Assembly: GCA_903847335.1 (NCBI GenBank) | Contig: CAINDI010000025.1 | Span: forward strand, 1 to 36,263 | Length of the DNA: 36,263 nt | Source of the DNA: an uncultured Verrucomicrobiota bacterium | GTDB lineage: Bacteria > Verrucomicrobiota > Verrucomicrobiia > Palsa-1439 | Direction of reading: 5' to 3' | Part shown: positions 1 through 36,263 of the stretch, in pieces | Layout: each line of letters starts with the position of its first letter | Numbering within the stretch: position 1 is the first letter of the stretch | Notes under the pieces: model-generated | What the model saw: the letters and a program-made list of their open reading frames with translations, nothing else | What the model was told of the DNA's origin: nothing | The model's database searches: none | Program-made: the position numbers and the translations under genes

Positions 1-256
1 GCAATATTATCTCCGGCGCGGTCACGTCGATAGCATCGGCATCGGGCGTGTCGTCCTCAGCTATCCGCGCATCATTGTGGATGCGATTGAGAAAGGTGAT
101 CTGGAACGGAAATTGATTTGCCGGACATTCAGCGATTGCACCACCGCGCCGCGCAACGGCATGATTAGCGGCTGCTATCCGCTGGACGATTACTACAAAC
201 AGAAACCGGAAGCGGCCCAAGTGAAACAAGTCAAACTCACCATGGGAAAACCATGA
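1..256 (+). CDS. C-terminal part of a flavin (Old Yellow Enzyme-like) oxidoreductase, truncated by window start
   Basis: An open frame runs from base 2 to the TGA at 254-256, giving about 84 residues with no start in the window. The segment VGIGR-like (DSIGIGRVVLSYPRI) followed by a Cys-containing stretch (ICRTFSDCTTAPRNG) and a GCYPLD tail resembles the end of NADH:flavin oxidoreductases, where the final FMN-binding strand is followed by a cysteine region. Its stop overlaps the start of the next gene (ATGA), so the two are translationally coupled and probably act in the same pathway on an enone or keto substrate. The family call rests on remembered C-terminal patterns only; the FMN-binding barrel is outside the window. 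Confidence 0.6.
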   Translation, partial: QYYLRRGHVDSIGIGRVVLSYPRIIVDAIEKGDLERKLICRTFSDCTTAPRNGMISGCYPLDDYYKQKPEAAQVKQVKLTMGKP

Positions 257-972
257 AACGCGTCGCGCTCGTCACCGGTGGTAGTCGTGGAATTGGTCTT
301 GGCGTCGCGCAGGCGTTGTTGAAGGACGGTTTTGAAGTTGCGATTTGCGGTGTGCGCCCGACGTGCGACTTGAAAGAATTTTTCTACTGCCAATGCGATG
401 TCAGCGATGCCGGCGCGCGCGCCAAAATGCTCGCCGCGCTCCGGCAACGGTTTGGCCGGCTGGATGTGCTCGTCAATAATGCCGGCATCGCACCGAAAGT
501 GCGCGCCGATATTCTCGACGCCACGGAAGAAAGTTTTGCGGAACTCATTCGCACCAATCTCCAAGGTCCATATTTTCTCACGCAAGCCGTCGCGAAGTGG
601 ATGATCGCCCAGAAATCCGGTTGCATCATCAACGTCTCCTCGATTTCCGCGAGCGTCGCCTCGGTGAACCGGGGCGATTATTGCATCTCCAAAGCCGGCG
701 TCGCGATGGCTACGCAACTCTGGGCCGCTCGACTCGGCGAATTTAACATCCCGGTGTATGAAGTTCGCCCCGGCGTCATCAAGACCGACATGACATCCGT
801 TGTGACTGAAAAATACGACAAACTTCTCGCCGGTGGTCTCACGCTCCAAGCCCGGTGGGGATTACCGGAAGATGTCGGCAAAGCCGTGGCGGCGTTGGCG
901 CGCGGCGATTTCCCGTATTCCACCGGTCAAGTGGTGCTGGTGGACGGCGGTCTGACTGTTCAGCGATTGTAA
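253..972 (+). CDS. SDR-family NAD(P)-dependent oxidoreductase (3-ketoacyl-ACP reductase-like)
   Basis: A 239-residue classical short-chain dehydrogenase, the normal length for the family. Visible motifs are the Rossmann glycine motif TGGSRGIG near residues 8-15, the NNAG motif after strand 4 (around 75), the catalytic Ser in the NVSSIS segment (about 129), and Tyr-x-x-x-Lys in DYCISKAG (about 143-147). The C-terminal PYSTGQVVLVDGG segment is also typical. It would reduce a carbonyl or oxidise an alcohol with NAD(P)H in the cytoplasm; the substrate cannot be told. The ATG overlaps the stop of the upstream flavin oxidoreductase by four bases. The reductase pairing suggests sequential reduction of one metabolite. 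Confidence 0.9.
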   Translation: MKRVALVTGGSRGIGLGVAQALLKDGFEVAICGVRPTCDLKEFFYCQCDVSDAGARAKMLAALRQRFGRLDVLVNNAGIAPKVRADILDATEESFAELIRTNLQGPYFLTQAVAKWMIAQKSGCIINVSSISASVASVNRGDYCISKAGVAMATQLWAARLGEFNIPVYEVRPGVIKTDMTSVVTEKYDKLLAGGLTLQARWGLPEDVGKAVAALARGDFPYSTGQVVLVDGGLTVQRL

Positions 973-999
973 CCGGTTGCACCGTTCTGCGTTTCTGTC

Positions 1000-1022
1000 C
1001 CGTTATCGAACGGCCTTTTTTG
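1000..1022 (+). terminator. probable rho-independent terminator after the SDR gene
   Basis: A perfect five-base-pair stem, CCGTT at 1000-1004 and AACGG at 1009-1013, encloses a four-base loop ATCG and is followed by CC and a run of six T at 1016-1021. It lies 28 bases after the SDR stop, on the strand of that gene. The stem is short, so strength is uncertain. The opposite-strand glycosyltransferase ends at 1103, so the element separates two convergent units. Confidence 0.5.
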
Positions 1023-1102
1023 ACTAAATGGTAAAACTATTTGATGGTGCGGTAGAATGGGTTCACCGCACGCTTGACCAGTAATCTGCCAAGCCACTTG
1101 CC

Positions 1103-2812
1103 TTACTGAAGGTGGATTGCCGTAAAGGAATAAACTTCGTAAATTCCGATTTCAGTGTTTTTGCTTTCGGTTTTATGTTTATTCACAATCGGTAACCGAT
1201 AACTATTATGTCCAGTCAATTCATAATTCACATTCATCGCTGACAGCCATTCCGCAAAAGCCAAATCATTCCGCTGGGATTGGTTTGAATGTGATAGAAC
1301 ACACCGGAGGTTTTTTGGATTAGCGGATAAGAGATCGGATAAACTATAGAAATGGATTCTCTGGTGGTCATACATTGCCCGGTAGCAGGGATAGGAGGGT
1401 TCAAGATAAGTCGCGCCTGAAGGTGGGCTGTAGAGTTGAATGTGTAAGTCCAAATCAATACAAACATTTTGGATACTTGGGTTTTCTATCCAGAACCACT
1501 GCGCAAAATTTCGGTGGATTACAGTTCCTATCGTTTTATATGGATTGGCAATTACAGCGGCTAAACTAGCGGCTCCGGCACCCCAAAATAAAAAGCAAAT
1601 TAACCAACGTAATAGACGTTCTTGCCAGTGACTTTGACGAAGCCATGAAATTGATTGGGCAATTCCCAGCCCCATAAGCAAGCAGATGGATGGGGCGAGA
1701 TATTGCACTAGCCGCGCGACATTTCCAAATGGATAACGTTGCATTCCTGCTGCCACTAGGCCAAGGGCAATCATCGCGAGTGTCAATGTCGCCAGCCATC
1801 GCTGTTTGCTGTGCCATAAAACACAGAAACCAACTACAAAAAATACAAAGGTTGCCGAGTTCCATGGTGGAGTTCGCAATTCCCAAGGATAACCCATAAT
1901 TCCTCCGCAAAACGTACGGAGCAACCAAAGCGGTAATTGAAGCGGGTGTGAAATTGGTGGAAAGCCTTCATTCCAACATTCAAGCATATCGTGTCGGACA
2001 CCATCATATTGAGGGCCGACGATGAATTTCAATAGCACTAGAAATGTGACTACTAAAACACAAAGGAAGACAATAAATGTCCACCAGACTCGCTTATCTC
2101 GACTACGCCAAACCGGTAACGCGAGCGTAATTCCAATGGCTCCAGCGGTGAAGACGGAGGTGAATGAAATCGACAAAGCTACCGGAATAAAAACTACCAA
2201 TGCCCACAACTGGCGTGTTTTTATTGGTGTGTGTTGTTGGGGGGGGGGGGGGGCAACGGATAATTTTTGCCAAAATTCGTAGGCCACACTGATGAGAATG
2301 AGAGTAACGAACAAATCAAGACTGTAGGGTTTTACTTCAGCGCTGTAGCGAATCAAAGTATGGGCCAGCGAAAAGACTGCGACAGCGAGCACTAAGCTCG
2401 GACCCGTAAGAATTTTGTGGGCTAACCGGACAAACAAAGCCAGACTAGCGACGCCGGCAATCACTGCCACAAATCGGAGGGAATGTTCACTAAAACCGAA
2501 TAACTTGGTCATTAACAATTCCCCCCAAAGAAATGAAATTGGGGCGACTTGGTTAAAGTGCAGAGTTTTGGTTAGTTGCACATAGTTTGCATTCACTAGG
2601 TTTGCTGCCAACATTGCTTCATCACCACTTAAGGGGAGACGCAGTAAATATTGCACTATGCGTAATACGACTCCCAACGCAAAAAAAGCCATGACCCATT
2701 GGTTCGCACCTGAAAATGTTCGTGGCAAGGGGATTTTTTTACTGGGATAAGGTAATCCTTGATTTGTTGTGTCTACGTGCGGAGATATAAAATCTGTCTG
2801 TTGTTTATTCAT
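1103..2812 (-). CDS. GT39/ArnT-like polytopic membrane glycosyltransferase containing a 15-C homopolymer
   Basis: A 569-residue protein with roughly ten or more hydrophobic segments. After a first membrane segment (about 38-58) comes an acidic GDE at residues 63-65, the position of the catalytic Asp-Glu in the first extracytoplasmic loop of GT-C enzymes such as ArnT and protein mannosyltransferases. It probably transfers a sugar from a polyprenyl-phosphate donor to a lipid, glycan or protein at the outer face of the inner membrane. The C-terminal 150 residues are a soluble domain. A run of 15 C on the coding strand encodes the prolines near residues 187-191, between membrane segments. The gene is more AT-rich than its neighbours and lacks their CCGG abundance, hinting at horizontal transfer. 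It stands alone, with no operon partner. Confidence 0.75.
   Translation of the reverse strand: MNKQQTDFISPHVDTTNQGLPYPSKKIPLPRTFSGANQWVMAFFALGVVLRIVQYLLRLPLSGDEAMLAANLVNANYVQLTKTLHFNQVAPISFLWGELLMTKLFGFSEHSLRFVAVIAGVASLALFVRLAHKILTGPSLVLAVAVFSLAHTLIRYSAEVKPYSLDLFVTLILISVAYEFWQKLSVAPPPPQQHTPIKTRQLWALVVFIPVALSISFTSVFTAGAIGITLALPVWRSRDKRVWWTFIVFLCVLVVTFLVLLKFIVGPQYDGVRHDMLECWNEGFPPISHPLQLPLWLLRTFCGGIMGYPWELRTPPWNSATFVFFVVGFCVLWHSKQRWLATLTLAMIALGLVAAGMQRYPFGNVARLVQYLAPSICLLMGLGIAQSISWLRQSHWQERLLRWLICFLFWGAGAASLAAVIANPYKTIGTVIHRNFAQWFWIENPSIQNVCIDLDLHIQLYSPPSGATYLEPSYPCYRAMYDHQRIHFYSLSDLLSANPKNLRCVLSHSNQSQRNDLAFAEWLSAMNVNYELTGHNSYRLPIVNKHKTESKNTEIGIYEVYSFTAIHLQ
2239..2253. repeat. 15-base G homopolymer (C on coding strand) inside the glycosyltransferase gene
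   Basis: Fifteen consecutive G on the plus strand, read as C in the coding strand of the GT39-like gene, where they complete an Ala codon, form four Pro codons and begin a Gln codon. A tract of this length is expected to gain or lose bases by slippage. At 15 the reading frame is intact; a change of one or two bases would truncate the protein after about one third of its length. Confidence 0.9.
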
Positions 2813-2974
2813 TAAAATCTCGTATACAACTGAACGTTATCCTCGACATATAACAACCTCTACTTAGAATGGAAAGCGATAATTACGCATCTCGCGAATG
2901 CAGGGGCGAGCACCTCATTGGCCTGGATTAATTGTAATTCATTCCATGTGGCGCAATTTTCACCAGTGATGAAC

Positions 2975-3355
2975 TTACCGGGCCGCGATGACTTCGATTT
3001 CGACGAGCGCGTCTTTCGGGAGGCGGGCGACTTGGACGGTGGAACGCGCGGGGAAATCGCCGGTAAAGAATTTCGCGTAGACTTCGTTCATCGCCGCAAA
3101 ATGATTCATGTCCGCCAGAAAAACGGTGGTTTTGATGACGTGGGCGAAATCGAGGTCTTGCGATTCCAGCACGCCGCGAATGTTTTCGAGGACGCGCACG
3201 GTTTGTTCGACGACGCCACCGGCGACGAGATTACCGGTGGTGGGGTCGAGCGGAATTTGACCGGCGCAAAAGAGGAAGTCACCAGCCCAGACAGCTTGTG
3301 AGTACGGGCCGACAGCTTTCGGTGCGGCGGTGGTGGAAACGATTTTGCGATTCAT
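2975..3355 (-). CDS. ridA: RidA family reactive intermediate deaminase (YjgF/YER057c/UK114)
   Basis: A 126-residue protein, the usual RidA length. The N-terminal AVGPYSQAV segment, the central FCAGQIPLDP segment, and the near-terminal PARSTVQVARLPKDALVEIE segment, which carries the conserved arginine that binds the carboxylate of imine/enamine substrates, are all present. RidA hydrolyses reactive 2-aminoacrylate-type enamines formed by PLP enzymes and protects cytosolic proteins. It is the last gene of the minus-strand operon, three bases after the MauE-like gene, so it is probably co-transcribed with the rhodanese. One of two RidA-superfamily proteins in the window. Confidence 0.95.
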   Translation of the reverse strand: MNRKIVSTTAAPKAVGPYSQAVWAGDFLFCAGQIPLDPTTGNLVAGGVVEQTVRVLENIRGVLESQDLDFAHVIKTTVFLADMNHFAAMNEVYAKFFTGDFPARSTVQVARLPKDALVEIEVIAAR

Positions 3356-3358
3356 AGT

Positions 3359-3763
3359 TTATTCCTTATACCAAAATGTTAGCCAACCGGCGGCAATCAG
3401 TAGTGCGAAATCTTCTGCGAGTGCGGTCAGGCCAACTTTGCGGGCTTCGAGTGTGCTGAAACAACCGCAGCGAATGTCGAGGTGTCGGTAAATCGCTTGA
3501 CCGATGCCGGCCAGAAAAATCACCATCAGCACGGTAATCAGTAGTGCGCTAGGTCGTTTCCAGATTCCGGCGATGAGTAAACTGCCGGCGAGCACTTCCA
3601 CCCACGGCAAGGTAATGGCGACGAGATTGACGAGCGTCTCCGTCAGCAATCGGTAATTCGCAATGTCGCCGGCAAAGCTGGCTGGATTCCAAATCTTCAA
3701 CACGCCAGCCACCACAAAGACGCCGCCGACAATGAACCGGAGAATAAAGTGGAAAGTTTTCAT
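3359..3763 (-). CDS. MauE/DoxX-family redox-associated membrane protein
   Basis: A 134-residue protein with four hydrophobic segments (about 5-22, 45-65, 70-90 and 110-130), the topology of DoxX and MauE. A Cys-Gly-Cys-Phe motif occurs in the loop between segments three and four (about residues 98-101), as in MauE-type proteins thought to help maintain thiol redox state in the envelope. Its start overlaps the rhodanese stop (ATGA). The DUF1573-rhodanese-MauE order is one I associate with Verrucomicrobiota and Bacteroidota. Exact substrate is unknown; the family name and the CxC motif are what the sequence supports. Confidence 0.8.
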   Translation of the reverse strand: MKTFHFILRFIVGGVFVVAGVLKIWNPASFAGDIANYRLLTETLVNLVAITLPWVEVLAGSLLIAGIWKRPSALLITVLMVIFLAGIGQAIYRHLDIRCGCFSTLEARKVGLTALAEDFALLIAAGWLTFWYKE

Positions 3764-4224
3764 GGCTTGTCACCGGTCGTGGTGGTGAAGCCAGCTTGAT
3801 GCCAAACAGTCCAGCCGTTTTGCAGGACGCGGACATTTTGGTAATGGAGTTGCCGGAGGCGCGCGGTGAGGTGATGGCTCAAATCGCATTGCAAACCGTC
3901 GCAGTAAGTCACGATGGCGGTGTCGGGCGCGAGAATGGTGGCGATTTGCGGATAGCGGGCGTCGAATTCTTCCGCCGGTAGGTTGTACGCGCCGGCAATG
4001 TGACCGGCGGCGTAATCGGCCGTTGCGCGGGCGTCGAGGAAAAATGTCGCGCCGGTTTGCCAGAGTTGTTTGGCGTCGGCGAGCGAAATGAAATCCGTCG
4101 GTTGCGGCGCCACTTTCGGCGCGGCGATGTAGGGAATGCGGCGTGGCGAAATTAAATTATCGGCCAATCCCAGCACCGCCCCGGCGCAGGCAATCACGAG
4201 CGCCCGCTGAAGGTTATGCGCCAT
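3760..4224 (-). CDS. rhodanese-like domain protein with an N-terminal membrane anchor or signal
   Basis: 154 residues. The N-terminus (ALVIACAGAVLGLADNLI) is hydrophobic, suggesting export or anchoring. A single rhodanese domain occupies about residues 40-150: the DARATADYAAGHIAGAYNLP segment is the conserved first half, and the active-site loop reads YCDGLQCDLS (about 107-116), with the catalytic Cys at the start of the loop. The closing NGWTVWHQAGF is typical. Such proteins transfer sulfane sulfur or act as persulfide carriers. The gene starts eight bases after the DUF1573 stop and overlaps the MauE-like start, so the three are co-translated. Confidence 0.9.
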   Translation of the reverse strand: MAHNLQRALVIACAGAVLGLADNLISPRRIPYIAAPKVAPQPTDFISLADAKQLWQTGATFFLDARATADYAAGHIAGAYNLPAEEFDARYPQIATILAPDTAIVTYCDGLQCDLSHHLTARLRQLHYQNVRVLQNGWTVWHQAGFTTTTGDKP

Positions 4225-4232
4225 GCCGGCGG

Positions 4233-5249
4233 TTAGTTGCGACGCAGAACATTGATGGTGAATGGAATTTCGACCACCGGTTGTTTTTTGAAATTCGTCT
4301 CGAACCGGACGGTGCCGGCGATGGATTCCTTCGGCACTTTATCGAGCACGGCAACGATTTCAAATTTGCCATCGGCACTCGGATTGAGAGTGACTTTGAG
4401 ATCGGCCACGGTGGACGAGAGATTGGTGATTTCAAGTTTCTGGTCCGGTACACTGGAGCTGACGATGACGCGGCGCGTGGTGCTGGCGGCGCCTTGCGGG
4501 CCGGGCCAATTTTCTGGATCGGGAATTCCCCAAACGAGCTGCTGCGGTGTGAGGAAAACATCGCCGACGATTTGGCCGCTCACCGGAATAATCAACAGCG
4601 GCCGGCTGGCGTCTTCGCCGTGGATATTCACCGTGTTATTGAACCGGCGCGCGACGCCGTCCGCGACGATTTCCACACGAACGGTCAGCGCATTGGTGCC
4701 GCCTTCGGATTTCTCAATTGTCGGATGGATGTGCGCGGCATTGGCGTCCACCGTTTTAATGCCGATGGGTTTGCCGTCGGTGCGTTTGATTTGAATGGTG
4801 AGGTTGGTGGTCGTGCCGAGGCGGAGGTGGCCGACATCCAGCGCTTGCGGGTTGTATTCAAACGCCGGGACGATTTCGACTCGGATTGTCAGCCGCGAAG
4901 CTTGGTTGCTGGGGTCATTGGAGGGAATGGTAATTTGTTTTTCGATGATGCCGCGCGGAATGCTGACATTCATCGTGAATCCGAGATCCGTCTTTTCGCC
5001 GGGGGCCAGTTTATCCACCGTGAGCGCGGCAATGGTACAACCGCACGACGTGGCCGGTTTGCCTAGCGTCAACTGCGCGTTACCGGCGTTCGAAATCACA
5101 AAAGTTCCGGCGACTTGCTGCACCATCGCGGTGCTGCCGAAGTTGTACACCATTTTATCGAACACGATTTTCGGCGTGCCGGTCTCGTCCGCTTGGCACA
5201 CGCTCCAACTCACGCCAATCAACATTGCGATACTCAATAAACGTTTCAT
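4233..5249 (-). CDS. exported DUF1573 domain protein
   Basis: 338 residues with a signal peptide (MKRLLSIAMLIGVSWSVCQA), cleaved after about residue 20. A DUF1573 module follows at about 25-110, with the diagnostic YNFGST start and the SCGCT motif, then two further immunoglobulin-like beta segments to the C-terminus (about 115-210 and 240-335). DUF1573 domains are ASH/MSP-like sandwiches found on envelope proteins; no enzymatic role is established. It is the first gene of the operon with rhodanese, MauE-like and RidA genes. AGGAG sits seven bases before the ATG, one of the clearest ribosome sites in the window. A candidate promoter lies at 5283-5311. Confidence 0.9.
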   Translation of the reverse strand: MKRLLSIAMLIGVSWSVCQADETGTPKIVFDKMVYNFGSTAMVQQVAGTFVISNAGNAQLTLGKPATSCGCTIAALTVDKLAPGEKTDLGFTMNVSIPRGIIEKQITIPSNDPSNQASRLTIRVEIVPAFEYNPQALDVGHLRLGTTTNLTIQIKRTDGKPIGIKTVDANAAHIHPTIEKSEGGTNALTVRVEIVADGVARRFNNTVNIHGEDASRPLLIIPVSGQIVGDVFLTPQQLVWGIPDPENWPGPQGAASTTRRVIVSSSVPDQKLEITNLSSTVADLKVTLNPSADGKFEIVAVLDKVPKESIAGTVRFETNFKKQPVVEIPFTINVLRRN

Positions 5250-5282
5250 AGATAAACTCCTGATTTTGAATTGACCTTGCCA

Positions 5283-5311
5283 CTAATACTGAAACTTTGC
5301 TCTCCGCGCAA
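5283..5311 (-). promoter_or_regulatory. candidate sigma-70 type promoter for the DUF1573 operon
   Basis: On the minus strand TTGCGC (5311-5306) and TATTAG (5288-5283) are separated by exactly 17 bases, 34 bases before the DUF1573 ATG. The -35 match is weak, the -10 moderate. It is a pattern match only. Confidence 0.35.
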
Positions 5312-5329
5312 GTGACAACCGTGTGTCGT

Positions 5330-6058
5330 CTAAAACTTAAAAATCCAATCGTGCGCCAGATATTGATTCGTGGCGAGCGCGGTAATTTTCGCCACTGGTA
5401 ACTCGCGAAGCAATTCATCGGCTTGCCAGCCGTGCCGGAGCGCGATTTGGATTTTTGCGCCGGCTACTCCGAGATTCACCAGAAAATCTTTGTGCGGCCG
5501 ATGGTGCCGGTACGTCGGCTCGCGCGACGGCAATGGCAGCAGGCGTTCAACGCGCTCCACATCAAGGTTCAGCAGAAAACTACCGTGGAAAAGCAAATGC
5601 TGCCGCCGGCGACGTTGAGCGTTGCCGGAAAATTTCAAGTCGCCCAGCGTCAAATCGCTGTGGCCTTGGACGCAAACCGTTCCGATTCCATTGCCCACCA
5701 CCGGTGTAAGAAGTTGCCGGTGTTTTTCCATGATGAATTCGTTGGTCGAGCGGATGTGGGCGAGGGGACCGGTCTCCGGTATCCGCAAAATCAGCGAGTA
5801 ATTCAGGCAACCCGGTCCTTGCAAAACCGAACCGCCACCGGTGCAACGCCGCAAGACCGAGACGCCGTCGTGCCGGGCTTGGTCGAGATTGGCTTCAGTG
5901 CGAATTTTGTTGGAGTAGCCGAGGACGAGAAAATGCTCCGGTGGTTGCCAGACACGCAGGATTTCGCCGGCGTGACCGGCTTCGGCGAGGTCGAGCAGCA
6001 CTTCATCGCAAGCGAGATTCTCCGCCGGCGTTGGCAATGTGAGGTCGAGAAATTGCAC
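5330..6058 (-). CDS. lplA: lipoate-protein ligase A family protein
   Basis: 242 residues from the GTG at 6058; in-frame ATGs at 6106, 6124 and 6148 would lengthen it, but the family begins near QFLDLTLPTPAENLACDE, just after this GTG. The motif RRCTGGGSVLQGPGCLNYS is the lipoyl-AMP binding segment of LplA/LipM proteins, and LGDLKFSGNAQRRRR carries the conserved catalytic lysine (GDLKFSGNA). It attaches lipoate (or octanoate) to E2 or H proteins in the cytosol. It is divergent from aceE, whose complex requires a lipoylated E2, so a shared control region is likely. The longer starts would overlap the aceE start. Confidence 0.9.
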   Translation of the reverse strand: MQFLDLTLPTPAENLACDEVLLDLAEAGHAGEILRVWQPPEHFLVLGYSNKIRTEANLDQARHDGVSVLRRCTGGGSVLQGPGCLNYSLILRIPETGPLAHIRSTNEFIMEKHRQLLTPVVGNGIGTVCVQGHSDLTLGDLKFSGNAQRRRRQHLLFHGSFLLNLDVERVERLLPLPSREPTYRHHRPHKDFLVNLGVAGAKIQIALRHGWQADELLRELPVAKITALATNQYLAHDWIFKF

Positions 6059-6064
6059 ACCTAA

Positions 6065-6106
6065 AGTATAGCCGGTGTTTGTGTTTTGGCGAGAATCGGT
6101 TATCAT
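6065..6106. promoter_or_regulatory. divergent lplA/aceE control region with two candidate -10 boxes
   Basis: On the minus strand TATACT (6070-6065) is placed so that transcription would begin at about 6058, the proposed lplA GTG. On the plus strand TTGTGT (6079-6084) and TATCAT (6101-6106), 16 bases apart, would start aceE about ten bases before its ATG at 6123. Neither gene has a clear Shine-Dalgarno sequence. These are inferences from consensus matching. Confidence 0.35.
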
Positions 6107-6122
6107 TTCCGACGCATTGCTC

Positions 6123-8645
6123 ATGAATCCAAACCGTAAATCCGCCAATACACCCTACGTCAACACCATCCCGTCTACCGCCGAGCCGCCGTATCCGGGC
6201 GATCGCGAACTGGAGCGGCGCATCAAAAGTTTTATCCGTTGGAACGCGATGGCGATGGTGGTGAAAGCGAACTCCACCACGAACGTCGGCGGCCACATTT
6301 CGACGTATGCGTCGGCGGCGACGCTCTACGAAGTTGGGTTTAATCATTTTTTTCGCGGCGGCGATGGCGACCGGCCAGCGGACCTCGTCTATTTTCAAGG
6401 TCATGCCGCGCCCGGTATTTATTCGCGGGCATTTCTCGAAGGCCGGCTGTCAGAGAAACAGTTGCAAAACTTCCGGCAAGAGTTGGCCGCCGGTGGTGGA
6501 TTGTCGTCGTATCCGCATCCGTATTTGATGCCGGAGTTCTGGCAATTTCCGACGGTGTCAATGGGATTGGGGCCGATTCTATCCATTTATCAAGCGCGGT
6601 TTAACCGGTACCTCAAAGCACGCGGATTCATTACCGGCCCGGAGCCGCGCGTCTGGGCGTTCGTCGGCGATGGCGAAAGCGACGAGCCGGAAACTCTCGG
6701 CGCAATCACACTCGCGGCTCGCGAAGGGCTCGACAATCTTTGCTGGGTTGTTAATTGCAATCTCCAGCGCCTCGACGGACCGGTGCGCGGTAACGGGAAA
6801 ATTATTCAAGAACTCGAAGCTGCTTTTGCCGGTGCCGGCTGGAATGTCATCAAAGTCATTTGGGGTTCGGATTGGGATGCGTTGCTGACGCAGGATCAGA
6901 ACGGCCGGCTTGTTCAACGGATGGAAGAAGCCGTCGATGGCGACTACCAAAAATATTCCGTCGAACCCGGTAGCTACACGCGCCGGCAGTTTTTCGGCAA
7001 ATATCCAGAGTTGGCCGAGATGGTGAATCATCTTAGCGATGAGCAGATTCACCGACTCGGTCGGGGCGGTCACGATCCGAAAAAAGTTTATGCCGCGTTC
7101 AAAGCCGCCGTCGAACATAAAGGCCAGCCGACGGTAATTTTAGCGAAGACGGTCAAAGGTTATGGTCTCGGCGAAGCCGGCGAAGGCCGCAACATCACGC
7201 ATCAGCAGAAAAAACTGAACGAAAAAGAACTCCGCGAGTTCCGGCAACGTTTCGGTGTGCCAATCAGCGATGAAGAAATTGCCGATATGCCGTATTACCG
7301 ACCAACTGACGAAAGTCCGGAGATTAAATATTTACTCGACCGGCGCAAAAAACTTGGTGGTTTCCTACCGAAGCGCGAAGTCCGCGCAGCGAAGTTGGAA
7401 GTGCCGGCGCTCGATTATTTTGGCGAATTGACCAAAGGCTCCGGGGCGATGGAAGTTTCGACGACGATGGCATTTGTCCGGTTGCTCGCCGGTCTACTCC
7501 GGCACAAAGAAATTGGCAAACGCATCGTCCCGATTATCCCGGATGAAGCGCGGACGTTTGGCTTGGATGCGCTGTTCCGTGATGTCGGTATCTATTCGCA
7601 AAAAGGCCAGCTCTACGAGCCGGTGGACCGGGCGTCATTGCTCTATTATCGAGAAGACAAGCAAGGTCAGATTTTGGAAGAAGGGATCACCGAAGCCGGT
7701 GGCATTGCTTCGTGGCTCGCGGCGGCGACGGCGTATTCGACGCATGGCCAGCCGATGATTCCGTTTTACATTTATTATTCGATGTTCGGCTTCCAGCGTG
7801 TTGGCGATCAGATGTGGTTGGCTGGTGACATCAAGGCAAAAGGTTTCCTACTCGGCGCAACGTACGGTCGTACCACGCTGAACGGCGAAGGTTTGCAACA
7901 TCAAGACGGTCACAGTCTGCTACTCGCGAGCACGATTCCGACGTTGCTCGCCTATGAGCCGGCGTTCGGTTACGAAATTGCCGTCATCATCGCCGATGGT
8001 TTGCGACGAATGTACCGGGACGGCGAAGACCTTTTCTATTTCCTCGGCGTGCACAACGAAAATTTTGCGATGCCGGCGATGCCGGTGGGTTGTGAGACCG
8101 GGATTCTCAAGGGACTTTATAAATTCCGGCCCGGTGCGGACGGTAAAAAACATCGCGCGCAAATTTTTGGCAGCGGCACGATTATCCGCGAAGCGTTGCG
8201 GGCGCAGGAAATCCTCGCGGAGCGGTACGACGTTTCTGCCGATGTCTGGAGTGCGACCAATTACAAACAACTTCGTACCGAGGCGCTCAATTGTCAGCGC
8301 TGGAACCGGCTGCACCCGACGGAATCGCCCCGGCAATCGTATCTCGAAACCACACTTGCCGGTGAGACCGGTCCGTTTATCGCCGTGAGCGACAATATGA
8401 AAATGGTGCCGGACCAAATCGCGCCGTGGGTGCCCGGCGGTTTGACCACACTCGGCACCGACGGTTATGGTCGGAGCGATACGCGCAAGGCGCTGCGGCG
8501 GTTTTTTGAAGTGGACGCCGAATGCACCGTGATTGCCACACTACACGCGCTCGCTCAACGTGGTCAGATTGACCGGCAGGTGGTTGCTCAGGCGATTCAA
8601 GACTTGGGCGTGGATTCGGAAAAGTCGTTTCCACAAATTTTGTAA
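6123..8645 (+). CDS. aceE: pyruvate dehydrogenase E1 component, homodimeric type
   Basis: 840 residues from the ATG at 6123, near the 887 of the E. coli protein; a GTG at 6075 is in frame but its extra 16 residues look unrelated. It oxidatively decarboxylates pyruvate with thiamine diphosphate and passes the acetyl group to the lipoyl arm of E2. The ThDP/Mg motif GDGESDEPE (about 181-189) with NCNLQRLDGP (about 211-220) is clear, as are the early GGHISTYAS and FQGHAAPGIY segments, GLGEAGEGRNITHQ (about 350), and the C-terminal GTDGYGRSDTR segment. No aceF or lpd lies in the window, so the other subunits are elsewhere. The adjacent divergent lplA supports the pathway. Confidence 0.97.
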   Translation: MNPNRKSANTPYVNTIPSTAEPPYPGDRELERRIKSFIRWNAMAMVVKANSTTNVGGHISTYASAATLYEVGFNHFFRGGDGDRPADLVYFQGHAAPGIYSRAFLEGRLSEKQLQNFRQELAAGGGLSSYPHPYLMPEFWQFPTVSMGLGPILSIYQARFNRYLKARGFITGPEPRVWAFVGDGESDEPETLGAITLAAREGLDNLCWVVNCNLQRLDGPVRGNGKIIQELEAAFAGAGWNVIKVIWGSDWDALLTQDQNGRLVQRMEEAVDGDYQKYSVEPGSYTRRQFFGKYPELAEMVNHLSDEQIHRLGRGGHDPKKVYAAFKAAVEHKGQPTVILAKTVKGYGLGEAGEGRNITHQQKKLNEKELREFRQRFGVPISDEEIADMPYYRPTDESPEIKYLLDRRKKLGGFLPKREVRAAKLEVPALDYFGELTKGSGAMEVSTTMAFVRLLAGLLRHKEIGKRIVPIIPDEARTFGLDALFRDVGIYSQKGQLYEPVDRASLLYYREDKQGQILEEGITEAGGIASWLAAATAYSTHGQPMIPFYIYYSMFGFQRVGDQMWLAGDIKAKGFLLGATYGRTTLNGEGLQHQDGHSLLLASTIPTLLAYEPAFGYEIAVIIADGLRRMYRDGEDLFYFLGVHNENFAMPAMPVGCETGILKGLYKFRPGADGKKHRAQIFGSGTIIREALRAQEILAERYDVSADVWSATNYKQLRTEALNCQRWNRLHPTESPRQSYLETTLAGETGPFIAVSDNMKMVPDQIAPWVPGGLTTLGTDGYGRSDTRKALRRFFEVDAECTVIATLHALAQRGQIDRQVVAQAIQDLGVDSEKSFPQIL

Positions 8646-8728
8646 CTGTTTTGCGCCGGAGAAAAACTGAGAAACTTCCGGACGTGTGCAGTGTTGGTAG
8701 CGTAAGAGAAGCGGTGTTCACAAATCTT

Positions 8729-9790
8729 ATGAAAGCTGTCACTGGGCTAAAAATCGTCAAACTCCAGCACCCACATCTGGAAGAATGGTTCGTCACGGCA
8801 CCGGCCAATGCTCGCGAAAAATGTCACCGGTATGTTCACGATGCCGGTGGAGTAATTGTGGCCGAGGATTTATTTGGCATCACCGGTAGTGCAAAAAGCG
8901 ATTGGCCGGTGACTTGGTTGCGTGGAAATCCAACATTGACGGGTGTGCATTTGCACGCGGTTCAAGGTGTACCGGTGGAGCGTTTAACTTTTTCTGGTCG
9001 CGTGGTGGGTAGTGTGTTTGCTGACGGCGCAGTCCGGCATTGCCGGTTGGGTGGTTTGCGGCCGGCGACGATGAGCGAATCACCGGCGGGTCAGGCGCGA
9101 GCGACATTTGAACTGCTGGAAGCGGCGTTGCGCGATGCGGGGATGACGTTTGCGAATGTGGCGCGGACATGGTTTTACCTCAATAATATTTTGGCGTGGT
9201 ACGGCGAGTTTAACCGGGTGCGTGACGAATTTTTCCGGAAGCGAAGCGTGTTCGACGGTTTAGTGCCGGCGAGCACCGGGATCGGCGGCGCGAATATCGA
9301 TGGCACGGCGCTAGTTGCCGGCGCGTATGCGGTGACGGGCGGTCAACTGACGGCGGTGCCGTCGCCGTTGCAGTGTCCAGCGTTGCAGTATGGGAGTTCG
9401 TTCAGCCGCGCAGTGGAATTGAAAACGCCGGATCATTCCCGGCTTTGGATTTCTGGTACGGCGAGCATCGCGCCGGGCGGCGAAACGGTTCATGTCGGCG
9501 ATGGGGTCGGACAAATTGCGCTGACGATGCGAGTGGTGGCTGCGATTTTGGAATCACGCGGCTTGAGTTGGAGCGATACGACTCGGGCGATTGCGTATGT
9601 TCGCGAAGCGGCGCTGGCGCGGCAATTTCACGAGTACCAGTCGGCGAATGGCTTGACTGACTTACCGGTGGTGACGACGGAGAATGTTATTTGCCGTGAC
9701 GATTTACTTTTCGAAATCGAACTGGATGCCGGCCGGATTACGGCGGCGAAATCTCAATCGGAATCGGCGGGACGAACTCGATGGGGATGA
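8729..9790 (+). CDS. chorismatase (FkbO/Hyg5/XanB2)-like protein of the RidA superfamily
   Basis: 353 residues from the ATG at 8729; the frame is open to 8651 but the extra residues are charged and unlike the family. The segment TWFYLNNILAWYGEFNRVRDEFF followed by VPASTGIGG is what I associate with chorismatase-type proteins, whose fold is built of YjgF/RidA-like units, and the C-terminal 120 residues read as another RidA-like unit (LWISGTASI, TRAIAYVRE). Characterised relatives hydrolyse chorismate to hydroxybenzoates or dihydroxycyclohexadiene acids. No biosynthetic partner is nearby, so the product is unknown. Its last 53 bases overlap the convergent PPC gene. Family fairly sure, reaction not. 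Confidence 0.65.
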   Translation: MKAVTGLKIVKLQHPHLEEWFVTAPANAREKCHRYVHDAGGVIVAEDLFGITGSAKSDWPVTWLRGNPTLTGVHLHAVQGVPVERLTFSGRVVGSVFADGAVRHCRLGGLRPATMSESPAGQARATFELLEAALRDAGMTFANVARTWFYLNNILAWYGEFNRVRDEFFRKRSVFDGLVPASTGIGGANIDGTALVAGAYAVTGGQLTAVPSPLQCPALQYGSSFSRAVELKTPDHSRLWISGTASIAPGGETVHVGDGVGQIALTMRVVAAILESRGLSWSDTTRAIAYVREAALARQFHEYQSANGLTDLPVVTTENVICRDDLLFEIELDAGRITAAKSQSESAGRTRWG

Positions 9791-11975
9791 GTTGTTTGGT
9801 TGGCGATGGTGTTTTCTCAACCCACGCGAAAACGGTGACGCGACCTTTTTGACCGGCGATAACTTTTGTGGCATCGCTTCGCAGGACGAGTTCCATGCAA
9901 TCCACGCCGGGCGCAAAACTTTGGAGCGTGATGCCTTGCGGCGCTTCGTTCAACTCGAATTGAATTTTTCCGGCGGGCGTGTTGGCGGGGAATTTGAAAC
10001 GGACGAGACCGGTGCCACCGGGTGGAATTTCAATGGGTGTGGTGCTGATAATTTTCGGCGTGGGACGTGGTTGAGGCGGCGCCATGACGGCAACTTGCAT
10101 TTCTTTCACTGGGACGAGATGCCGGTAGAGAAACGCTTGCATCATATCTTCCGCTGGGACGGCGGTGTGGACGACTGTCCGGTCTTGAATGACGGCGCGG
10201 CCGGTGAAGTGTAGCGCGATAGGTTCCGGTAGCGCAGTGGCCGGAACGCGGAGGACGAATCGGACTTGTTCTTGGGTGGTGATTACGCTGGTATCGCCTA
10301 GCATGAAACCAGCCGGGGCATTGGTGAGCGCGATGTTGATGGCGTTGGTGCAACCGTCGCGGCGCAAGGCGTAGATGGTGACCGGCGTGTTACCACCGGG
10401 ACGAGCGGTGATGCTGCCGGGCACGGCGCGCAATTCAAAATCTTGACGCGGTTCGCTGATGCGCAACCGGTAGGCAAAGTCGGGTCCGCCTTTGTGTTGC
10501 GCGTCGCCGAGGTAAATATAATACGTTCCATCCGCCGGTAACGTCGCGGTGAGATACGAATCTGCGTGGTGGGTTTCTAAACCGAACGCTTTATCTTCAA
10601 AGTCATCGTTAAACGCGAGTTGCTTGCCGGTGGCGTCGGTGAGTTTCAAAACCGAATCCAGCGGCGAACCCAACCGGCGCGCGCGGACTTCGGCGACGAT
10701 GGATTGACCGGTATGGCCGTCAAAGCGAAATACGCGCCCGGCACCGGGATGATCAATGTGACCGTTGACGATGACTGGCAGTTGCACGCGCTGAGCGGTT
10801 TCCGGTTTGTCGATTTTTTCCTGTTCGGAACATTCCGGTAAATCGTCCACGGCAAACGGCAGCACATTGGAAATCCATTCACCGGTGCGCACCATGACCG
10901 GATAAATGCCGGGCGGTTTATCTTTCGCGTCAAACGTCAGTCGCGTAATCGGCAAATTGCCACCGCGCAATGTGACGGTGGTGGTTTGACCGGTGGAGCA
11001 ACCGAGTGGAAAAATATCGGTGATGAACGGCATCTCGCCGGCGGTGAGCCGGTAGACAAAATCTTCGCGCCCCCGGTACAGCGAATCGCGAATCTCGATG
11101 GTGTATTCACTACTTTTGGGAATTTCGCAGTATAGAACCGGGTCGGGTTGAAACCGGTAGTGGTCGGCGTAATCGAGTTCGTGGCCGGCCTCATCGTAGA
11201 GCGCCATCGTCACCTGAAACCAACCCGGCACGGCGTCGGCCAGATACGGAATTAATTGCCGGGCGCTCGCGGCGACGATGATTTTTTGGCCGCGCAATGC
11301 CGTGAAGCGATACCGGTCCACGCCGCCGGGTGGAATTTGGCCGTTGAGCGTGGCCGGTAATTGGATGTTCACCGGCGCCGGTGCGGCATTGATTCGCGGC
11401 TCCATATTTTCTCGCGATTGCGGAACGCTTTTCCAATCTTCTTTGGTGAATTCCGGTAGCTGACCGACGCAGAACCGGAGCGGATTGGAAAGTCCGCGCT
11501 CGGTGCCGAGACGGATTTCGCGGTCGCCGACCGCTGCGTTTGGGGTGAGCGTGACTTGCAGAGTGACGAATTCACCGAGCGATGGATTGGCGAGTTTTCG
11601 GCCAAACCGGTCGAGTTTCTTTTTGATGGCCGCCATCAGTTTCCGGTCATCGTCGGAAAGAATCGTGCCCGCTTTGCGCATTTCTTGAAGTTTTTTCAGT
11701 TGCTCCCGTAAGTTTTGCTGCTCTTTGGGTGTCAATTGCTGTTCTTGCTCGACAATCGTGATGCTGGCTCCGCCACCGGAGACAAACACATTGGTGGCAT
11801 TGTTGAGATACTGGCCGCCGATGGTAACTTCAAAGGTGGTTCCTTGCCGGCCACCGGCGGGATAGACGTAACCGATGTGCGGTGGGCGTTGCTGCGCTTG
11901 TACGACTGGTAAAATGGTCAGCCCGGCGGTCAACATCGCCGCGAGGTACCGGTAACTTGTTGGCCACCAGTTCAT
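9738..11975 (-). CDS. exported protein with bacterial pre-peptidase C-terminal (PPC) domains
   Basis: 745 residues from the ATG at 11975; upstream in-frame ATGs lack a signal-like context. A signal peptide ends near VVQAQ (about residue 27). Then comes an IPT/TIG-like beta domain (about 35-65), a charged helical insert rich in Gln, Lys and Glu (about 70-125), and at least two PPC domains: one at about 225-310 (GGVDRYRFTALRGQKI) and one at about 415-510 (GAGRVFRFDGHTGQSIVAEV, ending DFAYRLRISEP). The rest is beta-rich. PPC domains are secreted beta sandwiches. In Planctomycetota and Verrucomicrobiota such proteins accompany DUF1501 and DUF1549/1553 proteins, as here. A helper role for the surface complex is inferred. 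Confidence 0.8.
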   Translation of the reverse strand: MNWWPTSYRYLAAMLTAGLTILPVVQAQQRPPHIGYVYPAGGRQGTTFEVTIGGQYLNNATNVFVSGGGASITIVEQEQQLTPKEQQNLREQLKKLQEMRKAGTILSDDDRKLMAAIKKKLDRFGRKLANPSLGEFVTLQVTLTPNAAVGDREIRLGTERGLSNPLRFCVGQLPEFTKEDWKSVPQSRENMEPRINAAPAPVNIQLPATLNGQIPPGGVDRYRFTALRGQKIIVAASARQLIPYLADAVPGWFQVTMALYDEAGHELDYADHYRFQPDPVLYCEIPKSSEYTIEIRDSLYRGREDFVYRLTAGEMPFITDIFPLGCSTGQTTTVTLRGGNLPITRLTFDAKDKPPGIYPVMVRTGEWISNVLPFAVDDLPECSEQEKIDKPETAQRVQLPVIVNGHIDHPGAGRVFRFDGHTGQSIVAEVRARRLGSPLDSVLKLTDATGKQLAFNDDFEDKAFGLETHHADSYLTATLPADGTYYIYLGDAQHKGGPDFAYRLRISEPRQDFELRAVPGSITARPGGNTPVTIYALRRDGCTNAINIALTNAPAGFMLGDTSVITTQEQVRFVLRVPATALPEPIALHFTGRAVIQDRTVVHTAVPAEDMMQAFLYRHLVPVKEMQVAVMAPPQPRPTPKIISTTPIEIPPGGTGLVRFKFPANTPAGKIQFELNEAPQGITLQSFAPGVDCMELVLRSDATKVIAGQKGRVTVFAWVEKTPSPTKQLIPIEFVPPIPIEISPP

Positions 11976-12000
11976 AGATTTAATCGGAACTAACACCGAA

Positions 12001-12029
12001 GTTGTACACTGGTTTCTCGATTTCTGCAA
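12001..12029 (-). promoter_or_regulatory. candidate promoter for the PPC gene
   Basis: TTGCAG (12029-12024) and TACAAC (12006-12001) on the minus strand, 17 bases apart, 25 bases before the ATG at 11975. Consensus match only; it is back to back with the murQ-fusion promoter. Confidence 0.35.
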
Positions 12030-12054
12030 TGTGGGCGACAAGGCAATCTCCTTG

Positions 12055-12083
12055 TTGAAGATTCGGATTTCAATTAATACAAT
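12055..12083 (+). promoter_or_regulatory. candidate sigma-70 type promoter for the kinase-MurQ fusion gene
   Basis: TTGAAG (12055-12060) and TACAAT (12078-12083) with a 17-base spacer. The -10 matches five of six consensus bases. The start would fall about 22 bases before the ATG at 12112, in an AT-rich stretch. Confidence 0.55.
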
Positions 12084-12111
12084 CTCAGTAATAAGTGCCG
12101 GTTATAAACAA

Positions 12112-13845
12112 ATGAAATCCAACACGGATGTAGCCACAAAAAACAACCCCGTCGTGATTGCCTTAGACCTCGGTGGAACTTGGGTTAAAGGTGCGGCGAT
12201 TAGCCCTCAGGGCGCAGTTACTGGTGAAGTCGGAGAGATTCGGCGTTGGCCAAATCCGTTGCACACGGTTGTCACCGGTAAAGAGTTTGCTGCGAGACTG
12301 GCTGATATTTGCCATGAATTATCTGGAGGCGCTCCAATTAGCGCGGTAGTGGCGGCCACTGCCGGTGAAGTCAATCCAGCGGGGAATCGCTATATTTGTG
12401 CCGGTCAACATTTGGGGGTAATGGGCTCAACTCCATGGGTTGAAAAGTTGACTCCGATTTTGGGATGTCCCGTGACGCTCATCAACGATGCCGAGGCATT
12501 TCTTTTAGGATTCGCAGACTCCGGTGGTTTACCGTTCGACAAAAATGTGGGTGGCCTTGTGCTCGGAACTGGATTGGGATTTTCGGTGGTCCGGCAGGGG
12601 CGGTTATGGAAACCAAACCGGAGACTCCTGCATTTCGGCGATATCGAAACTAGCTTAGGAGATTACAACCATTGGGTCAGCGCTGTGCGTGCCTCTGAAA
12701 ATGGGGTCTTTAAATCTCATGCAACGAATCAGCAAGAGTATTTTCAGGCTCTTACGAGTGTGGTGGCGAGTGCTGCGAATTTTTTCCATCTGGATTTCAT
12801 TGTGCTCGGTGGCGGTGCCATTGATGCCGCACGAACTGCAGGACTTGATCTTATTGGCGTTCTCAAAAAAGAAATTCCAACCCATATCCTACCCGGTAAT
12901 GTAGTGCCGGAGATTATCGCAGCTGCCGAGGGGAACCGGACTATTTTGCGCGGTGCTCTCGCGCTAGCCATCGGGAATTCCGCGGCCGAATCAGTCCGCT
13001 TTCTGGGAAACTTTAATCTTCTATCCACGGAAACCACACATCCACAAGCAGCGATGGATACTCTTTCTGCAGAAGCGATTGTTCAAATTTTGGCGAATGC
13101 TGAAAAAACTGCCGCCGAGCAGTTTTGCAATAGCGCTTCCGCGCTGGCGCGTGGGGCAGAAATGGTTAGTGAAGCCATCAAAAATGGCGGACGAATTATT
13201 TACGTTGGTGCGGGAACCAGCGGGCGGGTGGGAGCGATGGATGCAGTCGAAATCCCCTGTACATTTGGCCTGTCACCGGACCGATTTGTCGCCGTGATTG
13301 CGGGTGGGATTGCGGACTCTGCATTATCGATTGAATCTGAGCATGAAGAAGACTATCCGTCCACACCGGATCTGCTCTTGCTGACGCTGACACCACAGGA
13401 CCTTGTAATCGGAGTTTCCGCGAGTGGGACCGCCTTCTTTGTTCGTTCAGCGCTTGCTTTCGCACGCACGAAAGGTGCGAAGACTATTTTCATTCACGAA
13501 GCCGATCTTCTGGATGTGCCGCACATTGCCGATCATTTCATTCGGCTTGCCAGTGGACCTGAGTTGCTTGGCGGCTCCACTCGCATGAAGGCCGGTACGG
13601 CCACTAAAAAGGCTCTCAATATCCTCTCTGCGACTGCGATGGTTATTCTCGGCAAAGCGCAACAAGGTGAGCTGCTCGACCTTGATCCTTTGTTTAATGC
13701 AAAAATTATGCAACGCGCAATCCGGACGCTTGCCCGGTTGGGTGAGATTTCAGAAAAGCAAGCCGCTGCTTTGCTGGCGCAGCATAACTACAAACTTCGA
13801 GACGCTTTAGACTCTTTGAAAAACGAAAATCGTCTCGTCACATAA
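12112..13845 (+). CDS. murQ: fusion of ROK-type sugar kinase and N-acetylmuramic acid 6-phosphate etherase (MurQ)
   Basis: 577 residues from the ATG at 12112. Residues 1 to about 310 are an actin-fold kinase: phosphate-1 motif DLGGTW (19-24), NDAEAF (125-130) carrying the likely catalytic Asp, phosphate-2 motif LVLGTGLG (149-156), adenosine motif IVLGGGA. The ROK zinc motif is absent. From about 318 a nearly complete MurQ follows: GGRIIYVGAGTSGR (359-372), the DAVEIP segment with the catalytic Glu, a second Glu-rich loop, and GGSTRMKAGTA (487-497). The end is about 20 residues shorter than E. coli MurQ. Together it would phosphorylate MurNAc and cleave its lactyl ether to GlcNAc-6-P, recycling peptidoglycan sugar. 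It lies opposite to its neighbours and overlaps the DUF1501 gene end by eight bases. Confidence 0.9.
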   Translation: MKSNTDVATKNNPVVIALDLGGTWVKGAAISPQGAVTGEVGEIRRWPNPLHTVVTGKEFAARLADICHELSGGAPISAVVAATAGEVNPAGNRYICAGQHLGVMGSTPWVEKLTPILGCPVTLINDAEAFLLGFADSGGLPFDKNVGGLVLGTGLGFSVVRQGRLWKPNRRLLHFGDIETSLGDYNHWVSAVRASENGVFKSHATNQQEYFQALTSVVASAANFFHLDFIVLGGGAIDAARTAGLDLIGVLKKEIPTHILPGNVVPEIIAAAEGNRTILRGALALAIGNSAAESVRFLGNFNLLSTETTHPQAAMDTLSAEAIVQILANAEKTAAEQFCNSASALARGAEMVSEAIKNGGRIIYVGAGTSGRVGAMDAVEIPCTFGLSPDRFVAVIAGGIADSALSIESEHEEDYPSTPDLLLLTLTPQDLVIGVSASGTAFFVRSALAFARTKGAKTIFIHEADLLDVPHIADHFIRLASGPELLGGSTRMKAGTATKKALNILSATAMVILGKAQQGELLDLDPLFNAKIMQRAIRTLARLGEISEKQAAALLAQHNYKLRDALDSLKNENRLVT

Positions 13846-15157
13846 TCTCTTTAAGAAGGCCGGCCATCTTTACGTTGTCGGCGAGGGTGGGTAAGGCGTG
13901 AACTTCTAAACCTTGTGGGTGCGGGAGTTTCGCTGTGCCGTCGATGCCAAGCAAGGTGTACATGCTACCGATGAGGTCCGCCGGATAAACTGGCCGGTCT
14001 TTCACTTGCTCGCCTTTGGCATCGGAGGTGCCGACGATCTGGCCGCCTTGAAAACCGCCACCGGCGACAACGGCGCTGAAGCATTGACCATGATGTCCGC
14101 GACCACCGTTCCATGGTGAATTCCAATCGACTTTCGGTGTGCGCCCAAATTCACCACAGCACCAAACGATGGTGCTATCGAGTAAGCCGTGATCCGATAA
14201 ATCTTGAAGTAGTGATGCCAAGCCTTTGTCGAGCTCTGGTAGTAGGCGGCGCATTTTTGGGAAATTATCCGTATGCGTGTCCCAACCGTTGTAGTTGATG
14301 GTGACATAGGGCACACCGCGCTCGACCAATCGGCGTGCCGCGAGACAGGATTGGCCGAATTTATTCCGGCCATACCGGTCGCGGATGGCATCTTTTTCTT
14401 GCGTCAAATCGAACACCTTGCCGGCATCGCCGAGAATCAAATCGTACGCTTCGTGTTCGCACTTGACCGCCGCCGTCAGGCGCGAATTACCCGGCAAAGT
14501 ATGTTCGAGTGTGTTGAGACTGTGCAGCAAATCGCGGCGAGCGCGTTGCCGTTCCACGGTGACGCCGGGCGCGACTACACCTTCGACCGCAAATACCGGT
14601 TGTGCTGGATCGCCACCAGTGGCGAAGGGTTTGTAGCGTGCGCCGATGAAACCGGATTCATCGAACCGGCCTTGCGGTTCGGTGACGACGATGTATGGCG
14701 GAATCAAACCGGTGTAACCGGCTTCGTAACCTTTGAACAAGGACACGACGGCGCCCGCCGACGGGAAAACTTCTTTCTCACCGGCGGCGCGCCCGGTTTG
14801 CACCATGTATGCGGCGGTTTCGTGGCCGTTATTGCCGTGAGTCATGCTGCGGATAATGGAATATTTATCCGCCTGCTTCGCCAACTCCGGTAAGAGTTCG
14901 CAAATTCTGACGCCGGGAACATTCGTCTCAATCGCCCGCAGCGGTCCAGCGTAATCAGTACCGGCTTCAAATTTCGGGTCAAATGTATCGAGGTGTGGCG
15001 GGCCGCCCCAGAGCCAGATTTGAATTACGGCTTTCGCTTTGGCCGGTGCCGCGGCGAGCTCGGCGAAAACGCGCGTCGGCAACTTGTTGGCAAGCCACAA
15101 CCCGGCTGCGCCGAACAGCGCACGGTGAATCACTTCGCGACGAGTTAACATGTTCAT
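13838..15157 (-). CDS. DUF1501 domain protein with Tat-like signal
   Basis: 439 residues from the ATG at 15157 (another ATG at 15151); GAGGA lies seven bases before it. The N-terminus TRREVIHRALFGAAGLWLA has twin arginines followed by a hydrophobic core, indicating Tat export. DUF1501 proteins are alkaline-phosphatase/sulfatase-fold homologues: WGGPPHLDTFDPK near the start, HGNNGHETAAYM, INYNGWDTHTDNFP and WCCGEFGRTPKVD are all conserved landmarks of the family. The reaction is not established. It begins 25 bases after the FHA-DUF1549-DUF1553 gene and is surely in one operon with it; these families occur side by side in Planctomycetota and Verrucomicrobiota. Confidence 0.92.
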   Translation of the reverse strand: MNMLTRREVIHRALFGAAGLWLANKLPTRVFAELAAAPAKAKAVIQIWLWGGPPHLDTFDPKFEAGTDYAGPLRAIETNVPGVRICELLPELAKQADKYSIIRSMTHGNNGHETAAYMVQTGRAAGEKEVFPSAGAVVSLFKGYEAGYTGLIPPYIVVTEPQGRFDESGFIGARYKPFATGGDPAQPVFAVEGVVAPGVTVERQRARRDLLHSLNTLEHTLPGNSRLTAAVKCEHEAYDLILGDAGKVFDLTQEKDAIRDRYGRNKFGQSCLAARRLVERGVPYVTINYNGWDTHTDNFPKMRRLLPELDKGLASLLQDLSDHGLLDSTIVWCCGEFGRTPKVDWNSPWNGGRGHHGQCFSAVVAGGGFQGGQIVGTSDAKGEQVKDRPVYPADLIGSMYTLLGIDGTAKLPHPQGLEVHALPTLADNVKMAGLLKEIM

Positions 15158-15182
15158 AACATTCCTCGCTTTCCGACCGGCG

Positions 15183-17378
15183 TCAATGCCGGTACAAAAA
15201 TTCCTCGTTATTAAATAGCGCCCACGCCAAATCCACTGCCGTCGCGCCTTCCGCAATTGTGCCGGAACGCGAATAGCTGAGCGCAGTTTTGATTTCGTCC
15301 TCGGTCGGATACCGGGACAAAATCGTGAGGTAAAAATTATTCACGACGTCGCGCGGACTGGTTTTGGCGCGCGCCAGCACCTGTAAATTTTGACTGCGCT
15401 GGATTTTTTGTTGGATATGACTGGAGTTGAGCAAGTGCAACCATTGCGCGGCGGTCGGCCGGTTGTTACGCTCGGATTCCAACCCAGTCGCGCGCGGTGA
15501 CCGGCCAAACATTTCTAGGAATGAACTCGTCACGCTGGCGTCAGCGAGTGCAATTGCCCGCTGGTCTTCCGGGATGAACGTGAATGGTTCTGGAATTGGG
15601 CTGGAATATTTTTCCGTCGTCCCGGTAATTTGATTCAGCGCATCAATCAAAACTTCCGCCTCCATCCGGCGCAACGGATAAAATGCGAAGTTAGCTTCGG
15701 CCTCCGGCTTGTTCGATTTCGGAATGGCGGAGAGTTGATAAGTCTGCGAGTTCAGAATCAGCCGGTACAGATATTTCAAATCGTACCGGTGGACAAACAG
15801 TTCGCGCTGGAGATAGGCGAGCAGTTCCGGATTGCTCGGCGGATTGTCCGGGCGAATATCGTCCGGCTCGTGAATGATGCCGCGCCCGAGGAGCCACGAC
15901 CAGACGCGGTTGACGATATTTTTGGTGAACCACGGATTGCGCGACGAAATCAACCAGCTCGCAAACATCGCACGCGGATCGCGGTCAGCGATCCATTTTA
16001 CCGGCTTATCGTCCGGAAAAGTCGCAGCTTGCCAGAGATTATTTGTCGCCTTGCCGGGATCGTAGTAGACGATTTCCTCTTTCCATTCCGCCGTGGTTTT
16101 GTAGCCGACTTGCGAGAAAAATGCGGCCATGCCATCGCGGTGATCCGTCGGCCACTGCTCAAAGCGAACTCCCATGAACGTCAACGCCACCGTTTGCGCG
16201 ATGCCGGCCGGGTCACGATTTTGCATGGCCCGGTAGAAGTTGACCGGTGGCGCGCGGAAATTGCTGCCGTTCGCGGTGAGGAGCTGGCGGACAAACTGGT
16301 CGTACGGCAGATTATCTTTGATGCAGGTGTGAATCCAGTGGTGGTAAGATTGCACGGCATTCGGCCAGAGATTGACCGGGAATTCGGCTTTGACGCGGAG
16401 CAAATCGCACCACTTCATCGCCCAATAATCCACGAACTCATCGCGCTCCAGTAATTTGTCAATCAGCTGGGCACGCTTCACCGGACTCTTGTCATCGAGA
16501 AAATCAGTCACTTCCTGCGCCGTCGGCACCGTGCCAATCACATCCAGAAACACGCGCCGGCAAAATACCGCATCCGAGCAAATGTTGGCCGGCGTAATTC
16601 CTAACTGTTTCAGACGGTTCAATACCAGAGTGTCAATTGGCGTGCCGGCCAGCAAAGGAGTTTGGCTTTCAAAAATGGTGAGCGGTGCGCCCGGTGCGGC
16701 CGGTGGTTCCGGCGTTGGCACCGGTGTTTGAATGATAACTTTGGGCGGCGACGGTTTAACCGGTGCGACTACAACCACTGGCGCGACTGGCAGATTGGTC
16801 TCCGGGACGGTGGTCACTGTTTTCACTTCAGGTTCCATCATCATCGGCACCGGCTCCGGTGGTTTTTCCGGTTCAGCTTTTATGACCATGACCGGTTCCT
16901 CGACTGGCATTGGTGTCAGTGGTCGCGCCGGTGGTGGAATTGAATGGGTGGTGACCGGTGGCTCCGGCCGGAACCAAATGGCCACAACGATCACGGCCAA
17001 CATCAGAATGCCGACGCCAATCCAGTGAGGCGTTTGCGAGCGAGTGACCGGCGATACCGGAGTGGATTCGACATGTTCCGACGCAGCCGGGCCAACTGAT
17101 TCATAACGGATTTCGACTAAACCAAATTGTAACCGGTCGCCGTTGTGGAGTGGAAGTTCGGTAATCGGACGGCCATTGACGCGGGTTTGATTGGTGGAGT
17201 TGAGGTCGCGCAACCGGTAGCCAAGACATTCACGGATAAATACGGCGTGATAAGTTGAGACCAAGCCTTCAGTGAAAAGCAGCGTGTTGTTCGGAGCGCG
17301 ACCGACGGTGATGCGCTCCACGTCGAGATCAATGACGCGCCCTTCTTGGGCACCCGACAAAATATGCAATTTGGCCAT
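15183..17378 (-). CDS. FHA domain - transmembrane - DUF1549 - DUF1553 protein
   Basis: 731 residues from the ATG at 17378; a TTG at 17417 would add 13. Residues 1-95 form an FHA domain: GRVIDLD, ITVGRAPNN, STYHAVF and LRDLNSTNQTRVNG give the phosphothreonine-binding face (Arg, Ser, Asn). A membrane helix (WIGVGILMLAVIVVAIWF, about 120-138) and an approximately 100-residue Pro/Val-rich linker follow. Then DUF1549 (about 250-450, with CRRVFLDVIGTVPTAQE) and DUF1553 (about 490-725, with NRVWSWLLGRGI and PLRRMEAEVLIDAL). The topology would put FHA in the cytoplasm and the DUF domains outside, linking a phosphorylation signal to the envelope. The function of DUF1549/1553 is unknown. Operon with DUF1501. 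Confidence 0.9.
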   Translation of the reverse strand: MAKLHILSGAQEGRVIDLDVERITVGRAPNNTLLFTEGLVSTYHAVFIRECLGYRLRDLNSTNQTRVNGRPITELPLHNGDRLQFGLVEIRYESVGPAASEHVESTPVSPVTRSQTPHWIGVGILMLAVIVVAIWFRPEPPVTTHSIPPPARPLTPMPVEEPVMVIKAEPEKPPEPVPMMMEPEVKTVTTVPETNLPVAPVVVVAPVKPSPPKVIIQTPVPTPEPPAAPGAPLTIFESQTPLLAGTPIDTLVLNRLKQLGITPANICSDAVFCRRVFLDVIGTVPTAQEVTDFLDDKSPVKRAQLIDKLLERDEFVDYWAMKWCDLLRVKAEFPVNLWPNAVQSYHHWIHTCIKDNLPYDQFVRQLLTANGSNFRAPPVNFYRAMQNRDPAGIAQTVALTFMGVRFEQWPTDHRDGMAAFFSQVGYKTTAEWKEEIVYYDPGKATNNLWQAATFPDDKPVKWIADRDPRAMFASWLISSRNPWFTKNIVNRVWSWLLGRGIIHEPDDIRPDNPPSNPELLAYLQRELFVHRYDLKYLYRLILNSQTYQLSAIPKSNKPEAEANFAFYPLRRMEAEVLIDALNQITGTTEKYSSPIPEPFTFIPEDQRAIALADASVTSSFLEMFGRSPRATGLESERNNRPTAAQWLHLLNSSHIQQKIQRSQNLQVLARAKTSPRDVVNNFYLTILSRYPTEDEIKTALSYSRSGTIAEGATAVDLAWALFNNEEFLYRH

Positions 17379-17513
17379 GCCGTTTACCGCCGCCAATTCT
17401 AACACCGACACATCCAAGATGTTCCGGCGAATGTTGCCTTAAGGTTTTGGCTTTGTCGATTCCTAGCAGAGGAAATAATTGACGGCCTTAATCGCCATCT
17501 TAATCTAGGAACT

Positions 17514-17541
17514 TGCCGGTTTGTAAAACCGGCATATTTTT
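17514..17541 (+). terminator. terminator-like hairpin with no gene upstream on its strand
   Basis: A perfect nine-base-pair stem (17514-17522 with 17526-17534), three-base loop GTA, then ATA and five T ending at 17541. As read on the plus strand it looks rho-independent, but every neighbouring gene is on the minus strand. It may end antisense transcription or an unseen small RNA. Confidence 0.35.
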
Positions 17542-17650
17542 ACTTTCCGAAAGAAGGTTGAAAACTACGAAGCGACGATGGCGTTATACTTCCTGAATCA
17601 CAATTTTCTCTAGGTTCGCCAGACAACACACGTTCCATTAGCAATGGAAG

Positions 17651-17669
17651 CCGGTATTGACAATACCGG
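17651..17669. repeat. inverted repeat CCGGTATT-GAC-AATACCGG
   Basis: Perfect eight-base arms with a three-base loop; one more A-T pair is possible beyond a G-T wobble. No T run on either side, so a terminator role is doubtful. It resembles the hairpin at 17514 in having CCGG at the stem base and a three-base loop. Confidence 0.6.
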
Positions 17670-17705
17670 TTAAATTGTACCTTGTTTATAGGTGAATTCT
17701 AGTCG

Positions 17706-17747
17706 CCTTGGTTGCGATTAACTTTTAAAAATTGATCGCAATCCAAG
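17706..17747 (-). terminator. stem-loop over the stop codon of the last pectin-cluster gene
   Basis: Arms 17735-17747 and 17706-17718 form about 12 pairs with one bulged base around an A/T-rich loop that contains the TAA of the SGNH gene. No T run follows. It may protect the 3' end or weakly terminate the pectin operon. Confidence 0.35.
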
Positions 17748-18693
17748 CGAGAAGCTCTCGCGCCATCATGAGCTGTCCCGCTGTGGACAAGTGGAGATTG
17801 TCGCAGGCAAGGAAGGTTTCTGGTGGAAGTGCTTGGGTCTTAGCAAAGATGTCGATGACCGGTGTGTGCGCGGCGTGGGCCACTTTTCGAATTGTGTCCG
17901 AGTAGCGCACAAACTGTGGCCCTTGGAGTACTGGCGTGGCGACTAAGGTCATGAGAATCGCGTGAATTTTTTCCTGTTGGAGCTTTGTAACAATTTTCGC
18001 GGTCCGCCGGCGGAAGGCTTCGGCAGTGAAACCCTTTTGTGCGCTTTTCTCACCGAGAGAGTCATTCGCTCCGAACATGACAAAGGTGCTGGCGGGGTTT
18101 TTCTTAAGGATGTCCTGATCAATTCTCTGCAAGGCCTCGACCGTCGAATGACCGCCGATCCCGGCGTTAATAATCTCCATGGCCGGGTTCACCTTTTTGA
18201 AATATGCGGCGATGATATCCGGATAGCTGGCATGCGCCCCCCAATGGCGTGCGGCCATTAGAGAATCGCCAAAGAAGGCGATCCGGCGACTCTTGATTTG
18301 CGAAAGTTTTTTGCGGAATGGGAGTTTCTCCGCGAGCAATTCTTTCGCGAGAGTGGCCGCGCTCCGGGTTCCCTTCGTCTTCTCCGCCCACATGTTGATT
18401 TTGACAAAACACATATGCAGCAGATTGGCATCCACCGGATAAGGTTTCCGGATCTTATCCGCTAGCTGCTTGGAAATTCGCCAGACCGTCGGCTCATCCA
18501 ATCCGAGTTCCTGCCAGCTCAGAGCAAAATCCAGTTTCACACACAACTGGATGATGTCTTGCACGCCGGTGGTATCTTTGACGACATCCATCGTCAATAA
18601 GACGAGCCCCGCGAAAATTTTAACTTCGGGGTAGCTGGCCTTTTTCGAGGCGTTGGTACTTTTCCAAATGCTGCGCGCTAAGAGTTCTTCCAT
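17725..18693 (-). CDS. SGNH/GDSL hydrolase with an unrecognised N-terminal region
   Basis: 322 residues. The hydrolase domain covers about 135-322: block I FFGDSL with the catalytic Ser (about 141-146), the oxyanion Gly in NAGIGGHS, block III GANDS, and block V DNLHLS with the Asp-His pair (about 300). The preceding 130 residues are helical, lack a signal peptide and match nothing I recognise. SGNH enzymes of this type often deacetylate plant polysaccharides; with GH28 next door, removal of acetyl groups from pectic oligosaccharides is the likely job, here inside the cell. It begins 12 bases after the upstream SGNH gene, as the last gene of the operon. Confidence 0.85.
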   Translation of the reverse strand: MEELLARSIWKSTNASKKASYPEVKIFAGLVLLTMDVVKDTTGVQDIIQLCVKLDFALSWQELGLDEPTVWRISKQLADKIRKPYPVDANLLHMCFVKINMWAEKTKGTRSAATLAKELLAEKLPFRKKLSQIKSRRIAFFGDSLMAARHWGAHASYPDIIAAYFKKVNPAMEIINAGIGGHSTVEALQRIDQDILKKNPASTFVMFGANDSLGEKSAQKGFTAEAFRRRTAKIVTKLQQEKIHAILMTLVATPVLQGPQFVRYSDTIRKVAHAAHTPVIDIFAKTQALPPETFLACDNLHLSTAGQLMMARELLAWIAINF

Positions 18694-18705
18694 AACCTGA
18701 GATTC

Positions 18706-20250
18706 CTAGGGTGCTTTCGCTCCGGCGGCGAGCGCCCGGAAATACGCTTGCTCCCAGATCAGTTGATTCGGCACACCCAACGCCGCGGCGAGTGTGCTGC
18801 CGAGTAATTGGTGCCCATAGTCATTCGGATGAACGACATCGCTGAGCAGATCGCCCACATAGCGCCGGCCGCGGGCATTAAAAGCTCCAAACTGATCGAC
18901 CCACGGCACTTTGTTTTCATTCGCCAGCGCAGTCACGGCCTCGAGCAAATTCGCGCTGTTGCTGTAATAAGGTTCATCCACAAAAAATAGCGGGCGGGCT
19001 AAAATCACTTCAATCCCTTGCTGTTGAAGTGCCTTAATCGCTTGGGGGCTATAGTTCAGGTAACCCTTAATATTATTCAGCGTGTCGTTCACCCCATAAA
19101 ACCAGATCACTAAATCCGGCTTATACATGGTTGCATCGGCGAGATGTTCAAACCCAAATTGAGTGTTCTTACCACCGGCGCCAACGCCGATAACTTGCAG
19201 GCCATCAAACGGGAGCGTCCCGGTGAGCGCCGGCCCATCACTCATCACGGCAAAACCATCTTGCGCCGCACCGGAGGCCGTCTTTCCGGTCTTCTTATCC
19301 ACCGTCTCCCACATTTTCAGAATAGCTCGGTGATTCGTATAATTGTAATACTGGGCCAACCGTTGCTCGAGCACAGAGAAATAGATATCCGCATCACTAT
19401 CACGCCGATGTTGATTATCACGGTTCCGGTACCATAACTGCGCCCCGGCCGTAATGGAGTCACCGGCGGCCACGATGGTCACCGGTTGATGCGCTTTGAG
19501 TTTCGCTAACGTTTTCGGAATTAGCTGCGCCGCCGCCGCCACGCTGGGCTGGACAAAGTTAGCGGCCGGAATCAGACCCGGCGAATCGGCCGCGACCGGT
19601 GGCTGAATCGCTTCGGTGGTCTCGGTCTGATAGAAGTCGATGCGGGCGACAACGGCCCAGGCGGCGCGAGGTGTGGCGGGTTCCACTTTCAGGTTCAGGA
19701 AATAAAAACCATTACTATTGATTGCCGGTGTAAATTTTTCCCACGGAACAAAGAATTTTTTCCATTCCTTTTGCGCCAATGGGAATTTCCCGAGTCGGGG
19801 ATAGGTGGGGAGCGTCTGGTTCCAGTTGCAGCCAATTGAAAGATTCCCGTCTCCACCATCTCCACGCATCCAGAAACACAGCCCTTTAAAATTTTTAAGC
19901 TTATCGCCATGCGCGCCGATGTCGTAGGCCAACACTTCACCCGGTTGTTGGCCTTTTTCCGTAAAGACTACCATCGCGGAATCGGGGCCAACCCCGCGGC
20001 TGGTCGTATGCAGTTCAACATCATTTTTATGCTGGAAACGCCAGAAACGGGCGGGCGGATAATTGGGCCACATTAGAAAAGCTTCTTCGCCGGCGGGGAG
20101 CTTGACATTGAGAAAGGTTCTGTCGGTCGCTGGTAACGTGCCTAGATCAGCCGCCGGAAGAGTGGCCGGAATCCCAGTGATGGCCATGACTGCAATCACG
20201 AGACCAACTTTTAAGAATTTGTTTGCCCACATCATTTTAATGGCTTTCAT
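18706..20250 (-). CDS. exported two-domain SGNH/GDSL esterase with N-terminal carbohydrate-binding-like domain
   Basis: 514 residues. A signal peptide (hydrophobic VGLVIAVMAITGI, cleavage near LPAA at about 33) is followed by a beta-rich domain at about 40-215 with LKNFKGLCFWMRGDGG, reminiscent of CBM11-type or galactose-binding folds. The SGNH domain runs from about 245: block I VAAGDSITAG, block III YGVNDT, and block V DVVHPNDYGH (about 470). It likely deacetylates pectin or another acetylated glycan outside the cytoplasmic membrane. Its ATG overlaps the stop of the alpha/beta hydrolase (ATGA), giving tight coupling. The binding-domain assignment is by fold pattern only. Confidence 0.85.
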   Translation of the reverse strand: MKAIKMMWANKFLKVGLVIAVMAITGIPATLPAADLGTLPATDRTFLNVKLPAGEEAFLMWPNYPPARFWRFQHKNDVELHTTSRGVGPDSAMVVFTEKGQQPGEVLAYDIGAHGDKLKNFKGLCFWMRGDGGDGNLSIGCNWNQTLPTYPRLGKFPLAQKEWKKFFVPWEKFTPAINSNGFYFLNLKVEPATPRAAWAVVARIDFYQTETTEAIQPPVAADSPGLIPAANFVQPSVAAAAQLIPKTLAKLKAHQPVTIVAAGDSITAGAQLWYRNRDNQHRRDSDADIYFSVLEQRLAQYYNYTNHRAILKMWETVDKKTGKTASGAAQDGFAVMSDGPALTGTLPFDGLQVIGVGAGGKNTQFGFEHLADATMYKPDLVIWFYGVNDTLNNIKGYLNYSPQAIKALQQQGIEVILARPLFFVDEPYYSNSANLLEAVTALANENKVPWVDQFGAFNARGRRYVGDLLSDVVHPNDYGHQLLGSTLAAALGVPNQLIWEQAYFRALAAGAKAP

Positions 20251-21344
20251 TGCTTCCGCCTCGCTTTTGATTCTTCAAAATGCTTCATCACGATTGGCAC
20301 AGACTTAACGCCATTCCACTTGTGCTGTCCATTAAAAATATCGTGTGTTAAATTTTTAGGTGCGCCAAGAAGTGCGTAGGCGCGCCGCACAATATTCACT
20401 TGGCTACGCACATTCTTTAAGCCACTTGATCCATTCAGCTCATCTTGATCACCGGTTTCAATACAGAATGGGCGCGGCGCAATTAAGGCCCCTAGATCAC
20501 CCATATCGGCATATTTCCAAAGGTCCGGCACATAGTTACACTGACAACACACACAATCCAGTAACGCCTGTTTTACACCATAGAAATAACCGCTGATGAC
20601 AGCGCAAGAGATCCGGTCATCGAGTGCCGCGGCGTAAAGCGTCTGGAGACCGCCACCGGAAAGCCCGACACACGCCAACTTGTCGGCCCGACTATCTTTT
20701 CTAGTCTGGACATAATCAATCAGGCGATGCAAGTCCCATGCCCACATCCCAGCCAGAGATAAGCCCAATGGATAGCCAGCGGGATTCAAAATTCCGCAGG
20801 AGCTACCGAGCAATGTGACCGGACCTTTTTCCCGTCGTTCCCCGAAACCGCGAGCGTCAGGGCAAAACACAATACATCCTTGCCGGACAAACTCCACCCC
20901 ATAGGCGTAATTGAATGCCTGGATTAATCGGTGATGTTCGTCATTGAACGGCAACCCAACGACGGAAAGTTTCCCGGCGCTAGAGTGTCCGTGCACTGCA
21001 ATCACCGGCGGATACGGCGGTTTGCGCCGATGCGGCACGAGTACAAAAAATGGCATGAACAGCCCCGGTTCGGTCTGGATCTCGACGCGTTGTCGTAGAT
21101 AATCGCCGCAGTCCACCGTCTCGGTGATCCGGGGCTTCAGCGGCGCCGGGAGCAAGCGATTGTAACCAGTGAGTTGTTTCAATTTGGCCTGTAGCCGGGT
21201 GCGCCAAAGTTTCCATTCCGGAAGCGTTTCCGCACGAAAACCCATTTGCCGTCCCTGCTGCACCAAACGGCGCGTTAAATAGGGAATCGTTTGGAATTTA
21301 TTGGGTGAGACCGGCGGTATATCTTTAATGAGTGGCTGTTTCAC
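20247..21344 (-). CDS. alpha/beta hydrolase, dienelactone hydrolase / acetyl esterase-like
   Basis: 365 residues from a GTG at 21344, eight bases after the GH28 stop. The nucleophile elbow is GLSGGG (about 210-215), the oxyanion region is AVHGHSSAG (about 114-122), the acidic residue is likely in ETGDQDELNG (about 300), and the catalytic His in FNGQHKWNG (about 345). The pattern VIAVHGH...DARGFGER is shared with the AXE1/abhydrolase-7 type esterases common in polysaccharide loci. No signal peptide, so it probably removes acyl groups from imported oligosaccharides in the cytoplasm. The exact ester is not determined. Confidence 0.8.
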   Translation of the reverse strand: MKQPLIKDIPPVSPNKFQTIPYLTRRLVQQGRQMGFRAETLPEWKLWRTRLQAKLKQLTGYNRLLPAPLKPRITETVDCGDYLRQRVEIQTEPGLFMPFFVLVPHRRKPPYPPVIAVHGHSSAGKLSVVGLPFNDEHHRLIQAFNYAYGVEFVRQGCIVFCPDARGFGERREKGPVTLLGSSCGILNPAGYPLGLSLAGMWAWDLHRLIDYVQTRKDSRADKLACVGLSGGGLQTLYAAALDDRISCAVISGYFYGVKQALLDCVCCQCNYVPDLWKYADMGDLGALIAPRPFCIETGDQDELNGSSGLKNVRSQVNIVRRAYALLGAPKNLTHDIFNGQHKWNGVKSVPIVMKHFEESKARRKQ

Positions 21345-21352
21345 CTGTAGTC

Positions 21353-22741
21353 TTAGCTGACGGCACCGCTGGCAGTGATAATTTTTGAATTGTGAATGAT
21401 TCGTTCCGGTTCGCCAGCGTGGGCGGCGGTGCCAGAAAAATCGTCCAAGCGCAGGCCGTCCACATCTCGAGCTTCAAGTGCCGGACCAAAATATGACGGA
21501 CGGTTCGCACCCCACCGGATATCGCAATGTCGCAGAGTCACATTTTTTGCCTGCTGACAGAAGATGCCCGCAATCTTGCCGCGACTGGCCGCAGTGCCAT
21601 GCCCCGGCCGTGTATCAATAACCCCACCCTCCCATTTGGTCCATTTGTTCAGTTCCAATCGCACATTTTCGAGAGCGATATCCTCCAAGGGGCTTTCTTG
21701 GCATCCGGACAGATAAATGCCGTTTTCACTGCGGCATAAAATATTGCTAAACCGGATATTCCGGATTTTCCCAACTGGTGAATTTAGAAACCGGGGCAAC
21801 ATTGAAACGTGGATTGACTCCGCCGCCCCCCAGTACTCCGGGCTGAAGAACCGATTCTCCACGATCATGTTGGAAAACAGCACATTTTCCGCGCCGCCTT
21901 CGTCCCGGAGTTGGATCGTCAATCCCCGGTTTGTGGCTTTAAGCACACAGGAGTCAAAGATGATGTCACGGAATTCACTTCCGCAACTGCCCGTGCCCAA
22001 TTTCAGACCGGTGGAAGTTGACATCAATGTGCAGTTGCTAACGATGATATCTTCGCAATGACCATCGGCCACATACTCCCGGCTGTTTTTCAGCACGATG
22101 CAGTCATCGCCGGTTTCGATATGACAATTACTAATCCGGACATGTCGACTGTGATCCACGTCGATGCCATCGCAATTCCCCACCTTCAAGCTGTTGAGAA
22201 TTCGCAGCCCGGAGATATCCACGTCTTCGCAGCCGGCCAACTCCACCGTCCAATAAGGAGCCTCTTTCAGCGTCAAATCATGAAAGCTAAGATGCCGACA
22301 CCGGTGCAGCCAGAACATGAACGGCCGGCCGAACTTGGGGCGGAAAATCTCCGGCGTTTCCTCTTTCATATAGTCGCGGCCCCGGCCATCAATCACCCCA
22401 CGACCGGTAAAGGAAAGATTCTGGCAGGATTCCGCCCAAATCCAAACACGCGTAGTGGCATCGTGATCTTGAAGGTCATTTTTGGCGAGTTCCGAGTAAT
22501 ACGCATGGTCTTCGGAACGCGGACTTGCCATGAGCACGGCGCCGGTTTCTACTCGGAATTCGATGTTGCTTTTCAAGGAAAACGAACCCGCTAGAAATGT
22601 CCGTCCGGCTGGCACCACTACTATGCCGCCACCGGCCGCCGCGCAGGCGTCGATTGCTTTTTGGATGGCACTCGCGTCGTTCGCGCAACCATCTCCAGCG
22701 GCTCCATACTCAGTAATTAGGTATATTCCATTTGTCGGCAT
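21353..22741 (-). CDS. glycoside hydrolase family 28 (polygalacturonase-like)
   Basis: 462 residues, a right-handed beta-helix protein. It opens with the pectate-lyase-like segment YGAAGDGCANDASAIQKAID, then shows the GH28 core: NCDGIDVD (about 194-201, first catalytic Asp), TGDDCIVLK (about 216-224, the Asp pair), STSTGLKLGT (about 245-254) where the classical motif has Gly-His-Gly, and NRGLTIQLRD (about 275) at the place of Arg-Ile-Lys. It would hydrolyse galacturonan or rhamnogalacturonan oligosaccharides. No signal peptide is seen, implying a cytoplasmic exo-type role. AGGA lies a few bases before the ATG. First gene of the pectin operon. Confidence 0.92.
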   Translation of the reverse strand: MPTNGIYLITEYGAAGDGCANDASAIQKAIDACAAAGGGIVVVPAGRTFLAGSFSLKSNIEFRVETGAVLMASPRSEDHAYYSELAKNDLQDHDATTRVWIWAESCQNLSFTGRGVIDGRGRDYMKEETPEIFRPKFGRPFMFWLHRCRHLSFHDLTLKEAPYWTVELAGCEDVDISGLRILNSLKVGNCDGIDVDHSRHVRISNCHIETGDDCIVLKNSREYVADGHCEDIIVSNCTLMSTSTGLKLGTGSCGSEFRDIIFDSCVLKATNRGLTIQLRDEGGAENVLFSNMIVENRFFSPEYWGAAESIHVSMLPRFLNSPVGKIRNIRFSNILCRSENGIYLSGCQESPLEDIALENVRLELNKWTKWEGGVIDTRPGHGTAASRGKIAGIFCQQAKNVTLRHCDIRWGANRPSYFGPALEARDVDGLRLDDFSGTAAHAGEPERIIHNSKIITASGAVS

Positions 22742-23033
22742 ACTATTTCCTATCGTTGGCGACTTCAGCGAATCGATTTGATCTACTTACCGCTCTGCCG
22801 GTAGTCAGCTTTCAAGCGCGAAACAATAACCGGCTTGTTCGCTGAGTCAATCTCCAAATCATAGGATCGCAATCAACTTCGTTGAATCCTTCCCGGATTT
22901 TCGCTACATCCAAAACCCCATTGCTGCAGTCTAAACTCCACATCATAAAAATTTCGGACAAATCGCCATCTGTAGTGCTTCCCACTCGAAAGTTCTATTG
23001 TCAGTCGGGTAATTTCGTTGTATCTATGCACTT
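22742..23033. other. intergenic region between divergent pectin and coiled-coil operons
   Basis: No gene is supported. It is AT-richer than its surroundings and must hold the promoters for both divergent units. A short minus-strand frame at 22812-22946 is discussed under rejected items. A candidate plus-strand promoter lies at 22998-23026. Confidence 0.5.
22998..23026 (+). promoter_or_regulatory. candidate promoter for the coiled-coil operon
   Basis: TTGTCA (22998-23003) and TATCTA (23021-23026), 17 bases apart. The start would be near 23033, within a few bases of the GTG/ATG at 23034/23037, so the transcript would be nearly leaderless. No ribosome site is visible. Confidence 0.4.
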
Positions 23034-23036
23034 GTG

Positions 23037-25595
23037 ATGAAGTGGTTCTGTGTTTACATGCTCACCGGAGTCCTCTGGATTACCGGAGCACGTGCGGTTA
23101 ATCCCACCACCGATAATCTCATTCAAAGCGAGCGGCAGCAGCAACTCCTCCGCACCAACACCGAAAAAGTCAGCGCCCAACTCCGGTTTCTCATCGAGGA
23201 ATCGCAACGCAACGGGCTTGCCGGCGACGAACTACAAACCCTCCAAGCCATTGCTGCTATTCTCGATCGGCTCACCGATAAAGAAATGCAACAGGTCGTT
23301 GAATTATTGCAAGCCGCCCGCAGTGCGCCGAACGCCGGTGCGATTCAGCGCAATCTTGTGGCGGCGTATTCCAGTCAAAAAAATATTCTCGTGCAGATGC
23401 GACAACTCGTGGGCGAATACCGGCGCCGGCAGGAGTTACAAGAGATTGCGAACCATTTCCTCGCGCTCGCGAGTCGGCAAGGAGCCAATCTGAATCAAGC
23501 CGTCGCCTTTGCGGAATCAATTTCAGCTAATCCATCCAAACGGGATAAAGAAAACCAAGTGGCAGTACTCACGGCGCAAATGACCGAGCAAGAGGCGATT
23601 AGTGCGGAGGTAAAAATCAATCTGGACCGGCTCAGTGACTTTGCCACGCAACCAGCGAATGCGGATGTTGCTGAGCATGTGGCGAAAGCTTTGGAACAGG
23701 TGAAGACCGGTAAACTCCTACCGGCGCTCGAAGGGGCGAGTGCCGGTTTGAAAGAGGAACAAATTTACAATGCCGCGGGCCAAGAAAAAGCGGTGCGCGA
23801 CCAACTCCGGAAGCTGGCTTACATTCTCATTCGGCCGACGGATCCCGCCGACCTCCTCCGGCAGGCCAAGGGCGATTTGGAGAATGCCATTCGGGAAGAG
23901 CGGAAAGTGGCCGAAGACGCCGACACGTTGCGCGGGTTTGTTCCGACTCCCTTTAAACAGCGCCTCGAAGATCAGCAAGCCAATCTGATGGATCGCGTGG
24001 ATTTGATTCGGCAAGACACCGCCAATCTCGCGCCGGCCGCCGCGGCCAAACTTAAAAGCGCCATCGCCGAGATGCAACGGGCGCTCGCCGAACTGCGTTC
24101 GCCAGTTCCGAGTTCGGCCCAAAAAACCGCGCAGACTGCGGCGGATAAACTCGCCGAAGCCCAAGCCGCGCTTCAAGTCGAAGCCGAGCACGCCGCTCCG
24201 CCGCCGGAGGCGGCCAATCCAGTGGCCCAGCTTCAACAAATGGATCAGCAATTAAAAAATCTCATTAATGACCAAGCCAAGCTCATGCAAGCGGGCGCGG
24301 CTGCACCCGATGGCAAAATATTTACCAAGCAAGTCGCGCCACAAGATAAACTCCAACAGGACGCCCAAGATTTACAACGCGCGACGGCTCCGGTGAACCC
24401 AGCGATTGCTCAGGCCATGGGGGATGCAGCGCAACAAATGCAACGCGCCAGCGTGAAGCTCGCCGCCGCTCAGAATGCGAGCGCTCCGCAACAGGCGGCG
24501 CTTGATGCGCTCCAGCAAGCCCGGCAAAAAATGCAGCCGGAATTGGCGAAAGCCGAACAAGCGCAAGCCGCTGAGACCGCCTTGGAAAATCTCCTGGCCC
24601 GCTTGGCTAAAATTATTCTCGACCAACAACGAATCTTACTCGCGACCGGGAAAATTGCCACGGCCCCCGACGTGTTAGCGAACACGCAAGGGCAAGTCGC
24701 GACCGCCACCGGTGCGATGCAACCGGAGGTCACACAACAAAATCCCACCGCCGGCTCCGAGTTGGCCATTGCGAGTCGCAACATGGAGGAGACCAAACAG
24801 GCGTTGCTCGGTCGTCAATCGAGCCAAGCGAAATCAACGGCGCAAACGGCACTCGAAAAGCTTTACCAAGTGAAAACTCTCTTGGAACAACAGCTATCCC
24901 CCAAACCGGAAGATGCCAAAGCCCAAGCCGCCGCGGCGGCGGCGCTCGACCAAGCGCAAAAACAAATTGCTCAGGGACTGGAAGAGCTCGATAAAAAAGA
25001 ACCGGGCGGACAACCCAATCCCGAGGACCCGAATCCTGGTTCCGGCGGAGGTGTGTCCCAAAAATCGGGTGGGACGCCCACTCCTGATCCGGCCAGAGGC
25101 GGAAAGACTCCCGGCGGAATGCAACCCGCGGCTCAAGCGTTACAACAGGCTGCGAATACCGCCGGCGCACTTGCGGCGGCTCCTCAAAATGGACTTCCGA
25201 CCTCAGCGCAAGCCGCAGTGCAAGCGGCCCAACAAGCGGCAGCGCAAGCGGCAGCGCAAGCGGCCAATAACCAGCCGGGACCGGCGGCCACCAGCGCCGC
25301 GGCAGCACAAGCCGCCTTAGCGCAAGCGCAGGCGGCGATGGCGATGGCGGCGGGAATGCAGCCCGGTCAGGGTCAACATCCACCGTCCGCCGGTGATGGG
25401 ACCGGTAATTTTTCGAATCAAAGCGCGGATGGCGCAGTCAAGACAGTGACCGGTCAGAGCGCGTACTTGGGGCTACCGGTGCGCGACCGGCAAGCCATCA
25501 AGCAATCGCAAAGCGAAAAATATCCGGAAGAATACGGTGCGATGATTGAACAATACTTGCGGAATCTCGCGGACCAATCGAGTCAGGGACATTGA
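23037..25595 (+). CDS. exported Ala/Gln-rich coiled-coil protein of about 850 residues, function unknown
   Basis: 852 residues from the ATG at 23037 (a GTG at 23034 is adjacent). A signal peptide (WFCVYMLTGVLWITGARA) is followed by long helical, heptad-like stretches across about 25-640, a Gly/Pro/Ser-rich linker (about 650-700), a low-complexity Ala/Gln region (about 705-790), and a conserved-looking C-terminus (LGLPVRDRQAIKQSQSEKYP, ending in EQYLRNLAD). That tail resembles the end of large DUF4175-like envelope proteins found next to MoxR/VWA gene clusters, where it reads as a short amphipathic module. No enzymatic motif is seen. The stop overlaps the next start, so it works with the prenyltransferase-repeat protein. 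Confidence 0.85.
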   Translation: MKWFCVYMLTGVLWITGARAVNPTTDNLIQSERQQQLLRTNTEKVSAQLRFLIEESQRNGLAGDELQTLQAIAAILDRLTDKEMQQVVELLQAARSAPNAGAIQRNLVAAYSSQKNILVQMRQLVGEYRRRQELQEIANHFLALASRQGANLNQAVAFAESISANPSKRDKENQVAVLTAQMTEQEAISAEVKINLDRLSDFATQPANADVAEHVAKALEQVKTGKLLPALEGASAGLKEEQIYNAAGQEKAVRDQLRKLAYILIRPTDPADLLRQAKGDLENAIREERKVAEDADTLRGFVPTPFKQRLEDQQANLMDRVDLIRQDTANLAPAAAAKLKSAIAEMQRALAELRSPVPSSAQKTAQTAADKLAEAQAALQVEAEHAAPPPEAANPVAQLQQMDQQLKNLINDQAKLMQAGAAAPDGKIFTKQVAPQDKLQQDAQDLQRATAPVNPAIAQAMGDAAQQMQRASVKLAAAQNASAPQQAALDALQQARQKMQPELAKAEQAQAAETALENLLARLAKIILDQQRILLATGKIATAPDVLANTQGQVATATGAMQPEVTQQNPTAGSELAIASRNMEETKQALLGRQSSQAKSTAQTALEKLYQVKTLLEQQLSPKPEDAKAQAAAAAALDQAQKQIAQGLEELDKKEPGGQPNPEDPNPGSGGGVSQKSGGTPTPDPARGGKTPGGMQPAAQALQQAANTAGALAAAPQNGLPTSAQAAVQAAQQAAAQAAAQAANNQPGPAATSAAAAQAALAQAQAAMAMAAGMQPGQGQHPPSAGDGTGNFSNQSADGAVKTVTGQSAYLGLPVRDRQAIKQSQSEKYPEEYGAMIEQYLRNLADQSSQGH
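25233..25264 (+). repeat. 12-base tandem repeat coding for Ala-Ala-Gln
   Basis: The unit CAAGCGGCAGCG occurs twice exactly (25233-25244, 25245-25256) and then for eight more bases. It lies in the low-complexity Ala/Gln stretch of the coiled-coil protein. In-frame unit changes would only alter the length of that stretch. Confidence 0.8.
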
Positions 25596-26599
25596 TGAAT
25601 TGGCTCTGGTTAATTTTAATTTTGGGAATCACCGGACCCACTTGGGCGCAACAAGCCGAGGTGACGGCGGACCGCGAAACGGCGGAGACCATTCGCGGTG
25701 GATTGAAATATCTGGCGTTGCAGCAAAGCCCGAATGGTTCATGGACGGAGCAAAATAAAGAGGCGTGGACGACGGCGATTACCGGCTATGCGTTGCTGGC
25801 ATTTTTGGCGAGCGGCAATTTGCCGAATGAAGGTGAATTCGGCAAAGTGGTGGCCGCCGGTAAGCAATACTTGCTGGACTCGCTGCATACGGACGGAAAA
25901 TTTTCGACCATCAGCCAAGGTGGTCAATATATGTACGGGCATGGCATTGCGACGATTGTACTCGCGGAGTTGTACGGACAAACGAAAGCGGAAACGTTGC
26001 GTCCGAAATTGGAAAAAGCGGTGCAGCTCATTGTCGGGGCGCAAAATTTTGAAGGCGGCTGGCGGTATAGCCCGGTTTCCAAAGATGCGGATATTTCGGT
26101 GACGGTGCTGCAAGCGGTGGCGTTGCGCGCGGCGAAGGAAGCCGGCTTGGATGTGCCGCAAGCAACGTTGGATAATGCGGTGAAATTTATTCACGATTGT
26201 TACGACGAAAAAACGGGCGGATTTTGTTACCGGCCCAAAGGCGGCGCGGGTTTCGCCCGGACGGCAGCTGCGATTTATTCGTTGCAAGTACTCGGCCGGT
26301 ACGACGATCCACAGGTGAAAACCGGTTTCGATTATTTGACGAAGCATGTGAATGAAAAAAATGGCTACATCGCCTATGGCCATTTCTATGCCGGACCGGC
26401 GGCGTATATGATTGGTGGGGAATTGTGGAAAACTTGGTACACCAACTTGCGCGCGGAACTCCTCCGGACGGTCCGCCGACAAGGTGAGATGGCGTATTGG
26501 GAAAAAGAAGGCTCGGATGTCGGGGCGACCTATACCACGGCGGTGTACACGACACTGCTCGCGTTGCCGTTTCATTACGTGCCGCTCTATCAACGGTAA
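25595..26599 (+). CDS. exported prenyltransferase/squalene-oxidase repeat protein
   Basis: 334 residues from the ATG at 25595, whose first base is the last base of the upstream stop. A signal peptide (NWLWLILILGITGPTWAQ) is cleaved near residue 20. The mature part is an alpha/alpha barrel of squalene-cyclase-type repeats: LKYLALQQSPNGSW (about 35-48), QLIVGAQNFEGGWRYSP (about 145-161), and FIHDCYDEKTGGFCYRP (about 195-211), with the QxxxGxW-like spacing typical of the family. Such exported proteins are frequent in Planctomycetota and Verrucomicrobiota; they lack the catalytic Asp motif of terpene cyclases. A protein-binding scaffold role is inferred. Confidence 0.88.
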   Translation: MNWLWLILILGITGPTWAQQAEVTADRETAETIRGGLKYLALQQSPNGSWTEQNKEAWTTAITGYALLAFLASGNLPNEGEFGKVVAAGKQYLLDSLHTDGKFSTISQGGQYMYGHGIATIVLAELYGQTKAETLRPKLEKAVQLIVGAQNFEGGWRYSPVSKDADISVTVLQAVALRAAKEAGLDVPQATLDNAVKFIHDCYDEKTGGFCYRPKGGAGFARTAAAIYSLQVLGRYDDPQVKTGFDYLTKHVNEKNGYIAYGHFYAGPAAYMIGGELWKTWYTNLRAELLRTVRRQGEMAYWEKEGSDVGATYTTAVYTTLLALPFHYVPLYQR

Positions 26600-26602
26600 C
26601 GC

Positions 26603-27337
26603 ATGCGTCGATTCGGGTTTATCGCAATGGGAATTTTCGGGTTGCTGACGCTGGATGTCCAAGCGCGCTCCGGGACCGTTCGCACGCTCGATGGAATCGT
26701 TCACGAAGGCAATGTCATCCTGAGTCCGATTGGCGGTCTGCTGGTCACTCTGGCTGATGGCCGGACGGCGTTAGTGCCGGTCGCGAATATCGCGAATGCA
26801 AAATTTGATTCACCGGCCAATGGGTTCACCAATGCCACCTACCGGTACATTGTTTTTCGCAATGGTTCGGTTCTACCGGCGCGGATTGAACGGGCAACAG
26901 CCGAGGGATTGACTCTCGAAAGTTTCGGCAAAAAACTCACCGTTTCCATTCTGGATGTCGCGGGCATTCTGAATCAACCGGGCAATCCGAATCAAATCCC
27001 GGCGTTCGCCAATGGTCGGCTCGGCGCGCTCTTACGGACTGGCGATTTTATCGACGGCGAATTTTCCGGGGGAGACAATTCGCGAGTTTCCATCAGCACC
27101 ATTCTCTTTGGTCCGCGCCGGTTGGATTGGGATAAGGACTGTAAGGCCGTCATCCTGCGCGCTTTACCGGAAAATGCGAGCCGGTATTATGTCCGGCTCG
27201 CGAACGGCATCACGCTGGCTTCCAAAGCGGCACCGGGAATCGGCGCCGGCGATGGCTTGGTGGTGCTAGATTCGATTCTGGGCGAAAGCCGAGTGCAATT
27301 TAATGAAATTCTTGAAATCCGCACCCCGCCCCGGTAG
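26603..27337 (+). CDS. exported protein of unknown function
   Basis: 244 residues. A signal peptide (FGFIAMGIFGLLTLDVQA) ends near residue 22. The mature part is beta-rich and appears to contain two or three similar units, each with a turn like DGIVHEGNVILSPIGGLLVTL (about 29-49), RNGSVLPARIERATAEGLTL (about 83-103) and ANGITLASKAAPGIGAGDGL (about 200-220), suggesting a repeated small beta barrel that reads like the 'fragment for processing' domains of planctomycetal proteins. I do not recognise the family with certainty. It starts three bases after the prenyltransferase-repeat gene, so it is the third member of that exported set. Confidence 0.75.
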   Translation: MRRFGFIAMGIFGLLTLDVQARSGTVRTLDGIVHEGNVILSPIGGLLVTLADGRTALVPVANIANAKFDSPANGFTNATYRYIVFRNGSVLPARIERATAEGLTLESFGKKLTVSILDVAGILNQPGNPNQIPAFANGRLGALLRTGDFIDGEFSGGDNSRVSISTILFGPRRLDWDKDCKAVILRALPENASRYYVRLANGITLASKAAPGIGAGDGLVVLDSILGESRVQFNEILEIRTPPR

Positions 27338-27404
27338 CCGGAACGTCACCATTCCGTAACAAAACCGCCACCGAGTTGTCACCATTCTCTGGGAAGCTCT
27401 GGGC

Positions 27405-28202
27405 ATGAGCTACCGAACAGTCTGGATTTCGGATTTGCATCTGGGCACGCGCGGTTGTGACGCGGCGGGACTGCTGGAGTTTTTGCGCGTCACGGAATGC
27501 GACAAGTTGTACCTTGTCGGCGACGTGGTGGATTTGTGGCGGTTGCGCCGGGAACATTACTGGCCGCAATCGCATAATGACGTCGTGCAAAAACTGCTCC
27601 GGAAAGCCCGCAAAGGCACGGAAGTGGTTTTCATCCCCGGTAACCACGACGAATTCATCGCAAATTTTTTGGGCATTTTTGGCAATGTCGCGCTGCAACG
27701 CCAAGCGATTCACGAGACAGTCGATGGCCGCCGGTTGCTGGTGATGCACGGACACGAATTTGACGCGGTCACGACGAACGCCAAGTGGTTGGCGCACCTC
27801 GGTGACATCGGCTACACATTTTTGCTCTGGGCAAATCGCCCATTGAATCTGATTCGTAGCCGGCTCGGCTTGCACTATTGGTCGTTCAGCGCGTATGCGA
27901 AAAGCCGGGTGAAAAGCGCGGTGAATTTCATCGGCGATTTTGAAAGTGCCGTCGCGCATTACGCGGCGTTGCATAAGGCCGATGGCATCATCTGCGGTCA
28001 CATTCACACCGCCGCCGTCAAACAGATCGGGCCGGTGCAATATTTTAATACCGGGGATTGGGTCGAAAGCAGCACCGCGCTCGTCGAACATCACGATGGC
28101 CGAATCGAGCTGCTCCGGTGGCGCCAACACCAAGTGGCGCAGTCCGCAAAGCCGGCACTTGCATTCGAGCCACAAGCCGAGTTTGCTGACTCGGCGGTAT
28201 GA
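27405..28202 (+). CDS. LpxH-like metallophosphoesterase (UDP-2,3-diacylglucosamine diphosphatase family)
   Basis: 265 residues with the full calcineurin-like metal-site set: SDLHLG (9-14), GDVVDLW (39-45), GNHDE (about 83), HGHEFD (about 113) and GHIHT (about 200). The spacing and the GDVVDLW motif match LpxH-type enzymes, which cleave UDP-2,3-diacylglucosamine to lipid X in lipid A synthesis. A gram-negative envelope fits. However it heads a seven-gene coupled operon with CHAD, nucleotide-kinase-like and Ppx-HD proteins, so a different phosphodiester or pyrophosphate substrate is possible. It starts 67 bases after the previous gene; no clear promoter was found, and read-through from upstream cannot be excluded. 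Confidence 0.85.
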   Translation: MSYRTVWISDLHLGTRGCDAAGLLEFLRVTECDKLYLVGDVVDLWRLRREHYWPQSHNDVVQKLLRKARKGTEVVFIPGNHDEFIANFLGIFGNVALQRQAIHETVDGRRLLVMHGHEFDAVTTNAKWLAHLGDIGYTFLLWANRPLNLIRSRLGLHYWSFSAYAKSRVKSAVNFIGDFESAVAHYAALHKADGIICGHIHTAAVKQIGPVQYFNTGDWVESSTALVEHHDGRIELLRWRQHQVAQSAKPALAFEPQAEFADSAV

Positions 28203-29086
28203 GCCACACCCCCACATTACCCGCACGGATCGAAGCCCATCTGCAAGCCAAGCTGCACGCGATGTTTGTCCCGGTGCGTTTGGTGAGCACCGGGAATGCC
28301 GAAGCGGTTCACGAGATGCGCGTCGCCTCCCGGCGGCTACGAATCGCGCTCCGGTATTTTTCCGCGCTTTTTCCGGCGAGTGAACTCCGACAAATCCAGC
28401 GGCATCTCCGCCGGACGACGCGAACGCTGGGGGAAGTTCGGTCGCTGGACGTAAATCTGAGAGTGCTCCATAAGGCGGCGAAACATTTACCAACCGGCAC
28501 CATCGCAGCGCAACGGAAGTTGACCGGCGAACTGCTCGTGGCCCGGCAGGAGCGGTTGAGTGAAGGGCGCGAATTGTTGCAGACGTTTGTGACCAGCCGA
28601 TTTGAGGCGCGGATCCGAGCGCTGATTCTCAAGCCGCGCGCGATTGACGAGCACCGGTTGTTGGCCGACGCCCAAGATTTTACCGGCAAACTCCGCCGGC
28701 AGTTGCGGCGGCGGTTGAAGAATTGTCGCGAAGAGGAGGCCGGGGAAGCGGCGTTTCACAAATTACGCGTGAGTGCCAAACGCTACCGGTACTCTCTGGA
28801 AACCAGTATCGCGGTTTTTCGGACGGACGCAGCGGAAGTGGTCCGCGAGATCAAAGCGCTGCAAGACTGTCTCGGCGCGTGGCACGATTTAGATGAGTTG
28901 TTAGGATTCTTGCGGAGCTGCCGGCGGCACTGGACCAAAGCCGACAATCCGCTTGCCGAGCGTTTGACCGGCGTGCTAACGTTTTTTCAAGGTGCGGGCG
29001 AAGCCGCGCTCGCCGATTTACAAAAATTTCTTCGTGACGATCACGATTGGCATAAAAAAATAAAACTCAAACTCCCCCATGACTAA
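28199..29086 (+). CDS. CHAD domain protein
   Basis: 295 residues. The two conserved CHAD helices are plain: VHEMRVASRRLRIALR (about 37-52) and FHKLRVSAKRYRYSLE (about 186-201), each with the paired His and a row of Arg/Lys on one face. CHAD domains are helical bundles that bind inorganic polyphosphate through this basic channel, and in several bacteria they localise to polyphosphate granules. There is no CYTH triphosphatase domain attached. The start overlaps the phosphoesterase stop (ATGA) and its end overlaps the next gene by eight bases. It is the strongest pointer to polyphosphate in this operon. Confidence 0.93.
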   Translation: MSHTPTLPARIEAHLQAKLHAMFVPVRLVSTGNAEAVHEMRVASRRLRIALRYFSALFPASELRQIQRHLRRTTRTLGEVRSLDVNLRVLHKAAKHLPTGTIAAQRKLTGELLVARQERLSEGRELLQTFVTSRFEARIRALILKPRAIDEHRLLADAQDFTGKLRRQLRRRLKNCREEEAGEAAFHKLRVSAKRYRYSLETSIAVFRTDAAEVVREIKALQDCLGAWHDLDELLGFLRSCRRHWTKADNPLAERLTGVLTFFQGAGEAALADLQKFLRDDHDWHKKIKLKLPHD

Positions 29087-29759
29087 AAACTCACCGTACC
29101 CCGGCAAGTTGATTGCGGTCGAAGGCCTCGACGGCTCCGGCAAGTCCACGCAAATCTATCTCTTGAAACGCTGGATGGAAATGCAGGGCTTGAAAGTTTT
29201 TTTCACCGAATGGAATTCCTCCGCGCTCGTGAAAGAGGCGACGCGCAAAGGTAAAAAACGGCAACTGCTGACGCCGACCACTTTTTCGCTGGTGCACTGC
29301 ACGGATTTCGCCGACCGGTTTGAACGGCAGATTTCGCCGTTGCTGCGCGCTGGTTACATCGTGCTGGCGGACCGGTATCAATACACCGCGTTCGCTCGCG
29401 ACAGTGTGCGGGGTTGCGATCCGCGTTGGTTGCGGTCGCTGTACAGTTTTGCGGCGATCCCGGATATCACGTTTTTCTTTGATACGCCGCTGGCGGTTTC
29501 ACTAGAACGAATTCTCAGCGGCCGGCCGCAATTGAAATATTTTGAAGCAGGAATGGATTTGAATCTGGCCGACAACGCGGAAGATAGTTTCCGGATTTTT
29601 CAGGGCAAGATTTACGACGAGTATAAAAAAATGGTGCCGACCGAACATTTCGTGGTGATGAACGGAATGCTGCCGGTGGAAAAACAACAGGCGATGGTGC
29701 GCAAGTACGTCGAACAGAAGATTGACTTACCGGCCTTTCGCTGGCGGGGGAAACGATGA
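29079..29759 (+). CDS. thymidylate-kinase-like P-loop protein, paralogue 1
   Basis: 226 residues. Walker A is intact (EGLDGSGKST, 15-24). The DRY motif of dTMP kinases appears as LADRYQYTAFARD (about 95-107), where true dTMP kinases have DRYxxSxxAYQ, and the TDFADRFE segment (about 74) precedes it. The C-terminal third (LKYFEAGMDLNLADNAEDSF) is longer than in ordinary Tmk. It probably phosphorylates a nucleotide or a related small molecule in the cytoplasm. PPK2 polyphosphate kinases share this P-loop fold, which is relevant given the CHAD neighbour. It is paired with a paralogue that starts within its stop codon. Confidence 0.82.
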   Translation: MTKNSPYPGKLIAVEGLDGSGKSTQIYLLKRWMEMQGLKVFFTEWNSSALVKEATRKGKKRQLLTPTTFSLVHCTDFADRFERQISPLLRAGYIVLADRYQYTAFARDSVRGCDPRWLRSLYSFAAIPDITFFFDTPLAVSLERILSGRPQLKYFEAGMDLNLADNAEDSFRIFQGKIYDEYKKMVPTEHFVVMNGMLPVEKQQAMVRKYVEQKIDLPAFRWRGKR

Positions 29760-30466
29760 GCACGACGCGAAAAAATAACCGCTTTTTCGGCACACCGTTG
29801 CCGGGTTGCGACACGAGCAAGTTGCAGGGCAAATTGATTGTGCTCGAGGGTGCGGACGGTTCCGGACGTTCGACGCAAATCGAAATGCTCAACGCGTGGC
29901 TGGAAAATCTTGGTTTCGCTACGGCAAGTGTCGGCCTCAAGCGGAGCACGCTGGTTGCCGAAGAACTCGAAGCGGCGCAGCAAGGTAATATTCTCAGCCA
30001 TACGACGCGGGGTTTGTTTTATGCAACCGATTTTGCCGACCAGCTCGAAAATCAAATCATCCCGGCGTTGCGGGCGGGATTTGTGGTCATTGCCGACCGG
30101 TATATCTACACTTTGATGGCGCGGGATATTGTGCGTGGTGCGAACCGGGAATGGGTGAAATCGCTCTACTCGATTGCGTTGGTGCCGGACGCGGTCTTTT
30201 ATCTGCGCGTCAGCCCGCAGCAACTCATCGAGCGCAACTTCAAGAAAAACCCGACGCTCAATTACTGGGAAAGCGGTATGGATATCGGCGGATCACGCGA
30301 CATGTTCGATAGTTTCATGAAATATCAGCGCCTGATTCAGGCGGAGTTCCGCACTATGCAAACCGAATACGGTTTCGAAGTCATCAACGGCAACCGCTCG
30401 ACGCGCGCCATTGCCGGCGAGTTGCGGGCCAAAGTGCAAGCGGTTATCGACATGCCGAAACCATGA
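29756..30466 (+). CDS. thymidylate-kinase-like protein, paralogue 2, with Walker A Lys replaced by Arg
   Basis: 236 residues, colinear with paralogue 1: YATDFADQLENQIIPALRAG, ADRYIYTLMARDIVRGANRE and LNYWESGMDIGGSRDMFDSF match the corresponding parts. The P-loop reads EGADGSGRST (31-40): the Lys that normally contacts the beta/gamma phosphates is Arg38 (codon CGT). Such a change usually weakens or abolishes ATP hydrolysis in P-loop kinases, so this copy may be a regulatory or structural partner, possibly in a heterodimer with paralogue 1. Overlaps the previous stop (ATGA) and the next start (ATGA). Confidence 0.82.
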   Translation: MSTTRKNNRFFGTPLPGCDTSKLQGKLIVLEGADGSGRSTQIEMLNAWLENLGFATASVGLKRSTLVAEELEAAQQGNILSHTTRGLFYATDFADQLENQIIPALRAGFVVIADRYIYTLMARDIVRGANREWVKSLYSIALVPDAVFYLRVSPQQLIERNFKKNPTLNYWESGMDIGGSRDMFDSFMKYQRLIQAEFRTMQTEYGFEVINGNRSTRAIAGELRAKVQAVIDMPKP

Positions 30467-30774
30467 AACGCTCTGCTAAATTTGTCCGCACCCAAGCCGA
30501 TCTCGTCGCTAGCTTGCACACGCTCCGGCTCGTGGTCAAAGAAGTGGGGCAAAATTATATTGCCGGTCTGCAAGCCGAAGTCGCGCACCTCGAACAGACC
30601 GTGCAATTACTCCGGAGCGATGATATCATTGACCGGAAGACACTCAATCAACTCGGGACAATGCTGAAATGGATTCACACCCTCGAAGTCAAACCGCAAA
30701 AAGGTCGCCGGCGCGATCTGAAAGAAATCGACCGGCTCGTCGGCAAACTCAGCAGCCTCGTCGACAACTGGTGA
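30463..30774 (+). CDS. small basic helical protein of unknown function
   Basis: 103 residues, almost wholly helical by eye, with a heptad-like stretch AGLQAEVAHLEQTVQLLRSD (about 33-52) suggesting a coiled coil, and a basic segment KPQKGRRRDLKE (about 77-88). No signal, no metal or catalytic motif. I do not recognise the family. Overlapping start and stop with both neighbours (ATGA before, GTGA after) shows it is a real member of the operon. A basic helical protein beside a CHAD protein might also bind an anionic polymer, but that is speculation. Confidence 0.7.
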   Translation: MKRSAKFVRTQADLVASLHTLRLVVKEVGQNYIAGLQAEVAHLEQTVQLLRSDDIIDRKTLNQLGTMLKWIHTLEVKPQKGRRRDLKEIDRLVGKLSSLVDNW

Positions 30775-31757
30775 AACCGCTGCGCCGCGCCGGCAAGCAT
30801 TACCTCGGCGTCGACCTCGGCGGTACGAAAATTCTCGCGGCGGTCTTTGACGACCGCGGCAAATTGCTCTCGCGCGAAAAGAAAGCCACGAAACCGGAAC
30901 TCGGCTTGACCGGTGTGCTGCAGCGCGTCGAAGAATGTATCCACGAAGCGCTCGCTACCGCAGCGCTCCCGCACACTGCGATTACGGCACTCGGCATTGG
31001 CGTGCCCGGTTTGGTAGATACGAAAGGCGAAATTGTGCGCATCGCCGCCAATTTAGGTTGGCACAATGTTCCGCTGGCGCGGTTGCTCAAACGCCGGCTC
31101 GATATTCCGGTGACCGTGGTCAACGACGTGCAAGCCGGCACGCTGGCGGTGGGTGAATACGGCACCGGGCGCGGTCTGAAAAGTTTTGTCTGCATGTTCA
31201 TCGGCACCGGTCTCGGCGGTGGGATTGTGCTGGATGGTCAACTCTATCGCGGCAGCACCGGGATGGCCGGTGAAGTCGGACATATGCCGGTGATTCCGGA
31301 CGGTGGCCCGAAATGCGGTTGCGGCCATCGCGGTTGTCTCGAAGCGGTCGCGAGTCGGAGTGCCATTGTGCGGCGGATTGTTCGGGAAATCGAAGAGGGT
31401 CGCGAATCGGTTGTAACACAACTTTGCGATGACGATTTGACTCGCCTCCGGAGCCGAATTCTTTCGACGGCGTACCGGCAAGGCGATGAACTGGTCCGGG
31501 AAGTGATTCACGAAGTCTGCCATTATACCGGAATCGGCGCGGCGATGTTAATCAACGCGCTCAATCCACAAGCCGTCATTCTCGGCGGTGGTGTAATCGA
31601 GGCACTCGGCGACCGGATGTTGCCGCGCATTACGAGATCGGCTTGGGCGCATGTCATCTCGGCGAGTCCGGACCGGATTCGGATTAAAGACACCGGCCTC
31701 GGCGACGATGCCGGCATTTTGGGTGCGGCACTGGCCGCCCAGCGCAGTCAGCTATGA
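30771..31757 (+). CDS. ROK-family sugar kinase (glucokinase-like)
   Basis: 328 residues from the GTG at 30771, which overlaps the previous stop as GTGA; an ATG at 30669 is in frame but would sit within the small helical gene. Phosphate-1 motif VDLGGTK (14-20), the catalytic region VVNDVQAGTLAVGEYG (about 118-133), phosphate-2 MFIGTGLGGGIV (about 142-153), and the ROK zinc motif CGCGHRGCLE (182-191) are all present, with ILGGGVIEALG near the end. It phosphorylates glucose or a related hexose. ROK includes the ATP- and polyphosphate-dependent glucokinases, so the polyphosphate context is suggestive; the donor cannot be read from sequence here. Confidence 0.9.
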   Translation: MKPLRRAGKHYLGVDLGGTKILAAVFDDRGKLLSREKKATKPELGLTGVLQRVEECIHEALATAALPHTAITALGIGVPGLVDTKGEIVRIAANLGWHNVPLARLLKRRLDIPVTVVNDVQAGTLAVGEYGTGRGLKSFVCMFIGTGLGGGIVLDGQLYRGSTGMAGEVGHMPVIPDGGPKCGCGHRGCLEAVASRSAIVRRIVREIEEGRESVVTQLCDDDLTRLRSRILSTAYRQGDELVREVIHEVCHYTGIGAAMLINALNPQAVILGGGVIEALGDRMLPRITRSAWAHVISASPDRIRIKDTGLGDDAGILGAALAAQRSQL

Positions 31758-32347
31758 ACCAACGCAGCGCTCAAGCAGATGCGGTGCTGGTGAAGTTCGA
31801 TTGGGACGTTCCGCATTGCCGGCAGGTGGGGAACTTGGCGGTAACGTTGTTTGATCAATTGACTGCGTTGCACAATCTTGGCGCACCGGAGCGCGATCTT
31901 CTTGAGGCGGCGGCTTTGCTCCACGACATCGGCTGGACAGTGAGCCACGACAAACATCACAAGCACTCGTACCGGTTGATTCAGGAAAACCGGCAACGCT
32001 TGTCTAACTTCACCGCGACGGAAGTCGTGTTGGTGGCGAACATTGCGCGGTATCACCGCAAATCGTTACCGGCGCTGAAGCACGAAGCGTTCGCAACGTT
32101 ACCGGCGGCGGACCGGGAAGTCGTGCGCAAGTTGGCGGCGTTGTTGCGAATCGCGGACGGCTTGGACCGGCCACACCGGCAGCAAGTTCAGAAATTTACG
32201 AGTGAAATTACCGACACCGTCGTCACGCTCCGGTTGCAAGTCCGGGATAATCCAGAAGCGCATCGCACCGGTGGCGAACGGAAAAGCGATTTGTTTGAGC
32301 AAGTCTACCGGCGGCGATTGGTGGTGCTAGCCACAATGACCGGTTGA
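31754..32347 (+). CDS. standalone HD domain protein resembling the C-terminal domain of Ppx/GppA
   Basis: 197 residues. The HD motif LLHDIGW (His57, Asp58) is followed by KHHKHSYRLI (about 66-75), ATEVVLVANIARYHRK and LAALLRIADGLDRPH, exactly the order of landmarks in the C-terminal HD-like domain of exopolyphosphatase/guanosine pentaphosphatase (Ppx/GppA). The N-terminal ASKHA catalytic domains of Ppx are missing, and the frame begins just after the ROK kinase (itself an ASKHA fold) with an ATGA overlap. It may bind or hydrolyse polyphosphate or a phosphorylated nucleotide, or act as a partner of an ASKHA protein. Last gene of the seven-gene operon. Confidence 0.88.
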   Translation: MNQRSAQADAVLVKFDWDVPHCRQVGNLAVTLFDQLTALHNLGAPERDLLEAAALLHDIGWTVSHDKHHKHSYRLIQENRQRLSNFTATEVVLVANIARYHRKSLPALKHEAFATLPAADREVVRKLAALLRIADGLDRPHRQQVQKFTSEITDTVVTLRLQVRDNPEAHRTGGERKSDLFEQVYRRRLVVLATMTG

Positions 32348-32372
32348 CAGTTGCCGGTGGGATGCCTACGCT
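32344..32372 (+). promoter_or_regulatory. candidate promoter for the YqeY-like gene, placing the start at its ATG
   Basis: A consensus TTGACA (32344-32349) overlaps the HD gene stop codon; TACGCT (32367-32372) follows after 17 bases. The expected start is about 32379, which is the first base of the ATG, so the message may be leaderless. No ribosome site is seen. Confidence 0.45.
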
Positions 32373-32378
32373 ACGACC

Positions 32379-32822
32379 ATGCTGATTGAAAAACTTGCGG
32401 CGGATTTGAAACAAGCGATGCTGGCGAAAGAGGCCGCGCGGACCTCGACGTTGCGGATGCTGAAGTCGGCCATCGAATATCACAAGATGGAGAAGAAACA
32501 GGAAAGTCTGACGGATGCCGACGTCACCGCAGTCATCAAGAAACAAATCAAGCAGCGGCAGGATTCGATTGCAGGTTTTGAAAAAGGTGGCCGGGCCGAT
32601 CTCGTGGCGACGGAGCAGGCGGAGTTGGTGATTTTGAAAGCGTACTTGCCGGAGGAGTTGTCACCGGCGCAGGTGGAGGAGATTGTGAAAGCGGCCATCG
32701 CTGAAGTCGGCGCAACGACAAAAGCTGACATGGGCAAAGTGATGAAGGCCGTCCAAGCCAAAACTGGCGGTCGCGCGGATAACCGACTGGTGAGTCAGAT
32801 TGTTGGGGCGAGTCTGGCTTAA
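32379..32822 (+). CDS. GatB/YqeY domain protein
   Basis: 147 residues, the usual size of YqeY-like proteins. It opens with LIEKLAADLKQAMLAKEAARTSTLRMLKSAI, continues with VIKKQIKQRQDSIAGFEKGG and ELVILKAYLPEELSPAQVEEI, and ends with ADMGKVMKAVQAKTGGRADNRLVSQIV, all standard landmarks. The domain is shared with the tail of GatB, the amidotransferase that matures Gln-tRNA and Asn-tRNA, where it contacts tRNA; the role of the free protein is not settled. It sits 31 bases after the HD gene. Confidence 0.95.
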   Translation: MLIEKLAADLKQAMLAKEAARTSTLRMLKSAIEYHKMEKKQESLTDADVTAVIKKQIKQRQDSIAGFEKGGRADLVATEQAELVILKAYLPEELSPAQVEEIVKAAIAEVGATTKADMGKVMKAVQAKTGGRADNRLVSQIVGASLA

Positions 32823-32843
32823 CGGCAGTAGCTGTTTTGGCAT

Positions 32844-32872
32844 TTGACGCTGACGCGGCGCGCGGGTATTCT
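32844..32872 (+). promoter_or_regulatory. candidate sigma-70 type promoter for the PpiD/SurA-like gene
   Basis: TTGACG (32844-32849), a 17-base spacer, and TATTCT (32867-32872). Five of six -35 bases and four of six -10 bases match. The start would be about 20 bases before the ATG at 32899, leaving room for the AAGGAAA ribosome site at about 32886-32892. Confidence 0.55.
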
Positions 32873-32898
32873 CGCCGCACTTTTCAAGGAAAACACGT

Positions 32899-34551
32899 AT
32901 GTTTATTTCTCACGGTGAAAAATTACGGAAGAACGCTCGCTGGCTCATGGCGGGAGTATTACTGTTGCTCATCCCGGGATTCGTGGCGATGTTCACGACC
33001 ACCGGTAACACGGATCGGCGCGGTGGTGATTTGCCGACGATTCACGGGAAGCCCATCGCGGCGGCGGAATTCGAGCAGCAGCAGAATTTGGTGCAGGCGC
33101 AGTACATGATTTCGCAAGGTCGTGAGCTGCGCAAAACCGCCGATACGTTGGATCAACTCAAACAGCAAGCCGTGGTGCAATTGCTTTTGAATCGTAAGGC
33201 GAAGGAACTCGGCGTGCGAGTGACGGATGCGGAGTTGATGCAGCAAGTGCAGCACTTGCCGATGTTGGTGAACGACGCCGGTCAATTCGAGCCGGAACGC
33301 TACCGGCGCTTGCTGGCGTATCTCACAAAGTACGGAATTAATGAAGCGGCGTTTGAGCAAGTGCTCCGGAGTCAGTTGCTCCACGCGAAACTCCAGCAGC
33401 TCATCGTCTCGACCGTGACCGCGACGCCGGTGGAAGTGCAGCAAGCCTATTTGCCGCTGAACGAAAAAGTGACAGTGGACTTGGTCCGGTTTGAGATGGC
33501 CGATTACACCGTGCCGATTACCGTTTCCAACGCCGAAGTTCGCGCGTTTTACGAGGAGAGCAAGGAATCTTTCCGCACGCCGGCGAAAGTTAAAGTCCGG
33601 TACGCCACCTTCCCGATTGCTGAATCAGAAAAAACAATCCAACTCAGCGACGACGAAATCAACGAATTCTACGAACGGAACCGGTTCAAATTTACCGACA
33701 CCAACAATATCGCCAAGCCGTTGGTCGAGGTGAAACCGGAAGTCAAAGCGGAATTGCTGAAGCTGCGGGCTGAGCGTGCCGCCGGTGACCGGGCGACCGA
33801 GTTGACTGTCAAGCTCGTCCGGCAGTCCGAAGGTAAACCAGATTTCGCCAAGCTCTGCGCCGGTCTAAACGCTGCTGTGCAAGAGACCGGTTATCTCACT
33901 GCGACGAATAAGTTGCCCAGTCTCCAAGTCGGTCCAGATTTCATTCAGAAAGCTTTCATTCTGACGCCTGACCAGCCGTACAGCGATCCGATTGCCGGCT
34001 CGAATGCCTTTTACGTTTTGGAATATGTCGATGGCAAACCCAGCGGCATTCCCGCGTTCGAAGAAGTGCAAGACAAAGCCACGGAACAAGTCCGGCAACT
34101 CCGCCGGTACGCCGCCACGCTCGGCGATGGAACTGCAAAAGTCGAGCGATTGAAGAAGCTGATTGCCGGTGGCCAAACCTTTGCCGGTGCCTGCGCTGAA
34201 TTGAAACTCAAAGTCGAAACGCCACCGGCATTCACCGTGGCTCAAGAAAAACTCGATTTACCGGCCGCCACTAGCATTCAGCAAGTCGTCCTCGGTTTGC
34301 CAGTCAACGCCACCAGCGAACTCATTCGCACGATGACCGGTGGCGTGGTGGTTCACCTCCGCGACCGGCAAGCGGCGGACTTGGCGGAGTTCGAGAAGAA
34401 TAAAGCGCAATTCACCCAGCAAGTTCTCCAGCGCAACCGGCAAGCTTTGTTCAATGCTTGGCTGCAAGATGTTGTGCGCACCGAACAGGTCGATTTCAAA
34501 ATCAAACCGCGGACGACCGCTGAGACCGAAGAACCGCCCGCCGCGAACTAG
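32899..34551 (+). CDS. membrane-anchored PpiD/SurA-like periplasmic foldase
   Basis: 550 residues. An N-terminal membrane helix (WLMAGVLLLLIPGFVAMF, about 15-32) preceded by basic residues anchors the protein with its bulk in the periplasm. A SurA-N/PpiD-N-type helical domain follows (about 45-190: GKPIAAAEFEQQQN, LLNRKAKELGVRVTDAEL, FEPERYRRLLAYLTKYGIN). The middle and C-terminal part (about 220-500) contains parvulin-like segments (VKVRYATFPI, GYLTATNKLPSL, AFILTPDQPYSDPIAG) but the usual catalytic His-Gly pattern is not evident, so isomerase activity is uncertain. It probably assists outer-membrane or periplasmic protein folding. Its last 50 bases overlap the convergent GATase-like gene. 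Confidence 0.85.
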   Translation: MFISHGEKLRKNARWLMAGVLLLLIPGFVAMFTTTGNTDRRGGDLPTIHGKPIAAAEFEQQQNLVQAQYMISQGRELRKTADTLDQLKQQAVVQLLLNRKAKELGVRVTDAELMQQVQHLPMLVNDAGQFEPERYRRLLAYLTKYGINEAAFEQVLRSQLLHAKLQQLIVSTVTATPVEVQQAYLPLNEKVTVDLVRFEMADYTVPITVSNAEVRAFYEESKESFRTPAKVKVRYATFPIAESEKTIQLSDDEINEFYERNRFKFTDTNNIAKPLVEVKPEVKAELLKLRAERAAGDRATELTVKLVRQSEGKPDFAKLCAGLNAAVQETGYLTATNKLPSLQVGPDFIQKAFILTPDQPYSDPIAGSNAFYVLEYVDGKPSGIPAFEEVQDKATEQVRQLRRYAATLGDGTAKVERLKKLIAGGQTFAGACAELKLKVETPPAFTVAQEKLDLPAATSIQQVVLGLPVNATSELIRTMTGGVVVHLRDRQAADLAEFEKNKAQFTQQVLQRNRQALFNAWLQDVVRTEQVDFKIKPRTTAETEEPPAAN

Positions 34552-35230
34552 CCGCGCAGAATGCGGTGAAGAGCCGGCGGATTTGTGGCGTAACTTTCAA
34601 GAGTCGTTCTGGATGAAATTGCACGCCCCAGCAAAACTGCGCCGTCGAGTGTTCCACCGCTTCGATAATTCCATCTTCCGCCCAAGCGGTCACACGCAAC
34701 CTCGGCGCCACTTTGGCGAGCGCTTGATGGTGTGAACTATTGACCGGTGACTCACCGATTGCGGCACGAATTTTTGACGCCGACTCCCACCGGAGCTTGT
34801 GAAGCAAAATGTCAGGTTGGGGATGACTATGTCGTGGCACATCCGGCAAGAGCGTGCCACCAAACGCAACATTCATCACTTGAATCCCCCGGCAAATTCC
34901 CAACACCGGTATCCCGCGCCGGAGCGCGGTCCGAGTGAGAAAAATTTCCATCTCGTCCCGAACTTCATCCACATCACGAATCAAGGCGCGTTCCCGGGCC
35001 GGCATTCGCGGTGCATAAAACTTATGACTCACATCCGCGCCGCCGGTCAGCAGCAATCCATCGCACCGGTGCAAAAATTGCCGGAGCGTTGCCGGTTCGC
35101 GTGTGAGAGGTAAAATCACCGGTATGCCGCCGGCACTCGCAATGGCTTCGGAATATGCGGATTGGCAAAATGCGCCGCGCTTCGCCGATAAGGTACCGGC
35201 TTCCGATGTGAGTGCAATCAGCGGTTTCAT
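34502..35230 (-). CDS. class I glutamine amidotransferase-like gamma-glutamyl hydrolase (PuuD-like)
   Basis: 242 residues. The catalytic triad of the peptidase C26 family is visible: the nucleophile Cys in PVLGICRGIQVMNV (about 112-125), and His and Glu in GVQFHPER (about 205-212). Landmarks PLIALTSEAG, DGLLLTGGADVSH and VNSSHHQAL are typical of gamma-glutamyl-gamma-aminobutyrate hydrolases. Such enzymes hydrolyse gamma-glutamyl amides of polyamine breakdown; without other puu genes nearby the substrate is uncertain. The gene is convergent with the foldase gene and overlaps it, and is divergent from the tRNA gene. Confidence 0.92.
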   Translation of the reverse strand: MKPLIALTSEAGTLSAKRGAFCQSAYSEAIASAGGIPVILPLTREPATLRQFLHRCDGLLLTGGADVSHKFYAPRMPARERALIRDVDEVRDEMEIFLTRTALRRGIPVLGICRGIQVMNVAFGGTLLPDVPRHSHPQPDILLHKLRWESASKIRAAIGESPVNSSHHQALAKVAPRLRVTAWAEDGIIEAVEHSTAQFCWGVQFHPERLLKVTPQIRRLFTAFCAASSRRAVLRSQRSSAV

Positions 35231-35296
35231 GTAAGTTTGTGCTCCGGGAAAGATAGCTATGAAATGGGCACACGTCGAGTCGCGGTTGTAAGCAAC

Positions 35297-35325
35297 TTGA
35301 CCATTTGAACGGTAACGTTTATTGA
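35297..35325 (+). promoter_or_regulatory. candidate promoter for tRNA-Ser and the downstream phosphatase
   Basis: TTGACC (35297-35302) and TATTGA (35320-35325), 17 bases apart and just ahead of the tRNA at 35336. The -35 is good, the -10 poor (three of six). Position relative to a tRNA gene supports it more than the sequence does. Confidence 0.4.
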
Positions 35326-35335
35326 AGTACGCGTT

Positions 35336-35426
35336 GGAGAGGTGGCCGAGTGGTTGAAGGCGCCGGTCTCGAAAACCGGTATAGGCTCATGGTCTATCGA
35401 GGGTTCGAATCCCTCCCTCTCCGCCA
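35336..35426 (+). tRNA. tRNA-Ser (anticodon CGA), CCA encoded
   Basis: 91 bases. The acceptor arms GGAGAGG (35336-35342) and CCTCTCC (35416-35422) pair perfectly, followed by discriminator G and an encoded CCA. The D-arm has the serine-type GGCCGAGTGG, the anticodon stem CCGGT/ACCGG encloses the loop CTCGAAA with anticodon CGA (reads UCG), a long variable arm follows as expected of class II tRNA, and the T-arm is GAGGG-TTCGAAT-CCCTC. It lies 17 bases before the inositol-monophosphatase gene. Confidence 0.97.
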
Positions 35427-35443
35427 ATTTGAAAGAAATTAAC

Positions 35444-36199
35444 ATGCTTGAAACTGCGATCGCTGCCGCCTCTGCCGCTGGTAAGTTGCTGAAACAAAAC
35501 TTCGGCACCAAACTCGACGTCAATGCCGCGACACAACACGACATCAAGCTCGCGCTCGACGAACAGGCGCAGGCGCTCATCACTCGCGTCATTCTTGCCG
35601 ATTTCCCCGACCATTGTATTCTCGGCGAGGAAGCCATCACCGGCAACCAGCAGGCCGATGTGCGCTGGGTGGTGGATCCGCTCGACGGCACGGTGAATTA
35701 TTTCTACAACATTCCGCATTACGCCGTGAGCATCGCGGCCCAGCAACGCGTCGGCGACCGGTGGGAAACCGTGGCTGGTGTGGTGCTCGACCCGGAACGC
35801 GATGAATTATTCACCGGAGCTAAAGGTCAGCTACCGGCATTAAACGGCCAACCGATTCACGTGAGCGACCGAGCAGAACTTTCGCAAGCTATTGTGAGCA
35901 TCGGCTTTTTCAAAAACGAGGAAACCATTCGCAAAAGTTTGGTGAATTTTCAAAACTTGATTGGCCGCGTCCGCAAAATGCGCTTGATGGGCGCCGCCGC
36001 GCTCGACGTGGCGTACGTCGCCTGTGGCCGGTACGACGCTTACATTGAACACGGCATCAAGCTCTGGGACATTTGCGCCGGGCAATTGATTCTCGAACTC
36101 GCCGGCGGTCAAGTTACCAGTGCGCCGACCGGTGAAGCGCATACATTAGATGTGCGGATGTGGAATGGCAAACTGCCGGTCGAGGCATTGGTGCAATGA
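35444..36199 (+). CDS. suhB: inositol-1-monophosphatase family protein
   Basis: 251 residues from the ATG at 35444; the frame runs back through the tRNA but that is not translated. Li-sensitive phosphatase motifs are present: the GEEA motif (about 63-66), VVDPLDGTVNYFYNIPHYAVS (about 78-98) with the metal-binding Asp-x-x-Asp-Gly-Thr, and WDICAGQLILELAGG (about 208-222). These enzymes hydrolyse inositol phosphates and related sugar phosphates; SuhB also acts with rRNA antitermination in E. coli. It follows the tRNA closely and its stop overlaps the next start (ATGA), so it is coupled to the truncated membrane protein. Confidence 0.93.
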   Translation: MLETAIAAASAAGKLLKQNFGTKLDVNAATQHDIKLALDEQAQALITRVILADFPDHCILGEEAITGNQQADVRWVVDPLDGTVNYFYNIPHYAVSIAAQQRVGDRWETVAGVVLDPERDELFTGAKGQLPALNGQPIHVSDRAELSQAIVSIGFFKNEETIRKSLVNFQNLIGRVRKMRLMGAAALDVAYVACGRYDAYIEHGIKLWDICAGQLILELAGGQVTSAPTGEAHTLDVRMWNGKLPVEALVQ

Positions 36200-36263
36200 C
36201 CGAGCCGTCGGTTTGGTTGGTGACGCCGTTTGCGGTGTTGTTGCTGGCGATGGCGTTGATGCC
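36196..36263 (+). CDS. start of a membrane protein, cut by the window end
   Basis: An ATG overlapping the phosphatase stop opens 22 codons to the end of the window. The residues are TEPSVWLVTPFAVLLLAMAL then M and P: a short polar start and a strongly hydrophobic segment. The start of Na+/H+ antiporter or citrate-type transporters can look like this, but so can many others. No family is claimed. Confidence 0.6.
   Translation, partial: MTEPSVWLVTPFAVLLLAMALM

Follow-up and report, generated by a model that had tools for sequence, protein, structure and literature searches.

Does a run of fifteen identical bases within a bacterial membrane protein gene act as a contingency switch, by which single cells turn the protein on and off, or did it arise passively, or by an error of the assembly? 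The question is raised by a homopolymer in the window, i.e. the whole stretch of 36,263 nt of Verrucomicrobiota DNA analysed here, which, according to the preliminary description, could render a surface glycosyltransferase phase variable. The gene and the tract are:

1103..2812, minus strand: 569-aa polytopic membrane protein, weakly PMT_2/GT-C-like, with a D64 E65 motif; 44.6% GC
2239..2253, minus strand: C15 homopolymer (G15 on the plus strand), residues 187-192; proposed slipped-strand switch

The C15 tract and its reading frame

Direct reading and a script agree that positions 2239-2253 of the plus strand consist of exactly 15 G. On the coding strand, the tract reads GCC CCC CCC CCC CCC CAA (A-P-P-P-P-Q, residues 187-192); four Pro codons lie entirely within it, and it is in frame in the open reading frame 1103..2812. 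It was proposed that an in-frame tract encodes prolines in a loop between membrane helices, and the arrangement GCC (CCC)4 CAA, located in a loop between two hydrophobic segments, bears this out. The same holds for the expected effect of slippage: when one base is computationally removed from or added to the tract, a product of 196 or 236 aa results instead of 569 aa. Tract, frame and truncation can thus be read from the sequence.

The tract is not random. It comprises 15 bases, the second-longest G run in the window has 5, and only 0.0036 G/C runs of at least 15 are predicted genome-wide by a first-order Markov model whose parameters come from the window. It is the longest G/C run of the genome (assembly G000: 2,346,829 bases in 177 contigs), in which just four G/C runs of at least 9 are found (G15 on contig C25, which is the tract discussed here, G11 on C8, G10 on C60 and G9 on C47) versus about 14 expected under the same model for the whole genome. 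For A/T runs of at least 10, the corresponding genome-wide figures are one observed and about 28 expected. Since both kinds of runs stay far below the Markov expectation, the genome otherwise avoids long homopolymers.

Alignment of five sequences, namely the 569-aa protein and four distant homologues from the same class, revealed that the tract encodes part of a loop insert, which is missing from all four homologues. This insert being unique to the 569-aa protein among the sequences aligned, in-frame changes of its length should be tolerated, whereas a change by a single base truncates the product.

A possibly GT-C-like membrane protein, probably acquired recently

The assignment of the protein to surface glycosyltransferases is weak. 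In its favour, the four homologues (21-25% identity) keep D64, E65, Q88, E159 and Y163, and the DE motif (D64 E65) in the first loop is invariant in 5/5 aligned sequences. This pattern of conserved residues, in which the first loop carries the acidic motif, weakly suggests a GT-C-like enzyme. On the other hand, the match to Pfam PMT_2 (PF13231), covering residues 91-255, is sub-threshold (E 0.0017; 19.1 bits versus a cut-off of 26.1), and neither NCBIfam nor a sequence search against solved structures (PDB) returned a match for the 569-aa protein. An AlphaFold2 single-sequence model (mean pLDDT 42) was too poor to judge a GT-C fold; at this low confidence, it too places the tract between two hydrophobic segments. 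The likeness to PMT_2/ArnT-like GT-C glycosyltransferases (PF13231) consists of the numerous hydrophobic segments and of a first loop bearing the DE motif; the differences are the score below cut-off, the low identity to the homologues and the additional Pro loop at the tract.

The gene is placed between the following neighbours:

253..972, plus strand: SDR / 3-ketoacyl-ACP reductase, on the opposite flank of the low-GC gene
2975-3355, minus strand: RidA (cluster 2975..5249)
3359-3763, minus strand: DoxX-like protein (cluster 2975..5249)
3760-4224, minus strand: rhodanese (cluster 2975..5249)
4233-5249, minus strand: DUF1573-like protein (cluster 2975..5249)

Its GC content of 44.6% compares to about 56% around it, and its GC3 of 0.42 to about 0.62 in the neighbouring genes. 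Genome and contig searches rendered no ortholog in its family and no close relative, and the RidA-DoxX-rhodanese-DUF1573 block is kept in most family members without an adjacent glycosyltransferase-like gene. Taken together, low GC, the missing family ortholog and a neighbouring block usually kept without the gene indicate that it is probably a recent arrival. No relative of the 569-aa protein was found among phages or in IMG/VR, which leaves the idea of a phage-borne seroconversion gene unsupported. At the far end of the window, tRNA-Ser(CGA) (35336-35426, plus strand) overlaps the beginning of the open reading frame given as 35342-36199; the inositol-monophosphatase-like gene there must therefore start downstream of the tRNA.

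Two further tracts disrupt methylase genes

Only three G/C runs of at least 10 exist in the genome: one in the gene of the 569-aa protein, one in a gene for a Type IIG-like enzyme and one in a gene for an N6_N4 methylase. The latter two genes are both out of frame in the assembly, with the frame change exactly at the tract; loci and disruption alike are direct observations.

L017:4149-6597 (contig C8): Type IIG-like restriction-methylase (HSDR_N + N6_Mtase); G11 at 6127-6137 of L017 and 21126-21136 of C8
L019:5279-6227 (contig C60): N6_N4 DNA methylase; C10 (G10) at 5435-5444, where the frame breaks
L019:4515-5279 (contig C60), minus strand: DUF6996/DUF6997 protein adjoining the methylase, with a PD-ExK-looking 'VEAKSG' stretch

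In the Type IIG-like gene, G11 is found at the end of a 672-aa open reading frame with an N6_Mtase domain and a weak HSDR_N domain, the latter below its cut-off, and a different frame encodes the remainder of the enzyme. When the two parts are joined at the tract, the protein aligns in one piece to an intact enzyme from a Geobacillus plasmid (37.5%, residues 2-386 of 393), whose gene has G/C runs of at most 3 at the matching position; single-piece homologues likewise span both sides of the tract. The locus adjoins an IS1595 transposase and a ParE-like toxin gene, and a search of 285 other genomes of the class yielded no match to it at E <= 1e-60. In the N6_N4 methylase, the G10 tract lies in the DPF-GGG-TT motif, and the adjacent DUF6996/DUF6997 protein is perhaps its restriction partner. 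The G9 run (L018) was set aside, as it is in frame and belongs to a Mu-like prophage gene; its contig, C47, carries Portal_Mu and an integrase, and the run is placed within a Gly/Thr-rich repeat protein.

That the only other tracts of at least 10 in the genome break methylase genes exactly at the tract gives slipped-strand switching its strongest support. It also gives substance to the initial reading of C15 as a contingency locus, as the genes with these other long poly-G tracts belong to classical contingency classes and lose their frame where the tract lies.

Recurrence in the methylase family and in the class

Comparatively, the strongest case for the evolution of homopolymer switches in this clade is made by the N6_N4 methylase, examined as a set of 25 homologues from the class. 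In another genus (G008), a methylase with 84% identity has its DPF-GGG motif likewise encoded by a tract, here G11, and it too is out of frame. In another family (G037), C14 precedes the HPTQKP motif and the frame changes exactly there; this 3.0-Mb genome has one G/C run of at least 11 in the class scan, and the methylase C14 is such a run. A C10 in the same region is found in frame in G005. Altogether, 4/25 homologues have tracts of at least 10, at two different sites (loci L019, L184, L287 and L283), while the 21 others have no comparable run near the motif, and neither do the four motif-bearing IMG/VR copies whose relationship is confident. At the family rate of about 1 per Mb (38 G/C runs of at least 10 in about 36.5 Mb), about 0.03 such tracts would be expected in 25 genes, far fewer than the four observed.

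This pattern cannot be generalised to every long tract of the class. Among the roughly 75 tracts of at least 10 pooled over the class, glycosyltransferases were no more frequent in tract-bearing genes than in the genes next to them, and a class-wide concentration of long poly-G tracts in surface genes, which was tested, is unsupported. Frame changes were found at 13/85 tracts (15%) versus 8.4% at random sites under a strict rule, a weak excess. Lacking glycosyltransferase enrichment and showing only this weak excess, many of the long tracts in the class are probably not switches. Individual candidate switches were nevertheless noted: C11 just after the start of a DegT/DnrJ/EryC1 sugar aminotransferase gene in the same genus (L133:1499-1509) and, in the same family, a GT2 gene with C11 coding for prolines (L178:2499-2509) as well as a B12-binding/radical-SAM gene broken in two at a G15 tract (L181:2502-2516). 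One genome of the class (G270) contains 185 G/C runs of at least 11 (94 + 91), far above every other.

Weighing the explanations

Slipped-strand phase variation would best explain the C15 tract, which would then be one of three switches in the genome; we put the probability of this reading at about 0.72. A rather unlikely alternative is that the gene, a recent acquisition, is under weak constraint or decaying, and that the tract expanded passively in a Pro-rich loop tolerant of such changes and slips without any selected role. The low-GC character of this newcomer without a family ortholog would fit such a history, as would the position of the tract in an insert and the absence of category enrichment among the tracts of the class. 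Against it stand a reading frame that is intact through 569 codons, the location of all three G/C runs of at least 10 in classical phase-variable gene classes, and the recurrence of the methylase tract, at two sites, across several lineages.

Caution should also be exercised regarding the assembly, a draft of 177 contigs with an estimated contamination of 4.45%. Homopolymer lengths are error-prone, and some poly-G runs in other genomes of the class are found at contig ends; the tract or its length could derive from poly-G artefacts of the reads, from the collapse of a repeat or from chimeric joining. That it numbers precisely 15 bases is indeed uncertain. An artefact as such is nonetheless improbable: the tract is contig-interior and in frame, an independent genome carries a tract of this kind at the corresponding motif of its methylase, and the join at the tract is real, because both the PMT_2 match and the homologue alignments cross it. 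We give least credence to programmed transcriptional slippage or ribosomal frameshifting, in which one allele of constant DNA length would yield two products. Long homopolymers can induce polymerase slippage, and both methylase genes are out of frame but otherwise intact, as such a mechanism would allow. In the glycosyltransferase-like gene, though, the frame is already open, so that slippage would merely cost protein, no use can be recognised for the truncated form, and the tract lengths and frame states of the methylases vary between lineages.

Proposed mechanism and ecological meaning

Under slipped-strand switching, C15 would serve as a contingency switch in a GT-C-like membrane glycosyltransferase, presumably using lipid-linked sugars. 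With 15 bases, the gene would be in frame (ON); slippage in vivo by one or two bases would leave an inactive truncated product of 196-236 aa (OFF), and a further slip could restore the reading frame (ON). The two putative DNA-methylation/restriction enzymes would represent the other poly-G switches, caught OFF in the assembly. A clonal population might in this way randomly vary a glycan, whose likely acceptor is in the cell envelope, together with its restriction/methylation state, and the most plausible benefit would be bet-hedging, with phages as the supposed selective agent.

The lifestyle of the organism bears on this last point. The preliminary description drew its parallel from host-associated bacteria, a setting that finds no support here: the best relatives of AceE are mostly Verrucomicrobia MAGs from peat, lakes, soil and similar open environments. 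Given such relatives, immune escape is an unlikely driver, and pressure by phages or grazers is likelier. Most of the contingency loci known come from host-adapted bacteria, and a search of the literature for such loci in freshwater MAGs found nothing relevant; what we describe is most likely a known kind of element, of the same design, in an unusual lifestyle, a claim that metagenome reads already in existence could test directly. The broader idea, that a small poly-G phasome of one envelope glycosyltransferase and two restriction/methylation enzymes serves free-living Verrucomicrobiota as coupled bet-hedging against phages and that one DNA-methylase family of the class repeatedly evolved homopolymer switches, including one in the catalytic glycine motif, is put forward tentatively, as a possibility for which we would not claim even odds.

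Comparison with known systems

Homopolymers have been argued to be general switches (PMC2831843), and within the phylum the phenomenon is less novel than the wording 'little described' implied: phase variation was earlier proposed for Akkermansia muciniphila, whose capsule genes contain G8 and C10 tracts (PMC3048395). Both cases share the phylum and the mononucleotide repeats proposed as switches, but A. muciniphila is a gut symbiont, its tracts are shorter and, in the part of the source available to us, the proposal is made without evidence of frame disruption (PMC3048395). Simple-repeat ON/OFF switching of DNA methyltransferases is the hallmark of phasevarions (PMC7394358), which the Type IIG-like and N6_N4 methylase loci resemble in their proposed repeat-switched methyltransferases; the N6_N4 locus differs in that the repeat itself codes for the glycines of the DPF-GG motif.

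The closest parallel in design is offered by Campylobacter jejuni, whose genomes each contain 12-29 tracts: poly-G/C tracts are found in reading frames, mostly of glycan enzymes. The Type IIG gene cj0031c has one as well; its phase variation altered phage restriction, and its homologues often are tract-free (PMC4889913). In both organisms a glycan enzyme, here a putative one, and a Type IIG or Type IIG-like enzyme carry tracts that set, or would set, the ON or OFF state by frame. In contrast to C. jejuni, the Verrucomicrobiota genome has only three G/C tracts of at least 10 and belongs to an apparently free-living organism, and its putative glycosyltransferase is GT-C-like.
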